Shown: piece by piece, positions 1 through 64,000 of the stretch | How the letters are laid out: each line of letters starts with the position of its first letter | Numbering within the stretch: the stretch's first letter is position 1 | Assembly (NCBI GenBank): GCA_020072785.1 | Contig: JAIQGG010000005.1 | Span: forward strand, 62,001 to 126,000 | DNA length: 64,000 nucleotides | Origin: Terriglobia bacterium | GTDB taxonomy: Bacteria > Acidobacteriota > Terriglobia > Acidiferrales > UBA7541 | Direction of reading: 5' to 3' | Program-made: the position numbers and the translations under genes | The notes under the pieces: model-generated | What the model saw: only the letters and a program-made list of their open reading frames with translations | Told to the model about the DNA's origin: nothing | Databases searched by the model: none

Positions 1-180
1 GTCCCGGATTCTCAACTCCTCAACCCCCTGCGCTACCGATGGCATGTGCCGGGAGAAAGGCATCCCCAGAATCGCGCCCTTCTGCAGATCAAAAATCGCC
101 TTGCCAAGCTCCAGTCGGACGTCCTTGGGAAACAAGCGGATTGCCGCCCGGGCCGCAGGATGAAAGATCGCTGCTTTCAC
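1..180 (-). CDS. HigB/Gp49-like (RelE superfamily) toxin, 3' end cut by window edge
   Basis: The reverse strand reads from a GTG at 180 through 60 codons with no stop to the window edge. The peptide has the look of the phage-derived Gp49/HigB toxin family: an N-terminal 'FHPAARAAIRLFPKDVR' helix region and the signature 'MPSVAQGVEELRIRD' near residues 46-60, the part that normally precedes the catalytic RNase strand. Family members are ribosome-dependent mRNA interferases encoded just before an HTH antitoxin, so the antitoxin probably lies beyond the left edge. An in-frame TGA just upstream at 193-195 leaves GTG as the only reasonable start. A palindrome overlapping a promoter sits immediately upstream. 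The family call rests on motif recall from a partial sequence. Confidence 0.72.
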   Translation of the reverse strand, partial: MKAAIFHPAARAAIRLFPKDVRLELGKAIFDLQKGAILGMPFSRHMPSVAQGVEELRIRD

Positions 181-188
181 CCGTATAG

Positions 189-206
189 TGTCTCATATCT
201 GGGACA
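189..206. promoter_or_regulatory. Palindromic operator candidate upstream of the toxin gene
   Basis: TGTCTCATATCTGGGACA is a near-perfect inverted repeat (TGTCyCA, 4-bp centre, TGrGACA). It overlaps the -10 region of the toxin promoter, and a further half-site TGGGACA occurs at 249-255. Toxin-antitoxin operons are usually repressed by their own antitoxin at such palindromes. The assignment to that role is inferred. Confidence 0.5.
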
Positions 207-222
207 TTCATTCAACTGTCAA
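192..222 (-). promoter_or_regulatory. Sigma70-like promoter of the toxin gene
   Basis: On the minus strand a consensus -35 TTGACA (222-217) is followed after 17-19 bases by GATATG/TATGAG (199-192). The toxin GTG lies only a short distance downstream, and the palindrome at 189-206 covers the -10. Confidence 0.5.
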
Positions 223-255
223 GCATGCGCCTGACCTGACTTAACAAATGGGACA

Positions 256-777
256 TTTCCGGGATACTCGAACTCTTCGAAATCATATTTTCTTCGTCAG
301 CACGATCCAGCAGAGGACGCCCGCCAGTGAACTCCGCCTGTAGCCAGGAAATGAGGGTGCTTTCGAATACTTTTCCACAACCCATTCGAATACCACTCAG
401 TAATCTATTGAAATAACGTAACCCATCTGCTATCCTTCCCCGTGTTGCATCAATCCACCGTTCGAAAACCTTCCGCGCCGCTGCCCACACGCCCCCCGCT
501 CTTCCCTTCGCCTTGTACCCGCGCCAGCCTTGAATATACGTCCTCTGCGCCTTATTCTTCCCCCTCTCCCCTAAACCCCTCAGAATCAAATCGTTTCCCA
601 TCTTCCGTCGCTAAACTCTTTCTTTTCACATCACTTCCCAACATTGCATTTGATCCCCTTTGCAATCACATCGTTCCCCGGAAACCGGGGGACGACGGCT
701 GCTCGCTTTCCTCCTGTCTCCTTCTTTCAACTGTCAACTGTGAACTGTCAACTTTCCCGTCCACCTCCTTGCCACCT
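256..777. other. Long non-coding spacer between toxin gene and argS
   Basis: This stretch of about 520 bases is pyrimidine-rich on the plus strand. Open frames on both strands (212-601 minus, 442-864 plus) have low-complexity translations that match no family I recognise, and neither has a clear ribosome binding site. The only structure seen is the heptanucleotide repeat at 727-754. Confidence 0.5.
727..754. repeat. Heptanucleotide tandem repeat, four copies
   Basis: TCAACTG, TCAACTG, TGAACTG and TCAACTT follow one another with no spacer, ending about 25 bases before the argS -35 box. It is a short simple repeat with no assigned function. Confidence 0.7.
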
Positions 778-806
778 TTGACCCCTCTAAACAACTTGCC
801 TATACT
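778..806 (+). promoter_or_regulatory. Sigma70 promoter of argS
   Basis: TTGACC (778-783), a spacer of exactly 17 bases, then TATACT (801-806). Transcription would start near 813, giving a leader of about 33 bases before the GTG start of argS. Confidence 0.7.
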
Positions 807-845
807 GAATCGTTTCCAGCACTTCCGTCCCCGGAACGAGGAACT

Positions 846-2810
846 GTGTACCAGCTACTTCTAAATCGCCTCCGCGACACCCTGGCTCGCCACATTCAGC
901 AGAACTATGGCGTAACCATCGAGATCGCCCTGGAAAAGCCGCCCAAGCTGGAGATGGGCGAACTGGCCTCGCCCGTCTGCTTCGAGCTGGCCAAGCGCCT
1001 GAAACGCGCCCCGCGGCAGATCGCCCAGGAGATGGTCAACCAGCTCGCCCCGGTGGAAGGCATCGCGCGCATCGAGGTCGCCGGAGCGGGCTATCTGAAC
1101 GCGTTCCTCGACCGCGCCGCCTTCTGGCACCGCGCGCTGGCGGAATCCGCGGCTGGCGGGCCGGCCACCCCGGCCGCCGGCGGCAAGATCATCGTCGAGC
1201 ACACCAACATCAATCCCAACAAGGCGGCGCACATCGGGCACCTGCGCAATGCCGTCCTGGGCGATACCTTCGTGCGCTTGCTGCGCCACACCGGCCACAC
1301 CGTCGAAGTCCAGAACTACATCGACAACACCGGCGTGCAGGTCGCCGACGTCGTCGTCGGCTTCATGCACATGGAGAAGCGCACCGCGCGCAACGTGCGC
1401 GCCCTGACCCACGAGCCGCGCTTCGATTACTTCTGCTGGGATCTCTATGCGCGGGTGACCCAGTTTTTCGAGGAAGACAAGTCGCGGCAGGCGCTGCGCG
1501 GAGAAATGCTGAAGCGCATTGAAGAAGGCCTGGGCGAAGAGGCCGAAGTCGGACAGATCGTGGCCGACGCCATCGTGGCCTGCCACTTGCGCACCATGGC
1601 GCGCCTGGACATCCACTACGACCTTCTGCCACGCGAGAGCGAAATCCTGCACCTGAAGTTCTGGGATGCGGCGTTCACCAAGCTGAAAGAAACCGGCGCG
1701 ATCCAGCTCGCCGCCACCGGTAAGAACGCGGGCTGCTGGATCATGCCCTGGGAGCAGGGCGAAGGCGCCGCCGAAAGCGAGGACGCCGACGCCCAGGCCA
1801 AGGTCATCGTGCGCTCCAACGGCACGGTCACCTATGTGGGCAAGGACATCGCCTACCAGATGTGGAAATTCGGCCTGCTGGGCAAGGATTTTCACTACGC
1901 GCGCCACCCGCACGCCCCGGCTGGCGAGGCGTTGTGGGTGACCACCAGCGAGCCGAGCGACCCGCAGGCCCCGCCCTTCGGCAAGGCTACGACCGTGTAC
2001 AACGTGATTGATGCCCGCCAGGCCTATCTGCAGCAGGTGGTAACTGCGGGGCTGCGCGCCCTGGGTTATAACGCGGAGGCCGATCGCTCCGTCCACTTCT
2101 CCTACGAAATCGTGGCCCTCACGCCGCGCTGCGCCCGCGAGATGGGTTACGAGCTTTCCCCCGAAGAACTGAAGAAGCCTTACGTGGAAGTGAGCGGGCG
2201 CAAGGGCCTCGGGGTGAAGGCCGACGACCTACTCGACCAGCTCGAAGCCGCCACGCTCGCCGAGGTGCGCCAGCGCCATCCGGAGATGCCCGCCGCGGAG
2301 CAGCAACAGACCGCGCACGCCATCGCCGTGGGCGCGCTGCGCTTCTTCCTGCTGAAGTTCACGCGCACGGCCATCATCGCTTTCGATTTCGAGGATGCCC
2401 TGAGCTTTGAAGGCGAGACCGGGCCCTACTGCCAGTACGCCGTGGTGCGCATTCGCGGCATTCGCCGCAAGGGCAGCGAGGTGCCGGGCGCTTCCCCCGC
2501 GCTGTCCAATGAGTTTCTCGCGAAGATATTTTCAGGAGCCGAAGGCCAGGGTCTCTGGGAGCTGCTGCTGCTCGGCGGTTCGCTCGATTACGCCACCGCC
2601 GCGGCCATCGGCGCGCAGGAATCCGCGTTTGTCGCCAAATACGCCTTCCAGCTCGCGCAGTCCTTCAACAACTTCTACCACAAGCACCACATTCTCTCGG
2701 AAGCGGACGCCGAGAAGCGCGCCTTCCTGCTGCAACTGACCGAATTGGTCGAAGCGCAGCTGGTGCGCACCCTCCGCCTGCTCGGCATCGAAGCCCCGGA
2801 AAAAATGTGA
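846..2810 (+). CDS. argS: Arginyl-tRNA synthetase
   Basis: Class I aminoacyl-tRNA synthetase that charges tRNA-Arg in the cytoplasm. The 654-residue product has an N-terminal Arg-tRNA additional domain (about 1-100), the HIGH catalytic signature as 'HIGH' at residues 129-132 within a conserved NPNKAAHIGHLRN stretch, and a C-terminal helical anticodon-binding domain ending the protein. The second class I signature, KMSK, is replaced by a GRKG-type loop ('VSGRKGLGVKADDLLDQL'), as in the subgroup of ArgS enzymes lacking canonical KMSK. The start is GTG, with GAGGAA a few bases upstream and a strong promoter at 778-806. It converges on pepA with 7 bases between the stop codons, so the two transcripts must overlap or share termination signals. 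Confidence 0.97.
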   Translation: MYQLLLNRLRDTLARHIQQNYGVTIEIALEKPPKLEMGELASPVCFELAKRLKRAPRQIAQEMVNQLAPVEGIARIEVAGAGYLNAFLDRAAFWHRALAESAAGGPATPAAGGKIIVEHTNINPNKAAHIGHLRNAVLGDTFVRLLRHTGHTVEVQNYIDNTGVQVADVVVGFMHMEKRTARNVRALTHEPRFDYFCWDLYARVTQFFEEDKSRQALRGEMLKRIEEGLGEEAEVGQIVADAIVACHLRTMARLDIHYDLLPRESEILHLKFWDAAFTKLKETGAIQLAATGKNAGCWIMPWEQGEGAAESEDADAQAKVIVRSNGTVTYVGKDIAYQMWKFGLLGKDFHYARHPHAPAGEALWVTTSEPSDPQAPPFGKATTVYNVIDARQAYLQQVVTAGLRALGYNAEADRSVHFSYEIVALTPRCAREMGYELSPEELKKPYVEVSGRKGLGVKADDLLDQLEAATLAEVRQRHPEMPAAEQQQTAHAIAVGALRFFLLKFTRTAIIAFDFEDALSFEGETGPYCQYAVVRIRGIRRKGSEVPGASPALSNEFLAKIFSGAEGQGLWELLLLGGSLDYATAAAIGAQESAFVAKYAFQLAQSFNNFYHKHHILSEADAEKRAFLLQLTELVEAQLVRTLRLLGIEAPEKM

Positions 2811-2817
2811 TGCAACG

Positions 2818-4308
2818 CTACAGCTTCGTCACCAGGTCCACCAGCGTGCGCACCGCCACCGCGCTCGCGCCTTTGGCGGCCCACGGCTTGGCGTCATCCA
2901 GCCAGGCCGTCCCGGCGATGTCCAGGTGGATCCACGGAGAGTCCCCCGCGAACTCCTTGATGAACATAGCCCCGGTGATGGCCCCGCCGCCCTTGCCGCT
3001 GCCGATGTTCTGGATATCGGCCATGGTGCCCTTGATGAATTCGCGGTACTCGTCGTCCACGGGCATCTGCCACATTTTTTCGCCGCAGGCCTTGGCGCTG
3101 GCCAGCAGCTTGTCCGTAAACGCCTGGTCCGAGCCGAAGACGCCGACGTTGACGTTGGCCAGGGCCACAACGATGGCGCCGGTGAGCGTGGCGGCATCGA
3201 TCAGGTGCGTGGCGCCGAGCTGCTTGGCGTAGGTGACGCCGTCGGCGAGGATTAGGCGGCCCTCGGCGTCGGTGTTCAGCACCTCGATGGTCTTGCCGGA
3301 CATGGCTACCTGGATGTCGCCGGGCTTCTGCGCTTTTCCGCCGGGCATGTTCTCCGTGGAGGGTACCACGCAGATCACTTTCACGCTGGGCTTGAGCGCC
3401 GCGAGCGCGCGCATCACGCCGAGCATGGTGGCCCCGCCGGCCATGTCGTATTTCATCTTCTCCATGCCCTCGGCCGGCTTGATGGAGATGCCGCCGGTAT
3501 CAAACGTGACCGCCTTGCCCACCAGCCCGATCACCGGGGCGCCGGGCTTGGCGTTCGCCGGTGTATAGGTGACCACCATCATGCGCGGCGGCTCGACGCT
3601 GCCCTGGGCCACGCTGAGCAGCGCGCCCATTTTAAGCTCGGCGATCTTCTTCTCGTCCAGGATCTCCACGGCCAGGCCGGCTTCGCGGGCCATGGCTTCG
3701 GCGCGCTCGGCCAGAATCCGCGGCGTCAACTTGTTGGAAGGCTCATTCACCAGGTCGCGCGTGAAGTTCTGTGCGTCGCCGATTATCCGGCCGCGCTGCA
3801 GCCCCGCTTCGCCCGCGGCGCGGCTGCCGCCGTCCCAGCCGGAGAGCAAAACGGCGTCCACTTCTTTGCCATTCTTCTTCTCGCTCTTGTACTTGTCCGA
3901 TTCGAAATCGGCGAAGATCAATCCTTCGGTCACCGCCTGCGCCGATTCCGCAGTGGCCTCGCCCTCGCGCACCACAAAGGCAAACTGCTTCACCGAACGG
4001 CCTTTCAGATAGCGCAGGGCCGCTCCAGCCAGCTTGCGCAGTTGCGCGCTGCCGTACTGCTCGCGCTTCCCCGCACCGACCAGCAGCAGGCGCTCGGCCT
4101 GCAGTCCCTCCGGGGCATGCACCAGGGTCATCTCCAGGGTCTTCCCGGTCAATTCGCCGCCCTGCGCCAGTTTGCGCAGCAGGCCGCCGGTTTTCTGGTC
4201 CAAGTCGGCGATGCGTCCCTGGACGGGATCGGTCTCTTCGAATACGTAACTAACCAGCGCGGCGGTCTGGAGTTCTGCGAAGGGGCGGGTTTCGAGTGCG
4301 ATCTGCAT
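2818..4308 (-). CDS. pepA: Leucyl aminopeptidase (M17 family)
   Basis: Cytosolic metallo-aminopeptidase releasing N-terminal residues from peptides. The C-terminal catalytic domain carries the family signature 'NTDAEGRLILADG' and the metal-binding stretch 'GKAVTFDTGGISIKP', and the protein ends in the usual 'AWLDDAKPWAAKGASAVAVRTL' region. Start chosen at ATG 4308 (496 residues) rather than an upstream in-frame ATG because GGAGGAG stands about 10 bases before it. That ribosome binding site lies inside the last codons of smpB, whose stop is 7 bases upstream, so smpB and pepA are probably co-transcribed and translationally linked. Length is normal for M17 enzymes. Confidence 0.96.
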   Translation of the reverse strand: MQIALETRPFAELQTAALVSYVFEETDPVQGRIADLDQKTGGLLRKLAQGGELTGKTLEMTLVHAPEGLQAERLLLVGAGKREQYGSAQLRKLAGAALRYLKGRSVKQFAFVVREGEATAESAQAVTEGLIFADFESDKYKSEKKNGKEVDAVLLSGWDGGSRAAGEAGLQRGRIIGDAQNFTRDLVNEPSNKLTPRILAERAEAMAREAGLAVEILDEKKIAELKMGALLSVAQGSVEPPRMMVVTYTPANAKPGAPVIGLVGKAVTFDTGGISIKPAEGMEKMKYDMAGGATMLGVMRALAALKPSVKVICVVPSTENMPGGKAQKPGDIQVAMSGKTIEVLNTDAEGRLILADGVTYAKQLGATHLIDAATLTGAIVVALANVNVGVFGSDQAFTDKLLASAKACGEKMWQMPVDDEYREFIKGTMADIQNIGSGKGGGAITGAMFIKEFAGDSPWIHLDIAGTAWLDDAKPWAAKGASAVAVRTLVDLVTKL

Positions 4309-4315
4309 AGTGTTT

Positions 4316-4810
4316 CTATCTCCTCCGGGCTCGATACAAGGCTTCATCCACTTCTTTGCGGGATTCCTTGTCGCGGGAATCCTGGCGGCGGTCGTAGTCT
4401 TTCTTGCCCTTGGCCAGGGCGATCTCGCATTTGGCGATGCCGTTGCGGAAATAGATACGCAAGGGAATGACGGTCAAACCTTTTGCCTGGGTCTTGCCGG
4501 CCAGCTTGTTCAGCTCTTTCTTGTGCAGAAGGAGTTTGCGGGAGCCAAGGGGCTCGTGGTTCCAGGGGCCACCGGGTAAGTACTGGGCGATGTGTGCGTT
4601 GACGAGCCAGGCGCCGTTGGGCTTGATCTCCACGTAGGCGTCCCGGATATTCGCCTTTCCTTCGCGCAAGGCCTTCACTTCCGTGCCGTGCAGCACCATG
4701 CCGGCCTCGAACTTCTCCAAAAGATGGTAGTTATAGGAGGCCGCGCGGTTCTGCGCGACGATCTCATCGCCACCCTTCCCCTTCTCCGCTTTTTTTGCCG
4801 GCTTAGCCAC
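4316..4810 (-). CDS. smpB: SsrA-binding protein SmpB
   Basis: Partner of tmRNA in trans-translation rescue of stalled ribosomes. The 164-residue product has the SmpB beta-barrel core ('VAQNRAASYNYHLLEKFEAG', 'GTEVKALREGKANIRDAYV') and the basic C-terminal tail (KGKKDYDRRQDSRDKE followed by an arginine-rich end) that inserts into the ribosomal mRNA channel. It starts with GTG. No Shine-Dalgarno sequence precedes the start; instead a -10-like TAAGAT ends 8 bases before it, so the mRNA may be leaderless. pepA follows 7 bases downstream. The tmRNA gene itself is not visible here. Confidence 0.97.
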   Translation of the reverse strand: MAKPAKKAEKGKGGDEIVAQNRAASYNYHLLEKFEAGMVLHGTEVKALREGKANIRDAYVEIKPNGAWLVNAHIAQYLPGGPWNHEPLGSRKLLLHKKELNKLAGKTQAKGLTVIPLRIYFRNGIAKCEIALAKGKKDYDRRQDSRDKESRKEVDEALYRARRR

Positions 4811-4818
4811 AAGTACTT

Positions 4819-4848
4819 ATCTTAGCGGTCCGCCCTTACTCAATGCAA
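4819..4848 (-). promoter_or_regulatory. Promoter of smpB, possibly giving a leaderless mRNA
   Basis: Minus-strand TTGCAT (4848-4843), 18-base spacer, TAAGAT (4824-4819). The GTG of smpB begins 8 bases after the -10, where transcription would be expected to start. Confidence 0.45.
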
Positions 4849-4868
4849 GACAGCCAACCGGTGGTTGC

Positions 4869-4897
4869 TTGCCGCTCCTCTGAGCGAGTGCTAGACT
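4869..4897 (+). promoter_or_regulatory. Promoter of the secretin operon
   Basis: TTGCCG (4869-4874), 17-base spacer, TAGACT (4892-4897), about 40 bases upstream of the secretin ATG. The -35 is weak, so confidence is moderate. Confidence 0.4.
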
Positions 4898-4935
4898 GGC
4901 GTAAGTTTCTGTAGTTCTGAGGCTTCGGAGAAGAC

Positions 4936-7152
4936 ATGCGGCGCCAGGGGACCCTCATTTTGTGCATCGCTTGTGCCCTGCTGGCGGCCGGTTGCCCCAA
5001 GGGCGGCGATGACTACAAGCTTGCCCGCAGAGCCGAGGCGTTGCAGGACTACGACACCGCTCTGGAGCATTACCAGAAGGCGCTCAAAGCCGATCCCTTC
5101 AACGCCGACTACAAGCTCAAGGCCACCCAGTTGCGTTTCGAGGCCAGCCAGTATCACGTGCGCCAGGGGCAGAAGCTGCGCGAGAAGGGCGACCTGCAGA
5201 TGGCTCTGGCCGAATTCCAGAAGGCCCTGGCCATGGACCCCTCCAGCCCGATCGCCGCGCAGGAAATAAAGGCCACGCTCGATCAAATCGCCGGGAAGGA
5301 GAAAGAGGCCGAGCCGAGCCCGGCTCCACCAGCACAGTCCACCGAGGGTCCTCTGGCCCAGGAACCGCCGCAGCTCATGGCCATCTCCCGCGCACCCATC
5401 AACTTGAAGATGGCTAACGACGCTAAGATCATCTACGAGACGATCGCCAAGTTGGCCGGACTGACCGTGGTATTCGACCCGGACTTCCCTGCCCGGCGGA
5501 TCACCACGGAACTGAACAACGTCACCCTGGAGCAGGCTCTGGACATTGTGTCGCTGCAGAGCAAGTCTTTCTGGAAGCCGGTAACGCAAAATATCATCTT
5601 CGTCATTCCGGATCAGCCGCAGAAACGCCGCGACTACGAAGAGCAACTGGTGCGCACCTTCTATCTTTCAAACACCGTGCAGCCGCAGGACCTCACCGAG
5701 ATTGTGACTGGCCTGCGGCAAATCCTCGATCTGAAACGCATTCAACAGTTGAATGCGCAGAACGCGATCATCGTCCGCGACACTCCGGACAAGCTGCTTC
5801 TCGCAGAGAAGCTGATCAATGATATTGACCGGGCCAAACCCGAGGTGGTCATTCAAGTGGAAGTGCTGCAGGCGCGGCTGGACCGTCTGCGGGACCTGGG
5901 GATTTTGCCCGGGCAGGGAGCGACCCTGGCATTTACGCCGGGGGGCGCGGGGTCCACTACCACCACCTCCATGGCCCTGAACCAGTTGAAGCACCTTTCC
6001 ACCGGCGACTATAGCGTGACCCTGCCGGGAGCCACCGCCACGGCCATCCTAACCGACAGCAGCACCAAAATCATTCAGAATCCGGAGATCCGCTCGGTGG
6101 ACGGCCAGCCTGCCAAGCTGCGCATCGGCGACCGCATTCCGGTGGCCACGGGAAGTTTCCAGGCGGGAGTGGGCATTGGGGCGGCAGGCGGCGCGGGCAT
6201 CGTCAACCCGCTGGTGAACACGCAATTTCAATACATCGATGTGGGCGTGAACGTGGACGTCACGCCGCGCGTGCACCCGAATCACGAAGTCAGCCTGAAG
6301 ATCCTGGTGGAGGTCTCCTCGGTCACCGGCACAAGCACCATCGGCGGGATCCAGCAGCCCATCATCAGCCAGCGCAAGATCGAGCACGATATCCGCCTCA
6401 AAGAAGGCGAAGTCAACATTCTCGGGGGGCTGATCGAGCGCGTGGACAGCAAGACGCTGAACGGCTGGCCGGGTTTCGCCAAGCTGCCGCTGCTGCACTA
6501 CCTCTTCTCCGACGAGAAAACCGACCATCAGGAGAATGAAGTCTTGATCGTGCTGATACCGCACATCGTGCGCCTGCCCCGATGGACGCAGGCAAATCTG
6601 GAGCCGCTGAGCTCCGGCTCGGAATCGAACATTCAGGTGCGCCGCGAAGCGAGCATCCAGGCGCCCACCCTGCCCTCGCCAGCGCCGACAGCAGTGCCGG
6701 TAGCGCCCGCGCCCGTTCCGCAGGCCGGCCCGCAATCAGCGCGCCTGCGCTTCGAGCCCGCAACGCTCACCCTGAAGGCGGGGGAGACCACGACGCTCGG
6801 CGTGGTCATTGACAATGTGCAGGACCTCTTCTCCATCCCCATGCTGCTGCAATACGACCCTGCGATCCTGCGCATCGAGGAGGTGCGCCACGGCGGCTTC
6901 CTCTCCGGGGGCACGCAGGAGATCGCCATCGTGGAGCGCGTGGACCAGGAGCACGGGCAGGCGATCATCTCCGCCACGCGCCAGCCGAACACCGCGGGAG
7001 TAAGCGGCTCGGGCACGCTGCTGGGCATCGTCGTGCGCGCGCTGGCCCCCGGATCCTCGAAGCTGGCCATCGTCCAGGTGAACGCCAAGGATTCCCAGCA
7101 GAAGACGCTGCCGCTGCTCAGCGGCGAGGCAACGATTCAGGTCGTTCCGTAA
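4936..7152 (+). CDS. Lipoprotein secretin with N-terminal TPRs and C-terminal cohesin domain
   Basis: Outer-membrane channel protein of the type II secretion / type IV pilus secretin family, 738 residues. A lipoprotein signal ends at 'LLAAGC' (Cys20). Residues about 28-115 form two or three TPR-like helix pairs ('DYDTALEHYQKALKADPF', 'GDLQMALAEFQKALAMDP'). An STN/N0-type and N1-type ring region follows (about 150-300), then the secretin barrel ('VDVTPRVHPNHEVSLKILVEV', 'GEVNILGGLIERV', 'LPLLHYLFSDEKTD'). After a Pro/Ala-rich linker, residues about 602-738 look like a cohesin-type domain ('ARLRFEPATLTLKAGETTTL', 'MLLQYDPAILRIEEV'). Two pseudopilin genes follow at 20 bases, so this is the export channel of a small pseudopilus system. 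No ATPase or inner-membrane platform gene is adjacent. The exact branch (GspD or PilQ) cannot be decided from sequence reading. Confidence 0.85.
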   Translation: MRRQGTLILCIACALLAAGCPKGGDDYKLARRAEALQDYDTALEHYQKALKADPFNADYKLKATQLRFEASQYHVRQGQKLREKGDLQMALAEFQKALAMDPSSPIAAQEIKATLDQIAGKEKEAEPSPAPPAQSTEGPLAQEPPQLMAISRAPINLKMANDAKIIYETIAKLAGLTVVFDPDFPARRITTELNNVTLEQALDIVSLQSKSFWKPVTQNIIFVIPDQPQKRRDYEEQLVRTFYLSNTVQPQDLTEIVTGLRQILDLKRIQQLNAQNAIIVRDTPDKLLLAEKLINDIDRAKPEVVIQVEVLQARLDRLRDLGILPGQGATLAFTPGGAGSTTTTSMALNQLKHLSTGDYSVTLPGATATAILTDSSTKIIQNPEIRSVDGQPAKLRIGDRIPVATGSFQAGVGIGAAGGAGIVNPLVNTQFQYIDVGVNVDVTPRVHPNHEVSLKILVEVSSVTGTSTIGGIQQPIISQRKIEHDIRLKEGEVNILGGLIERVDSKTLNGWPGFAKLPLLHYLFSDEKTDHQENEVLIVLIPHIVRLPRWTQANLEPLSSGSESNIQVRREASIQAPTLPSPAPTAVPVAPAPVPQAGPQSARLRFEPATLTLKAGETTTLGVVIDNVQDLFSIPMLLQYDPAILRIEEVRHGGFLSGGTQEIAIVERVDQEHGQAIISATRQPNTAGVSGSGTLLGIVVRALAPGSSKLAIVQVNAKDSQQKTLPLLSGEATIQVVP

Positions 7153-7171
7153 TCTCTCTATCTGTAGGCTT

Positions 7172-7657
7172 ATGCCGCATCCGCTGCGTACAATCCGACG
7201 AGGCGATCTCCAGGCGGGGATGACTCTGCTGGAACTGATTATCGCCTGCTCGATCCTGCTGATTCTCTCTTCTGCCGCGTTGCCCATCGCCCGCTACAGT
7301 ATCGTGCGCCAGAAGGAGACCGAACTGCACCGGAACCTGCGCGAGATTCGCAACGCCATCGACCGCTACAAGGACCTTGCCGACCGCAACCAGATCCGCG
7401 TCGAAGTGGGCAGCGAAGGCTATCCCCCGGACCTCGAGACGCTGGTGAACGGAGTGCAACTAGGCGCCGGCAGCGACCGCAAGATCCGCTTCCTGCGCCG
7501 AATCCCAGTGGATCCCATTACCGGGCGCGCCGAATGGGGCCTGCGCGCGGTGCAAGACGATCCGGATTCCACTTCCTGGGGAGGCAAAAACGTTTTCGAT
7601 GTCTATTCGAAATCGATGGGCACTGCCCTGGATGGGACGCGCTATGCGGAATGGTAA
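7172..7657 (+). CDS. Type II secretion pseudopilin (GspG-like)
   Basis: Pseudopilus subunit of 161 residues. After a basic leader the prepilin cleavage motif is 'QAG|MTLLELIIACS', with the conserved Glu at position +5 and a hydrophobic helix of about 20 residues that anchors the subunit in the inner membrane before assembly. The C-terminal half contains 'YPPDLETLVNG' and 'FLRRIPVDPITGRAEWGLRAV', the typical GspG region before the calcium-binding loop. It follows the secretin gene by 20 bases and overlaps the next pseudopilin gene. Methionine rather than phenylalanine at +1 is uncommon but tolerated by prepilin peptidases. No peptidase gene is present in the window. Confidence 0.85.
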   Translation: MPHPLRTIRRGDLQAGMTLLELIIACSILLILSSAALPIARYSIVRQKETELHRNLREIRNAIDRYKDLADRNQIRVEVGSEGYPPDLETLVNGVQLGAGSDRKIRFLRRIPVDPITGRAEWGLRAVQDDPDSTSWGGKNVFDVYSKSMGTALDGTRYAEW

Positions 7658-8102
7658 AACGGCGCAGAAGCTCGCGCGCTACTTTCCCGCGTCAACCAGA
7701 AAGCGCGGCACGACGCGCGCTTCCAGCGCCGGCTTCACGCTCCTGGAATTGATGATCGTTATAGGGATCATCGCCATCCTGGCGGGGATCGCCATAGGGA
7801 GCTACCGCCGCAGCGTGCAGCATGCTCAGGAAGCAGCCTTGAAATCCGATCTGCAGACCATCCGCCAAGCCATCGAACAATACACGATAGACAAGCAAGC
7901 CGCCCCGCAGTCGCTGGAAGACATTGTGGCCGCGAAATACCTGCGGGAGATTCCCACGGATCCGATCACCCACCAGAAAAACTGGCGCCTGGTATTCGAG
8001 GACGTCGTCCTCAGTCCCGACCAGGCCACTACTGGACTGACCGATGTGTTCTCCAGTTCCGACCAAGTCTCTTCCGACGGCACGCCGTACAGCACCTGGT
8101 AA
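7644..8102 (+). CDS. Second type II secretion pseudopilin (GspG-like)
   Basis: Pseudopilus subunit of about 152 residues. The cleavage motif is 'SSAG|FTLLELMIVIGIIAIL' with Phe at +1 and Glu at +5, followed by 'DLQTIRQAIEQYTIDKQAAP', 'LEDIVAAKYLREIPTDPIT' and a C-terminal 'VFSSSDQVSSDGTPYSTW' that parallels the end of the preceding pseudopilin. ATG 7644 is preferred because GGATGGGA precedes it at proper spacing; it overlaps the upstream gene by 14 bases, which implies coupled translation. Upstream in-frame ATGs at 7599 and 7632 are alternatives and would lengthen the leader. Having two GspG-like subunits suggests they form a mixed pseudopilus. Confidence 0.85.
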   Translation: MRNGKTAQKLARYFPASTRKRGTTRASSAGFTLLELMIVIGIIAILAGIAIGSYRRSVQHAQEAALKSDLQTIRQAIEQYTIDKQAAPQSLEDIVAAKYLREIPTDPITHQKNWRLVFEDVVLSPDQATTGLTDVFSSSDQVSSDGTPYSTW

Positions 8103-8233
8103 GCCCTGCCAGGGCAAAGAAGCAGCGCACCCGGGCGCGCGGCATCCGCTATATCTGGAAATGTTGCTGGCCGCCGGCGACGTTCCGCGGGCCACAAATT
8201 TGACGGAACGCGCGCACTCCGCTATAGTTGAAA

Positions 8234-8310
<77 letters not shown>

Positions 8311-8325
8311 TCTTCAGAAAGACGC

Positions 8326-8356
8326 AGACCGGATGCTCCGTCCGGTCTCTTTTTTT
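8326..8356 (+). terminator. Rho-independent terminator after the initiator tRNA
   Basis: Perfect 8-bp stem AGACCGGA / TCCGGTCT with a 7-base loop, followed by a run of seven T residues (8350-8356). Confidence 0.9.
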
Positions 8357-8787
8357 GTCTCCGGCCTCCTGCTCCCTTACCCTGCAACTCCGTCGGGCTG
8401 CCCTCCGGCCAGGTTGTTCTGGGCCGCTTTCCAGTGTAGACCGCGTGCCAAGCGGCTTGCGAGTCTCTGCGCAGCAGATAGAGGCTGGTTTCCAGATGAG
8501 GGGCCCAGAACCCACAGAGACGGTGTTGACCTTGAATTGCAGATCATAGTCCATATTACGCCGGGACAGGACATCAGCTGGGCCATGATGCGATAGTTCG
8601 GTGCGTGAAATAACGCACTCAGGGTTATTTCACGCATTCTGAAGTAAACGACGTAAGGCGATTTGGCGGTCGTTTTATAGTTATATCTATGTTTTTCAGC
8701 AACATATGAAGACACATTAGAAACTCTTGGAAATGGATGAAGAATTGCACATTTCAGGGTAACATCTCTTAATTATAAGGACCAAAC
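8357..8787. other. Intergenic region between tRNA terminator and the Rrf2 gene
   Basis: About 430 bases without a convincing gene. The first half is GC-rich, the second half AT-rich and promoter-like (several TATA-type hexamers between 8675 and 8780). A perfect 12-bp inverted repeat sits at 8603-8635. No family-like peptide is seen in any frame. Confidence 0.55.
8603..8635. promoter_or_regulatory. Perfect 12-bp inverted repeat, operator or RNA hairpin
   Basis: GCGTGAAATAAC (8603-8614) and GTTATTTCACGC (8624-8635) are exact reverse complements separated by 9 bases. No T-run follows on either strand, which argues against a simple terminator. It lies about 150 bases upstream of the Rrf2 gene and may be an operator for it or for another regulator. 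Confidence 0.5.
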
Positions 8788-9216
8788 TTGAACGGATTGC
8801 CCATTACGGTTCGTTATGCGATCAAGATTTTAATCTTTCTTGCGCTCACGGCCGGACATTCGATTTCCGCAAGTGAATTGGCCCGGCTCACCCGCATTCC
8901 CCATTCCCAGGTGGCAAAGGTTCTGCATGCCCTGCGTTGGGGGGGACTGACCCGGTCGCGCCGCGGCTTGCACGGCGGCTACGAGCTCCGGATGAACCCG
9001 GAAGAGATTCGCGTGGAACAAGTTATGAAGCTCTTTCTCCCCGTGGAGGAGGAGCCCCAGCCGGATGCTGCGGATGATCCGTTCCTGCAGGTCTGGACGG
9101 AGACCGAAGCCCGCTCGCAGCAGGAATGGAAGCAGTTGACGATTGCGGAACTCAGCCGGCGCATGCCACCGCACGCGGCGGATTGGGACAAGCTGACCGC
9201 GGGCAGGCAATTGTGA
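8788..9216 (+). CDS. Rrf2-family transcriptional regulator without cysteines
   Basis: Winged-helix DNA-binding protein of 142 residues. The N-terminal part matches the Rrf2 pattern: 'RYAIKILIFLALTAG' helix, 'ISASELARLTRIPHSQVAKVLHALRWGGLTRSRRGLHGGYEL' helix-turn-helix and wing. IscR- and NsrR-type members bind an Fe-S cluster through three cysteines after the wing; this protein contains no cysteine at all, so it cannot use that mechanism. The C-terminal half is acidic ('VEEEPQPDAADDPF') and unlike the classic members. It starts with TTG, supported by AAGGA at 8777-8781. It is the first gene of the electron-transfer block and probably its regulator, by position. Confidence 0.8.
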   Translation: MNGLPITVRYAIKILIFLALTAGHSISASELARLTRIPHSQVAKVLHALRWGGLTRSRRGLHGGYELRMNPEEIRVEQVMKLFLPVEEEPQPDAADDPFLQVWTETEARSQQEWKQLTIAELSRRMPPHAADWDKLTAGRQL

Positions 9217-9279
9217 GGGCCAGACAGCAGCAAAGTTGCAGGCTTTATAGACCCCAAATTGAAAAAAGAGGAGGGCTAG

Positions 9280-10740
9280 ATGTTTGACCGAAAGAGCAAT
9301 TCGATTCTCGTGGTGACGAGCCTGCTGGCGGGGATGTTCGTCTACCTGCTGTTTGTGTCCACGACGCGGGTTTCGGCCATCCCGGCATTTGCACGCAAGT
9401 ACCAGACTTCTTGCACCACCTGCCACAACAACTACCCGGAGCTGAACGATTTCGGAGAGGCGTTCAAAAAGAACGGTTTCAAATTTCCCAAGGACGACGA
9501 GGTCTTCGTGAAAGAGCCGCCGGTGATGCTCGGCGCCAAGGCCCAGAAGGAAGCCTTCCCCGGCGCCGTCTATCCGGGCGAGATTCCTGGCTCGATCCCG
9601 ATCGGCTTCCGCTATTCGGGAGCGTTCGCTTTGAACAGCAAGCAGCCCCAGGCGGCCGGCTATGTGCCGCGCACGGATCTGTTCGCACCAGACACGCTTG
9701 CGTTGATCGCCGCGGGAAGTTTTGGGCCGAACATTTCGTTCTGGATTGACGACGATGTCTCTGCCGGCGGTTCGGGAGCGGAAGGCGGACTGGGCGACGG
9801 GTATCTGAAGTTCAACGACCTGGGCCACTATCTCAAGCTGCCCAAGGACTCCCTTAACGTGCGGTTCGGACAGTTTGAGCTCGATTTGCCTTTCAGCCAG
9901 GCGCGATCGGTCTATGCATCGGAGTACGACATCTACGGTCAGGCGAGTGTTGCCGGCGCCTGGGGCCCCACCGCTACCCTGTCTGGCGAGCCCACGACAA
10001 ATAACCCATTCGTGCTGGGTGCTTCGCAGCGGGGCATCGAGATCGGCGGCTATCCCAACGATGGGAATTTCTCCTGGTCCATCGCGGTGACGAACGGCAG
10101 CAATGACGGCTCCGCAGCGCGCAATTCCAAAGACGTCTACGTCCGCGTCTCCCAGAAATTCAATCTGGAACGCGACTCCGCCGCGCGCAAAGAAGTGCAG
10201 GCCGCCGGACCCACCGGTCCGCGGGACCACTCCTCGATTCGCGTCGGGGGGTTCTACTACTACGGCCGCAACGCACAGAACATCCCCGGCACGGACCAGA
10301 CATATTCCTTCCTGGGCACGATCCGCGAGCCCTTCTACCGGGTTGGCACGGACCTGCGTTTCAAGTATCGTCACATGGAACTGTTCGGCCTGCTGATGTA
10401 CGGCCACGACCAGAATCATCTCGTGGATACGGAAAGCGAAACGATCAGTGCGGGCCGTCCGGTAACTTTCAGCGGCGGTTTCGCGGGCTTGAACTACTGG
10501 ATCTATCCGTGGATGATTGCCACCTTGCGCTATGATGCGGTAAATTCTCCGGCGGACTTTCTGAATGGGGTATCCAAGAATGGGACCCGCAACCGCGTCA
10601 GCCCGGGCCTGCAGATGCTGGTCCGCAGCAACATCAAGCTGGTATTCGAGTACCAGCATCACTGGGAGCAGCCCATACCCGATTCCAACCTCTTCTTCCG
10701 GCCTAACACGTTCGTATCCGGAATTGACTACTCCTTCTAA
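9280..10740 (+). CDS. Cyc2-like monoheme cytochrome c fused to outer-membrane porin
   Basis: The 486-residue protein has a signal peptide or anchor (about 8-33), then a short cytochrome segment 'IPAFARKYQTSCTTCHNNYP' with one heme site (Cys45, Cys48, His49) followed by 'LNDFGEAFKKNGF'. The rest is a beta-barrel with alternating aromatic strands and a C-terminal Phe ('SGIDYSF'), as in outer-membrane porins. This order (PxFAR, CxxCH, LxxFGxxFK, then porin) is the architecture known from Cyc2 fused cytochrome-porins, which take electrons from Fe(II) outside the cell. Related barrel cytochromes of unknown substrate are also found in Acidobacteriota, so Fe(II) as donor is inference. AGGAGGG precedes the ATG. 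A cupredoxin gene follows 76 bases downstream. Confidence 0.75.
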   Translation: MFDRKSNSILVVTSLLAGMFVYLLFVSTTRVSAIPAFARKYQTSCTTCHNNYPELNDFGEAFKKNGFKFPKDDEVFVKEPPVMLGAKAQKEAFPGAVYPGEIPGSIPIGFRYSGAFALNSKQPQAAGYVPRTDLFAPDTLALIAAGSFGPNISFWIDDDVSAGGSGAEGGLGDGYLKFNDLGHYLKLPKDSLNVRFGQFELDLPFSQARSVYASEYDIYGQASVAGAWGPTATLSGEPTTNNPFVLGASQRGIEIGGYPNDGNFSWSIAVTNGSNDGSAARNSKDVYVRVSQKFNLERDSAARKEVQAAGPTGPRDHSSIRVGGFYYYGRNAQNIPGTDQTYSFLGTIREPFYRVGTDLRFKYRHMELFGLLMYGHDQNHLVDTESETISAGRPVTFSGGFAGLNYWIYPWMIATLRYDAVNSPADFLNGVSKNGTRNRVSPGLQMLVRSNIKLVFEYQHHWEQPIPDSNLFFRPNTFVSGIDYSF

Positions 10741-10754
10741 GGAACGGTCAGGGA

Positions 10755-10782
10755 AGGGCCGGGGCCTGGCGGCTCCGGCCCT
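10755..10782 (+). promoter_or_regulatory. GC-rich hairpin between porin and cupredoxin genes
   Basis: 8-bp perfect stem AGGGCCGG / CCGGCCCT with a 12-base loop, 14 bases after the porin stop. There is no T-run, so it may be an RNA-stabilising or attenuating hairpin within the operon rather than a terminator. Confidence 0.45.
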
Positions 10783-10816
10783 AACAAATTTCTGTACACT
10801 AAAAGGGAGAAAAACG

Positions 10817-11428
10817 ATGAAAAAGATGAACACTCTGGCGTTGCTTGTGACGGCACCCCTGGTCATGCTCGGGCTCGCAGGCGCGGTGCAGGCTGGGGAG
10901 ATCAAAGGCAAGGTGAGCGTGCAGGGTTTGAAATCAGCGGAGAACATCGCTGTTTACGTGGATGAGATCCCGGGCAAGACCTTCCCGGCCCCGGCGCAGC
11001 CTATTGTGATCGATCAGATCAAGATGTCCTTTATCCCGCATGTGGTGGTGGTCTTGAAGGGCACGACAGTGGATTTCCTGAACAGCGACCCGGTCGGGCA
11101 CAACGTGTATTGGCCCTCTGTGAGCGGCAATAAGAAGCTGGCGCACAATCTTGGAACGTGGCCGAAGGGACAGAAAAAGCCATTCCAATTCAATGATCTC
11201 GGTGTAGCATCGCTGCTTTGCAACGTGCACCCGGAGATGTCCGGCTACGTCGTGGTCGTGGCCACGCCCTATTTTGCGGTGACTGGGAAGGACGGCTCGT
11301 TCGTGATCAAGGACGTACCGGCCGGGACCTATACGCTGAAGAGCTGGAGCGAGGACGGCAAGCCCACGAGCCAGAGCGTCACCGTCGGCGCCGGCGCAGC
11401 AGAAGTGGCATTGACCGTAAAGAAGTAA
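10817..11428 (+). CDS. Exported cupredoxin-like type 1 copper protein
   Basis: Periplasmic protein of 203 residues with a signal peptide ending near 'AVQAG' (about residue 27). The cupredoxin core shows a full type 1 copper ligand set: His95 in 'DPVGHNVYW' and Cys135, His138, Met141 in 'LLCNVHPEM'. Residues about 150-203 form a small carboxypeptidase-regulatory-like beta-domain ('GKDGSFVIKDVPAGTYTLKSW'). The most likely role is a soluble electron carrier, comparable in position to rusticyanin-type carriers that receive electrons from Cyc2, but the partner is inferred. Start chosen at ATG 10817 because of GGGAG upstream and the signal peptide; a longer frame upstream overlaps the porin and is not credible. 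Confidence 0.85.
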   Translation: MKKMNTLALLVTAPLVMLGLAGAVQAGEIKGKVSVQGLKSAENIAVYVDEIPGKTFPAPAQPIVIDQIKMSFIPHVVVVLKGTTVDFLNSDPVGHNVYWPSVSGNKKLAHNLGTWPKGQKKPFQFNDLGVASLLCNVHPEMSGYVVVVATPYFAVTGKDGSFVIKDVPAGTYTLKSWSEDGKPTSQSVTVGAGAAEVALTVKK

Positions 11429-11458
11429 GGTTACTGCTACGCTTCCCGGAGGAATGCC

Positions 11459-13411
11459 ATTACGACTCGGACGAAACTGGTGGACCTGGACTGGCTGGAA
11501 TCGAATTTCCCTTGCATGCAGGCCTGTCCGGTCCACACGCAGGCGGGGCGGTATGTTTCCTTGATCGCGGAAGGCCGCTACGAGGAAGCCTACCGCTACG
11601 CCCGTTCTCCCAATCCTTTTGCGTCGGTTTGCGGGCGGGTGTGCGGCCACCCCTGCGAACCGGCCTGCCGGCGCGGAAAATTCGACGCGCCCATCTCCAT
11701 CCGCGCACTCAAGCGCTTTCTGACCGAGCGCCATGGGCCGGAATCGCGCAATCCAGTGGATGTGCTGTCCAATCAAAAGCAACTGGTGCAACGGGAAAAA
11801 GTGGCGATCATCGGTTCCGGACCGGCGGGCCTCTCGGCGGCGCACGATCTGGCGTTGCTGGGCTATGCGGTGACCGTTTTTGATGCGGCGGCGGTGCCCG
11901 GCGGCATGATGCACCTGGGCATTCCGGAATACCGCTTACCGCGCGACGTTCTGCAGGCGCAGATCCGCGAAATTCTGGAGCTCGGTCCGGAACTGAAGCT
12001 GAATATGCGCCTAGGGCGGGATTTTTCTCTCGCCGACCTGCGCCAGCAGGGCTATAAGGCCGTGCTGATGGCTTTCGGACTGCACCGCAGCCGGGATCTC
12101 AATCTGCCGGGCAACGATCTCGACGGGGTGGTCAAGGGCATCGATTTCCTGCTGAACGTAAACCTCGGCTACCGCTTCTCCATAGGCAAGCAGGTGGTGG
12201 TGATCGGCGGCGGCAACGTGGCCATTGACGTGGCGCGCTCGGCAATGCGCGAGCAGCAGCAGAAACTGGTGACTGACATAGCGGGTGTAGTGCTCCCCAA
12301 CGAGCTGACGTCAAGTGAAATGGACGTAGCCATGAAGGAGTTCATGGACGTCTCGCGCGCCGCGCTGCGCATGGGGGCGCGCGAAGTGCATCTGGTCTGC
12401 CTGGAATCACGGGCGGAGATGCCCGCATCGGAAGAAGAGATCGCGGAGGGCCTGGAAGAAGGCATCCGCATGCACCCTTCGCTGGGCCCGAAGCAGTTTG
12501 TGGGAAAGAAGGGCAAGCTGACCGGGCTGGAAGTGATTCGCTGCACATCGGTCTTCGACGAGCAGCACCGGTTCAGTCCGAAGTTCGCGGAAGGCACGGA
12601 GCACGTCATTCCCTGCGACACGGTAATTCTGGCGATCGGGCAGGCTTCCGACCTGTCCTTTCTGACGCCCGCGGACGGGATCGAGGCTACGCGCCAGGGA
12701 ACGCTGAAAATCAATCCGGAAACGCTGATGACCACGGCGCCGGGAATCTTCGCGGCAGGAGACATCGCCTTCGGGCCGCGGCTGATCATCAACGCCGTGG
12801 CCGACGGCAAGAAGGCGGCCGAGCAGATTGACAAGTACCTGCGCGGGGCGGAATGGAAGCCGAAGTCCAAGTACGTACGCGTGACGGTTCTTGATCACCA
12901 CGAGATGGCCGAGCACTACGACGAATATTCGCGCCTGCCGGTTCCCGTGATTCCATTGGAACGGCGCACGGGAGTGGCCGAAGTCGAGGTGGGATTCACG
13001 GAAGCGCAGGCCCGCGCCGAAGCCACGCGCTGCCTGAAGTGCTGGATCAACACGATCTTCGAAGGCACGGAAGCCAGCGGCAGCGAATGCATTCTCTGCG
13101 GCGGGTGCGTGGACGTCTGTCCGGAAAACTGCCTGCGGCTGGTGCCGCTGAGCCAGTTTGCCTTTACGGAGGAGACCAAGACGCGGCTGGCGGAGGAGGC
13201 GGACTCCCGGGGCATGGATCTGCAGCACGTCGCGGCGGAGGAACTGGGCGCGGCTGAGGGTTCGGTGATGGTCAAGGACGAATCGGTGTGCATTCGCTGC
13301 GGCCTCTGCGCGGAGCGCTGCCCGGTACACACCATCACCATGGAAGCTTTCGAAGTGGTGGATCACGATCCGGATCTGGTATCCATTGAGGAGATGGTGC
13401 TTCGGCCATGA
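11459..13411 (+). CDS. GltD-like FAD/NAD(P) oxidoreductase with 4Fe-4S clusters, possible ATT start
   Basis: Cytoplasmic flavoprotein of about 650 residues resembling the small subunit of glutamate synthase and related electron-transfer proteins. An N-terminal Cys-rich domain ('FPCMQACPVHT', 'CGRVCGHPCEPACRRG') binds 4Fe-4S clusters. Two Rossmann folds follow: 'VAIIGSGPAGLSAAHDL' for FAD and 'VVVIGGGNVAIDVARSA' for NAD(P), then the 'ILAIGQASDLSF' and 'GIFAAGDIAFGPRLII' motifs. The C-terminus carries two ferredoxin motifs ('CILCGGCVDVCPENC', 'CIRCGLCAERCPVHT'). No strong SD precedes the GTG at 11480; GGAGGA at 11448-11453 is placed 5 bases before an ATT that opens 'ITTRTKLVDLDW', so ATT at 11459 is proposed as the start. 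It overlaps the Rieske gene by 4 bases, which suggests it works with the Rieske/cytochrome b complex. Confidence 0.85.
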   Translation: MTTRTKLVDLDWLESNFPCMQACPVHTQAGRYVSLIAEGRYEEAYRYARSPNPFASVCGRVCGHPCEPACRRGKFDAPISIRALKRFLTERHGPESRNPVDVLSNQKQLVQREKVAIIGSGPAGLSAAHDLALLGYAVTVFDAAAVPGGMMHLGIPEYRLPRDVLQAQIREILELGPELKLNMRLGRDFSLADLRQQGYKAVLMAFGLHRSRDLNLPGNDLDGVVKGIDFLLNVNLGYRFSIGKQVVVIGGGNVAIDVARSAMREQQQKLVTDIAGVVLPNELTSSEMDVAMKEFMDVSRAALRMGAREVHLVCLESRAEMPASEEEIAEGLEEGIRMHPSLGPKQFVGKKGKLTGLEVIRCTSVFDEQHRFSPKFAEGTEHVIPCDTVILAIGQASDLSFLTPADGIEATRQGTLKINPETLMTTAPGIFAAGDIAFGPRLIINAVADGKKAAEQIDKYLRGAEWKPKSKYVRVTVLDHHEMAEHYDEYSRLPVPVIPLERRTGVAEVEVGFTEAQARAEATRCLKCWINTIFEGTEASGSECILCGGCVDVCPENCLRLVPLSQFAFTEETKTRLAEEADSRGMDLQHVAAEELGAAEGSVMVKDESVCIRCGLCAERCPVHTITMEAFEVVDHDPDLVSIEEMVLRP

Positions 13412-13917
13412 GCGACACAAAACATCCGTCTTCTGCGGGCGAAACTCCCGCAGAGCAGCGGGGCAACGGCATAACGCGGCGCGACTTCCTGAACGAAGTC
13501 ACGCTGGGCGCCCTGGGCATAGCGGGCCTGGGCTCCGTGGTGGTGACCTACCAATATTTTTCGCCCAATGTCCTGTTCGAGCCCTCGATGACATTCCGCG
13601 CCGGCAGCCCCGACCTGTATCCGGACAATTCCGTGAGCTTCCTCCAGGACCAGCAGGTCTACATTGTGCGCCTGCCGGAAGGCTTTTATGCGGTATCGGC
13701 GGTGTGCACGCACCTGGGCTGCATCACGCAGTGGAAGCCCGACCTAGGGATCATCGCCTGCCCCTGCCACGGCAGCAAATTCAAGCGGGACGGCACGAAG
13801 ATTGAAGGGCCGGCGCCGCGCCCCTTGCCGCATTTTGCCATCAGCCTGACCGCCGATGGGGACCTGCTGGTGGATAAGCTGCAAGTCGTGCAACCGAAGC
13901 AAGTTCTGAAAGTCTGA
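13408..13917 (+). CDS. Rieske [2Fe-2S] iron-sulfur subunit
   Basis: High-potential electron-transfer subunit of a cytochrome bc/b6f-type complex, 169 residues. An N-terminal Tat-like 'TRRDFLNEVTLGALGIAGLG' segment anchors and exports it. The cluster-binding motifs are 'CTHLGC' (Cys100, His102, Cys105) and 'CPCHGS' (Cys118, Cys120, His121), including the extra disulfide-forming cysteines. It overlaps the upstream flavoprotein gene by 4 bases (ATGA) and is followed at 9 bases by cytochrome b, so the genes are translated together. Confidence 0.95.
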   Translation: MSDTKHPSSAGETPAEQRGNGITRRDFLNEVTLGALGIAGLGSVVVTYQYFSPNVLFEPSMTFRAGSPDLYPDNSVSFLQDQQVYIVRLPEGFYAVSAVCTHLGCITQWKPDLGIIACPCHGSKFKRDGTKIEGPAPRPLPHFAISLTADGDLLVDKLQVVQPKQVLKV

Positions 13918-13926
13918 GGAATAACG

Positions 13927-14659
13927 ATGGCCACGACGTTGCAATCCTCTCTCGAGCGGCTCCGCGCGACGCGGGTCTGGAAGTCCATATTCCGGCGCGG
14001 TCCGGCGCTGACCAACCGCTCGCGCAGCCAAGCGGTCTTCGGCAACCTGTTCCTGCACTGGCTGCCGGTGAAGGTGCGCGAGAAGGCGCTGCGGGTGCGC
14101 GCTTCCTACTACCTGGGATCCATCTCGTTTCTGCTGTTCCTCGCCCTGACGGTCTCCGGTATTCTCCTGATGTTCTATTACCACCCGGCGGTGCCGCAGG
14201 CCTACCAGGACATGAAGGACCTGCGCTTTGTGGTTTCCAACGGGGTCTTCCTGCGCAACGTGCACCGGCTGGCGGCGCACCTGATGGTGCTGCTGGTCTT
14301 CTGGCATATGTTCCACGTCTTCTACCGCGGGGGGTACAAGCCGCCGCATGAGTTCAACTGGGTGGTGGGAGTGATTCTGCTGCTGGTGACGCTGTTCCTG
14401 AGCTACACGGGCTATCTGCTGCCGTGGGACCAACTGGCGTTCTGGGCGATCACGGTGGGCAGCAACATCATTTCGGCGATGCCATTCGTAGGCAGCAAGA
14501 TGCGGTTCACATTGCTGGGCGGACACGTGGTGGGAGAAAACGCGCTGCTGCGCTTCTACGTGCTGCACGTCGTGGTGCTGCCGCTGGTCGCGTTTTTCTT
14601 CATCGGGGTCCATTTCTGGCGGGTGCAAAAAGACGGCGGTCTAACGGTACGGTCCAAAA

Positions 14660-14676
<17 letters not shown>
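13927..14676 (+). CDS. Cytochrome b, N-terminal (b6-like) subunit
   Basis: Integral membrane protein of 249 residues with about four transmembrane helices. Two pairs of heme-ligating histidines are visible in '[20 protein letters not shown]' and in the late helix '[22 protein letters not shown]'. The quinol-oxidation region '[20 protein letters not shown]' lies between. Together with the next gene it forms a split cytochrome b like that of b6f and of many non-proteobacterial complexes. The gene overlaps the next one by 17 bases. Confidence 0.94.
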
Positions 14677-15359
<683 letters not shown>

Positions 15360-15370
<11 letters not shown>

Positions 15371-17507
15371 AGAGATGGGCAAAGTTTCGTACCGCATGCG
15401 GCTGGTCTTTGCCGCCAGCAGCCTGCTCTTTGTGGCGGTGCTGGCGGTTTCCCCGGTCAAAGACCTGCTCCGCGAATGGAAGCACTACAAGCGCGGGTAT
15501 TTGCAGTTCGCCAGGACGCGGCCGGACACCAAGCGCCTGACCGCGGATTACCACCCGGATCTCGACCAGATCTGGATCCCAGAGATGAACGTGGTGGACC
15601 GTTGCACCTCGTGCCATCAGGGAATCACGCAGCCGACGCTGGCGGATGCCTCCGTGCCGCAACCGTACCGGGCGCACCCGCCCATTCCACACCGCGTCCG
15701 GGATTGGGGCTGCACGCCCTGTCATCGCGGGCAGGGAGTGGCCACAGAAGTCGCCGAAGCGCATGAGACCACGCTGGCCTGGGAACAGCCGATCCTGCCG
15801 GGACGGTACTTGCAAGGGGCCTGCGGCTCGTGCCACCACGACGCCCGGCCGGAACTCCCGAAGCTGAATCGCGGAAGAGAGTTGCTGGAGAGCCACAACT
15901 GCGCGGGCTGCCACCGCCTGCAGGATATCGAGCGCCGAGAAATGCAGGGACCGGACCTGACCAGCGTGGGCACCAAGGTCAGCCGCGCATGGATCTACAA
16001 GTGGCTGAAAGAGCCGCGCACCATCGTGGACGATTCCGGAAACGTCAAGGTCAACGGCTACGAGACGGAAGAATCCCCGCGCATGCCGCAGTTCCGCCTG
16101 ACCGAGCAAGAGCTGCGGGATCTTTCCGCATACCTCAGTGCGCAGCGCAGCCAGCCCGTGGCGCCGTACAAGTTCAGCCCCGCGGTGGTGGCCAAGTGGG
16201 CGAAGCGGCCCGACGTGGTGGACCAGGGCGAGCTGCGCTTCCGGCAGATGTTCTGCAGCACCTGCCACTCGTTTGCGGTCACCCGGGCGGGAGAGACCAC
16301 ACTCATCGGCGGCAACATTGGCCCGGAGTTGACCAAAGTCGGCAGCAAGGTGAATCCCGACTGGCTGGTGGCCTGGCTGCGCAACCCGCAGGGCTACCTG
16401 GCGCACAGCAAGATGCCGCGGTATGAATGGAGCGACGAGGACCTCTTCACGGTCACCCGCTACATCCAGGCCAAGCTCAGCGATTCCGACTTGCTCAGTG
16501 ACGTGCCGCAACTCAGCGCGGCAACAACGGAAGAGATCGCGAGCGGCAAGAGGATCTTCTCCGAGAAGGGCTGCGCCAGCTGCCACGCCGTGGGAGGCAG
16601 CGGCACGCAGAAGGACTTCGGTCCGGATCTCTCGGCGCTGGGCAGCAAGAACGTTTCCCAGCTGGAGTTCGGCACGTCGAAGATACCGCGGAATCTGATC
16701 TCCTACATTCAGGCCAAGATCACCGACCCGCGTTCGGTGAATTCGGCCGCGCGCATGCCGCAATACAACTTCAATGCGGCCGACCTGGATGCCATCACCA
16801 CTGCCCTGCTGAGCATGACCGGCCCGCCGGCCACCAGCGCTCTGCAGAAGCTGACCATTCCGCGGGCCAATCCGCAGTTCCAGCCCGCCGGGGAATTCGC
16901 CCGGGTCTACGAACGCTATCGGTGCGCGGATTGCCACAAATTCAACGGCTACGGCGGGGACCTGGCTCCCGACCTCAGCTATGAAGGCAGCCGCGCGCAG
17001 CGGCAGTGGATCATCAGCTTCCTGAAGAATCCGCAGACGCTACGCCCGACGCTGACCTTCCGCATGCCGCAGTTCAACATGAGCGACCGCGAGGCCGCCA
17101 CCCTGGCCGATTATCTGAGCATGGTGATGCAGAGTCCAAACGTGAGGCAGGAGGCGGTGAGCGCGAAAGATCTGACGCCCGCACAGGCCGCACTGGGCAA
17201 GGAGCTCTACGAAGTGAAATACCAGTGCCAGTCCTGCCACACCATCGGATCCGGCGGGGGATACGTGGGGCCAAATCTGAACAACGCCGGCAACTGGCTG
17301 AAGCCGGAATGGATCGCGGCGTGGCTCAGCAACCCGCAGGCGCTGGCGCCGGGAACCATCGAGCCGCGCCGCAGCATGACGGACGGGGAGATCAAGGCGC
17401 TCACCGCGTACCTGATGACCCAGCGGCAGAGCGGCGGCAAGGCCGCGCAAAAGCACGCTGCGGTGCACGGCACCACGCCGGGCGGAAACGGGGTGGCCGG
17501 ACAATGA
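15360..17507 (+). CDS. Octaheme membrane-anchored cytochrome c
   Basis: Large 715-residue cytochrome with an N-terminal transmembrane segment ('LVFAASSLLFVAVLAVSPV') and the remainder outside the cytoplasmic membrane. Eight CxxCH sites are visible: CTSCH (82), CTPCH (118), CGSCH (155), CAGCH (181), CSTCH (299), CASCH (405), CADCH (522) and CQSCH (623). Heme motifs 1-4 cluster; motifs 5-8 each sit in a class I cytochrome c-like module with a distal Met in 'RMPQF/RMPQY/KMPRY'-type loops, so the protein looks like repeated modules. It probably takes the place of cytochrome f or c1 in the Rieske/b complex and wires it to periplasmic carriers. It overlaps cytochrome b by 11 bases and the next gene by 4. 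Confidence 0.92.
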
Positions 17508-18019
17508 GACACCGCAGCTTGCTGCTCCTCTTCGCGCTTCCGATCCTGCTCGGTGTTCAGGGCTGCCATAAGGCGGCCGCGCCGGCGAAGCCGGACCCGC
17601 TGCGCAACGCCTACGACGTGGAAGTGGACGCCAATGATCCCACGCACCTGATCCCGCTCAGCTACCAGCAGGCCCAGGGCAAGCGCGTCTTCTACGCGGA
17701 TTGCGTGTGGTGCCACGCCGATGCCACTCCGGCCGGGCCGTCCAACCGCAGCAACCTCACTCCCGTACCGCCGCTGATGAACGACGGCGCTACGCTGAAC
17801 GGGGTCACCGACGAGTTCATGCAGAGCATCATCACACTGGGTGGGAGCGCCATGGGCAAGTCTGCTATGATGCCTCCCTGGGGCCGGACGCTTTCCCCGG
17901 ACGAAGTCAAAGCGGTGATCGCCTATACCCGGGCCATTGCACAGCCGGCGTATCAGCCACCGGCGCGGGCGGCGTCACCCTACTCGAGGGAAACGGGACC
18001 CGGGCCCGCGACGAAATGA
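17504..18019 (+). CDS. Monoheme cytochrome c lipoprotein
   Basis: Exported class I-like cytochrome c of 171 residues. The signal peptide ends in a lipobox-like 'VQGC' (Cys21). One heme site, 'CVWCH' (Cys67-Cys70-His71), and a downstream 'MGKSAMMPPWGRTLSPDEV' region provides the axial Met. The C-terminus is Pro/Ala-rich. Start is ATG 17504, overlapping the octaheme stop by 4 bases; a longer frame upstream is only a shadow. It is a likely mobile or tethered acceptor of electrons from the octaheme subunit. Confidence 0.9.
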   Translation: MRHRSLLLLFALPILLGVQGCHKAAAPAKPDPLRNAYDVEVDANDPTHLIPLSYQQAQGKRVFYADCVWCHADATPAGPSNRSNLTPVPPLMNDGATLNGVTDEFMQSIITLGGSAMGKSAMMPPWGRTLSPDEVKAVIAYTRAIAQPAYQPPARAASPYSRETGPGPATK

Positions 18020-19398
18020 CACTGTTCATTCGAATTGCCCAGCGGAGCCGGATGGCCCGCAACGCCGTCTTGCTGGCGGTATTCTGCGCCCTGCAGACCT
18101 GCCCGGCCGCTGCACAGGTGCATCCGGCGGAGATTATCAACCCGCAGCTTAAGGCGCCCGAAGAGGCCTACTTTCAGCAACTGATCGCGCTCAACCGCAA
18201 GATTGCCGCGGCCAAATTCCCGTTCGAATTCAATCTCAGCCGCTACGTGGGCCTGGATCCCGATCAGCAGAAGGAAGCGGACACCCGCGGCCTGGAGTTC
18301 GTGAAATTCAAGGACCGCATCATCCTGAAGGTCACCGGCAACTACAATTCGGCCTACAACGCCGCCCTGCTGACGCAGAACCAACGCGTCACCCGCACCT
18401 TTCGGGAGGTTGTTCTTCCGATCCTGCGGATGGTCACCCAGGAACTGCCTGCGGACGTGGCCTGCGACGGCATCGGATTTGAGATTTCCCATCACGTGCG
18501 CCGCCGTACCAAGGCCTCTGATTACGAAGGCAAAGAGATTCTGGTCATTGTCTTCGACCGGGATGCGGCCTTTCGGCTGGCGGGTCTCACGGACGAAGAG
18601 CAACAACAGGATATCGTCAGCCACTCGATGGTGTACGTGAGCGGGAAGGAGTTCGGCCTCGCGCTGAACCAGGCCGATCCCCTCGATATTCAGGCGCTGA
18701 ACTCGTCTTTTTCCTCGGTCGCGGGTTCCGCAACTTCGCCGGACGCTTCGCGCAACCTTCCCGCCTACCACGCCCCGGCGAGCGCCGCGGACAAGTTTTC
18801 CGTGACTCCCGCCACGCCCGCCGCCGCGACGCCAGAGGGAGAACCCGCCACGCCGGTCGCGCCGGGCAAGAGCGCTCCCGCGGTGGCGGAGAAGAGTGAC
18901 GCATTGCTGGCCCCCGGCGGCACCGCGGCGCAGAGCGACGTAGACCGCCTGCAAACCAAGTATCAGACGCAACTGGACAGTTTTGCCAAAGAGGGCGTGA
19001 GCAAACTGCACTTTGTCTCCTACGCGCCGCCCTCGTTCGCGCTCTTCCGCAAGCGCATCGTTCTCCAGATGACGCTGCGCAATCCCAAACCCTTCGACCC
19101 GGGCACGACCTCCATCTACAAACGTGCGGCGCGCAGTTTCGACCTCTTCCTGGCTCCGCAGCTGAAAGCCATGGTGGAAAAGCTAGCCGCGGATCTGGAG
19201 TGCGATGGGCTGGACATCACCGTGCTGAACCAACTGGGGCCGAAAAGTTCTTCCTCGGAAGCCCTGGAGTTCGTCCTCCCGCTCCCCGCCCTGCGCCAGT
19301 TCGTGGATGCCGAGATCACCAACCAGGAACTGATCAACCGCAGCATCGTTTTGGTAAACGGTGTGCGCATCGCCATTAACCTGCAACAGGTGGAATGA
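18016..19398 (+). CDS. Exported protein of unknown function with two homologous halves
   Basis: A 460-residue protein not assigned to a known family. A signal peptide is likely (cleavage after 'CPAAAQ'). Two regions, about 95-220 and 340-460, repeat the same pattern: 'F-x-x-RI-x-L', a helical 'R-x-F/S-F...LP/AP-x-L-x-x-MV-x-x-L-x-AD', 'CDG', a hydrophobic strand, and 'S-x-V-x-V-x-G...LALN/IAINLQQ'. A Pro/Ala-rich linker of about 60 residues separates them. There are no heme motifs; each half keeps a Cys in 'ACDG/ECDG'. It overlaps the monoheme cytochrome gene by 4 bases and closes the respiratory operon, so a role in assembly or periplasmic interaction of that complex is plausible but not shown. 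Confidence 0.85.
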   Translation: MTLFIRIAQRSRMARNAVLLAVFCALQTCPAAAQVHPAEIINPQLKAPEEAYFQQLIALNRKIAAAKFPFEFNLSRYVGLDPDQQKEADTRGLEFVKFKDRIILKVTGNYNSAYNAALLTQNQRVTRTFREVVLPILRMVTQELPADVACDGIGFEISHHVRRRTKASDYEGKEILVIVFDRDAAFRLAGLTDEEQQQDIVSHSMVYVSGKEFGLALNQADPLDIQALNSSFSSVAGSATSPDASRNLPAYHAPASAADKFSVTPATPAAATPEGEPATPVAPGKSAPAVAEKSDALLAPGGTAAQSDVDRLQTKYQTQLDSFAKEGVSKLHFVSYAPPSFALFRKRIVLQMTLRNPKPFDPGTTSIYKRAARSFDLFLAPQLKAMVEKLAADLECDGLDITVLNQLGPKSSSSEALEFVLPLPALRQFVDAEITNQELINRSIVLVNGVRIAINLQQVE

Positions 19399-19451
19399 AC
19401 TTTCCTTGGGAACGAATCCGTAGCGGCGGCCACTCTTAGTCAAGATTCCAC

Positions 19452-19473
19452 GACCGGGCGCAAGCGTCCGGTC
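19452..19473. terminator. Hairpin between the respiratory operon and pobA
   Basis: GACCGGGCG / CGTCCGGTC forms a 9-bp stem with one G-T pair and a 4-base loop, followed by CTTCTGT on the plus strand. It lies between converging operons and could terminate both, although the T-run is poor. Confidence 0.4.
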
Positions 19474-19515
19474 CTTCTGTATTGCGGCGAGATGTACCGG
19501 TTGGCGCGCCCCGGA

Positions 19516-21196
<1,681 letters not shown>

Positions 21197-21205
21197 GGAA
21201 TTCTC

Positions 21206-22450
21206 TTACCGTGGATTTTCGAGCAGCACCGCCATGCCCTGCCCGCCGCCGATACAGGCGGAGACAATGCCGTAGCGCAGCTTGGAACGGCGCAGCTCGC
21301 GGGAAAGAGTGATGGCGAGGCGTACGCCAGTCGCGGCCAGAGGATGGCCGATGGCGATCGCGCCGCCGTTGACGTTCAGCTTGCTGCGGTCAAGCTGCAG
21401 CTCGCGCTCGACGCCGATGATCTGCGCGGCGAACGCCTCGTTAATATCGAAGCGGTCCACGGCATGCAGCGCGAGCCCCACGCCTTCGAGGAGTTTGCGA
21501 ATGGCAGGGGCGGGCCCCAAAACCATGGTTTTGGGCGGCACGCCCACGACTGCCACGGCCACCACGCGCGCCAGCGGAGTGAGCGAGCGCGATTTCGCGT
21601 AGGCGCCGGAGCCGACCAGAGCCGCCGCGGCGCCATCTACGATCGCCGAGCTGTTTCCGCCGGTCTGCACACCGCCGAAGGCCGGGCGGATTTTGGCCAG
21701 GGTCTCATAGGTGGTCGCGCGGATGTGGGTGTCCGCGGCCAGGCTTTCCACGCCCCTGGGCAGTTGGATGCCGCGGGGGTTATGGTCCTGCAGCTCAAAT
21801 TTTTCGTTGACCACCGGCACGATTTCGCCAGCCAGGAAGCCGTTCTTCTGAGCTGCGAGGGCGCGGGCGAAGCTCAACTCGGCGAAGCGGTCCACGTCCT
21901 CGCGGCTGATCTTGTACAGGGGCGCAATCTCTTCGGCCGTCTGGCCCATGGTGAAACCCGGAGCGGGGTCCAGCAGCGCTTCCCAGAGGAAGTCCTTGAA
22001 CTCGACCTGGCCCATGCGAAACCCGCCGCGATGGGTGTAAGCGGCAATGGGATTGCGGCTCATGGATTCCGCGCCGACGCAGAGGGCGAGATCGATCTTC
22101 TTCAGGGTGATGGAGTCGGCGGCCTGGCTGATGGCCTCCATGCCGGTGCCGCAGACACGCTGCACCAGGTGCGCCGGGCGATCGATGGGCACGCCGGAGT
22201 ACAGGCCGATGTGCCGAGGCAGGACATAGGCGTCGAAACTCGCCTGGGCCACGCTTCCGGCGATGACCGAGTCCACATCGGCAGCCAGAATTCCACTGTG
22301 TTCGAAAACCCCGCGGGCCGCTTTGATGCCGAGGTCAATCGGAGAAACCAGGCCCAGCACGCCGGTGTAGTCCGCAAAGGGCGTGCGAACCCCGTCCAGC
22401 AGCCAGACATCCTCGTAGGCGCAGAAAAGACCGCCGCTTCCCTTTCCCAT
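21206..22450 (-). CDS. Thiolase (beta-ketoacyl-CoA thiolase family)
   Basis: Acetyl-CoA acyltransferase of 414 residues from ATG 22450, chosen because GGGAG stands 8 bases before it and the upstream in-frame ATG at 22474 has no ribosome binding site. Catalytic residues are present: the acyl-accepting Cys in 'VCGTGMEAI' (about residue 100), the His in 'GGAIAIGHPLAATGVRLA' and the second Cys in 'ACIGGGQGMA'. In this operon the expected reaction is CoA-dependent cleavage of a 4-hydroxybenzoylacetyl-CoA-type thioester to an aroyl-CoA and acetyl-CoA. It could also act as the beta-ketoadipyl-CoA thiolase missing from the pca cluster. Confidence 0.92.
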   Translation of the reverse strand: MGKGSGGLFCAYEDVWLLDGVRTPFADYTGVLGLVSPIDLGIKAARGVFEHSGILAADVDSVIAGSVAQASFDAYVLPRHIGLYSGVPIDRPAHLVQRVCGTGMEAISQAADSITLKKIDLALCVGAESMSRNPIAAYTHRGGFRMGQVEFKDFLWEALLDPAPGFTMGQTAEEIAPLYKISREDVDRFAELSFARALAAQKNGFLAGEIVPVVNEKFELQDHNPRGIQLPRGVESLAADTHIRATTYETLAKIRPAFGGVQTGGNSSAIVDGAAAALVGSGAYAKSRSLTPLARVVAVAVVGVPPKTMVLGPAPAIRKLLEGVGLALHAVDRFDINEAFAAQIIGVERELQLDRSKLNVNGGAIAIGHPLAATGVRLAITLSRELRRSKLRYGIVSACIGGGQGMAVLLENPR

Positions 22451-22498
22451 GACGCATTCTCCCTTGAACCGCAAACTCCGTGAACTGAATTCTCGTGT

Positions 22499-23530
22499 TT
22501 AAAAGGCCCGGGGAACTTCCTCCAAGACCTTGATCAGGCGCTTCATGTCCGTCTGTGCCGGAACATCGCCCGCCGTGGTCAGGATCGCCGGCCGCAGCTC
22601 CGATACTATCTGCCGCAGAGAGCCGCGGCAGGCTTCCAGGCCGGAATCATCGAGCTGGAATGTTTCCAGAGGCAGGGCGATTCCCAGGGCCGCGCTTCTC
22701 CTCTCCGGAACAGCACCCAGGGCCTGGGACGGAATGCCCTTCAGCGTGGGGCACAGGAGACAGTCCCAGGGGCGTTGCAGGATTACGTCGGAATTATCGG
22801 CAAAGGCGCTGCCATCCGTCAGCAGAAGCACGGGAAGCGCTTCGTAGAAGCGAATGACGTTGCAGGCCGGCTCGAGCAAAGAGGCCCACGCGGCGCAACG
22901 CTCCGCGGAGAGAGCCGGGAGAACGTTTTCCTGGATCACGATCAGGTTCGCTCCGGCTTCCACCAGGGTGCTGGAGATCCTGGTGATTACCGCAGCCGCC
23001 AACTCCAGAGCAGCTTCCGGCAGCTCCTGGGTGCGCCACGCATTGCCGGTGTCCAACTGGGTGAGGCGCGCGGCAAGGGTAAAAGGTCCGGTTACGCCGG
23101 CCATCAGCAGCGAAGCGTCGCGCAACATCGAGGACATTCGCCGGACGACGTCCACGGCGACTGAGACGCGGCCGCTGGTGACCGCTTCCTCGGGCGAGCG
23201 CAGGTTCTCCGGCAGTTCGCCGGGCTCCGCGGGCTGCGGCCATTGCACGGCGGGAGGCTGATTCTCCGCCGTCCACTGCAGGACGCCACCCAGCGCTTCC
23301 ACCTCCAGGAACGGATCGAAATAGCAGGAAACGCCGTCCGAGCGCAGGTAGCTGCGCATCTGCCGCTGGGCGTTGCAGATTTTGGTGGGATTGCCGAGGA
23401 AGGCGCGGAGCGCCAGATTTTCCACGCGGGCACCGGTGGAAAACACGATCGGCAAGAACAGCGGCCGGGGGGGCGCAATTCCCTGCAACAGCCCCTTCAC
23501 CATCTGCCGGGGAGTGAGATTCTCTGCCAT
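22499..23530 (-). CDS. URO-D superfamily protein, candidate fifth component of the ketone carboxylase operon
   Basis: A 343-residue protein with features of the uroporphyrinogen decarboxylase/MtaA-CmuA methyltransferase superfamily: 'RPLFLPIVFSTGARVENL', 'DGVSCYFDPFLEVEALGG' (substrate-pocket strand), 'LLMAGVTGPFTLAARL', 'EAGANLIVIQENVLP' and a TIM-barrel rhythm. It is not a typical HemE: the N-terminal signature arginine region and the overall identity are weak. It begins 3 bases after the HyuB-type carboxylase gene, the position occupied by apc5 in the acetophenone carboxylase operon of Aromatoleum as I recall it. It could be an accessory component of the carboxylase, or a methyltransferase acting on methoxylated substrates; the sequence does not decide. 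Confidence 0.6.
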   Translation of the reverse strand: MAENLTPRQMVKGLLQGIAPPRPLFLPIVFSTGARVENLALRAFLGNPTKICNAQRQMRSYLRSDGVSCYFDPFLEVEALGGVLQWTAENQPPAVQWPQPAEPGELPENLRSPEEAVTSGRVSVAVDVVRRMSSMLRDASLLMAGVTGPFTLAARLTQLDTGNAWRTQELPEAALELAAAVITRISSTLVEAGANLIVIQENVLPALSAERCAAWASLLEPACNVIRFYEALPVLLLTDGSAFADNSDVILQRPWDCLLCPTLKGIPSQALGAVPERRSAALGIALPLETFQLDDSGLEACRGSLRQIVSELRPAILTTAGDVPAQTDMKRLIKVLEEVPRAF

Positions 23531-23533
23531 GGA

Positions 23534-25594
23534 TCAAGGCCGGAAGACGGGTCCCGTGGCCTTGGCGTCGGGCCAGGTGCCGTAGTAGAGCAACGCCTCC
23601 TTGGGCGGGCTCTTCTTGGTCCACTCCTGCTGGAAGTCGTCGTAGGATTTGCCGCGGGCCAGCCGGGCCTTTCGCTCCTCCTGGCGCTGCTGCTTGGTCT
23701 TCTCGATATTTACTTTGCGCCGCTCGGGATCATAGGCGATCTTGTAAATATTCTGTGCGGTCCAGTCCGAGATAATCTTTTTCTTCAGGTCGTCCATCAC
23801 CGATTCCGGATCGCGTTCCAAGGGATCGCCATAGCCGGGCCCTCCGCCGCTGAAACCGAAGAGCAAGTCGCCCTCTTCATAGACCTTGGGAGTGCGGGCG
23901 ATGAGCTCAAATTTCCAATCGCCATGAATGGTGGCCTTGTCGATGATCGTGCGGTGATCCATCTCAAGTTCGGGGTTGCCTTCCTTCATCTGTTTCAGCA
24001 GGTCGGCTTTCCGGATGCTAATTCCCGGAATAGGTGACGAAGCATATCCACCGAACAGAGGCTGGCCGATCGGCACTTTGCTCCCGTTCCCCATGCACAT
24101 GGATACCATGTTGGGCATCTTGTGGATCATCCACTGTTGCACGGCGCCGGAGCCGCCACGATGCTGGCCGTGCCCGCAGGAATCCCGCCAGTGCTGGGAG
24201 AGCATGACCGACAAGGGCAGCTCGCTCTCGACCTGTTCGGAATCGGGCGCGCGGCCAAACGCGCACCAAGCAAAACCATAGGAATCCATCCCGTCGGTTT
24301 CGGAGCGCCCGCCCTGCCCCTGGGTATTCAAGGAGAAGGAAAGCACGTCGGAGACGGCCAAGTTCCACTGCGAAAGCCCCGCGCAGATCTGCGAGGTATG
24401 CTGACTGCCCGGCGCGGCGGCCACCTGGTGCCAGAGGTTTGCGCTGGAAAACACCATTTTGGCAAAGGCGTTGTGCGTCGCGTTGCGCGTCTGCATACCG
24501 ATGAAGACGCAACAACTGGTCGCAGCCAGCTTATCCGGATTGAGAATGATCCCTTCCGGAAACTCGAAGTCGATGGGGGCAAAGGTGGAGCTGCAGATCG
24601 GGAGGTCATGGAAGATGTACTCATACATAAAATTGGCGATGTGCCCGACCACGGCCTGGGTGTGCACATTGTAGGACGAGGGATTTTCCGGCGACGTGCC
24701 CGTAAAATCAAAGGTGATTTTTTCGCCCTTTTTGGTGAGGGTGAGGAAACACGAGCGAACGAGCGCGGGCGTCCAGCCGATGGCGTCATTGAAGACCACG
24801 GCGCGGAACTTGCCGTCCGGAAGAGATTTAACCTTCTGGCGAGCGCCTGCTTCGGCGGTGTCCTGCATCTTGCGGATCAATCCCACCAGATAGTCCGGTC
24901 CGCGCTTTTCCACCAACTCGAGCAAGCGGACGCGGACGCGATCGGTGGTCGTGCAGCGGGCCCGGAGGTCGGAGATGAACATGGCGGGCGCACGGAGGCC
25001 ATAGACGCCGTAGAATTCGAGAAAATCATTCCGCAGCTTGAAATTTTCGCCGATCTTGATGGGCGGAAGGTTCAGGCCTTCCTCGAAGCGGGACTTGGCG
25101 CTGACCGGCATGCCGCCGGGCTCGATGGCGCCCGTTTCGGTAGTATGCAAGGCGGCGGAAGCCCAGGCCAGCAGCTTGCCGTTGTGAAACACGGGCATCA
25201 AGGCCACCTGGTCCGGGTTGTGAATGCCGCCGTAGAGGGCGTCATTGGTGTACCAGATGTCACCGTCGTGAATCCCCGGATTTTCCGAGTAATACTTGAG
25301 GATGAACTTGATGACGATGGGCTGAATGATAGCGTGCAGATAGGTGCCGCAGGAGGCGTTGATCAGGTCGCCGCCGGCGGTGAAAATGGCCACCATGGAG
25401 TCGCCGGACACGCCGAAATAGCTGCGCGAGGAACGGACGAAGATCTCCATGGCTTCGTCCAGGATGTCATTGGTGATCTGCACACCGATTTCGTAGTCGC
25501 CCTGACGGAGCTTCGCGGCGCACTCGATCTCGTGCGCCGTGGCGGGGGCGGGCTTCAGCCACTGGAGTTTTTCCGCTAATGTGGGTATGGGCAT
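23534..25594 (-). CDS. HyuB-type large subunit of an acetophenone/acetone-carboxylase-like enzyme
   Basis: A 686-residue member of the hydantoinase B/oxoprolinase C-terminal-domain family. Recognisable segments are 'GDSMVAIFTAGGDLINA', 'GDIWYTNDALYGGIHNPDQVA', 'DFTGTSPENPSSYNVHTQAV' and 'GGGPGYGDPLERDPESVMDD'. Hydantoinase, oxoprolinase and biotin-independent ketone carboxylases all use this fold. The flanking genes (two HyuA-type subunits and a small two-zinc-ribbon-like subunit) match the ketone carboxylases, not hydantoinases. It would sit with the HyuA subunits in a complex that activates ketone and bicarbonate with ATP. AAGGAG precedes the ATG; the URO-D gene follows after 3 bases. Confidence 0.82.
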   Translation of the reverse strand: MPIPTLAEKLQWLKPAPATAHEIECAAKLRQGDYEIGVQITNDILDEAMEIFVRSSRSYFGVSGDSMVAIFTAGGDLINASCGTYLHAIIQPIVIKFILKYYSENPGIHDGDIWYTNDALYGGIHNPDQVALMPVFHNGKLLAWASAALHTTETGAIEPGGMPVSAKSRFEEGLNLPPIKIGENFKLRNDFLEFYGVYGLRAPAMFISDLRARCTTTDRVRVRLLELVEKRGPDYLVGLIRKMQDTAEAGARQKVKSLPDGKFRAVVFNDAIGWTPALVRSCFLTLTKKGEKITFDFTGTSPENPSSYNVHTQAVVGHIANFMYEYIFHDLPICSSTFAPIDFEFPEGIILNPDKLAATSCCVFIGMQTRNATHNAFAKMVFSSANLWHQVAAAPGSQHTSQICAGLSQWNLAVSDVLSFSLNTQGQGGRSETDGMDSYGFAWCAFGRAPDSEQVESELPLSVMLSQHWRDSCGHGQHRGGSGAVQQWMIHKMPNMVSMCMGNGSKVPIGQPLFGGYASSPIPGISIRKADLLKQMKEGNPELEMDHRTIIDKATIHGDWKFELIARTPKVYEEGDLLFGFSGGGPGYGDPLERDPESVMDDLKKKIISDWTAQNIYKIAYDPERRKVNIEKTKQQRQEERKARLARGKSYDDFQQEWTKKSPPKEALLYYGTWPDAKATGPVFRP

Positions 25595-25620
25595 GGTTCT
25601 CCTTGCTCGCTCCGGGCAGT

Positions 25621-27750
25621 CTAGGCCTTCCGGTTTTCCAGAATTCCGAGACCCCGCTGATCCACAGAAAACTGCATCGAAGGCGGCACCACGAGCGTCG
25701 TGTATTCGCCTTCGACCACCGCAGGGCCTTCGATCACATTCCCGGAGCGCACCGACTCGTAAGCATAGATCGGCGTGGTCTTGAAGCCCTTAAAGTCGGT
25801 CCAATAGACCGGGCGCTCACCCTTGCGGGCGGCGCTGGGATCGTGGCCTTCCAGGCGCATGGTGGGCAATTCAACTTTCTTAGTCGGAACGATGGCCTTG
25901 AGGATAAAGCTCTCAATGAAGACACCACCCTCGGGGTTCACGACGAACGGGCTGAACGCTTCGCTGAACTCCTTTTCGAAAGCGTCGCAGATGGCGCGGA
26001 CGTCCTCGACTCCCTGCAGGGACAGCCGGGGAGACAGCGTGCGTTTCACGTGGAACTGGCCGCCGTAAAGCATGTCCAGCTCGAGAACGAAGTGGGCATC
26101 CTCCGGATTGAGGCCGTCGGCCACGAGATCCCGCTTGGCCTGCTCGATGAGCATCTCGACCGCGCGGTTAAATCCCGCAAACTCACCGGCGAGTTTCTGG
26201 GTGCGAGGCTCCATCAGCGTAATTTTTTTCGACGCCTCGTAGACGTGCATGATGTCCATGGTGGACGAGCCGAAAGCGCAGAACACCGGAGAGAAGGAAA
26301 AGGTGACGGCCTTGGGCACATCGGCCATATATCCTTCCACATGCGTTGCGCCCGCGCCGCCACCGACGAAAAGAATGAATTCCTCCGGGCTGTAGCCGCG
26401 CAGGTGGACTTCTTTCATGATCGCCGAGGCCATGTTGCCGTTCACGATCTTGCGGATGATCTGGGCGCCCTGCTCGACATCGATGCCGAGAGGCTTGGCG
26501 ATTTTTTCCCGGATCGCCTGGATGGAGCGCTCCTTGATGAGGCGCAGCTTCCCGCCGTAATAGAAATCGGGGTTGAGATAGCCGAGCACGACGTCGGCAT
26601 CGGTGACCGTCGGCTCCGTGCCGCCGAGATTGAAGCAGGCCGGACCGGGCATGGAACCGGCGCTCTTCGGACCCACCTGCAACTGGTTCTGCAGCAGCTT
26701 GTTGAGCCAGGCAATGGAGCCGCCGCCGGCGCCGATGGAGAGGGTCTTGATCATGGTGATGCCGACCATCCAGCGATCGATGATGGGCCGGAAGTCGTAG
26801 CTGCGCACGCTGTCCTTGACGACGAGCCCAACGTCGAAGCTGGTGCCGCCCATGTCGGTCATGATGACGTTCTTGTAGCCCAGGGACTTGGCCACGTGAT
26901 GGGCGCCCATGAGGCCGGACACGGGACCGCTGTTGAAGGTGCGGCTGGCGGCCGTGCGGAAGACCTCGGCGATGCCGCCGGAGCTCTGAATCATGAGCAG
27001 CGGCTTTTTATAGCCGCGGTCACGCAGCTTGTCCCACATCGCGGAGAGTTCGATCTGCATGGAGCGCTGCAGGTAGGCATCCAGGATCGCGGCCAGCGTG
27101 CGTTCGTACTCGCCGAGCTTGCCGACCACCTGGCCTCCCAGCACGACGGGAAGATAGCCGATGTGGAATTCCTTGTATTCGTCGCGGATGATCTCCTTGA
27201 TGCGCTTCTCGTGGATGGGATTCAAAAAGCCCCAGAGAAGGGAGACCACGAAACCGCGTACGCCCTTGCTCACCAGAGAGCGAACCTTGGCACGAACGTC
27301 GTCCTCGTCGAGAGGCCGGATAATATTGCCGCGCGAGTCAATGCGCTCCTTCACGCCCACGATGAGGTCGCGGGGGATGAGGGGATCCGGTTTTTTCTGA
27401 ACGGCCAGGTTTCTGCGCTCGGCCACCCGGGTTCCGTCGATCCACTGCGCGCCGCGGCCGATCAAGACCACGTCTTCGTGGCCTTCGGTGGTAATCAGGC
27501 CGAGGCGGGGCCCCTTCTTCTCGATCAGGCGATTCAACGCGATCGTCGTCGAGTAACGGATCATGTCGATCCCGGGAAGAAGCTCTTCGATTTTCAGGCC
27601 GAGAGCGGCCGCGCCCTCTTCGATGACTTTCGAAAAACAGACGGAAAGATCGTACGGCGTCGTGGGAACTTTTTTAATGAGGCTCTTACCCTCGTAGTTG
27701 AGGACCAGGTCCGTGAAGGTGCCGCCCACATCGATGTCGATGGAGTTCAT
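25621..27750 (-). CDS. HyuA-type ATP-binding subunit (Apc3-like) of the ketone carboxylase
   Basis: A 709-residue hydantoinase A/oxoprolinase-type ATPase. The sugar-kinase/actin-like phosphate loops are clear: 'SIDIDVGGTFTDLVLNYEG' at the N-terminus, 'VIMTDMGGTSFDVGLVVKD' in the middle and 'FILFVGGGAGATHVEGY' later. It overlaps the small subunit gene by 4 bases (ATGA) and precedes the HyuB gene by 26. In acetophenone carboxylase the two HyuA-like subunits phosphorylate substrate or bicarbonate; this one corresponds by order to Apc3. Confidence 0.84.
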   Translation of the reverse strand: MNSIDIDVGGTFTDLVLNYEGKSLIKKVPTTPYDLSVCFSKVIEEGAAALGLKIEELLPGIDMIRYSTTIALNRLIEKKGPRLGLITTEGHEDVVLIGRGAQWIDGTRVAERRNLAVQKKPDPLIPRDLIVGVKERIDSRGNIIRPLDEDDVRAKVRSLVSKGVRGFVVSLLWGFLNPIHEKRIKEIIRDEYKEFHIGYLPVVLGGQVVGKLGEYERTLAAILDAYLQRSMQIELSAMWDKLRDRGYKKPLLMIQSSGGIAEVFRTAASRTFNSGPVSGLMGAHHVAKSLGYKNVIMTDMGGTSFDVGLVVKDSVRSYDFRPIIDRWMVGITMIKTLSIGAGGGSIAWLNKLLQNQLQVGPKSAGSMPGPACFNLGGTEPTVTDADVVLGYLNPDFYYGGKLRLIKERSIQAIREKIAKPLGIDVEQGAQIIRKIVNGNMASAIMKEVHLRGYSPEEFILFVGGGAGATHVEGYMADVPKAVTFSFSPVFCAFGSSTMDIMHVYEASKKITLMEPRTQKLAGEFAGFNRAVEMLIEQAKRDLVADGLNPEDAHFVLELDMLYGGQFHVKRTLSPRLSLQGVEDVRAICDAFEKEFSEAFSPFVVNPEGGVFIESFILKAIVPTKKVELPTMRLEGHDPSAARKGERPVYWTDFKGFKTTPIYAYESVRSGNVIEGPAVVEGEYTTLVVPPSMQFSVDQRGLGILENRKA

Positions 27751-28133
27751 TCGGAGACCTCGAGCCGTTGTTTGCGGATCTTGAATTCGCCGGTGCGCAG
27801 TCTTTCCTTCAAGCTGTCCAGATCGATTTCAATGTCCCGGGTGAGGGGATGTCCCGGAGGCAGGTATTCCGTCTCCACCTGCGTTCCACAGCCCGGACAG
27901 TACAGCTCCACAATTCGCACCCAAAGAGGGTCTGGCGAAAAATTGAAATCGCCGGAAACCAGAGGCGGATGAACCTCGCGGGGATCGCGGTCGTGAAGCA
28001 AGCAGCCTTTCTTGTAGTCCTCGCGGGCCGGGCCGAGCTCATAATTGCAGCGGTTACACAGCCACTTTTCCCGGTCGATATCCAGGTCGAGGTACTCGGT
28101 GACCCGGATGCGGCTTGGTTGTTCGGATGGCAT
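27747..28133 (-). CDS. Small cysteine-rich subunit, Apc2/acetone carboxylase gamma-like
   Basis: A 128-residue protein with two Cys pairs, 'LCNRCNYELGPAREDYKKGC' and 'YCPGCGTQVETEYLPPGHP', arranged as a zinc-ribbon-like unit. The pattern (CxxC, GPAxEDYK, RDPRE, then CPGCGT and a PPGxP loop) is that of the small gamma-type subunit of acetone and acetophenone carboxylases. This gene is the best evidence that the neighbouring HyuA/HyuB genes form a ketone carboxylase and not a hydantoinase. ATG 28133 follows GGGGAG at good spacing; an upstream in-frame start at 28280 would add a non-conserved tail inside the upstream gene and is rejected. Confidence 0.84.
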   Translation of the reverse strand: MPSEQPSRIRVTEYLDLDIDREKWLCNRCNYELGPAREDYKKGCLLHDRDPREVHPPLVSGDFNFSPDPLWVRIVELYCPGCGTQVETEYLPPGHPLTRDIEIDLDSLKERLRTGEFKIRKQRLEVSE

Positions 28134-28180
28134 TGCTCTCCCCTTGCTGGCTCTAAACTTTTCCGCGACGCAACAATTCT

Positions 28181-30178
28181 CTAGCGCCGGGTCAGCTTGG
28201 CATTTCCGTAATGATCCATGAGCAGCGTCCAGCCTTCGGGCACGAAATAGGTGCTGTTCGCGCCTTCCAGCACGGCGCATCCCTCGACGCGATTTCCGGG
28301 CTGCAAGTCTTCCCAGCGGTAGAGCTGTGCTTCCCCCCTGGCGCTGCCCCAGGCGACCTGCCGCCTGCCTTTGCCGGCGTGCGAAGAATCGGCGCCCTGC
28401 AGCGGCCTTTCAGCGAGCGACGGCTTGGGCATGGCCTTCTTGATCTGGACGCGCAGGAGATCGACGACAAACGCTTCCGTGCCGCCGCCAAGCGTTTTCT
28501 CCAAGAACGCTTTCAGCTGCTTGGTGCTCTGAAAAGCATCTGCCGGACAGGGCACGGCAACCGAGGGCCGCCCGTCGCGGGAGACTTCCAGCTCGATCAT
28601 GTACTCAATTCCCTCCGGCTTGATGCCTTCTCCCAGGAGATCGCGCGTGCCCTCGGCCTTGCTGTCCAGGAGGGCACCGCTGAGACGCTGCAGCTCGCCG
28701 TCGCCGAGCGACATCAGATGCAGGGAGCGCTCGTAGACGTGGGAGATGTCCGAGACCGAGGAGCCAAAGGCGCTGAGGACGGGCCCCAGGTTGAAGAAGA
28801 AGACGTCCTTCAGCCCGGCCTGCTCCGCGACACCGCAGGCGATCAGGCCGCCGTTTCCGCCGTAGGCAAACAGGGTATGCCGGGAAAGATCCTGTTTCAG
28901 CTCGGCGCTGGCGTGCGCGATGGTTCCCGCGACAAGGGCGAAGGAACGTTCGATGATGGCGCGGGAGGCTTCTTCAACCGATTTCTGGAGGGGCTCGGCG
29001 ACGCGCTGCTGAATGGTCTGGCGCGCCGTCTCCAGGCTGATGGGCTTGCTGCCACCGAGGAAGTAGTCCGGGTTGATCAGCCCGGCGGCGACGAAGGCAT
29101 CCGTGAGCGTGGGCTGGTCGCCGCCCAAGCCATAGCAGGCGGGTCCCGGATAGGAGCCCATGCTTTCGGGCCCCAGGGAAATTTCCGGCGCCTGTCCTTT
29201 CGCGCCGGCTTTCACCACGCTGCCTCCACCCAGAGCAATCGAGCGCAGGTAGGGCAAGGAGATCTCTACGGGAATGCCGAAGAAATCCGACGGCTTGCGC
29301 AGCAGAGGCGTGGCATTGCGCAGGATGCTGACCTTGGCGGTGGTGCCGCCGACGTCCAGGGCCACAACTTCGTTCAATTTGTAGACCCTGGCCAGATGCG
29401 CGCTGCCGTGGATGCCCAGAATGGGGCCCGATTCGATGGTGTCGATGGCCTTGGTCTTGGCGATGCCGGAGACGCCGCCGTTGATGTGGCTGACGAGGAA
29501 CGTTCCGGGATAGCGATGGACCTCGCGCAGATCATCCTCGGCTTTGAAGAGCGTAGCCGCCAGCGCACCGTGCGTATAGGCATTGATGAGGGCGCAGTAG
29601 GTGCGGGTCATGGCGTCGGAACTCTTGGAAATATCGCTGCCGGCCAGAACCGGGACGGAGCCGAGAAAATGGTCCGGGTACTGCTGGTCAACGATGCGCT
29701 TGACGCGGATTTCCTGTTCGGGACGGAGATGGGCGTCCTGGATGCTGACGCAGATGCGGCGCGCGCCGCTTTCGAGCAGGGTGCGCACGGCGTTCATGAT
29801 CTCCGTCTCGCTGCTGTCGCCATCTATTCCGGTGATGTCGCGCTCGGAAAGAATGCGGCCGAGGACGATGCTGCGCGGCTCCTTGCTGTACAAATCTTTT
29901 TCGTGGCCGCGCGAGATAAGCAGGCCGATGCGCGGCCCGCGCAATTCCGCGAGAACATTGGAGGTGATGGTCGTGGACCAGCGAATGAGGTCGACGCTTT
30001 CCAGGAACAGATCCACGTCAGTGTAGCCCAGTTGCGCGGCGCCCTGCGTCAGGCAGTCGAACAGGCAGATGGTCAGGTCGTGCGGGGTGGTGTCCACCTT
30101 GGAACAGACGACCTTCTGGCCGTCGCTAAAAATCCCGTCGGTTAACGTTCCGCCGATATCAATGTCTACGGTCAGCAC
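28181..30178 (-). CDS. HyuA-type ATP-binding subunit (Apc1-like) of the ketone carboxylase
   Basis: A 665-residue hydantoinase A/oxoprolinase-type ATPase, only distantly similar to the one at 25621-27750. Motifs are 'VDIDIGGTLTDGIFSDGQ' at the N-terminus, 'EVVALDVGGTTAKVSILRN' and 'LFAYGGNGGLIACGVAEQ'. The start is taken as GTG 30178, which places the phosphate-binding motif at residues 4-16 as in the paralogue, with TGAGGG upstream. A longer frame to 30316 overlaps the upstream gene and adds an unrelated arginine-rich stretch. By order it corresponds to Apc1. Confidence 0.84.
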   Translation of the reverse strand: MLTVDIDIGGTLTDGIFSDGQKVVCSKVDTTPHDLTICLFDCLTQGAAQLGYTDVDLFLESVDLIRWSTTITSNVLAELRGPRIGLLISRGHEKDLYSKEPRSIVLGRILSERDITGIDGDSSETEIMNAVRTLLESGARRICVSIQDAHLRPEQEIRVKRIVDQQYPDHFLGSVPVLAGSDISKSSDAMTRTYCALINAYTHGALAATLFKAEDDLREVHRYPGTFLVSHINGGVSGIAKTKAIDTIESGPILGIHGSAHLARVYKLNEVVALDVGGTTAKVSILRNATPLLRKPSDFFGIPVEISLPYLRSIALGGGSVVKAGAKGQAPEISLGPESMGSYPGPACYGLGGDQPTLTDAFVAAGLINPDYFLGGSKPISLETARQTIQQRVAEPLQKSVEEASRAIIERSFALVAGTIAHASAELKQDLSRHTLFAYGGNGGLIACGVAEQAGLKDVFFFNLGPVLSAFGSSVSDISHVYERSLHLMSLGDGELQRLSGALLDSKAEGTRDLLGEGIKPEGIEYMIELEVSRDGRPSVAVPCPADAFQSTKQLKAFLEKTLGGGTEAFVVDLLRVQIKKAMPKPSLAERPLQGADSSHAGKGRRQVAWGSARGEAQLYRWEDLQPGNRVEGCAVLEGANSTYFVPEGWTLLMDHYGNAKLTRR

Positions 30179-30185
30179 TGGGCCC

Positions 30186-30866
30186 TCAGGACTGCGATGA
30201 TTTGACTGCCGCCAGAAAGTCTTGCGACTGCATCGTCCAACCAAAAAAATTCTCGACGTTGAAAACCGTGGCCTCCTGAAGGGCCGGCGGCCCGGCCTGC
30301 ATGGCTCCGTCGGCAATCAGTATCGGCCAGTAATCCAGGAAGTAGGCATGGCGCAGCGTGGATTCCACGCAGACGTTGGTGGCGATGCCGGTGATGAACA
30401 GATACTGGATGCCGCGCATGCGCAACTGGGAATCCAGCGTCGTCCCCTGGAATCCGCTGTAGCGGGTCTTCACCACCACGAGATCTTCCGGCTGCGGCTG
30501 CAGTTCATCCACAATGGCAAAGTCCCAGGTCCCTTCGGTCAGCAGCTTCCCTTTCAGCTCCGGCCTGCAGTTCATGAGATGCATGGCCAGTTCCTTGTGC
30601 CAATTGGGGGAAGCCGGCCCGCCGCTGTTGCTGAGATCGGGCTTGTAACCCATTTGCAGGTGCACCACGGGAAGACCCGCGCGGCGCGAGGCATCCAGCA
30701 TACCGCAAATCGTGCGCACCACCTGCGCGGCTCCGGAAATATCCACCCCGGCGATATCCAGCATTCCACCCTTGGCGGCGAAGGCATTCTGCATGTCCAC
30801 GACGACGACGGCCGTCTTCCGGAGATCTACCTCCAGCGGCTGCGGCTTGGCTTTCAGCATTGCCAT
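30186..30866 (-). CDS. Isochorismatase-family cysteine hydrolase
   Basis: A 226-residue alpha/beta hydrolase of the isochorismatase-like fold. The catalytic triad is complete: Asp24 in 'VVVDMQNAF', Lys133 in 'VVVKTRYSGF' and Cys166 in 'IATNVCVEST', which classes it with amidases such as RutB and N-carbamoylsarcosine amidase rather than true isochorismatase, which lacks the Cys. It lies between the CoA ligase (21 bases) and the Apc1-like gene (7 bases). Its place in a ketone pathway is unclear; it may remove an amide or ester group before carboxylation. Confidence 0.85.
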   Translation of the reverse strand: MAMLKAKPQPLEVDLRKTAVVVVDMQNAFAAKGGMLDIAGVDISGAAQVVRTICGMLDASRRAGLPVVHLQMGYKPDLSNSGGPASPNWHKELAMHLMNCRPELKGKLLTEGTWDFAIVDELQPQPEDLVVVKTRYSGFQGTTLDSQLRMRGIQYLFITGIATNVCVESTLRHAYFLDYWPILIADGAMQAGPPALQEATVFNVENFFGWTMQSQDFLAAVKSSQS

Positions 30867-30887
30867 GGATGGGCCTCGACTTTTCTC

Positions 30888-32219
30888 TTACTTCTCGTAG
30901 AGCTTCTTGATCAGCTGGCCTTTCATCTCAAACCGGGGCAGCGTCCCCGGGGACACAAGCTGCACGGCCGCGGAAACGGAGAGCACGGCCTTGATCTTTT
31001 CCTCGATTTTCTTCTGCAGCGCGGGCAGGTCCTGCGTGCCACTCCCATATTCCGCCGCCACCTTCAACGGCGGCTTCACGCCCGGCCCGGGTTCATCCAG
31101 CAGGATCTGCACTTCTCCCGTGGTCTGCGGATAGAAGCTGGAGACGACATCGCGCACCGCCGAGGGGAAGATATTGACGCCCAGAACGATGAGCATATCG
31201 TCGGTGCGGCCGATGCAGCGCATCTTAAATCCGGTTCGTCCGCACTTGCAGGAGGTAGCCAGAATGGAGACACGGTCCCGCGTGCGGAACCTCAGCAGGG
31301 GAACGCATTCGCGATCCAGGCTGGTGTAGACAAGCTCTCCGGAAACCCCGGTTTCGATGGGCAGCACTTCCCCGCTCTCAGGGTCGATGATCTCGATGTA
31401 CACGTACTCGTACCCGTTGTAGTGCATGCCGGACTGCTCCCGGCATTCGGCGAAGATGATGGGGGCCATATCGGCGTTGCCCAGGCCTTCGGTCACGCGC
31501 GCGCCCCATTCTTCGGTCATCTTGGCACGAACCGAAGGGATGCCGGCGCCGGGCTCCGCGCCGCAGACCAGCTTGGCGATGGCCAGTTCCCGCGGATCCA
31601 TCTTGGCCTCGCGGCGCACGTAATCGGCCAGGTAGATGGCATAGGACGGCGTGCAATGGATGGCGTTGGCGCGCAGCGCTTTCGCGTATAACACGACCTT
31701 TTCGGAGGCGCCGGTGCCCACGGGAACGAAGGCCGCGCCGATCATCTCCATGGCGTCCTTCGAGGGCAAGCCGCCGGCGAACATCGTCAGGCCCGCAGCG
31801 TGAATCACGATGTCAGAAGGCCGGATGCCCTGGGCGTAAAACGACCGCGCGGTGACATGCGTCCAGACCTGGGCGTCCCTGCGGGTGACGCCGACAAAGC
31901 TGGGGCGTCCCGTGGTGCCGGTGGAGGCGTGCAGGCGGATGACATCCGCCATGTCCGCGGCCATGTGGCTCCCCAGCGGCGGGCAGGCGGCCTGGCTTTC
32001 GCGCAACTCTTCCTTAGTGGTGAAAGGAAAGCGCGCCAGATCCCCGAGGGTGCGAAAGTCCTCGCGGCGAATCCGGGCGGCGGCGAATTTGTCGCGGTAA
32101 AAGGGCGACCGGGCATACAGATAGTCGAGTTGCTTGGCGAGTTTGATCTCCTGCAGGAGGCGCAAGGTTGCAGGGGTCATCGTTTCGATTTCCAGATCGA
32201 GATATTCGTCTGTTCTCAT
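30888..32219 (-). CDS. PaaK-like arylacyl-CoA ligase
   Basis: AMP-forming CoA ligase of the phenylacetate-CoA ligase family, 443 residues from ATG 32219. Motifs include the phosphate loop 'HASTGTTGRPSFVGVT', 'EGLGNADMAPIIFAECRE', 'YTSLDRECVPLLRFRTRDRV' and a zinc-ribbon-like 'CKCGRTGFKMRCIGRTDDML' before the mobile C-terminal domain ending 'KGQLIKKLYEK'. In this operon it would activate the beta-keto acid made by the carboxylase, the counterpart of benzoylacetate-CoA ligase. An upstream ATG at 32255 would add 12 residues; neither start has a strong ribosome binding site. Confidence 0.88.
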   Translation of the reverse strand: MRTDEYLDLEIETMTPATLRLLQEIKLAKQLDYLYARSPFYRDKFAAARIRREDFRTLGDLARFPFTTKEELRESQAACPPLGSHMAADMADVIRLHASTGTTGRPSFVGVTRRDAQVWTHVTARSFYAQGIRPSDIVIHAAGLTMFAGGLPSKDAMEMIGAAFVPVGTGASEKVVLYAKALRANAIHCTPSYAIYLADYVRREAKMDPRELAIAKLVCGAEPGAGIPSVRAKMTEEWGARVTEGLGNADMAPIIFAECREQSGMHYNGYEYVYIEIIDPESGEVLPIETGVSGELVYTSLDRECVPLLRFRTRDRVSILATSCKCGRTGFKMRCIGRTDDMLIVLGVNIFPSAVRDVVSSFYPQTTGEVQILLDEPGPGVKPPLKVAAEYGSGTQDLPALQKKIEEKIKAVLSVSAAVQLVSPGTLPRFEMKGQLIKKLYEK

Positions 32220-32274
32220 CGTGTGCACCGTGCCCTGCGCGCTTCCGTTCTGCATCCGAAGCGGGGCCTTCCGG

Positions 32275-33000
32275 CTAATCCCTTCCAGCCTCCAGAATCT
32301 TTTCCGCCAGGCCCTGCGGATTCGTGAACATCACTTCGTGGCTTCCGGCCATTTGCACGAGGCGGCAGAGGCCCAGGCGGCCGGACATCCGCGGATGCCA
32401 TCCCCATTCGCCGGGGGGCAGGGCGATGTCTTCCGTGCAATTGAGGAAACTTCTGGGAATCTCCAGGGAGTAGAACTTCTTCAAGTCGAGTTTGTCCGCG
32501 AAAGGCTGAAAGGGCTCGGGAGAGAGCCTCGCGTAGGCCGCTTTCGCCAGCCCCAGATCGGCGTCATTGATGAAGGCCTCGCGCCAGACGGGAAACGGCG
32601 GCATCACCGTGTTGTCCCCGGATTGCTTTGCCAACCGGGAAAACAAAGCGACGTATTCCGGGGGGATTTCGTCCAGCAGGCTCAGGCCATCGCGGATGAC
32701 GAAAGCGTTTTGATAGACCAGCCGACGGATGCTGCCGGGAATCGCTTCGGCGGCCTTGGAAATGAGCGTGCCGCCAAAGCTGTGGCCCACGAGGATAATA
32801 TCGGAGAGAGAAATTCCGGTGATGAACTCTACCAGCGAGCGCACGCAATCCGCGTGGGAGACATTCTTGCGGGCGCCTTTGCCGTGACCCGCCACGGTAG
32901 GGGCGAATACCTTGTGGCCCTTGCTTTCCAGATGCCGAACGACCGCGTCCCAAGCCGATCCGTCATGCCAGGAGCCATGCACTAAGACGAAGACCGCCAT
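32275..33000 (-). CDS. Alpha/beta hydrolase (esterase/EstC-like)
   Basis: A 241-residue serine hydrolase. The nucleophile elbow is 'LVGHSFGG' (Ser74), the oxyanion region 'LVHGSWHDGSAWD' is at the N-terminus and the catalytic His is in 'GSHEVMFTNPQ' near the C-terminus. The layout resembles plant-type methylesterases/hydroxynitrile lyases and bacterial EstC. It is the first gene of the operon and could cleave an ester of the phenolic ketone or a diketone; the actual substrate is unknown. Confidence 0.85.
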   Translation of the reverse strand: MAVFVLVHGSWHDGSAWDAVVRHLESKGHKVFAPTVAGHGKGARKNVSHADCVRSLVEFITGISLSDIILVGHSFGGTLISKAAEAIPGSIRRLVYQNAFVIRDGLSLLDEIPPEYVALFSRLAKQSGDNTVMPPFPVWREAFINDADLGLAKAAYARLSPEPFQPFADKLDLKKFYSLEIPRSFLNCTEDIALPPGEWGWHPRMSGRLGLCRLVQMAGSHEVMFTNPQGLAEKILEAGRD

Positions 33001-33154
33001 ACCAGCTTCCCCTGAGTATCGTGCGCTGCCAAATTACGCGAAGCTTGAATTCGCAGCCCAGGAGCAGCTATGGGCCCGCCTGCTTTGAATCCTGCAACAA
33101 ACTTATCGGCAGAATCTGCGGCCGCCGCAGTCGCTCAGTTTCAAGTTACGTCCG

Positions 33155-33194
33155 GCAGGGCGGAACCGAGAATCCTGCCTCGGCGCCGCCCTGC
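33155..33194 (-). terminator. Strong hairpin after the TonB receptor gene
   Basis: GCAGGGCGG..CCGAG pairs with CTCGG..CCGCCCTGC: 14 base pairs with one 2x2 internal loop and an 8-base hairpin loop, starting 10 bases beyond the receptor stop. There is no T-run, so termination may be partial, allowing read-through into the catabolic operon. Confidence 0.5.
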
Positions 33195-33204
33195 GGACGA
33201 AGAA

Positions 33205-36200
33205 CTAGAAGGAATACTTGAGCGAGATCTGGAGCTGCCGCGGGTTGAACATGGTCCTCGCCGAGCCGAAGCTCGGATTCGGGACCGGCGGCCCGAACAA
33301 CGGGCATGAGCCAAAGAACGACCCCGGGTCCGACTGAATCTGCAGCGAGGTGGCGTCCTTATAGTTAACCGGCACCTGGCCGTTGCAGAAGTCGTAGGTG
33401 CCGTACACGGAGGTAACCTCGTTCACGTTGGGGCGGTTGAAGGCGTTGAAGGCATCCACGGCCAACTCAATCTTCTGCCGCTCGCCGAACTTGAAAGACC
33501 GCGAGACGCGCAGATCCACGGTCCGCAGAGGGTCGCCCCAATAGGCATTGCGGGCCGAGAGACCGGCGCGATCGGTGACCGGGTTAGTGTCGTTATTGGC
33601 GTCAAATCCCACGAACATGGTGAACGGACGAGCGCCCTGAACGGTGATGATGCCGCTGAACTCGAAATCACGCCAGGCGATGTTCGTTTCCTTGGTTTTG
33701 GGGGTCGCCGCCACGAAGTTGGCTACAAAGCGGTGCCGCACGTCCTGGTTGGAGTTGGCCCGTTCCAAATTTCTCCTGTAGAGATCCTCCGGGGTGCTGA
33801 CGAACGTGGTGAACGTGCCGTCATCCAGAGTCTTGGAGAAAGTGTAATTGGCGTTGAGCCGGAAATACTGCCCCACCTTCTCGGTCGCGGAGAACGTCAC
33901 GCCGTGATAGACGCTATTGCCGCTGTTGTCGGTGTAATAGAGCAGGCCGACCGGCATCAGAACGCTCTGGAAATAGCTCTTGCCGCCGGGGAAATCCGGA
34001 GGCGGCGCCGCGTAATTCTCAAATGCATTAGATCCGCATTCATACCAGCCGGTAGTGGCGGCAGGCGTCACGCCAGCAGTTGTGGATACTGGGCAGACAT
34101 TCAGATTCTCCGCGCGAACCTGATGGTGCGCGGAGACGAAGAGATAGCCGACGTTGACCACCAGCCCCTTGCCGATTTCGCGGTCAATTTCCAGACTGCC
34201 CTGCTCGGAGTAAGGCATCTTGCTCTTGGTTTCAACGGTTCCGTCACCTACTGTGGAGAACTCCGGTTTCGTGACGTCGGTGACAAGCTGGACGGGCAGA
34301 TAGGTGCCATTTACGAGCAAATCCTTCGCTGTTGCCGCGGGATCCCAGCCCACGCCGGGGACGAAGGCCATCTGGTTCAGGGCGTACGTAGCGTTGTAAC
34401 CGCCTTGACGGATGCCAGGCAGCGCATAGTCGGCGCCTGTGCAGTTCGGAGTGCTCACCACACAGACGAAAGTTGTGGGGCGCTGGGGCCGGGTCACAAA
34501 GAAAAATGACTTGTTGTAACGGTCGAAGAAGAGACCGAAGCCGGCACGAATGACGGTGTGCCTGTCGGGAGAATAGGCGAGGCCGACTCTGGGCTGAAAG
34601 GCCTTGTAATAGTGATTGACTACATCACTGATTCCAGGCTCAAAATCCCAGCGCATCCCGTAATTCAGAGTGAACTTGGGAGTGACGCGCCACTGGTCCT
34701 GCGCGAAAAGCCCCAAATAGCCGTGGGTCATATCCGAAAAATAGTTCGGAGTTTCATTGGGCAGATAGGCGTTGTCCCAGTTCAGCGGCAATGGAAATGG
34801 CGGAGCAGTGGCCGCGGTGCCATCCACGACAGAGTTGTCAGCCGTTCCGAGCGGAGAGGGCCAGAAAGCGACCGGTACGCCATTCATGGCTGGTGGGAGA
34901 GGACAGGTATCGCCGGGGTTTGGCGAAAGCGCCAAGCTGCCACCGGAAACGTAGTTGGCGAAGATCACCAGACAGTTGATGCTGGGCAGAACGATGCGCA
35001 TGGGGGAAAAACCGGGCCAGATGATGTGATCGTTGACATGGTTATAGTCCACGCCGAATTTGGCCAGGTGCGAGCCCTTTACCCAGGAGACGGAGTCCGC
35101 AATCTGAAAGCGGCTCTCGTAGGTGGCATCGAAAACGCCGAAGTTGTGGCCCATGAGGAGAGAGTTTGGCAAGTCCAGATTGGGCTGGCCGGTGACTCCG
35201 GGGAAGGTGGAGTGGCGCCGCGCATACTGCACAAGAGCGCTGTTCATCAGGGTGGGGCTGAACTGGGAGGTGACGATGCCCACCAGGGACTGATCGCGTA
35301 AGAAGTTATTATGGGCGCTGCTGGGCGCACCGATGCCGCCGCCGTCCAGGGTATCACCCATCAACACGTTCAAGCTGCGGCCATCCTCGATGCTGTAGCG
35401 GAGGGCCAGGCGATGATCCTTGTTGATTTCATGGTCGAGTTTGATGAACCCTTTATCGGTATCCTGGGTCTTCAGGTTGCCGGTGTGCTCGTCGAATTGG
35501 CCCGGCGCGCCCCCAAATAGTTCCGCCTTGGCAGCATTGATCAATGCCAAGTTGGCCATCAATACCGGAGACTGAACCGGAGCTTCCGCGCGGCGCTGCC
35601 CTTCGTAGTTCATGAAGAAGAAGGTCTTGTCCTTCCGGAGGGGCCCGCCGAGGGTGCCGCCAAACTGGTTCTGCCGCAGGGTGTTCGGCAGTGGAGAGGG
35701 CTGCAACATGGCGCGCGCGTTTACGGCGTCATTTTCCAGGTAGTCGTAGAGCGAGCCGTGCAGGTCGTTGGTGCCGGATTTGGTGATGATGTTGACGATG
35801 CCGCCCATGGCCCGGCCCTGTTCCGCACCGAAGCCGTTATTGACCACGCGGAATTCGCTGACCGCTTCCTGGGAGGGCGTGGCGCGCTGCGAGCCGGTGG
35901 CGCTATTGATGGTGTCCGCGCCGTCCACGGTGACCATGTTGCTCAAGTCGCGCATACCACCAAAGGAGATGCGCGTGACTTCCGCCTCCGTGATGGTGGA
36001 CTGCAAGCTGGTGCGTCCCGTGGTCACGCCGGGGGTCAGAAGGGCGAAGTCGGTAAACAGACGGCCGCTGATGGGCAGCGACCCGATTTGCTTGGAGTCA
36101 ATGACCTGGCTGACTTCGGTGCGGCTGGGCTCGACGGGCGGAATCTCCGTGGTCACTTCGACCTTCTGGCCGACCGTAGCGACCTTCAGGTCGATGTCAA

Positions 36201-36522
36201 TCGTGGCCACCTGGCCGACGCTGAGGACGATGCCGGTATGCGTGGACTTGGAGAAGCCCGTGGCGTCCACCGTCATTTCGTAACGCCCTGGGGCGACGTT
36301 GGGCACCAGATACGTGCCATTGTCGATGGAGACGGTCGTATAAGTGCGGTTGGTGTCCACTTCGCGCAGGGTGATGGATGCCTTGGCGACAGAGCCGCCG
36401 CTTTCGTCGCGCACGATGCCGTTCAACTGCGCGCTACCGCTGACTTGTGCGGATGCGGCATGCACACCCGCGAACAGAATCAAGACCGCCAGAACAACCA
36501 GCAAGCTCCCCCGTACCCTCAT
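33205..36522 (-). CDS. TonB-dependent outer-membrane receptor with carboxypeptidase-regulatory-like N-terminal domain
   Basis: A giant receptor of 1105 residues from ATG 36522, which follows AAAGGAG; an upstream in-frame ATG at 36573 lacks a signal peptide. The signal peptide ends near 'AASAQ'. Residues about 25-110 form a CarboxypepD_reg-like beta-sandwich ('GIVRDESGGSVAKASITLRE', 'PNVAPGRYEMTVDATGF'). A plug domain follows ('VEVTTEIPPVEPSRTEVSQV', 'INSATGSQRATPSQEAVSEF'), then a long beta-barrel ending in 'QLQISLKYSF' with the terminal Phe. This Oar-like architecture is abundant in Acidobacteriota. It is upstream of, and codirectional with, the catabolic operon, so it may import an aromatic or glycosylated precursor. 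Confidence 0.92.
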   Translation of the reverse strand: MRVRGSLLVVLAVLILFAGVHAASAQVSGSAQLNGIVRDESGGSVAKASITLREVDTNRTYTTVSIDNGTYLVPNVAPGRYEMTVDATGFSKSTHTGIVLSVGQVATIDIDLKVATVGQKVEVTTEIPPVEPSRTEVSQVIDSKQIGSLPISGRLFTDFALLTPGVTTGRTSLQSTITEAEVTRISFGGMRDLSNMVTVDGADTINSATGSQRATPSQEAVSEFRVVNNGFGAEQGRAMGGIVNIITKSGTNDLHGSLYDYLENDAVNARAMLQPSPLPNTLRQNQFGGTLGGPLRKDKTFFFMNYEGQRRAEAPVQSPVLMANLALINAAKAELFGGAPGQFDEHTGNLKTQDTDKGFIKLDHEINKDHRLALRYSIEDGRSLNVLMGDTLDGGGIGAPSSAHNNFLRDQSLVGIVTSQFSPTLMNSALVQYARRHSTFPGVTGQPNLDLPNSLLMGHNFGVFDATYESRFQIADSVSWVKGSHLAKFGVDYNHVNDHIIWPGFSPMRIVLPSINCLVIFANYVSGGSLALSPNPGDTCPLPPAMNGVPVAFWPSPLGTADNSVVDGTAATAPPFPLPLNWDNAYLPNETPNYFSDMTHGYLGLFAQDQWRVTPKFTLNYGMRWDFEPGISDVVNHYYKAFQPRVGLAYSPDRHTVIRAGFGLFFDRYNKSFFFVTRPQRPTTFVCVVSTPNCTGADYALPGIRQGGYNATYALNQMAFVPGVGWDPAATAKDLLVNGTYLPVQLVTDVTKPEFSTVGDGTVETKSKMPYSEQGSLEIDREIGKGLVVNVGYLFVSAHHQVRAENLNVCPVSTTAGVTPAATTGWYECGSNAFENYAAPPPDFPGGKSYFQSVLMPVGLLYYTDNSGNSVYHGVTFSATEKVGQYFRLNANYTFSKTLDDGTFTTFVSTPEDLYRRNLERANSNQDVRHRFVANFVAATPKTKETNIAWRDFEFSGIITVQGARPFTMFVGFDANNDTNPVTDRAGLSARNAYWGDPLRTVDLRVSRSFKFGERQKIELAVDAFNAFNRPNVNEVTSVYGTYDFCNGQVPVNYKDATSLQIQSDPGSFFGSCPLFGPPVPNPSFGSARTMFNPRQLQISLKYSF

Positions 36523-36608
36523 GAGTGACTCCTTTTGTTGGGGCGCAATTGCGCTCCCCTGTCTCAAAGACACAGCGCACCGGTAGTTTCACCAAAATGT
36601 GATGTCGG

Positions 36609-36637
36609 TCATATCTTCAGTAGCAGTTCTTTGTCAA
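36609..36637 (-). promoter_or_regulatory. Sigma70 promoter of the TonB receptor gene
   Basis: Minus-strand TTGACA (36637-36632), 17-base spacer, ATATGA (36614-36609); an 18-base spacer gives TATGAC. The leader to the ATG would be about 80 bases. Confidence 0.6.
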
Positions 36638-36842
36638 GCCAATAATCGAGCGGCTGTGCGAATATCGCCAGATTGCTATTCGAATCCGCCAAGGCCGCGT
36701 TTTCCTAGAAATGGCCCCTACAAGGCTTTCCAGCGATCCGGATGGCTGCGCGCAACTCACAATGCCATCGAGGGCGCGCAGGAGAGTTCCTGGAGTTCTG
36801 CGGCCTGCTTTCTGTGCGCAACCCTGAGAATCGTCTATATGC

Positions 36843-36889
36843 GTGACCGCGAAGCGGTCAACGGTAGGTGTGACCGCGAAGCGGTCAAC
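36843..36889. repeat. Two tandem copies of a palindromic operator-like element
   Basis: GTGACCGCGAAGCGGTCAAC occurs at 36843-36862 and again at 36870-36889, 27 bases centre to centre. Each copy is itself a palindrome (TGACCGC-gaa-GCGGTCA). They end about 30 bases upstream of the -35 box of the PQQ dehydrogenase gene, a position typical of activator sites. Confidence 0.7.
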
Positions 36890-36920
36890 TGCGCTGCATT
36901 GCAAAACGAAGGGGTGGCGC

Positions 36921-36949
36921 TTGACATTGCGCACACAAGACGATAAGGA
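36921..36949 (+). promoter_or_regulatory. Sigma70 promoter of the PQQ dehydrogenase gene
   Basis: TTGACA (36921-36926), 17-base spacer, TAAGGA (36944-36949), with a leader of about 80 bases to the ATG. Confidence 0.55.
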
Positions 36950-37037
36950 AACTCATCGCTTCTGCAAAGCGGCGGTCCGGGAGGGACGCGCGCGCGCCTC
37001 CGGGACGCCCCAGGCAATCCAGCGGTCAGGAGAACAC

Positions 37038-39173
37038 ATGGCTCAGAGAAAAATTTCCATCGTCGCGGCCGCTCTCGCTCTTGGGGTGGGAGCGGGATTC
37101 GCTGCACCTGGGTTTCACCGTGCCGGCAACACCAAGCCCGGAACAGCCGCGCAGCGCGGCGGCGTGAACGGCGCGCGCATCCGCAACGCCGACCAGGAGC
37201 CGGGAAACTGGATGAGCCATGGCCGGACCTACAGCGAACAGCGCTTCAGCCCGCTCAAGCTGATCAACGACCGGAACATCGGCCGGCTGGGGCTGGCGTG
37301 GTACTACGATTTGGACACGCGGCGCGGCCAGGAGGCCACACCGCTGGTCGTCGACGGCGTGATGTACTTCACGACGGCCTGGAGCAAAGTCGTGGCGCTG
37401 GAGGCTGCGACCGGCAAGCGGCTGTGGACTTACGATCCGAAGGTGCCCCCGGAATGGGCCATCAACGCCTGCTGCGACGTGGTCAATCGCGGCGTGGCCA
37501 TCTGGGGCAACAAAGTCTACGTAGGAACGCTGGACGGCCGGCTGGTGGCGCTGGAGGCCGCCACGGGCAAACCGGTGTGGGAGAAGCTCACCATCGACCC
37601 CAAGTTCCGCTATACCATCACCGGCGCACCGCGGGTAGTCAAAGGCAAAGTGCTGATCGGCAACGGCGGCGCAGAGATGGGCGTGCGCGGCTACGTCTCC
37701 GCCTACGATGCGGAGACCGGCAAGCTGGTCTGGCGCTTCTACACCGTGCCCGGGGATCCCTCCAAGCCGTTCGAAAGTCCCATCCTGGAAAAAGCGGCGA
37801 AGACGTGGAGCGGCGAGTGGTGGAAGTACGGCGGCGGGGGCACCGTCTGGGATTCCATCGTCTACGACCCCGACGCCGATCTGGTCTACATCGGGGTCGG
37901 CAACGGCAGCCCGTGGGACCGGAGAGTGCGCAGCCCGCAAGGCGGAGACAATCTGTTCCTGGCTTCGATCGTGGCGCTCAAGCCGGACACCGGGGAGTAC
38001 GTCTGGCATTACCAAGAATCCCCCGGCGACAGTTGGGATTACACCTCCTCGCAGCAGATCATGGTGGCGGATCTGCCTATCGGCGGCCAGGTACGCAAGG
38101 TTCTCCTGCACGCGCCGAAGAACGGTTTTTTTTATGTGCTCGACCGCAAGACCGGCGAACTGATCTCCGCGGCGCCCTACACCAAAATCAACTGGGCCAC
38201 CGGCGTGGACATGAAAACGGGCCGCCCCATCGAAACGCCCATTGCACGTTACCCGGGCAGCGACCCCGCGCCGATCATCCCCGGACCGGGAGGCGCACAC
38301 AATTGGCAGCCCATGTCCTACAGCCCGCTCACCGGCCTGGTCTACATCCCGGAGCAGGACACCGGCTTCAAATACAAATCGGTTGACCGCTTCGAGCCGA
38401 AGACACTGGGATTCAATACCGCCACCGATACCGTGGCTGCCGCGCTGCCCCAGGAACCAAACATCAAGAAGGCGATCCTGGCGAGCGTCAAGGGACATCT
38501 CCTGGCCTGGGACCCGGTGCGCCAGAAACAGGTGTGGGAAGTCGAGCGGCCCGGCGCCTGGAACGGGGGCACCCTGGCAACGGCCGGGAATCTCGTATTC
38601 CAAGGCACGGCGGGCGGGAACTTCGAAGCCTACCGCGCGGACACCGGCGAAAAGCTCTGGTCGGCGCCCGCACAGACGGGCGTGATGGCTGGACCTGTGA
38701 CGTACACGGTCAAAGGAAAACAGTACGTAGCCGTCCTGGCAGGTTGGGGAGGCGCGATACCGCTGATCGCGGGCGAGGTTGCGTTGCAGTCCGGCAAGGT
38801 ATCGAACACCGGCCGCCTGCTGGTCTTCAAGCTGGGCGGCAAGGCCAGCCTGCCGGCGGTGCATATGGAGCAGCCCGTCCTGCATCCGCCCGCGTCCACC
38901 GCCACGCCCGCCACCATTCAGAAGGGAGAGCAGCTGTTCCAAGGTTACTGCTCCAACTGCCATGGCGATGTCGCGGTGAGCGGCGGCGTCCTGCCCGACC
39001 TGCGATACTCCGGCATGCTGGACGATGACATGTGGTACAGCATCGTGCTCGGCGGGATGCTCAAGCAAGCAGGCATGGTCTCCTTCGCCAAGGAACTTTC
39101 CCGCGAAGATGCCGCGACCATCCGCGCCTACGTGATTTTCCGGGCGAATCAGAGTCTGGCGGAGACCAAATGA
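37038..39173 (+). CDS. PQQ-dependent quinohemoprotein alcohol dehydrogenase
   Basis: Periplasmic enzyme of 711 residues oxidising an alcohol and passing electrons to a c-type heme. A signal peptide precedes an eight-bladed beta-propeller with tryptophan-docking repeats ('[33 protein letters not shown]', split over several copies). The vicinal cysteine pair that contacts PQQ is Cys145-Cys146 in 'INACCDVV'. A C-terminal cytochrome c domain has 'GYCSNCHGD' (Cys638, Cys641, His642) with a later Met in '[12 protein letters not shown]'. These features define type II quinohemoprotein ADH. AGGAG precedes ATG 37038. The neighbouring ketone operon suggests it could oxidise a 1-arylethanol to the aryl methyl ketone; that substrate is inferred. 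PQQ biosynthesis genes are not in the window. Confidence 0.92.
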
Positions 39174-39177
39174 AGCT

Positions 39178-40743
39178 TCATTTGCGGCCGGCGTTCAGTT
39201 TGCTGGGGGGAGGTTCCGGCGGCGGAGTGGCGGGTGTTGCGGTTGCGGAAGCAGAATGCGTTGCCGCCAGAGTTTCCGCGGTGATCAGGCGCACGGGCGC
39301 GAGCGACGGCAGGGGCATTTTCCCCGGGCGGCTGTCGCGGTTCAGGAAGTAGTTGATCCAGGAACTCGTCTTGCTTAGAGCCCGATTGGGGGGAGGAATA
39401 TAGGTGCGCAAATCGTCCACGCGGTTTGCCGCCTTGGCACGGTCGTAGACCGCCACCCAGATGCACGGTTGCTCGACGACCTCGCACGTGCCATTCAGCG
39501 TGCCGCCGCAGGGACCATTGCGCATACCCTTCGGGCAGGTCTGCGGACAAACGTACTCCATGTGTCCCAAGACGCAGTTGCCGCAGGCCTGGCAGCCAAA
39601 CAGGGGCGACTTGATGGCGAACTCGAGGCGCTCGAGACCCCGGGCCGCGACCTTGCTTCCATCCACCCAGCGCAGTAGCGCGCTGAGAAAGCCGCGGAGC
39701 TTCCCTTCCTTGTTCACCGGAAAGAGGCGCCCCATGGTGTCCAGAAGGCGCGGAATAAGCCCCAGGCCTCTTGCCGGACTGGGCTGCGAATCGTAGAAGT
39801 AGAATCCGCCCTTGGGCGCGTAGGCAAACTCCTCCGCAAACTCCTCCCACCTCACGGACAAGGCTTCGGAGCGCCGAATCATCCAGCGCACATGATCGGC
39901 CCTATGGTTTCCGCCCAGATAGGCACCGGCATATCCGAGGCCACGGAGAATCGCTATCATGCGGGCCGCGCGTTCGAGGCGTGCCGCCAACCCTGCATCC
40001 GCCGCTTGCGTCTCGGAACGGATTTTCTCCAGCAGTTCGGGAGAGACCCAGCAGCCGGGAGGTTCTCCCTTGGCCATCTTTTCTGCCGCCTTGCCACTCA
40101 GAACATAGACATTGCCGAAGATGGGCGTGCGGATGCCACGTTCCTCCAGGTACCGCTTCAGCTCCCGGAACTTCCGGACGTCATAGCCGAGCTGGGTCAC
40201 CGCATAATCGGCACCGGCGGCGATTTTTTTCGTCAGCTTCAAGTACTGATAAGCGCAGTCAGCCTCGGAGTACTTGAACGGGGAGACCGCCGCACCAATC
40301 CAAAATGCCATACCGCTCTGGCGAAGTTCCTGAAGCAAGGAAATAAGCTGGACGGAATCCAGATCGAAGACCGGCGGGGCACTCTGCGGGCCGGACGCTT
40401 TTGGATAATCGCCGGTCAGAGCCAGGACATTTTCGAGGCCCAGCGCGTGCAGATCTTCGAGGGTGTTGCGAATCGCGGCACGATTCCGGCTGACACAGGT
40501 GATGTGTATGTTGGGGGTGAGACCGCGTGCGCGCGCGGCGGTGCCGACGCGGATGGGATCGTGTCCCAGAGCGCCGCCGGCATAGCTGGTGATGCTGCCG
40601 GCCACCACACCAGGCACCCGCGCCAGTTGCGAGGCGACATCGAGCAGCCGGGCTTCGCGCGTCAGGCGGCTCGCCACCAGTTCCACGACATAGCAGAATC
40701 GGCCGGCGGTCAGGGCTTCCCGCAACGGATTCGGCAACTCCAT
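39178..40743 (-). CDS. metF: Methylenetetrahydrofolate reductase fused to a zinc-binding MTHFR-C domain
   Basis: A 521-residue protein. Residues about 1-300 form the MetF TIM barrel ('YVVELVASRLTREARLLDVA', 'HITCVSRNRAAIRNTLEDL', 'VLALTGDYPKA', 'FWIGAAVSPFKYSE', 'TQLGYDVRKFRELKRYLEE'). A C-terminal Cys-rich segment ('CQACGNCVLGHMEYVCPQTC', 'CGGTLNGTCEV') matches the MTHFR-C/MetV-type domain that in acetogens and relatives is a separate subunit. The last 50 residues are Pro/Ala-rich. ATG 40743 begins 2 bases after the MetE-like gene, overlapping its stop region; a longer frame to 40875 runs inside that gene. It interconverts methylene- and methyl-tetrahydrofolate and could oxidise methyl-THF produced by demethylation. 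Confidence 0.85.
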   Translation of the reverse strand: MELPNPLREALTAGRFCYVVELVASRLTREARLLDVASQLARVPGVVAGSITSYAGGALGHDPIRVGTAARARGLTPNIHITCVSRNRAAIRNTLEDLHALGLENVLALTGDYPKASGPQSAPPVFDLDSVQLISLLQELRQSGMAFWIGAAVSPFKYSEADCAYQYLKLTKKIAAGADYAVTQLGYDVRKFRELKRYLEERGIRTPIFGNVYVLSGKAAEKMAKGEPPGCWVSPELLEKIRSETQAADAGLAARLERAARMIAILRGLGYAGAYLGGNHRADHVRWMIRRSEALSVRWEEFAEEFAYAPKGGFYFYDSQPSPARGLGLIPRLLDTMGRLFPVNKEGKLRGFLSALLRWVDGSKVAARGLERLEFAIKSPLFGCQACGNCVLGHMEYVCPQTCPKGMRNGPCGGTLNGTCEVVEQPCIWVAVYDRAKAANRVDDLRTYIPPPNRALSKTSSWINYFLNRDSRPGKMPLPSLAPVRLITAETLAATHSASATATPATPPPEPPPSKLNAGRK

Positions 40744-40744
40744 C

Positions 40745-41752
40745 TCAGTGTCCCAATTCTTTGCGCACCAGCCGCGTCCCCTCGACCATGGCAGAAAGCT
40801 TGGCAAAGGCGACATCCCGCGGCAGGTGGAAGCAGCCACAGTCGGGAAGCACGAAGAGGCGCTCCGCCGGCACAACTTCCAGCGCCTTGCGAATGCGCTC
40901 GGCCACGAGTTCCGGTGTCTCCACAGCCTGGGTTTTCACGTCGATCACGCCCACACCCAGCTCAAAGGGACAGGCGAACTCCCGGAAGAGATCCATGTCC
41001 TCTCCGCCGCGCCGCGCGAATTCCAGTGTCAACTGCTGCACCTTGGCATCCAGAATCCCCGGAAATAAGTAGCGGTAGCTTCCCTCCCAGGAAGGTTTTC
41101 CATAGCGGTTGCCGTAGCAGATGTGCACGGCAATCTTGGCGTCCACTCCCTCCACCAGGGCGTTCAAGGCCTTCACGCCCCAGGACAGATCTGCGGGAAA
41201 TCCGGAATAGTACGGCTCGTCGATCTGGATGAACCGCGCGCCGGCCTTGACCAGCTCTTTCAGTTCCGGATTCATCACCCGGGCAATGTCCATGGCAAAG
41301 GCTTCTTCGCTGGGATAGAACTCATTGCGGATGCGCTTGGTCAGCGAATGCGGCCCGGTGATGCAAATCTTGGTTTCCCGGTCGGTACAGGCGCGCAGGA
41401 AACGGAAATCGTCCACCAGGCCCAAAGGGGCCATGGGGAGAGTGCCGCGAACGGCGCTGTCGTAGAAATCGTAATAGAACTTTTTGGAGGAACGGTCAAT
41501 CTGGACGCCGGGAAGCCGTTCGACAAAGTAGTCGATCATATTGTCGCGGCGGAGTTCCCCGTCGGTCAGAATATCCACGCCGGCCAGTTCCTGGTCCTTG
41601 ACAGCGGCCTTGACCGCCGTGTCGTGGATCTCGTCCAGATCGTGGCGGCTGATGCGCCGGGCGAAATACTCGGTCTTGAGCCGCTCCAGCCAGCCGGGCA
41701 TGGAGTAGCTGCCAACCACCGTCGTAGGAAGAATCGGAAGACTCATGGCCAT
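40745..41752 (-). CDS. MetE C-terminal-domain-like (cobalamin-independent methionine synthase family) protein 1
   Basis: A 335-residue single-domain MetE-like protein. The zinc ligands of the family are present: His210 and Cys212 in 'AVHICYGNRYG' and Cys305 in 'LFVLPDCGCF'; 'FIQIDEPYYSG' supplies the acidic substrate residues. Full MetE has an additional N-terminal barrel that is missing here, so it is the short archaeal/bacterial 'core' type. Its start overlaps the stop of the upstream SAM methyltransferase by one base (TAATG), and metF follows by 1 base. It may transfer methyl groups between folate and a thiol, or act on a different methyl donor; which one is not visible. Confidence 0.82.
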   Translation of the reverse strand: MAMSLPILPTTVVGSYSMPGWLERLKTEYFARRISRHDLDEIHDTAVKAAVKDQELAGVDILTDGELRRDNMIDYFVERLPGVQIDRSSKKFYYDFYDSAVRGTLPMAPLGLVDDFRFLRACTDRETKICITGPHSLTKRIRNEFYPSEEAFAMDIARVMNPELKELVKAGARFIQIDEPYYSGFPADLSWGVKALNALVEGVDAKIAVHICYGNRYGKPSWEGSYRYLFPGILDAKVQQLTLEFARRGGEDMDLFREFACPFELGVGVIDVKTQAVETPELVAERIRKALEVVPAERLFVLPDCGCFHLPRDVAFAKLSAMVEGTRLVRKELGH

Positions 41753-43203
41753 TACTCCCGTTGCGTCGTGTAAAGGATGGAAGTGCGTGATCCCTTGCGG
41801 TAGTGAAACGGCGCGAAGTGCACGTCGTAACCGGCCCGCTCGCCGACCGCGCGCAGCAAAACACCATTCACCCAGGTCACGATCGACCCATCCAGCTTGC
41901 CCGGGCCGTGGAAGCCCAGCCGGTATTCGTCGAGGTCGGTGACGAAAATATCCTGCACCTGAAGGTAGGCGCGCGGGTACAGCAATGGAAGAGTATTCCG
42001 AAAACTCTCCAGCGCCCCGGAACTCAGGTGGAAGCGAAGATCACTCGGCGCGTCCCGCAGGAGATCTTCCAGATGCGACACATCCAGCCCACCCGGCAGA
42101 AAATCGTCAGGAAGCTCTTCGAGGGCCACCAGATTTTCTTCCAGGCGCAGCGTTTTCCAAACTTCCTGCCAAAAGGCCACACCGCGGGAACGCTCGGGGA
42201 AATAGTCCGGCCCACCCTCGAGCAAACGGCGCACCGCCCGCGCAATTTCCCCGACGGGCAGGGCGAAGGCCTGAGCAATCCGGCGGGCTTCGGCGACGGG
42301 AAGATAGGAACGCACCTGCACGGCATAGAGACGGCCGTCGCGGCGGACGAGCTCGTCGCTGGGAAGGTTGTCGTAAACATTGGTCAAGTGCACGTGAAGG
42401 ATTTTGTGGCGGAGGAAGGAGAGCGTGTTGAGGGGATTGAAGGCGTCCAGGACGACAAAGCTGCACAGATCGATGTGCTTCTGCACGGCCGCCCGGGAAC
42501 GCTCGAGGGTGGCCGGGGAATAGTCGCCAAGAATAAATTTCAGGCGGGGATAATAGCGGGTGCCGCGCTCCTGATCCAGCGCGCGGAAGCGATCGAGCCA
42601 TAGAGCGGCGCGCGTGCCCATGCCCACGCCGATTTCCAGAACAAAAATTTCCGCAGGAAGCTGCTTCTTGCTTTCCATATCGCGCAACAGCGTCCAAAAA
42701 TCCGCCACGCAGTCCGCTACGGCTGCGGGATGGTTGGCGTCCGATTTGCCCCCCGGGAGCGCCAGTTCATAACTTCGGCCCGTGGCTTGCTCCCAGTCCA
42801 CCAGACGGTGCCAATAGAGCCGGTTGAACTCCCAGGCAATGCTGGAGCAAAAGGAGGTGAACTCTTCGAGGGCCAGCCGATCCGCCTGCGGCGCAGGATC
42901 CGCAGTCGCACGGGCCATGGTCCGCAGGATCTCCTCCCGCAGCACCCCCGGCACCACCTGGCGGGTGTCCACGTGCACTTCCAGCAGCGGCAGGCCCGCC
43001 ACGCGCTCCTTGCGGCCCTGCGTGACCATCACGGCTTCGCGAAAGTTCTGGCGATATTGAATCCAGTCCAGATGGACCCGGAGGTGCGCAAACTGGGCTT
43101 GCTCGAGGTGCCCCTCTTCGAGCAGGGAATAAAACGTTTCGATCACATCCTGCGCCGCGGCCGTTACCGGAGCGCGTTGCAAATGATTCAGTTGCAGGAT
43201 CAT
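41752..43203 (-). CDS. Class I SAM-dependent methyltransferase of unknown substrate
   Basis: A 483-residue protein with a Rossmann-type SAM-binding motif 'EIFVLEIGVGMGTRAALWLDRF' near residue 190 and an acidic strand 'LKFILGDYSPATLERSR'. The early region 'LEEFTSFCSSIAWEFNRLYWHRLV' and the later 'HVHLTNVYDNLPSDELV' resemble the MidA/NDUFAF7-like class, which methylates arginine, but no close family is recognised. It is the fourth gene of the block that starts with the free lipoyl domain; the next genes are MetE-like and metF, so it may supply or use methyl groups. Confidence 0.7.
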   Translation of the reverse strand: MILQLNHLQRAPVTAAAQDVIETFYSLLEEGHLEQAQFAHLRVHLDWIQYRQNFREAVMVTQGRKERVAGLPLLEVHVDTRQVVPGVLREEILRTMARATADPAPQADRLALEEFTSFCSSIAWEFNRLYWHRLVDWEQATGRSYELALPGGKSDANHPAAVADCVADFWTLLRDMESKKQLPAEIFVLEIGVGMGTRAALWLDRFRALDQERGTRYYPRLKFILGDYSPATLERSRAAVQKHIDLCSFVVLDAFNPLNTLSFLRHKILHVHLTNVYDNLPSDELVRRDGRLYAVQVRSYLPVAEARRIAQAFALPVGEIARAVRRLLEGGPDYFPERSRGVAFWQEVWKTLRLEENLVALEELPDDFLPGGLDVSHLEDLLRDAPSDLRFHLSSGALESFRNTLPLLYPRAYLQVQDIFVTDLDEYRLGFHGPGKLDGSIVTWVNGVLLRAVGERAGYDVHFAPFHYRKGSRTSILYTTQRE

Positions 43204-43317
43204 ATCGTTTCGTTCATGCCAGAATGGACCTTACACAGAGAGAGATTTCGCACCAGCCGCCTGCGGCGACTTCCTGGACTGACCGGCGCAAAGAGTTTCT
43301 CAACACACTTTTCAGCG

Positions 43318-44298
43318 CTAGACCGCGGCGGCCTGCCGGACCATCGTCGCCTTAACCGCCCGGACGATTTTGTCTTCGTCCGGCAGCACGTACTTTTCCA
43401 GCGGCTCGCTGTAGGGGATCGAGGTATCCAGCGCCGTCACCATCTTGACCGGCGCCTTCAGGTATTGGAAGCCGTGCTCGGCGACCTCGCCGGCAATGAT
43501 CACGGCGACGGAAGCATGACGGGGGGCCTGATCGGCGAGCACCAGCCGCCCGGTCTTCTTCACCGAGGCCACGATGGTCTGCACATCGAGGGGCGCGATG
43601 GTCCGGGGATCGATCACTTCGACGCCAATGCCCTCCTTGGCGAGAACTTCCGCAGCCGCAAGCGACTTCTTCACCATCCATCCCGTGGCCACCAGCGTTA
43701 CATCGCTCCCGGCCCGCTTCACGTCCGCTACGCCGAACGGGATCACGTAATCCCCGTCGGGCACTTCACCCCTGTCCAGGGTCAGCATGTAGTGATGCAG
43801 ATACACGACCGGGTTATCGTCGCGGATGGCGGCGGCCATGAGCCCCTTGGCGTCCGCGGCCGTCGAAGGCAGAACCACCTTCAAACCGGGAATTCCCATC
43901 ATCGTGTGGTAGATGCAATTGGAGTGCTGGCCCGCCCAGCCCGCGGCAAACCCGTAACCCGCCTTGAAAACGAGCGGCACCTTCGCTTGCCCCCCGGACA
44001 TGTAGCGAAGCCGCGGCGCTTCGTTGAGCGCCTGATCCATGGCCACCAGCATGAACTCGCTCATCCACAGCTCGACCACCGGGCGCAGCCCGGTCATGGC
44101 CGCGCCCACCGCGATGCCCATCTCCGCCGTCTCCGAAATGGGGGTGATGCGCACGCGATTCTTGCCGAACAACCGGACCATGTGATCTTTCTCGGTCATC
44201 CCCAGATTCTGGCCATAGAAAATAACGTTGCCATCGCGCTTCATCTCTTCCACGATGGCCGTGGCGATGGCTTCCCCGTACATCATTTCGCGCGGCAT
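43318..44298 (-). CDS. 2-Oxoacid dehydrogenase/acetoin-dehydrogenase-like E1 beta subunit (set A)
   Basis: Transketolase-type beta subunit of 326 residues: 'GEAIATAIVEEMKRDGNVIF' N-terminal helix, 'ETAEMGIAVGAAMTGLRPVV' TPP-pyrimidine region, 'VVLPSTAADAKGLMAAAIRDDNPV' and the C-terminal domain 'VTLVATGWMVKKSLAAAEVL', 'VIDPRTIAPLDVQTI'. It pairs with the alpha subunit encoded 15 bases upstream. Size and motifs fit acetoin, pyruvate or branched-chain E1 beta; the natural substrate cannot be assigned. No full E2 or E3 gene lies with it. Confidence 0.9.
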   Translation of the reverse strand: MPREMMYGEAIATAIVEEMKRDGNVIFYGQNLGMTEKDHMVRLFGKNRVRITPISETAEMGIAVGAAMTGLRPVVELWMSEFMLVAMDQALNEAPRLRYMSGGQAKVPLVFKAGYGFAAGWAGQHSNCIYHTMMGIPGLKVVLPSTAADAKGLMAAAIRDDNPVVYLHHYMLTLDRGEVPDGDYVIPFGVADVKRAGSDVTLVATGWMVKKSLAAAEVLAKEGIGVEVIDPRTIAPLDVQTIVASVKKTGRLVLADQAPRHASVAVIIAGEVAEHGFQYLKAPVKMVTALDTSIPYSEPLEKYVLPDEDKIVRAVKATMVRQAAAV

Positions 44299-44313
44299 AA
44301 GCTGTCCCCCCTT

Positions 44314-45345
44314 CTAGGCGTACACGTACTTGGTCGCTTCTTCGGGCGCCGGGAACGGGCTGGCCAGCGCAAACTTCACGGCCTCTTCCATCTCCGCGCG
44401 AACGGTCTCTTCGATGTGCTTATTTTCGGTCTCGGACAAAACGCCGCTGCCCATCAGCTTGGTCCGGAACTGCAAGATGGGATCCTTGGCCTTCGCCGCG
44501 GCGTACTCGTCCCTCTTGCCGTAGGTTTCGATGGCTTCATGCTCCGGAAACTGCGTGGGCACCGGAGGCACGGTGATGGCATTGCCATGCGCGCTGAAGC
44601 GGTAGAATTTCGATTCGATCAGGCTCGGTCCCCGGCCCGCACGCGCCCGCTCTGAGGCCTTCCCCACCTCTTCATACACCTTGAGGACGTCGTTTCCGTC
44701 CACCGTGACGCCAGGAATGCTGAAGGCCTTGGCCTTCTGGGACAGCGGGTCCCCGGCGATATGGTTGGCGTCCTCGAGGCTGACGTGGGTGTACACCTGA
44801 TACTCGTTGTTCTCGAGAACGTAAACGATCGGCAATTTCCAGACCGCGGCCATGTTCAACGATTCGTAGAACGCTCCTTGCTTGCTCGAACCGTCGCCGA
44901 AGAAGCAGTAGATGACCTGGCCGGTGTTCTTCACCTGCGCCGTCAATGCGGCGCCGGTGGCATGGGCGATGGCCTGGCCGATGATCCCCGAGGTGCCGGG
45001 AAAATGGTGCGCGGGGTCGGCGAGATGCATGGAGCCGCCAAAGCCCTGGCACAGGCCGTCTTTCCGCCCGTAGATCTCCGCCATCATTTTTTTCGTGGAA
45101 GTGCCGAGCACGATGGGATACCCGTGGCAGCGGTAGCTGGGCATGGCCAGGTCGTTCTCGCTGCGGGTCGCCAGGGCCCCGACGATGGAAGCTTCCGCGC
45201 CGTCGCCGAGATGCGTGTGGCCGCGTATCACTCCCGGGTGCTCGACGAAGGTGCGCTTGATGCGCTCCTCGAACTCGCGGATACGCAGCATCTGCGTATA
45301 CATCCAGAGCAGCCGGTCTTTTGCAAGATCTTCTTTTTTCTGCAT
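44314..45345 (-). CDS. 2-Oxoacid dehydrogenase/acetoin-dehydrogenase-like E1 alpha subunit (set A)
   Basis: TPP-dependent alpha subunit of 343 residues. The thiamine diphosphate motif begins 'CFFGDGSSKQGAFYESLNMA' and ends 'PIVYVLENN', and 'GFGGSMHLADPAHHFPGTSGI' contributes the cofactor-binding loop. It lies between the free lipoyl-domain gene and E1 beta. Compared with set B (60034-61032) it is a distinct paralogue, with GDG in place of GEG. Confidence 0.9.
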   Translation of the reverse strand: MQKKEDLAKDRLLWMYTQMLRIREFEERIKRTFVEHPGVIRGHTHLGDGAEASIVGALATRSENDLAMPSYRCHGYPIVLGTSTKKMMAEIYGRKDGLCQGFGGSMHLADPAHHFPGTSGIIGQAIAHATGAALTAQVKNTGQVIYCFFGDGSSKQGAFYESLNMAAVWKLPIVYVLENNEYQVYTHVSLEDANHIAGDPLSQKAKAFSIPGVTVDGNDVLKVYEEVGKASERARAGRGPSLIESKFYRFSAHGNAITVPPVPTQFPEHEAIETYGKRDEYAAAKAKDPILQFRTKLMGSGVLSETENKHIEETVRAEMEEAVKFALASPFPAPEEATKYVYA

Positions 45346-45363
45346 CGCTGGCTCCTTCCAACT

Positions 45364-45633
45364 TCAGGACTGCGGTATGGCCTCGCCCGGCGCGCCGATG
45401 TGGCAGAGCAGGTCCCCCACGGGCACTTCCGCGTCTTCCCGCGCAACGATCGTCAGCAGCACGCCCCCCACCGGAGCATCCAGCTCGTAATTCACCTTGT
45501 CCGTCTGCAACTCCACCAGGGGCTCGCCTTGCTTCACCGTCTCCCCTTCCTGCTTGAGCCACTTAACCACGCTGACTTTCGTGGTGGGGATCCCTCCGGT
45601 CTTCGGTACTCTAAGCGCGGTTACCATGGCCAT
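45364..45633 (-). CDS. Stand-alone lipoyl/biotinyl domain protein
   Basis: An 89-residue protein that is a single lipoyl domain: 'KWLKQEGETVKQGEPLVEL' and the modification hairpin 'QTDKVNYELDAPVGG' with Lys46 as the predicted lipoylated residue. Normal E2 proteins continue with an E1-binding and an acyltransferase domain; here the gene ends after the lipoyl fold. The 'TDK' sequence favours lipoylation over biotinylation ('MKM'). It heads the E1 alpha/E1 beta set (spacing 18 bases), so it probably serves as swinging arm or soluble acceptor for that E1. Confidence 0.88.
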   Translation of the reverse strand: MAMVTALRVPKTGGIPTTKVSVVKWLKQEGETVKQGEPLVELQTDKVNYELDAPVGGVLLTIVAREDAEVPVGDLLCHIGAPGEAIPQS

Positions 45634-45833
45634 CCTCCCGCCGCGGTCGCGAGCTTAGCCCTTGCCCGCAGCCCCTCATTTCGTACAATCCTGACTGCCT
45701 CTCGCCTTCGCGAAAAACAAATGATCAAAAATGGGGCAGAGCGCCTAGTTAACGCAATTCCCGCACCGTGTCAACTCAAGCGCATTCCCGGCACTGCCGC
45801 AAAAATATTCGCAGGGCCGGTAATCGCCCAGCG

Positions 45834-46946
45834 TCAGGCATCCAGCTTCGCTTTCAGCAGGCCGTAGCTCTCGAGAGCCTTCAGCAGCTCGCGATGTCCC
45901 AAGGCCGCGCACGGCGAGGCGTAACCCACCTTGCGCGGCGCATTGTGCGCCAGGGTGTGGGCCGCGTAGGCCTGCACCAGTCCGGTCTGGCGGTAGGCGC
46001 AGGTCCCGTACATGACGCACTGTGCCCACGCCGTGGTGCCTCGCCCGTAAACCACGTCGATGGTGCGGTGCTCGCGCATGTTCTCGCGCGGCGGAGTGCC
46101 GCCTTGCACGGAATTCGCCATCTCCGCCAGTTTCCGCTCTTGCTCCTGTTTCGGCAACGGCCGGATATTCTCCTCGAAATGTTTCTCCGTGGCGGCGACC
46201 GTTTCCATGATCTGCCGGTTGAGTAGTCCGCCGAGGGTGCGCACATTGGCCACCTGGGGGTGCTGTTTGTACCACACCGGGTGCGGGAAGCCGCCCCAGG
46301 GCAGCGCCAGTTGCGTCTGGACCAGGCCGGGCACGGCCACCTCGTGCGGCGTGGCGCGGGGCCACGGCTTGTACTGGTTCTGCTCCAGGTAGAAGGCGTC
46401 CGTGGGGATGGCCGCAAAAATCGTCTGTGTGGAGCCGAACGTAGGAATGCCATTGAACATGGACAGGATGTCCAGGCTATCGATCCCGCCCGTCTCGAGA
46501 ACCAGATGCGCGGCAATATCGCTCGCCGCCGACATATAGGCCATGCCGGGCGCGGCCAGCAGCCCCTGCCGCGCAAACTTTTCACTCCAGTTTTCCTCCA
46601 CGTCGCGATGCCAGGCCTGCTCGCCCCCGATGTCCATGTAGTGACAACCCGCCTTCAGGCAGGCTTCGATCACCCGCGGGCCGTGATAGAGGAACGGGCC
46701 GACCGTATTGCAGACAACTTTGGAGCCGCTGAAGAGCAGGACCAGCTCGTCCAGCGAGCCGCTGGTTTCGGCAATTTCGTAATCCGCGGTCTCGATTCCG
46801 GGGACGCGATCCATCACGTCGCGGATTTTGGCGCGATTGCGCCCCGCGGCAACGAACGGCACGTTGTACTCCCGCAGGAATTCCGCGACCAGGCGTCCCG
46901 AAAACCCGCTGGCGCCGTACAGAACAACCGGTTTCTTGTTTTTCAT
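45834..46946 (-). CDS. Saccharopine-dehydrogenase-like NAD(P) reductase
   Basis: A 370-residue protein with an N-terminal Rossmann fold 'VVLYGASGFSGRLVAEFLRE' and 'VVCNTVGPFLYHGPRVIEACLKAGCHYMDIGGE', the pattern of saccharopine-dehydrogenase-like and trans-acting enoyl-reductase proteins. The C-terminal half has no clear domain match. ATG 46946 follows GAGGAA; a longer frame to 47063 is rejected. It is divergently transcribed from an HxlR-type regulator, which probably controls it. A role in reducing a ketone or enone of the aromatic pathway is possible but unproven. Confidence 0.78.
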   Translation of the reverse strand: MKNKKPVVLYGASGFSGRLVAEFLREYNVPFVAAGRNRAKIRDVMDRVPGIETADYEIAETSGSLDELVLLFSGSKVVCNTVGPFLYHGPRVIEACLKAGCHYMDIGGEQAWHRDVEENWSEKFARQGLLAAPGMAYMSAASDIAAHLVLETGGIDSLDILSMFNGIPTFGSTQTIFAAIPTDAFYLEQNQYKPWPRATPHEVAVPGLVQTQLALPWGGFPHPVWYKQHPQVANVRTLGGLLNRQIMETVAATEKHFEENIRPLPKQEQERKLAEMANSVQGGTPPRENMREHRTIDVVYGRGTTAWAQCVMYGTCAYRQTGLVQAYAAHTLAHNAPRKVGYASPCAALGHRELLKALESYGLLKAKLDA

Positions 46947-47131
46947 CGTATTCCTCGCGTGCAATGTTCGCGATTCCCCCGGGAATTTCCCGGAGACCAC
47001 CGCCGGCCCGGGTCCATGCCCCGGGCCGCCAGGCGCAATTTCGGCCCTGGCTTCGCAGAACATCTTAGGCTAAAGTCTCTTTTATGCCAGTAGGCACCTT
47101 TTTGTAACCTGGTATCCGAGGAGCTGCAGCA

Positions 47132-47452
47132 ATGGATGAGCGCAACTGCCCGGTCGGGCTGACGACCGACATCATCGGCGGAAAATGGAAGCCGCTGATT
47201 CTTTTCCACCTCCAGGATAAAACGCGCCGCTTCGGTGAACTGCAGAAGCTGATTCCGGAAACCACCAAGAAGATGCTCACGCAGCGCCTGCGCGAATTGG
47301 AACGCGACGGCATCATCCGCCGCAAAGTCTACGCGCAGGTGCCGCCGCGCGTCGAATATTCGCTCACCCGGCATGGCCAGAGCCTGCGGCCGATCCTGGA
47401 ACTCATGTCCGCCTGGGGAAAGAAGCATCGCACCCGCCACGGCGGCAATTGA
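47132..47452 (+). CDS. HxlR-family transcriptional regulator
   Basis: A 106-residue winged-helix regulator matching the HxlR family: '[20 protein letters not shown]' with the conserved N-terminal Cys6, '[34 protein letters not shown]' recognition helix and wing, and '[19 protein letters not shown]'. Cys6 is the redox- or electrophile-sensing residue in several characterised members. GAGGAG precedes the ATG. It is divergent from the saccharopine-dehydrogenase-like gene across 185 bases. Confidence 0.92.
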
Positions 47453-47468
47453 CCGGGTCCGGCCGGTC
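47451..47468 (+). terminator. Short hairpin at the end of the HxlR gene
   Basis: GACCGG / CCGGTC with a 6-base loop, overlapping the HxlR stop and followed by CCTTCC. It is weak, and lies between converging genes. Confidence 0.3.
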
Positions 47469-47502
47469 CCTTCCTGCGGATCCCGGTGCGCAGCCCCCGC
47501 AA

Positions 47503-48372
47503 TCATTTCAGGAGCATGGAGAGTTCCTGCGCGGCAGCCTGAAGCTGCAGCAGGAACTTGGTGACCATGTCCTGCACGGAAACACGCTGCGCATGGGCGC
47601 CGACGTTCAAGGCCGCAATCCCCTTCCCGTCCGCGTTGTGGATCGGGACGGCTATGGCGCGCAGTCCCAATTCCAATTCCTGATCGACCAGCGCATAGCC
47701 ATTGCGGCGAACGAGCAGGAGCGCCTCCCGCATCTTGTCCGCGCTGGAAATGCTGCGCTCGGTGTAGCAGGTGAACTCGGCATGCGCCAGATAGGATTCG
47801 AGTTCCTCCGGCGGAAGATAGGCCAGCAAGACCCGGCCCATGGAAGTGTACAGCGCCGGCACACGGCTGCCGATCGCGAGATCAATGGCCAGAATCCGTG
47901 TCACGTTGGCGTTTGCCACATGGATGATGTCCCGCCCATCCAGCATGCCGATGGAACAGGACTCGCGCAGGAGCTGGCTGACACGATCCAGAACCGGCTG
48001 CGCGATCTTGGCCAGCGGCATGGAGGCAACGTAGGAATGTCCCAGCGTGAGGATGCGGGGCTTGAGAGAAAAGTGCCGGCCGTCTTCGGAGTCGGCCAGG
48101 CCGAGCTTGCCCAGCGTGTACATGCAGCGGCGTACCGCCGCGCGGGAGAGTCCGGTGGCCGCGCTGAGCTGGGAAATGGTCAGCAGCGGCTTTGCATGGG
48201 AATAGGCCTGGATGACCGCCAGCCCGCGGGCCAGCGAGGTCATGAAGTTGGGATCCCCGCTGAGGGTGGAGATCTGGGCCGCAGGCAAAGGCGCCACGCC
48301 CGGGGGTATCTCCCCAGGAGAGAGATAGGGGGGCTTCTTTTCGGCAAGTTTGCGCGAGGAGGCGCGGGCCAT
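47503..48372 (-). CDS. IclR-family regulator, PcaR/PcaU/PobR type
   Basis: A 289-residue regulator with an N-terminal winged helix ('FMTSLARGLAVIQAYSHAKPLLTISQLSAATGLSRAAVRRCMYTL', split here by function) and a C-terminal effector domain ('IHVANANVTRILAIDLAIGSRVPALYTSMGRVLLAYL'). The 'SLARGLAVI...LTISQLSAATGLSRAAVRR' segment is typical of the subgroup that controls protocatechuate and 4-hydroxybenzoate genes. It is divergent from pcaHGBDC across 190 bases and most likely its regulator, responding to protocatechuate or beta-ketoadipate by analogy. Confidence 0.9.
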   Translation of the reverse strand: MARASSRKLAEKKPPYLSPGEIPPGVAPLPAAQISTLSGDPNFMTSLARGLAVIQAYSHAKPLLTISQLSAATGLSRAAVRRCMYTLGKLGLADSEDGRHFSLKPRILTLGHSYVASMPLAKIAQPVLDRVSQLLRESCSIGMLDGRDIIHVANANVTRILAIDLAIGSRVPALYTSMGRVLLAYLPPEELESYLAHAEFTCYTERSISSADKMREALLLVRRNGYALVDQELELGLRAIAVPIHNADGKGIAALNVGAHAQRVSVQDMVTKFLLQLQAAAQELSMLLK

Positions 48373-48457
48373 AGATATCTCCCGGAGGGGCGTTCGTCAG
48401 CCAGAGGGAAGGATACACGATCTGGCCAATATACGCACAAGACTTCGATAATCGCCC

Positions 48458-48486
48458 TTGACATCGCCTCTGCTGCTTAATAGATT
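48458..48486 (+). promoter_or_regulatory. Sigma70 promoter of pcaHGBDC
   Basis: TTGACA (48458-48463), 17-base spacer, TAGATT (48481-48486). The small palindrome CGATAATCG (48445-48453) lies just upstream of the -35 and may be part of the regulator's site. Confidence 0.65.
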
Positions 48487-48562
48487 CGCCATGATATCCC
48501 ATCCGGTGCGTTTCCGGCATCCTGCAGCGTTGCGGGTTGATAGTGGGAGCAGGAAGGAACCA

Positions 48563-49267
48563 ATGACGAAGATCGCGGGCTATCGACGGCCTTATATCGG
48601 GACCCAGCCTAATCCCCTTCATCCACCTTACGCCTCCAGCATTAAACGGTCCCCCGGGAAACCTCTGATCTACCTCCCGCACACGCTCTCCGAAGTGACC
48701 GGCCCGGTCTTCGGGAAGGAAACGGTGCAGGTCAAGGCCTGCGACCTGACCCGCCAGCATTCCGGCGAACCGCTGGGCGAGCGCATTGTGGTGAGCGGGC
48801 GGGTGTTGGACGAAAACGGCCGCCCAGTGCCGCATACGCTCGTTGAAATCTGGCAGGCCAACGCCGCCGGGCGCTATTTGCACAAACGCGATCAGCACCG
48901 CGCGCCGCTGGATCCCAACTTTACCGGCTGCGGCCACACGCTGACCGACGCCGAGGGCCGCTACCGCTTTGTGAGCATCCGCCCCGGCGAATATCCCTGG
49001 CGCAATCATCACAACGCCTGGCGTCCCGCGCACATCCATTTTTCGCTGTTCGGACCGGCCTTCGCCACGCGCCTGGTCACGCAGATGTATTTCCCGGGCG
49101 ATCCGCTGATTCCCTACGATCCCATCTTCAACTGCACCGCGGATGAAAAAGCCCGCAACCGCCTGATCTCGCTCTTCGACTGGGAATCGACTCTCCCGGA
49201 AGAGGCCCTGGGCTATAAATTTGACATCATTCTCAACGGGCGCGAAGCCACGCCCATGGAGCCCTAA
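48563..49267 (+). CDS. pcaH: Protocatechuate 3,4-dioxygenase beta subunit
   Basis: Iron-binding subunit of the intradiol dioxygenase that opens protocatechuate to 3-carboxy-cis,cis-muconate. The four Fe(III) ligands are at Tyr105, Tyr144, His157 and His159, the same spacing (39, 13, 2) as in characterised PcaH. 'VEIWQANAAGRYLH' and 'HIHFSLFGPAFATRLVTQMYF' are diagnostic. ATG 48563 (234 residues) has AGGAAGGA upstream; the upstream frame to 48458 would overlap the promoter. pcaG follows after one base. Confidence 0.97.
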   Translation: MTKIAGYRRPYIGTQPNPLHPPYASSIKRSPGKPLIYLPHTLSEVTGPVFGKETVQVKACDLTRQHSGEPLGERIVVSGRVLDENGRPVPHTLVEIWQANAAGRYLHKRDQHRAPLDPNFTGCGHTLTDAEGRYRFVSIRPGEYPWRNHHNAWRPAHIHFSLFGPAFATRLVTQMYFPGDPLIPYDPIFNCTADEKARNRLISLFDWESTLPEEALGYKFDIILNGREATPMEP

Positions 49268-49268
49268 G

Positions 49269-49838
49269 ATGAGCCTGTGCAAGACAACGTCGCAAACCGT
49301 CGGACCTTACTTCGCCATCGGCCTCACCTGGCTGAACAAGGACAACCTCGCCAGCCCGGGCGTCGCGGGTGAGCACGTGACGATCGAGGGCCGCTTCCTG
49401 GACGGCGACGGCCAGCCCATTCCGGACGCGCTGCTCGAAGTCTGGCAGGCCAACTCGCATGGAAAATACGCCCACCCGGAGGACACCCAGAACAAACCCT
49501 TGGAGCCTGGGTTCCTGGGCTTCGGGCGCATTCCCGCCGATGCCAACGGGAAATTCCGCTTCAGCACCATCAAGCCGGGTCCGGTGCCGGGCCCGGATGG
49601 CAAGCCGCAGGCTCCGCACATCCTGGTCTCCGTCTTCGCCCGCGGGCTGCTGTGCCGCCTTGTGACGCGCATCTACTTCCCGGACGATCCCGGCAACGCC
49701 GGCGATTTTGCCTTGAACCAGGTCGAGCCGGCGCGGCGCGGCACTTTGATCGCCAGGAAGGTGCCGGGCCAGAGCGGGGTTCTCGAATGGAACGTCGTCA
49801 TTCAGGGCCCGGAAGAAACGGTTTTCTTCGACTGCTAA
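49269..49838 (+). CDS. pcaG: Protocatechuate 3,4-dioxygenase alpha subunit
   Basis: Structural partner of PcaH, 189 residues: 'TTSQTVGPYFAIGLTW' N-terminus, 'LLEVWQANSHGKYAHPED', 'GFGRIPADANGKFRFSTIKPG' and 'HILVSVFARGLLCRLVTRIYF'. As expected for alpha, the tyrosine and histidine iron ligands of the beta subunit are replaced (for example the His pair becomes 'PHILVS'). ATG 49269 follows the pcaH stop by one base. Confidence 0.96.
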   Translation: MSLCKTTSQTVGPYFAIGLTWLNKDNLASPGVAGEHVTIEGRFLDGDGQPIPDALLEVWQANSHGKYAHPEDTQNKPLEPGFLGFGRIPADANGKFRFSTIKPGPVPGPDGKPQAPHILVSVFARGLLCRLVTRIYFPDDPGNAGDFALNQVEPARRGTLIARKVPGQSGVLEWNVVIQGPEETVFFDC

Positions 49839-49857
49839 GAACGATTAGACTGGCGGC

Positions 49858-51225
49858 ATGAGCTTGCTGGAACCGTTGTTCCGATGGAAAGCGGTGGAAG
49901 AGCTGTTTTCCGACCGCGCGCGCCTGCAAGGCATGCTGGATTTCGAAGCCGCGCTGGCCCGCGCGGAAGTGCGCGCGGGGGTTATCCCCGCGCCGGCGGC
50001 GCCCGCCATCGCCGCAAAATGCCGTGCCGAGCTGTTCGACACCGAAGCCCTGGCTCGCGCCGCGGGGCTTGCCGGCAACCCCGCCATTCCCCTCGTCAAG
50101 CAGCTCACCGCTCTTGTCGGAGCAGCCGACAAAGAAGCGCAGCGCTTTGTCCACTGGGGCGCCACGAGCCAGGACGCTATCGACAGCGGCTTCGTGCTGC
50201 AGTTGCGCGGGGCGCTGCAGCACATCGAAGCGGAACTCGAACGCCTGGCGGGCGCGCTAGCGCAGCTCGCCGATAAGCACCGCGCCACTCCGGTGGCCGG
50301 CCGCACCTGGATGCAGCAGGCGCTGCCGACAACATTCGGCTTGAAGGCCGCGGGCTGGCTGGATGCGGTCACGCGGCATCGCGCGCGGCTCGCAGAGGTG
50401 CGCCGCCGCGTGCTTGTCGTGCAGTTCGGCGGCGCCGTCGGCACGCTTGCCGCCCTGGGCAACAAGGGCCTGGATGTGGCCGCGGCCCTGGGCGAAGAGC
50501 TGCATCTCGGCGTGCCCGATCTTCCCTGGCACGCGCAGCGGGATCGCGTGGGCGAAGTGGCCACCACGCTCGGGCTGCTTAGCGGAACGCTCGGCAAGAT
50601 CGCGCGAGACATCTCGCTGCACACCCAGACCGAAGTCGGCGAACTCTTCGAACCCGCCGCGGAAGGGCGCGGCGGCTCTTCCACCATGCCGCACAAGCGC
50701 AATCCGGTGACCTCCGCGGTAACCCTGGCGGCAGCCACGCGCATACCCGGGCTGGTAAGCACGATCCTCAGCGCCATGGTCCAGGAGCAGGAGCGCGGGC
50801 TGGGCGGCTGGCACGCCGAGTGGGAGACGATGCCGGAGATTATCGGGCTGGCCGCCGGGGCTCTGCACCACCTGACGGAAGCCATAACGGGTCTCGAACT
50901 GAACGCCGAACACATGGCCGGAAATCTCGAGCTGACCCACGGTTTGCTCTTCGCGGAAGCGGCGCAAATGGCCCTGGGCCGCGCCCTGGGACGCCAGGCA
51001 GCTCACGATCTGGTGCAGGCGGCATGCCAGCGGGCGCAGACGGAGAAGCGCCACCTGCGCGCCGTCCTCGGCGACGACCCCATTGCCGCCAGGAATCTTG
51101 CGAAAGAGGATCTCGACCGGCTCTTCGACCCGCGCCAATATCTCGGCGTCTCGGAGCAATTCATCGACCGCGTGCTGGCGGCGCATTCCTCCCAGCAGAC
51201 AAAAACATCCGGCGAAAGCAGGTGA
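49858..51225 (+). CDS. pcaB: 3-Carboxy-cis,cis-muconate cycloisomerase
   Basis: Fumarase/aspartase-superfamily enzyme of 455 residues that lactonises 3-carboxy-cis,cis-muconate to 4-carboxymuconolactone. The superfamily signature 'GRGGSSTMPHKRNPVTS' is at about residues 268-284, with the catalytic Ser in the loop, and 'VHWGATSQDAIDSGFVLQL' supplies the second conserved region. The long C-terminal helices and a Ser/Thr-rich tail complete it. It is 19 bases after pcaG and 5 bases before pcaD. Confidence 0.96.
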   Translation: MSLLEPLFRWKAVEELFSDRARLQGMLDFEAALARAEVRAGVIPAPAAPAIAAKCRAELFDTEALARAAGLAGNPAIPLVKQLTALVGAADKEAQRFVHWGATSQDAIDSGFVLQLRGALQHIEAELERLAGALAQLADKHRATPVAGRTWMQQALPTTFGLKAAGWLDAVTRHRARLAEVRRRVLVVQFGGAVGTLAALGNKGLDVAAALGEELHLGVPDLPWHAQRDRVGEVATTLGLLSGTLGKIARDISLHTQTEVGELFEPAAEGRGGSSTMPHKRNPVTSAVTLAAATRIPGLVSTILSAMVQEQERGLGGWHAEWETMPEIIGLAAGALHHLTEAITGLELNAEHMAGNLELTHGLLFAEAAQMALGRALGRQAAHDLVQAACQRAQTEKRHLRAVLGDDPIAARNLAKEDLDRLFDPRQYLGVSEQFIDRVLAAHSSQQTKTSGESR

Positions 51226-51230
51226 AGGAA

Positions 51231-52010
51231 ATGCCCTTCGTGGAATACGGAGACTTGCGCGTAAATTACGCGCTGACGGGAGCGGCCAGCGCACCCGTGC
51301 TGATCCTTTCGAACTCGCTGGGCACGAATTTCTCCATGTGGGACGCGCAACTGCCGGCGCTCGAGAAAGAGTTCCGCGTGCTCCGCTACGACACACGCGG
51401 TCATGGCCAGACCTCCGTGACGCCCGGCCCGTACACGATCGAACAGCTCTCCCGCGACGTTCTCGGGCTGCTCGATGCCCTGCACCTCGACCGCGCGCAC
51501 TTCTGCGGCCTCTCCATGGGCGGGATGATCGGCATGTGGCTGGGCGCGCACGCCGCGGAGCGCTTCCGCAAAATCGTGCTTTGCAACACCGCTGCGAAGA
51601 TCGGCACCGCGGAAACCTGGAGCGCGCGCATCGAAGCCGTGCGCAAGGGCGGCATGCAGGCGGTGGCCCCCGCAGTGATCGAACGCTGGTTTACGCCGGA
51701 GTTCCGGGCGTCTGCCGCGGCCATCGTCGCGCCCGCGCTGCGCATGCTGGAAAACTCCCCGGCGGAAGGCTACATGGCCTGCTGCGCGGCACTCGGGGCG
51801 ATGGACCAGCGCGAAGCCCTGGCGGCGATTCGCGTGCCCGCGCTGGTGATCGCCGGCGCCAGGGACCCCGTGACGCCGCCCGCCGAGGGCCGCTTCCTCG
51901 CCGAACGGATTCCCGGAGCGCAATACGCCGAGCTTCCCACGGCGCACCTTTCGAACGTCGAAGCACCCGCGCAATTCACCGCGGAACTCATCCGTTTTCT
52001 GAAGGCCTGA
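51231..52010 (+). CDS. pcaD: 3-Oxoadipate enol-lactonase
   Basis: Alpha/beta hydrolase of 259 residues hydrolysing beta-ketoadipate enol-lactone. 'ILSNSLGTNFSMWD' is the diagnostic oxyanion segment of the PcaD family, the nucleophile is Ser95 in 'FCGLSMGGMIG', and a catalytic His lies in 'AHLSNVEAP'. ATG 51231 follows GAAGGAA; a frame starting earlier overlaps pcaB. Confidence 0.95.
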   Translation: MPFVEYGDLRVNYALTGAASAPVLILSNSLGTNFSMWDAQLPALEKEFRVLRYDTRGHGQTSVTPGPYTIEQLSRDVLGLLDALHLDRAHFCGLSMGGMIGMWLGAHAAERFRKIVLCNTAAKIGTAETWSARIEAVRKGGMQAVAPAVIERWFTPEFRASAAAIVAPALRMLENSPAEGYMACCAALGAMDQREALAAIRVPALVIAGARDPVTPPAEGRFLAERIPGAQYAELPTAHLSNVEAPAQFTAELIRFLKA

Positions 52011-52025
52011 GGAGAAGGAGCGGCA

Positions 52026-52412
52026 ATGGACGAAAGCGAACGGTATCAGCAGGGGATGGGCGTGCGCCGCGCCGTTCTAGGCGACGCGCACGTGGACCGC
52101 TCGTTGCAGAACAAGAACGAATTCAACCAAGAGTTTCAGGACCTGATCACGCGCTACGCCTGGGGCGAAATCTGGACGCGGCCCGGCTTGCCGCGGCATA
52201 CGCGGAGCTGCATCACCCTGGCGATGATGGTGGCGCTGAACCGCGGCGAGGAGCTGCGCATGCATCTCCGCGCGGCGTTCAACAACGGCGTAACCCGCGA
52301 GGAGATCAAGGAAGTCCTGCTGCAAACCGCCATCTACTGCGGCGTGCCCGCGGCCAATTCCGCGTTCCACATCGCGGAAGAAGTATTCGCGGAGATCAAC
52401 TTTAAGCGCTAG
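52026..52412 (+). CDS. pcaC: 4-Carboxymuconolactone decarboxylase
   Basis: AhpD-like small enzyme of 128 residues that decarboxylates 4-carboxymuconolactone to the enol-lactone. The family core 'GMGVRRAVLGDAHVDRSLQN', 'TRYAWGEIWTRPGLPRHTRS' and 'AIYCGVPAANSAFHIAEEV' are present. AGGAGAAGGAG precedes the ATG. It ends the pca operon and converges on the aldehyde dehydrogenase gene with 7 bases between stops. The next steps (pcaIJ, pcaF) are not encoded here. Confidence 0.96.
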   Translation: MDESERYQQGMGVRRAVLGDAHVDRSLQNKNEFNQEFQDLITRYAWGEIWTRPGLPRHTRSCITLAMMVALNRGEELRMHLRAAFNNGVTREEIKEVLLQTAIYCGVPAANSAFHIAEEVFAEINFKR

Positions 52413-52419
52413 GCCCCGC

Positions 52420-53859
52420 TCAGAACGGGTACGGGTGGCGGCCCATCTGGATCGTTACCCACTTTACCTCGGTCATTTCATCGATCGACCAGCGGCCCCC
52501 TTCCCGGCCGCTGCCCGAATCCTTTACGCCACCAAATGGAACGGTGGCCTCGTCGTGGATCGTGGGGCCGTTGAGATGCACCATGCCCGCTTCCAGCTCC
52601 AGAGCGAAGCGCATGGCCAGTTGCAAATCATTCGTCAGCACGGCGGAAGAGAGCCCGTAGACCGAGGTATTGGCCAGGGCCAGCGCGTGATCGGCATCCT
52701 TCGCCTTGCTCACCGCCGCCACCGGACCGAACAGTTCGTCGCGGAACGCCGCCATCTCCGGGGTCACATCCGCGAGCACCGTCGGATGATAGAAATTGCC
52801 CTCGTAACGTCCCCCGGTGAGCAGCCGCGCGCCTGCGGCGACCGCCGCTTTCACTTTGCCGTCAATCATCGGGCATTGCGCAGAACGGATAAGCGGCCCG
52901 ATCACCGTATGCGGGTCGCGCGGGTCGCCAACCTTCATGGTCTGCGCTTTGGCGGCAAAGCGCTTCAAAAACTCTTCATAAATCGGCGCTTCAACGATGA
53001 TGCGCGAGCCGGCCATGCAGATCTGGCCCTGGTGGATGAAAATGCCGAAACACGCGGTATTGACGGCATAGTCGAGGTCGGCGTCTTTCAGGACGATGAC
53101 CGGGCTCTTGCCGCCCATTTCCAGAACGACGCGTTTGCCGCGCTTGGCGCACTCCGTGGCAATGATGCGCCCCACGGCGGTGGAACCCGTGAAGGTCACC
53201 AGCTTTACGCGTGGATCGTCAAAGATGACGCGTGCCAGTGTGGGGCCGTCGCCGGGAACGACGTTGAAGACGCCCGGCGGCACGCCCGCCCGATTGAAGA
53301 CTTCGGCGAGCTTGAGTCCGACGAGGGAGGTTTCCTCCGAGGGCTTAAGGACAAACGTGTTGCCGGCAGCCAGGGCGAAGGCCACCTTCTTCAAAGAGAG
53401 AATTACCGGAAAGTTGAACGGTGAAATACCCGCGACCACGCCGAGCGGGCGGCGGATGGCCAGGGAGATCAGGCCGGGCGAGTCCGACGGGAAGACGTCG
53501 CCATGGATACGGCGAGCTTCGCCGGCGATGGACCGCACCATGTTCGCGGCCATGGGCACTTCGAACATGGCTTTTCCAAAGGTGGAGCCGCCTTCGTCGA
53601 TCAGGAGGTCCACGATTTCCTGGCGCGCCGCTTCCAGTTCATCGGCAGCCCGGTGGAGGAGGCGCTCGCGCTCGCACGGGGGAGTGGCTGCCCATGCGGC
53701 CTTCGCGGCATCCGCGGCATCAATGGCCGCGCGCATGTGCTGCTCCTGCGCCATGAACACCTTGGCGAACGAGCGCTGATTCGCGGGATTGACGACGTCC
53801 GTCAGCGCGGATGCCGGAACATCAATGGCCTTGCCACCGATATAAGGGGTAGAAACCAT
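52420..53859 (-). CDS. NAD(P)-dependent aldehyde dehydrogenase, benzaldehyde/vanillin type
   Basis: A 479-residue aldehyde dehydrogenase. The catalytic Cys is in 'IHQGQICMAGSR', the general-base Glu in 'VVLEMGGKSPVIVL' and the cofactor pocket in 'VTFTGSTAVGRIIA' and 'ISPFNFPVILSLKKVAFALAAG'. The 'GVVAGISPFNFPVILSLKKV' and 'NGPTIHDEATVPFGGVKDSG' stretches are typical of the branch that includes vanillin and benzaldehyde dehydrogenases. Next to the pca cluster it could oxidise 4-hydroxybenzaldehyde or vanillin to the acid; the substrate is inferred. It is transcribed after the second MetE-like gene (25 bases). Confidence 0.9.
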   Translation of the reverse strand: MVSTPYIGGKAIDVPASALTDVVNPANQRSFAKVFMAQEQHMRAAIDAADAAKAAWAATPPCERERLLHRAADELEAARQEIVDLLIDEGGSTFGKAMFEVPMAANMVRSIAGEARRIHGDVFPSDSPGLISLAIRRPLGVVAGISPFNFPVILSLKKVAFALAAGNTFVLKPSEETSLVGLKLAEVFNRAGVPPGVFNVVPGDGPTLARVIFDDPRVKLVTFTGSTAVGRIIATECAKRGKRVVLEMGGKSPVIVLKDADLDYAVNTACFGIFIHQGQICMAGSRIIVEAPIYEEFLKRFAAKAQTMKVGDPRDPHTVIGPLIRSAQCPMIDGKVKAAVAAGARLLTGGRYEGNFYHPTVLADVTPEMAAFRDELFGPVAAVSKAKDADHALALANTSVYGLSSAVLTNDLQLAMRFALELEAGMVHLNGPTIHDEATVPFGGVKDSGSGREGGRWSIDEMTEVKWVTIQMGRHPYPF

Positions 53860-53884
53860 TTCTCTCCTCCATTGTGTAAATCCC

Positions 53885-54985
53885 TCAGCGCCAGACGCGG
53901 CGGGCGGTCTCCGCCACGAGCCGCATCTTGGCCCACTGCTCGTCCTCGGTAAGGAGATTCCCTTCCATGGTGGACGCGAAGCCGCACTGCGGGCTCAGCG
54001 CGAGATTCTCGAGCGGCACGTAGCGCGCGGCCTCGTGTATGCGCTGTACGAGCTCGTCGCTGCTTTCCAGCCTGGCCAGCTTCGAGCTCACCAGCCCCAG
54101 AACCACCGTCTTACCCCGCGGCACAAAACGCAGCGGCTCGAAGGTCCCGGAGCGCTCGTCGTCGTACTCCAGCAGGAAGCGGTCCACCTCCAGCGTCCCG
54201 AACAACTTCTCGGCCACCGCGTCGTAGCCGCCCTCCGCGTACCAATGGCTGCGATTGTTGCCCCGGCACAGGTGGATGGCCAGGGTCACGCCCGGCCCCC
54301 GCGCCGCTGCGAAGCAGGCGTTGTCCGCACGGATGGCTTCATCCAGCAGCGCATCCGGATCGGCATTCATCTCCTTGCGGATCCACTCGCGCCACTTGGG
54401 GTCCATGTAGTAGCTGTAGCGCGGTGCGTCGATCTGGATGTAGCTCACGCCATCCGCGGATAGCTTCCCGAGGTCCGCCTTCATGATCTCCACGATGTCC
54501 CACAGCAGCGCGGCATGGTCCTTGTAGACCTTTTCCGTGATTCCTCGTTTGAAGGAGATCGCCGGAAACTGCGTGGCGCTCGGCAGCGTCATCTTAATGG
54601 CGCCAGGGCTGTGCGCTTTGAGGAACGGCAGCTCATGTCCCGTCAGGGGGCGCACCTGGCGCAGCTTCGCGGTCACGATCCCGGTCACGCTGCTCACGGG
54701 GGCGTCCTTCGACTCCCCGGCCTTCCAGGTGCGCGAGATGGCGTCGCCCAGGTCGAATCCCTCGACCGCGTCGGTGAAATCACTCATGAAGTTGCGCCGG
54801 CGCAGCTCTCCGTCCGTGAAAATCTCGAATCCCAGCTCCTTCTGCTTGGCCAGAACGCGCTGGATGTGCCGGTCCTCGATGCTCCGCAACTGCTCGGCAC
54901 TGGTCGACGCAGAACGCCGCGCCTCCAAAATCTCGGCTGGCCTCAGAAAGCTCCCAATATGATCGGCTCGGTACTGTGCTGACAT
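53885..54985 (-). CDS. MetE C-terminal-domain-like protein 2
   Basis: A 366-residue MetE-like protein from ATG 54985. The zinc-ligand pattern is preserved: His238 and Cys240 in 'AIHLCRGNNRSHW' and Cys334 in 'LALSPQCGFAS', with 'YIQIDAPRYSYY' for substrate binding. It shares the fold with the protein at 40745-41752 but is distant in sequence, so it is not a recent duplicate. The sequence before its start resembles that before metF at 40743. Its placement between an IclR regulator and an aldehyde dehydrogenase suggests methyl-group handling in the aromatic pathway; true methionine synthesis is not excluded. Confidence 0.8.
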   Translation of the reverse strand: MSAQYRADHIGSFLRPAEILEARRSASTSAEQLRSIEDRHIQRVLAKQKELGFEIFTDGELRRRNFMSDFTDAVEGFDLGDAISRTWKAGESKDAPVSSVTGIVTAKLRQVRPLTGHELPFLKAHSPGAIKMTLPSATQFPAISFKRGITEKVYKDHAALLWDIVEIMKADLGKLSADGVSYIQIDAPRYSYYMDPKWREWIRKEMNADPDALLDEAIRADNACFAAARGPGVTLAIHLCRGNNRSHWYAEGGYDAVAEKLFGTLEVDRFLLEYDDERSGTFEPLRFVPRGKTVVLGLVSSKLARLESSDELVQRIHEAARYVPLENLALSPQCGFASTMEGNLLTEDEQWAKMRLVAETARRVWR

Positions 54986-55168
54986 CTCAGTATCCCACTC
55001 TAACTTAGATGGCGAGCTCCGGTAGGTCATCTAACGCGCACGGCTCATGTGGCTGACCTTGCGGACGGAAACATCTGCCTTTGATACGCGAAATTCGCTG
55101 GTCGCGCAAGCTCTCCGCAATGCTTATTCCGCCCTAGGACGGTTTACGCTCCGGACTTCGATGCGTCC

Positions 55169-56044
55169 TCAGGTCTCGAACCACGTCGTCCGATCGCCCA
55201 GGCTCCTGGCAATTTTCCGTGCCGTCTCTCGCACCATCTCGATCTTCTCTACCTGTTCAGTTCCCTGAAACCTCTGCGTCGGCCCGGCCAATCCAACCGC
55301 GCCAAGCACACAGGCGTCGCGGAGAAACACCGGCGCCGCGACACCGTTCAACCCGCGCTCCAACTCCTGCTCGTCCAGCGCGTATCCCCTCTGACGAACG
55401 CGGCGCAGATCATTTTTCAGGTCGTCGACCTGGGTCAGCGTGTGCGGCGTATAACGCGGCAATCCATTGTTGGACAGAATGGCTTCCACCTCCTCTTCGC
55501 TGAGATAGGCGAGGACGGCCTTGCCCGCCGCCGTGCAATGCGCTGGAAACTGAGCCCCCACCGGCGTGCGTACGCTGATCATCGTGTGCGCGGAGTCATA
55601 ACGGTCGACGCAGACGATTCCCCCCGCTCCCGGCACCGCCAGGCTCACCGCCTCCTTCGAAGTGCGCGCCAGTTCCATCAGGTAGCGCCGCGCTTCGCTC
55701 TGCAGCGTCCTGGCCTGCGCCGCCTTCGTACCCAGTTCATGCAGCTTCAACCCCAGCCGATAGCGCTCGCTCTCCGGATCCCGCTCGATCAGATCGAATT
55801 TCTCCATGGCGCTCAGGAGGCGATACACGGTGGTCTTGTTCAGCCGCAGCCCGGACGCAATCTCCGTCACCCGCATCTCCGGCCCGTTCTGGCCCATGTG
55901 GAAAAGAATGCGCAGCGCCTTTTGCAGAGACTTGCTGGAGCCGGCAGAATGGTCAGCCTTCCTGGCTGCGCGTAGGTTTTTTCTCCGTGAAGACACCGCC
56001 ACAGTCGACGCTCCTTCCGCCCCGTGCGATCCGCAAGAGGGCAT
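55169..56044 (-). CDS. IclR-family transcriptional regulator
   Basis: A 291-residue regulator: 'KSLQKALRILFHMGQNGPEMRVTEIASGLRLN' winged helix, 'KTTVYRLLSAMEKFDLIERD' recognition helix and wing, and the effector domain ('VSLAVPGAGGIVCVDRYDSAHTM', 'FPAHCTAAGKAVLAYLSEEE'). The N-terminal 35 residues are basic and serine-rich. It has its own strong promoter (56096-56123) with a palindrome next to it, so it is probably autoregulated. Likely targets are the MetE-like and aldehyde dehydrogenase genes downstream. Confidence 0.92.
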   Translation of the reverse strand: MPSCGSHGAEGASTVAVSSRRKNLRAARKADHSAGSSKSLQKALRILFHMGQNGPEMRVTEIASGLRLNKTTVYRLLSAMEKFDLIERDPESERYRLGLKLHELGTKAAQARTLQSEARRYLMELARTSKEAVSLAVPGAGGIVCVDRYDSAHTMISVRTPVGAQFPAHCTAAGKAVLAYLSEEEVEAILSNNGLPRYTPHTLTQVDDLKNDLRRVRQRGYALDEQELERGLNGVAAPVFLRDACVLGAVGLAGPTQRFQGTEQVEKIEMVRETARKIARSLGDRTTWFET

Positions 56045-56095
56045 GCGGATCGCCTCCTGGACGGGGCCACAGACTTTTCCCTTGACGCTTGCCGC

Positions 56096-56123
56096 ATTGT
56101 AATTAAAATCGCTCCTATGTCAA
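56096..56123 (-). promoter_or_regulatory. Sigma70 promoter of the second iclR gene
   Basis: Minus-strand TTGACA (56123-56118), 16-base spacer, TACAAT (56101-56096), about 50 bases before the iclR start codon. Confidence 0.65.
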
Positions 56124-56142
56124 TATGAAACATTCTTTCATA
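56124..56142. promoter_or_regulatory. Palindromic operator candidate for the IclR regulator
   Basis: TATGAAA-CATTC-TTTCATA is a perfect 7-bp inverted repeat that directly abuts the -35 of the iclR promoter. IclR proteins bind palindromes of this size and AT-rich make-up. Confidence 0.5.
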
Positions 56143-56446
56143 ATGTGAACTCTCCAAGGAGAGCCCTAGGTACCGCGACGAAACCAAGATTGATTGACAC
56201 ATCCTAGATCTTCGCGGGATCGCATGCAGGCTAAGAAGTGTGCGGATAGCCCCAATTGGAGGAGAAACGGGGGCGGGACCGGGCCCGAAAAATGAATCGG
56301 CTCCGCTCGCCCGAGCGGCTTGGACCGTGGCGGAACGGCCAAGGCTCGGAGGAGAGGAGCCGAACTTTGGCTGTCTCTCGTAACGCGCTGAACCATCCAG
56401 GGGTTCAGAAATCAGAGACAGCGCTAAATCCTGAAATCGCTTCCCG

Positions 56447-57646
56447 TCAGCGCAGCCATTTTTCGGGGTCGCGGAGGGCTTCCACCACGTCGTTCATGAA
56501 CGCCGCGGCGCGCGCCCCGTCCACAACCCGGTGGTCGCTGGAGAGCGTCAACGTCATCACCGGGCGGATGGCCGGCTTGCCATCCACCGGCACCACACGA
56601 TCGGCAATACGCCCCACGGCAAGAATCGCGACTTGCGGCGGATTGATGATCGCGGTGAACGAGTCCACGTTGAACATCCCAAGGTTGCTGATCGTGAAGG
56701 TCCCGCCGGCTATGTCCGCTGGACGCGAGCGGCCCGCGCGGGCGCGCTCTGTGAGGTCCCGCCGCTGGACAGCGATTTCCCCGAGGTCCAGGGCATCCGC
56801 CTTGGGAATCACCGTCGCGACCACGCCGTCGTTCACGGCCATGGCCAAGGCCATATTCACATCAGGATTGAGACGGATTGCCGCGCCGGTCCAACTGGCG
56901 TTCATCCGCGGGTGCTTGGCCAGGGCACGGGCCACCAGGGCCACCAGCATGTCGGTCTGCGTGGGCTTCACCCCGCGCGCCTTCTCCACGGTTTCGCGCA
57001 GCTTCTTGTGCGTTTCCACGAGCGCGCCAGCGTCCACTTCCCGCACTACGAAGAAGTGCGGCACTGTGGTCCAACTCTGCGTGGTGCGCTCGGCCATCAA
57101 GCGCCCGATGATACCCAGCGCCTCGGTACCGCCAGCGGCGGCGGCCGGAGCAGCAGCGGGAGCGCCCTTCGCGTCCACCAAAGCCTGTATGTCCGAAGCC
57201 AGAATCTCGCCATCCGCGCCCGATCCGCGCACCTGGGCAATGTCGATGCCGTGCTCGCGCGCCAGGCGCCGCGCTTTGGGCGAAATCCGCACTCCTCCGC
57301 CCGCTGCCTGCGCGGAACGATCCGCGGCGGCTGCGGCCGGACGCGCAGCTTCTGCGCGGGCCGGACTGGGAGCAGCCGCCGGCGCGCCAGCCGCGGGCAC
57401 CGCCTCGCCGGGAAGGACGAGCCACGCGATTGTCTGGCCGACGGGAATGACCGCACCTTCGTGCGCGGTAATCCCCGCGAGAATGCCCTCTCCGGGGGCT
57501 TCCACTTCCACCACGGCTTTGTCGGTTTCAATCTCCAGCAGCGGCTCGCCCTTGGCGACGCGTTCGCCTTCTTTTTTCCGCCAAGCCAGGACCTTGCCGG
57601 TTTCCTGCATCAACTCCAGTGCGGGCATTACGACGCTGATAGCCAT
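56447..57646 (-). CDS. Dihydrolipoamide acyltransferase (E2) of a 2-oxoacid dehydrogenase-type complex (set B)
   Basis: A 399-residue E2. The N-terminal lipoyl domain has Lys43 in 'EIETDKAVVEVEAPGEG'. A Pro/Ala-rich linker, a peripheral E1/E3-binding domain ('ISPKARRLAREHGIDIAQVRGSGADGEI') and a catalytic CAT-like domain follow, with 'FTISNLGMFNVDSFTAIINPPQ' and the HxxxDG motif in 'SDHRVVDGARAAAF'. It ends the GntR-led operon. No dihydrolipoyl dehydrogenase is in the window, so E3 must be shared with another complex. Confidence 0.93.
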   Translation of the reverse strand: MAISVVMPALELMQETGKVLAWRKKEGERVAKGEPLLEIETDKAVVEVEAPGEGILAGITAHEGAVIPVGQTIAWLVLPGEAVPAAGAPAAAPSPARAEAARPAAAAADRSAQAAGGGVRISPKARRLAREHGIDIAQVRGSGADGEILASDIQALVDAKGAPAAAPAAAAGGTEALGIIGRLMAERTTQSWTTVPHFFVVREVDAGALVETHKKLRETVEKARGVKPTQTDMLVALVARALAKHPRMNASWTGAAIRLNPDVNMALAMAVNDGVVATVIPKADALDLGEIAVQRRDLTERARAGRSRPADIAGGTFTISNLGMFNVDSFTAIINPPQVAILAVGRIADRVVPVDGKPAIRPVMTLTLSSDHRVVDGARAAAFMNDVVEALRDPEKWLR

Positions 57647-57675
57647 GGTCCGTGAGAAAAGTGAAGGTCCCGCCC

Positions 57676-59022
57676 TCAGCTCTTGACTCCGACTCCTTCC
57701 ATCTTGGCGCTGGCTGCGATCATCTCCTTGACGTGCTGGTTTGGTTCCGGGTCGGACTCGCGCAGCGTCGGCAGCGGCCCCTTCACGGACACGTAATGCG
57801 AGCCCGCGACCAGCAGCTCTTCCGCCGGGAAGCGCGTGATCACCTCGTGGCCGGTTTCCGTCACCACGATCTCTTCTTCGATGCGTGCCGCGCTCCAGCC
57901 GTCGGTGGAAGGCCAGAACGTCTCCAGCGCGAACACCATGCCCGGCTTGATCTCGCAGGAATGTTCGAGCGAAACGAGCCGGCTGATCACCGGCTTTTCC
58001 CAGATGGCCAGCCCGATGCCGTGGCCGTACTGCAGCGCAAACGCCGCCTCTTCATTCGGGAAGCCGAACTCCTGCGCCTTGGGCCACACCGCGGCGATCT
58101 CCGCGGTCGTGCGCCCGGGCCGCACCAGCGAAATGGCCGCATCCAAATAGTCGCGGCAGCGCTTGTAGGCGTCGGTCATCGCGTGCGATGCGTAGCCGAT
58201 GGTGAAAGTGCGGTAATAGCAGGTGCGGTAGCCCATGAACGAGTGCAGAACGTCGTAATACACCGGATCGCCGGGCCGCAGAATGCGGTCCGAAAACACG
58301 TGCGGGTGCGGGTTACAGCGCTCCCCGGAAATCGCGTTCACCGCTTCCACATACTCCGAACCGAGATCGTAGAGGACCTTGCTGACCAGCCCGACCGCCT
58401 GGTTCTCGCTCATGCCCGGCTTCATCGCCCGGTACAGTTCATCGTAGGCGGCGTCCACCATCATCGCGGACGTATTCAGCAGCTCGATCTCGTCCCGGGT
58501 CTTGATCAGGCGCACGTCGGACATGAGCTGCTGCCCGTCGACGATGGTGATTCCTTCCTTCTGCAGGGCGAAGAGGATCGGCGGCTCGATGATGTCGACT
58601 CCCACCGGCTCCTTATGCAGCCCGCGCTTCTCCAGCTCGATGCGGATCTTCTTGGCCACGTCTTCGGCGCGTCCCATCTCCGGCGACATGGCTCCGCGCA
58701 ACATGCCGATTCCCGCCCGCGAACGCTCGCCGAGCCACGGGCAATGCAGCTGATGATGCTTGGCCGCCGATCCGAAGTCCCACAGGATGGGCTCATCCTT
58801 CTGCGGCAGCAGCGTGAACCGGCTCATCTTGTCCTGTGCCCAGGTGCCGATGTGCGTGGCGGTGATGTAGCGCACGTTGTTCATGTCAAAGCAGAGCAGC
58901 GAGCCCATCGAGGACTTCGCGAGATGCGCCTTCACCCGGGCCAGGCGCTCGCGGCGCAGGCGGTCGTAATCAATCCTCTGCTCCCAATCAACGGCCATCA
59001 ATCCATGTGTAGGTAGCGCCAC
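57676..59022 (-). CDS. M24 (Xaa-Pro peptidase/creatinase) family protein with altered metal site
   Basis: A 448-residue pita-bread-fold protein with an N-terminal creatinase-like domain and a C-terminal M24 domain. Expected metal ligands Asp257, His334 ('YGHGIGLAIWEKP'), Glu367 ('VFALETFWP') and a Glu in 'RIEEEIVVTETG' are present, but the second Asp of the 'GYxSDxTRT' motif is replaced by Cys268 in 'GYRTCYYRTF'. The family includes prolidases, creatinase and the DMSP lyase DddP. It lies inside an E1/E2 operon between E1 beta and E2, so it may be a lyase or hydrolase acting on a pathway intermediate rather than a peptidase. Confidence 0.85.
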   Translation of the reverse strand: MALPTHGLMAVDWEQRIDYDRLRRERLARVKAHLAKSSMGSLLCFDMNNVRYITATHIGTWAQDKMSRFTLLPQKDEPILWDFGSAAKHHQLHCPWLGERSRAGIGMLRGAMSPEMGRAEDVAKKIRIELEKRGLHKEPVGVDIIEPPILFALQKEGITIVDGQQLMSDVRLIKTRDEIELLNTSAMMVDAAYDELYRAMKPGMSENQAVGLVSKVLYDLGSEYVEAVNAISGERCNPHPHVFSDRILRPGDPVYYDVLHSFMGYRTCYYRTFTIGYASHAMTDAYKRCRDYLDAAISLVRPGRTTAEIAAVWPKAQEFGFPNEEAAFALQYGHGIGLAIWEKPVISRLVSLEHSCEIKPGMVFALETFWPSTDGWSAARIEEEIVVTETGHEVITRFPAEELLVAGSHYVSVKGPLPTLRESDPEPNQHVKEMIAASAKMEGVGVKS

Positions 59023-59045
59023 GTCAGGTCTCCTTGTTGCAAATT

Positions 59046-60041
59046 TCAGGAACGGCTACAGAGCGCACGGGCCGCATCGAAGACCGTGCGGTCGGTGGGC
59101 AAAGTTGCATCTTCGAGGGGCGGCGAGAACGGAATCGGAACGTGCATGGCTCCGATGCGCTTCACCGGTCCGTCCAGTTGATAAAATGCGCCTTCGGCGA
59201 TCACCGCGGCGATCTCCGCCGCCACGCCGTACCGCCCGTAGCCTTCGTCCATGACGATGGCCCGGGAGGTCTTCTTGACCGAGTCGACGATGGTTTTCTC
59301 GTCGAGCGGCCAGGTCGTGCGCGGATCGACCACTTCGGCGCTGATCCCCGCCTCGTCCAGCAGCTTCGCGGCGTCCAGGGCCACTTGCACCATGCTGCTG
59401 GTGGCCACGATGGTGATGTCGCGGCCCACGCGCTTCACATCGGCCACGCCCAGCGGAATCGTGTACTCCTCGGCGGGTACCGGCCCCTTCAACTTGTACA
59501 TCATCTTGTCTTCGAAAAAGACGACCGGATTCTCGTCGCGGATCGCCGTCTTCAGCAGTCCTTTGGCATCGTACGGCGTGGATGGCAGCACCACCTTGAG
59601 CCCCGGAACGTGGCTGAACCACGCATGCAGCGACTGCGAATGCTGCGCCGCCGACCGCCGCGCGGCTCCCATCGTCGTGCGCATCACCATCGGGACTTTC
59701 CACGTGCCACCCGACATGTAATGCACCTTGGCCGCCTGATTCACCATCTGATCCATCGTCAGGGTGATGAAATCTCCGAACATGATGTCCACGACGGGAC
59801 GCACGCCCGTCATGGCCGCGCCCACGGCGAGGCCCGTAAACCCGGCTTCCGAAATCGGCGTGTCAATCACACGCCCGGTGCCGAATTCTTCCACCAGGCC
59901 CGACAGCACCTTGAACGGCGTGCCGGCTTCGGCCACATCCTCGCCGAGAATGCACACCTTGGGATCGCGGCGCATCTCTTCCGCCAGCGCTTCTTTGATC
60001 GCTTGGGCGAACGTCAATTCACGCACGGCATCTTCAGGCAT
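59046..60041 (-). CDS. 2-Oxoacid dehydrogenase/acetoin-dehydrogenase-like E1 beta subunit (set B)
   Basis: A 331-residue transketolase-type subunit ('LTFAQAIKEALAEEMRRDPKV', 'ISEAGFTGLAVGAAMTGVRPVV', 'VVDPRTTWPLDEKTIVDSV'). ATG 60041 overlaps the E1 alpha stop by 8 bases, which implies coupled translation; an upstream ATG at 60068 lies inside the alpha gene. M24 follows by 23 bases. Confidence 0.92.
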   Translation of the reverse strand: MPEDAVRELTFAQAIKEALAEEMRRDPKVCILGEDVAEAGTPFKVLSGLVEEFGTGRVIDTPISEAGFTGLAVGAAMTGVRPVVDIMFGDFITLTMDQMVNQAAKVHYMSGGTWKVPMVMRTTMGAARRSAAQHSQSLHAWFSHVPGLKVVLPSTPYDAKGLLKTAIRDENPVVFFEDKMMYKLKGPVPAEEYTIPLGVADVKRVGRDITIVATSSMVQVALDAAKLLDEAGISAEVVDPRTTWPLDEKTIVDSVKKTSRAIVMDEGYGRYGVAAEIAAVIAEGAFYQLDGPVKRIGAMHVPIPFSPPLEDATLPTDRTVFDAARALCSRS

Positions 60042-61032
60042 AAATGTCCTGCTCCACTTGGTCCACACCGGGATAGGGTGCCGCCAAAGCGAACTCGACG
60101 GCTTTCTTCATTTCCGCTTCGATCTCCGCGTAAATTCCATCGAGCTGGGCTTTCTCCGCATGCTTCTGCTCGAGGAGCCAACTGGAGAAAAGCTTGATGG
60201 GATCGCGCTCTCCTATCCAGAGTTGCTCTTCCTGCTTCGAGCGGTAGTATTCGCGGCTGATGTCGCCGACATGGTGGCCGGTGTATCGGTAGGTCTTGCA
60301 CATCAGCAGCGCCGGTCCCTCGCCGCGCCGCGCCCGCTCGATGAGCCGCGTCGCTGTCGCATTCACCACGCGCACGTCCTGACCGTCCACGCTCTCCGCG
60401 TGCAGCCCGAACGCCGTGCCCCGTGCCAGGATGTCCCCGGCCGTCGTCTCCGTGTAGTGCGTGTACTCGTTATACAGATTGTTTTCGCAGACGTAGATCA
60501 CCGGCAGCTTCCAGAGCTGCGCCAGGTTCATGACCTCGTAGAGTACGCCTTGTCCCAGCGCTCCCTCGCCGAAGAAGCACACCGCCACTTGTCCAGTCTT
60601 CAGCTGCTTGGCGGAAAACGCCGCTCCCGTGGCAATCCCTGCGCTCCCGCCAACAATAGCGTTCGCGCCCAAGTTTCCCGTCTTGGGGTCGGCAATGTGC
60701 ATCGAGCCACCCTTGCCGCGGCAATAGCCCCCTTCTTTGCCCAGCAGTTCCGCGAACATGCGATCCGGCGCCGCGCCCTTGGCCAGGCAATGCCCGTGCC
60801 CGCGATGCGTGCTGGTGATGTAGTCATCGGCCCGCAGCGCCTCGCAGATCCCCACAGCCACGGCCTCTTCGCCCGAGTATAGGTGCGCGAGCCCCGGCAT
60901 CAGCGCGCGCTTGTACAGCTCGTTGACCTGCTCTTCAAACAGGCGGATGCGCAGCATCTGCCTGTACATCCTCATCCACTGCTGGACGCCGAGCGCGGTC
61001 TGCGTCTCGGAACTACCGGTGGCTATGGTCAT
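60034..61032 (-). CDS. 2-Oxoacid dehydrogenase/acetoin-dehydrogenase-like E1 alpha subunit (set B)
   Basis: A 332-residue TPP enzyme subunit. Cofactor motif 'CFFGEGALGQGVLYEVMNLA...PVIYVCENN' and 'GKGGSMHIADPKTGNLGANA' match the alpha subunit of acetoin-type E1, where GEG often replaces GDG. 'HVGDISREYYRSKQEEQLW' is the phosphorylation-loop region. The gene overlaps the preceding dehydrogenase by 4 bases (ATGA). Substrate is unknown; candidates are acetoin, a branched-chain 2-oxoacid or a lignin-derived hydroxyketone. Confidence 0.92.
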   Translation of the reverse strand: MTIATGSSETQTALGVQQWMRMYRQMLRIRLFEEQVNELYKRALMPGLAHLYSGEEAVAVGICEALRADDYITSTHRGHGHCLAKGAAPDRMFAELLGKEGGYCRGKGGSMHIADPKTGNLGANAIVGGSAGIATGAAFSAKQLKTGQVAVCFFGEGALGQGVLYEVMNLAQLWKLPVIYVCENNLYNEYTHYTETTAGDILARGTAFGLHAESVDGQDVRVVNATATRLIERARRGEGPALLMCKTYRYTGHHVGDISREYYRSKQEEQLWIGERDPIKLFSSWLLEQKHAEKAQLDGIYAEIEAEMKKAVEFALAAPYPGVDQVEQDIYA

Positions 61033-61910
61033 TTCGCAACTCCGGACATGCGCGCCAGCACGTCAAACAGCACGGCGAAATCCTGTTCCACCATGCCCAT
61101 ACCCCGCGCGGCGGTCAGGAACTCGTTGGTCACCGCGGTCGTCGGCAGTGGCACATCGAGCTGCCGCCCCAATTCCAGGGCCAGCAGCATATCCTTCTGC
61201 ATCATGTTTACGTTGAACCACGCCTCGCCGGGCATCTTCAGAATGAACGGTCCGCGGTATTGCACCATCGGCGACGCCACCACGCTGTGCGTGAGCACGT
61301 CCACCGCGACCTCGCGCGCCACTCCGCTCTTCTCCGCCAGCAGCACGCCTTCGGAAAACGCCAGCATTTGCACAGCCAGACTCAGATTTACGGCGATTTT
61401 CATCGCCAGCGCCAGCCCGTTATCCCCCACATGAGTGACTTTGGGGCCGATATCCAACAGCAGCGGCTTCACCTTCTCAAACGTTTCCTTGCGCCCCCCG
61501 ACCATCACCGACAGCTTCCCTTCCTGCAGCGTAATCACGCTTCCGGAGACCGGCGCATCCACCAGGTCCGCGCCCTTTTCCCGCACCTTGGCGGCCAGGC
61601 TGCGGCTGGCTTCCGGGCTGATCGTGCTCATGTCCACCAGCGTCTTGCCCTTACCGACCCCGGCCAATATCCCGTCCGGCCCCTCCATGATGGACATCAG
61701 CGCCTTGGTGTTGGTGACCATGGAAAAGGTCACGTCGGCAGCCACAGCCACCGCCCGCGGCGAATCGGCCCACTTCATGCCCTTCTTCATCAGCCAGTCG
61801 GCCTTCCCACGCGTGCGGTTGTACCCCGTCACCGTGTGGCCCTTGTCCAGCAGGCGGCTCACCATCTGACTGCCCATTACTCCGAGGCCTACAAACCCAA
61901 GATTTGCCAT
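61029..61910 (-). CDS. 3-Hydroxyisobutyrate dehydrogenase-family NAD(P) dehydrogenase
   Basis: A 293-residue beta-hydroxyacid dehydrogenase. The dinucleotide motif is 'LGFVGLGVMGSQMVSRLL', the substrate loop 'DAPVSGSVITLQEGKLSVMVGG' contains the Ser-Gly pair, and the catalytic Lys is in 'LALAMKIAVNLSLA'. The family covers 3-hydroxyisobutyrate, tartronate semialdehyde and glyoxylate reductases. It follows gntR by 20 bases and overlaps E1 alpha by 4. Confidence 0.88.
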   Translation of the reverse strand: MANLGFVGLGVMGSQMVSRLLDKGHTVTGYNRTRGKADWLMKKGMKWADSPRAVAVAADVTFSMVTNTKALMSIMEGPDGILAGVGKGKTLVDMSTISPEASRSLAAKVREKGADLVDAPVSGSVITLQEGKLSVMVGGRKETFEKVKPLLLDIGPKVTHVGDNGLALAMKIAVNLSLAVQMLAFSEGVLLAEKSGVAREVAVDVLTHSVVASPMVQYRGPFILKMPGEAWFNVNMMQKDMLLALELGRQLDVPLPTTAVTNEFLTAARGMGMVEQDFAVLFDVLARMSGVAK

Positions 61911-61930
61911 CTCACTCTGTCTCCCGGCTC

Positions 61931-62656
61931 TTAAACTTTCTTCTTAACGTCCGGTATCCGCCCCCCGGACGCGTCTTGCGAATCCTCCCGGATCTGCTGC
62001 AGGTGCGCACGCATCGCTTCCCGCGCTCGGTCCGCATCACGATGTTCCACGGCATCGAGAATACGTTTGTGGTGAAACTGCCCGCGTTCTGGACCGCCCG
62101 CGGTCAGAAAGATGCGCATGCGCTGCTCACGTAGCAACCCGACGATGGAGTCGGTCACCGACAAAATGAGGGGATTGGCCGCCGCTTCGGCCAGGGAAAG
62201 ATGAAAATCGAGGTCCGCCTCGATAAAGGCGTTGGGATCCTGCATGGAACGGTCCATGACGGCGACTGCCTCGCGCATAGCGGAGAGATGCGCCTCTTCA
62301 GCGCGGCTCGCCGCCAAAGCGGCGATTTCCGGCTCGAGAATGGCGCGCATTTCCGCTAGATGCGCGGACCCGTCCGACTGCCCAAATTTAATCATCAGAT
62401 CGAAGGACTGCTTGATGGCTTGCGAGGTGCCGTTAGTGATGAAGGTGCCACGGCCCGAGTACGCTTCCACTAAACCTTTTTCGTGCAGCGCCTTGACCGC
62501 TTCCCGGACGGCGGTGCGACTGACGCCAAACCGTTGAGCAAGGTCACGTTCTGCGGGCAACTGGTCGCCCGCCTTGAGCGCGCCCTTCTGGATTGATTCC
62601 TCGATCTGTTGAACGATCTGCTCGTACAAACGTAAAGATTGAACAGCTTTGTACAC
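61931..62656 (-). CDS. GntR-family regulator, FadR subgroup
   Basis: A 241-residue regulator: winged helix 'KAGDQLPAERDLAQRFGVSRTAVREAVKALHEKGLVE' and an all-helical effector domain with the metal/ligand residues 'DLDFHLSLAEAA' and 'FHHKRILDAVEHRD', characteristic of FCD-type FadR proteins. The start is GTG 62656 because GGGGGAG precedes it; a longer frame to 62728 covers the leader. A T-N-GT-N3-AC-N-A operator overlaps its own promoter, so it is very likely autoregulated and controls the E1/E2 operon that it heads. Confidence 0.9.
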   Translation of the reverse strand: MYKAVQSLRLYEQIVQQIEESIQKGALKAGDQLPAERDLAQRFGVSRTAVREAVKALHEKGLVEAYSGRGTFITNGTSQAIKQSFDLMIKFGQSDGSAHLAEMRAILEPEIAALAASRAEEAHLSAMREAVAVMDRSMQDPNAFIEADLDFHLSLAEAAANPLILSVTDSIVGLLREQRMRIFLTAGGPERGQFHHKRILDAVEHRDADRAREAMRAHLQQIREDSQDASGGRIPDVKKKV

Positions 62657-62768
62657 GGTACTCCCCCTACGCAAAACGAATCGATCGAAAGGCTGTGCTT
62701 TAGTTGCGGCACAACGGCAGAAGCACAAAACAAGGCTTCAAGTCGTGATTATTCATTCCCCGGTCTAT

Positions 62769-62807
62769 TGGTCTGACCACCATATCACAGGACCAATACC
62801 AGCACAA
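62769..62807 (-). promoter_or_regulatory. gntR promoter with overlapping FadR-type operator
   Basis: Minus-strand TTGTGC (62807-62802), 17-base spacer, TATGGT (62784-62779). The palindrome TGGTCTGACCA (62769-62779) fits the FadR-subgroup consensus T-N-GT-N3-AC-N-A and covers the end of the -10 and the expected start site. A larger inverted repeat TATTGGTC / GACCAATA (62766-62773 and 62791-62798) brackets the -10. Confidence 0.65.
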
Positions 62808-62812
62808 CTCTT

Positions 62813-64000
62813 TTATGATTCCTGAATCCACACCGTCTTGGCATTCGTAAACTCTCGAATCCCGTGGATGCTCAGCTCGCGTCCGTGCCCGGACTGCTTC
62901 ACGCCCCCAAACGGGACTCTCGGATCGGAGGCTACCATCTTGTTGATAAACACCATTCCTGCATCCAGATCATTGATGAAGCGCTCGCGTTCGGCTTTGT
63001 CATTGGTCCAGGCGCTGGCGCCCAGCCCGAAGCGCGTGTCGTTGGCGATGCGGATGGCGTCGTCCACGTCTTTTGCGCGGAAGACACACGCCACCGGCCC
63101 GAACAGCTCTTCCTTGTAGGCTGGGCAATCCTTGGGAATGTTCGTCAGGACCGTCGGCGCATAAAAATTGCCCGGGCGCGGCAACTTCTTGCCACCGGTC
63201 AGAATCCGCGCACCGGCCTGCACCGACTTCTGCACGTCCCGGTCAAGATCGGTTACACCGTCCGGAGTAGCCAGCGGCCCGACGTCGACACTCTCATCGA
63301 ACGGATCGCCCACTTTCAGCGCCTCCATCCGCGCGACGAATTTCCGTTCAAATGCATCGGCAATCGATTCGGCCACGATAAAGCGCTTGGCGGCGATGCA
63401 CGACTGCCCGTTGTTCACACATCTCGCTTTCACGCCGGACTCCACCGCAGCGTCCAGATTCGCACTGGGCATGACGATGAAGGGATCGCTCCCGCCCAGC
63501 TCCAGCACAACCTTCTTGATGCGTTTGGCCGCGCCGATTCCCACTTCAATCCCTGCGCCTTCGCTGCCCGTGAGTGTGGCGGCTACTACCCGCGGGTCAT
63601 TGAGAACACCGTCGACTTTGGCCGAGCCGATCAGCAGCGTCTGAAAAACGCCTTCGGCAAAACCAGCCCTGCGAAAAAGATCCTCGACAGCCAGCGCTGA
63701 TTGCGGCACGTTCGACGCGTGCTTCAGCAGCCCCACATTGCCCGCCATCAAAGCCGGCGCGGCGAAGCGCAGCACCTGCCAGAAGGGATAATTCCACGGC
63801 ATCACCGCCAGGACCGGGCCGATCGGAAGGTAACGCACGAAGCTGCGGCTGGCGCTGGTCTCGATGATTTCATCCGCTAGAAAACGCTCGGCGTTCTCCG
63901 CATAATAGCGGCATCCCGAAGCGCATTTCAGGACTTCGTCCACCGCGGAGCGATAAGTTTTCCCCATCTCCGTGGTCATCAGCCGGCCAAAAACTTCCTT
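62813..64000 (-). CDS. Aldehyde dehydrogenase (succinate-semialdehyde-type), 5' end cut by window edge
   Basis: The reading frame is open from the right edge (seven codons 'KEVFGRL' before the first visible Met) to the stop at 62813, 395 residues. Catalytic Cys in 'NNGQSCIAAKR', Glu in 'VVLELGGSDPFIV', and 'MPWNYPFWQVLRFAAPALMAGN' and 'GGVKQSGHGRELSIHGI' match the GabD/SSADH-like branch. The missing N-terminus is roughly 60 residues by comparison with family length. It is transcribed toward gntR and may be a separate operon upstream of it. Confidence 0.93.
   Translation of the reverse strand, partial: KEVFGRLMTTEMGKTYRSAVDEVLKCASGCRYYAENAERFLADEIIETSASRSFVRYLPIGPVLAVMPWNYPFWQVLRFAAPALMAGNVGLLKHASNVPQSALAVEDLFRRAGFAEGVFQTLLIGSAKVDGVLNDPRVVAATLTGSEGAGIEVGIGAAKRIKKVVLELGGSDPFIVMPSANLDAAVESGVKARCVNNGQSCIAAKRFIVAESIADAFERKFVARMEALKVGDPFDESVDVGPLATPDGVTDLDRDVQKSVQAGARILTGGKKLPRPGNFYAPTVLTNIPKDCPAYKEELFGPVACVFRAKDVDDAIRIANDTRFGLGASAWTNDKAERERFINDLDAGMVFINKMVASDPRVPFGGVKQSGHGRELSIHGIREFTNAKTVWIQES

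What the first reader, a model, noticed from the sequence alone, without database searches (positions are those of the whole stretch)
8788..19398. Cyc2-like porin, cupredoxin and Rieske/b complex in one operon: a possible extracellular electron uptake chain
A single plus-strand block carries, in order, a fused monoheme cytochrome-porin with the Cyc2 pattern (PxFAR, CxxCH, LxxFGxxFK, barrel ending in Phe), a cupredoxin with His-Cys-His-Met ligands, a FAD/Fe-S NAD(P) oxidoreductase, Rieske, split cytochrome b, octaheme and monoheme cytochromes c. In acidophilic Fe(II) oxidisers electrons go from Cyc2 to a cupredoxin and then uphill through a bc complex to NAD. Finding all parts in one operon, in an apparent heterotrophic degrader, suggests an undescribed module for electron input or output across the outer membrane.
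Basis: partly seen in the sequence, partly recalled or inferred. Interest (0 to 1): 0.88.

Follow-up and report, generated by a model that had tools for sequence, protein, structure and literature searches.

The report
Cyc2 conduit wired to NAD(P)-linked Rieske/b complex
Many uncultivated soil Acidobacteriota carry one conserved operon that joins an iron-oxidase-like outer-membrane porin-cytochrome to a copper protein and to a respiratory complex with its own NAD(P)H enzyme, which suggests that these apparent heterotrophs exchange electrons with iron outside the cell.

Summary
Window 9280-19398 is one tightly packed operon: Cyc2-family porin-cytochrome, type-1 cupredoxin, FAD/Fe-S NAD(P) oxidoreductase, Rieske, b6-like cytochrome b, subunit-IV-like protein, octaheme c, monoheme c, and an unannotated secreted protein (DUFx). 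The Cyc2 product has the published family motif and a predicted 16-strand barrel whose best PDB match is OprP, a template reported for Cyc2. The same nine genes in the same order occur in 52 of 57 long-enough Acidobacteriota loci; in 200 sampled genomes Cyc2L, DUFx and this cytochrome b almost always co-occur. Three relatives carry the complex beside a different Cyc2 lineage, so the link to a Cyc2 is probably functional. The complex resembles the NAD(P)-linked Rieske/b complexes of the anammox bacterium Kuenenia; the Rieske protein's two best PDB matches are exactly those. The same genome has a second module, cyc2-diheme c-cupredoxin-coxBACD, ordered like the Acidithiobacillus rus operon, and an MtrAB-like pair, but no RuBisCO. 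Best reading: an outer-membrane electron conduit wired to an NAD(P)-coupled Rieske/b complex, probably carrying electrons inward. Direction, donor and coupling are inferred; Cyc2 cluster placement could not be tested. I found no description of this operon in the open papers searched.

The parts
9280..10740 (+). Cyc2L: outer-membrane monoheme cytochrome fused to a 16-strand porin (486 aa)
   Evidence: AIPAFARKY-QTS-CTTCH-NNY-PEL matches the published Cyc2 motif; AlphaFold2 model pTM 0.72 with 16 strands; best PDB match OprP 2o4v, E 1.4e-11
10817..11428 (+). Cupredoxin, type-1 Cu site (His95, Cys135, His138, Met141), exported
   Evidence: Pfam Copper-bind 6.3e-6; ligands invariant in 68 of 68; next to Cyc2L in 73 of 74 loci
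11480..13411 (+). FAD/Fe-S NAD(P) oxidoreductase (GltD/NfnL-like, PRK12771), N- and C-terminal 4Fe-4S motifs; alternative start ATT 11459
   Evidence: 19 conserved Cys in 60 sequences
13408..13917 (+). Rieske [2Fe-2S] subunit, one TM helix
   Evidence: Pfam Rieske; best PDB matches 9rk4 (Kuste4569) 1.7e-25 and 9rk3 (Kustd1480) 1.9e-22
13927..14676 (+). b6-like cytochrome b; heme-b ligands His113, 127, 214, 229; invariant His44; no heme-cN cysteine (Tyr62)
14660..15370 (+). Subunit-IV-like membrane protein (PEWY replaced by APWY)
   Evidence: Pfam Cytochrom_B_C, ExtQ-like below cut-off, alignment
15360..17507 (+). Membrane-anchored octaheme cytochrome c
   Evidence: eight CxxCH, all invariant in 55 sequences
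17504..18019 (+). Small monoheme cytochrome c with N-terminal hydrophobic signal/anchor
18016..19398 (+). DUFx: secreted protein of two alpha/beta repeats, no cofactor motif, unknown function, near-obligate Cyc2L partner
   Evidence: no Pfam or PDB sequence match; model pLDDT 83.6; no convincing fold match; co-occurs with Cyc2L
8788..9216 (+). Rrf2-family regulator without cysteines; upstream gene, not part of the conserved core
   Evidence: Pfam Rrf2 9.2e-19; at high identity only in the two closest relatives
19452..19473 (+). Terminator-like hairpin after DUFx
   Evidence: consensus scan only

Best explanation
The operon encodes an outer-membrane electron conduit joined to an inner-membrane, NAD(P)-coupled Rieske/cytochrome b complex. 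Shown by sequence and comparison: the parts, their cofactor sites, their co-inheritance, and the association of the complex with more than one Cyc2 lineage. Inferred: the Cyc2L heme exchanges electrons with dissolved Fe(II)/Fe(III) (or another small redox partner) through the porin; the cupredoxin carries them across the periplasm to the mono- and octaheme cytochromes, which exchange them with the Rieske centre; the b hemes connect on the other side, possibly through an extra heme at His44, to the Fe-S clusters, FAD and NAD(P). I think the usual direction is inward, as a companion of the rus-like Cyc2-cytochrome oxidase module in the same genome. Direction may depend on potential: with menaquinone at -70 mV and NAD(P) at -320 mV, and ignoring proton motive force, an outside couple below about +180 mV would favour uptake (confurcation with NAD(P)H into quinol), and one above it would favour output with NAD(P)H formation.
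For: Published Cyc2 motif, 16-strand barrel, OprP match. Nine-gene order in 52 of 57 loci. Cyc2L and DUFx each in 33 of 200 genomes, 32 shared, Fisher p 9e-35; Cyc2L and operon-type cytochrome b share 32, p 1e-30 (genomes are related, so p is only indicative). Of five genomes with the complex but no Cyc2L, G050, G106 and G172 have a Cyc2 of the proteobacterial type at the other end of the operon and G192 a third lineage; two deeper relatives have a fourth lineage upstream of a hexaheme version. Rieske nearest in the PDB to the two Kuenenia NAD(P)-linked complexes. Same genome: cyc2-diheme c-cup-coxB-coxA-coxC-coxC-coxD, conserved in congeners, the published order of the rus operon. The characterised Cyc2 proteins, one from each of the three clusters, oxidise Fe(II) (PMC8406198, PMC7029218).
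Against: No functional data. Strict analogy with Kuenenia, where the complex is proposed to pass quinol electrons to a high-potential acceptor and to NAD(P)+, favours output. The genome also has an MtrAB-like pair with another Rieske/b complex, so extracellular electron output is possible. No RuBisCO, and RuBisCO is not associated with Cyc2L (3/33 against 15/167), so the usual need for uphill NAD(P)H is not evident. G213 has the complex with no Cyc2 beside it, and a few loci have Cyc2L without the complex.
Confidence: 0.58

Rival explanations
1. Output: the complex bifurcates menaquinol electrons as proposed for Kuenenia, one to NAD(P)+ and the other through the octaheme, cupredoxin and Cyc2L to extracellular Fe(III). 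Cyc2L takes the place that the HAO-like protein has in the Kuste4569-4574 operon.
For: Architecture and Rieske similarity to Kuenenia; carriers live in fen, bog and soil; MtrAB-like pair in the same genome; no RuBisCO.
Against: Characterised Cyc2 proteins oxidise Fe(II); the sister module feeds a cyc2 into a cytochrome oxidase; monoheme Cyc2 is predicted to act on dissolved Fe(II) (PMC8406198).
Confidence: 0.22
2. The complex is simply this lineage's quinol:cupredoxin oxidoreductase for aerobic respiration; Cyc2L is a porin or metal sensor kept in the operon for another reason, such as handling Fe(II) or Cu, without net extracellular electron transfer.
For: One compact locus lies next to Alternative Complex III-like and oxidase genes (L133, by inspection); cupredoxins are general carriers.
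Against: The genome has another Rieske/b complex; the heme motif is invariant in 77 Cyc2L; different Cyc2 lineages sit with the same complex.
Confidence: 0.1
3. Same wiring, but the natural partner outside is not iron: reduced humics, phenolics, Mn(II) or another small reductant.
For: Peat and soil habitats; the authors of the Cyc2 study allow additional functions (PMC8406198).
Against: Tested Cyc2 proteins are Fe(II) oxidases; no sequence feature here points to another donor.
Confidence: 0.1

Closest known systems
Cyc2 fused cytochrome-porins (Acidithiobacillus, Mariprofundus, Leptospirillum Cyt572)
   Same: Signal, AxPxFAR[KQ][YT] motif, single CxxCH, PxL, 16-strand OprP-like barrel
   Different: Distinct Acidobacteriota clade, most members with FSR in place of FAR; cluster not placed; fixed operon with cupredoxin, NAD(P)-linked Rieske/b complex and DUFx
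Kuenenia Rieske/b complexes Kustd1480-1485 and Kuste4569-4574 (PMC12954380)
   Same: NAD(P) oxidoreductase with several Fe-S clusters, Rieske, b6-like and subunit-IV-like proteins, multiheme c; nearest Rieske proteins in the PDB
   Different: No heme-cN cysteine (Tyr or Phe in 58/58); no HAO-like subunit; paired with Cyc2 and cupredoxin
Acidithiobacillus rus and pet operons (PMC10654088)
   Same: Cyc2, cupredoxin and a Rieske/b branch; the second module of this genome repeats cyc2-cyc1-cup-coxBACD
   Different: The Rieske/b branch has its own Cyc2 and an NAD(P) module instead of bc1 plus complex I; no rusticyanin or cta genes seen in the rus-like locus
Ext selenite/tellurite reduction operon (NCBIfam ExtP, ExtQ, ExtS)
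   Same: Cytochrome b, subunit IV and c-cytochrome are homologous
   Different: All matches lie below the curated cut-offs; from memory, no Cyc2 is part of it

Membership tests
Cyc2 family | AXPXFAR[Q/K][T/Y] just before CXXCH | tested here: met
   AIPAFARKY in the window; among 77 sequences 58 have Ser in FAR and some vary at the K/Q position
Cyc2 family | PXL after CXXCH, one heme motif, at least 365 aa | tested here: met
   PEL, one CxxCH, 486 aa
Cyc2 family | 16-stranded porin similar to OprO/OprP | tested here: met
   16 strands; OprP 2o4v ranked first, OprO 4rjw eighth; the heme domain itself is modelled at low confidence
Cyc2 family | Assignment to FeGenie cluster 1, 2 or 3 | not testable with these tools
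   FeGenie HMMs and named reference Cyc2 genomes not available; the trees hold only four named proteobacterial homologues
Cyc2 family | Fe(II) oxidation | not testable with these tools
   needs biochemistry
Kuenenia-type NAD(P)-linked Rieske/b complex | NAD(P) oxidoreductase with FAD and several Fe-S clusters encoded with Rieske and cytochrome b | tested here: met
Kuenenia-type NAD(P)-linked Rieske/b complex | Separate b6-like and subunit-IV-like proteins, multiheme c in place of cytochrome f | tested here: met
Kuenenia-type NAD(P)-linked Rieske/b complex | Rieske most similar to Kuste4569/Kustd1480, with the serine that raises its potential | tested here: met
   Ser123 58/58
Kuenenia-type NAD(P)-linked Rieske/b complex | Heme cN in cytochrome b (b6-type cysteine) | tested here: not met
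   Tyr 55, Phe 3 of 58 at the aligned position, which was placed against b6 by eye
Kuenenia-type NAD(P)-linked Rieske/b complex | Extra interface b heme (His43/His62) and five-helix subunit IV | tested here: inconclusive
   His44 58/58, but no Kuenenia cytochrome b sequence to align; hydropathy shows four clear segments in subunit IV
[quoted passage not shown]
   an extra coxC-like gene is present
Acidithiobacillus-type rus operon (second locus, L033) | rus and cta genes in the operon | tested here: not met
   a permease-like gene follows coxD within 0.5 kb
Ext operon (ExtP/ExtQ/ExtS) | Scores above the NCBIfam cut-offs | tested here: not met
   247.7<290, 48.3<150, 71.4<100

The most novel reading that the evidence does not exclude
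A reversible wire from the cell exterior to NAD(P): one complex in abundant soil Acidobacteriota couples extracellular iron, the menaquinone pool and NAD(P)H by electron bifurcation or confurcation, with direction set by the external potential, so that heterotrophs balance redox against iron without autotrophy.
Probability: 0.25. Interest if true: 0.92.

Novelty: new variant of a known kind. Interest (0 to 1): 0.77.

Why it matters
Acidobacteriota are among the most abundant and least cultivated soil and peat bacteria. If this operon works as an Fe(II)- or Fe(III)-linked conduit, iron redox chemistry in soils would involve many lineages now treated as plain organic-matter degraders. It also offers a second, non-anammox setting in which the proposed NAD(P)-bifurcating Rieske/b mechanism could be tested, and it names an uncharacterised protein (DUFx) as a candidate partner of a Cyc2.

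Tried and rejected
Fold matches of DUFx were weak (Foldseek best E 0.01; VIA-align best Z 5.9) and say nothing about function; absence of a match is not evidence of a new fold. The window organism itself could not be named; it is Acidobacteriota, class Terriglobia by its nearest named relative (L054, 87%). RuBisCO as a correlate of Cyc2L was tested and rejected. Ext-operon identity was considered and rejected on scores. Paper searches with several term sets found no description of this operon in Acidobacteriota; subscription papers and preprints were not covered. One paper notes that Leptospirillum Cyc572 groups with Acidobacteria and Nitrospira homologues (PMC10654088).

Full report
The operon. 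Window 9280-19398 (+) holds nine genes with gaps of at most 76 bases and five overlaps: Cyc2L, cupredoxin, FAD/Fe-S NAD(P) oxidoreductase, Rieske, b6-like cytochrome b, subunit-IV-like protein, octaheme c, monoheme c and DUFx. An Rrf2 gene precedes it, but at high identity only in the two closest relatives. A terminator-like hairpin follows at 19452.

Cyc2L. The sequence AIPAFARKYQTSCTTCHNNYPEL carries the motif that Keffer et al. give as unique to Cyc2, the heme site and PxL (PMC8406198). An AlphaFold2 model from 77 sequences has 16 strands (later barrel strands mostly above pLDDT 80, heme domain low), and its best PDB match is OprP 2o4v, with OprO 4rjw eighth; OprO and OprP are the templates reported for Cyc2. 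So it meets every criterion that could be tested. The cluster could not be assigned.

Conservation. A scan of named genome contigs returned 80 loci, all Acidobacteriota, many from soils, fens, bogs and palsas by their titles. Of 57 with at least 8.6 kb downstream, 52 have all nine genes in the same order and 54 have the complex; the cupredoxin follows in 73 of 74. Exceptions such as L057 and L133 keep Cyc2L, a cupredoxin and DUFx but lack the complex. In 200 genomes of the class, Cyc2L (33), DUFx (33) and operon-type cytochrome b (37) coincide almost entirely. Genomes are related, so the p-values overstate the independent evidence.

Swap of Cyc2. Five genomes have the operon-type complex but no Cyc2L. 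In G050, G106 and G172 a different Cyc2 (FARQT or YARQT type) lies at the 3' end of the operon; in G192 a third lineage lies between the cupredoxin and the NAD(P) gene; G213 shows none nearby. The FARQT type matches plasmid-borne homologues of Acidithiobacillus ferrooxidans, Acidiphilium and Burkholderiaceae over 86-98% of its length at 29-39% identity and groups with proteobacterial homologues in a tree, far from Cyc2L (long branches, so the grouping is a guide). Two deeper relatives (G084, G133) have a fourth lineage, with a monoheme c, upstream of a hexaheme version of the complex. Replacement of one Cyc2 by another next to the same complex is the best evidence that the association is functional rather than inherited linkage.

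The complex. The Rieske protein's two best PDB matches are 9rk4 and 9rk3, which are Kuste4569 and Kustd1480 of Kuenenia. Those complexes contain an NAD(P) oxidoreductase, b6-like and subunit-IV-like proteins and hexa- or octaheme cytochromes, and are proposed to bifurcate quinol electrons to NAD(P)+ and a high-potential acceptor (PMC12954380). The window complex shares the architecture and the Rieske serine, but its cytochrome b lacks the heme-cN cysteine in all 58 sequences, while His44 is invariant. It is therefore a relative that probably works in a similar way, not a full member.

Second module and genome context. G000 contig 2 carries cyc2-diheme c-cupredoxin-coxB-coxA-coxC-coxC-coxD (L033), with the oxidase genes conserved beside it in twelve congeners, in the order published for the Acidithiobacillus rus operon. 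The genome also has a decaheme MtrA-like protein above its NCBIfam cut-off, an MtrB/PioB porin and a second Rieske/b complex on contig 1 (L177). RuBisCO is absent and unrelated to Cyc2L carriage.

Mechanism. Coupling of a Cyc2 conduit to this complex is strongly supported; the direction is not. For inward flow: the known function of Cyc2 and the rus-like sister module. For outward flow: the bifurcation scheme proposed for Kuenenia and the MtrAB-like pair. From the potentials used in PMC12954380 (menaquinone -70 mV, NAD(P) -320 mV), the balance point of bifurcation and confurcation is +180 mV without proton motive force; this is my arithmetic, not a measurement. The measured potential of Mariprofundus Cyc2, +208 mV (PMC8406198), lies close to it, so either direction is feasible.

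Verdict. Real, conserved and apparently undescribed in the open literature searched; a new variant of known parts in a new fixed combination.

Noticed in passing
G000:C2:443128-450557 (L033 9129-16558): rus-like operon cyc2-diheme c-cupredoxin-coxB-coxA-coxC-coxC-coxD, conserved in congeners; the diheme c weakly matches cytochrome 579 of Leptospirillum (1.5e-12, below cut-off).
   Followed up: yes
G000:C1:284000-298000 (L177): MtrA-like decaheme, MtrB/PioB porin, second Rieske/cytochrome b complex and cytochromes with 9, 5 and 19 CxxCH motifs: a probable multiheme extracellular electron transfer locus.
   Followed up: partly
window 18016-19398: DUFx, an unannotated secreted two-repeat protein that is almost always inherited with Cyc2L.
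   Followed up: partly
L080 12270-13178 and L088 12278-13219: Compact variants Cyc2L-cupredoxin-diheme c-DUFx without a Rieske/b complex on the stretch held.
   Followed up: partly
L057 8747-11717: Between cupredoxin and DUFx lie COX2-like, ferritin-like and NapH-like reading frames (by inspection) in place of the Rieske/b complex.
   Followed up: no
window 19516-55030, mostly - strand: Catabolic genes: FAD monooxygenase, thiolase, URO-D-like protein, hydantoinase A/B pairs, MTHFR, cobalamin-independent methionine synthase-like protein, aldehyde dehydrogenase; possibly aromatic or one-carbon metabolism.
   Followed up: no
window 4936-8102: Secretin and two pseudopilin-like genes just upstream, with tRNA-Met at 8234-8310 between them and the operon.
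   Followed up: no
L035 16312-17477: A second copy of the monoheme and octaheme cytochrome genes upstream of the operon in G009.
   Followed up: no
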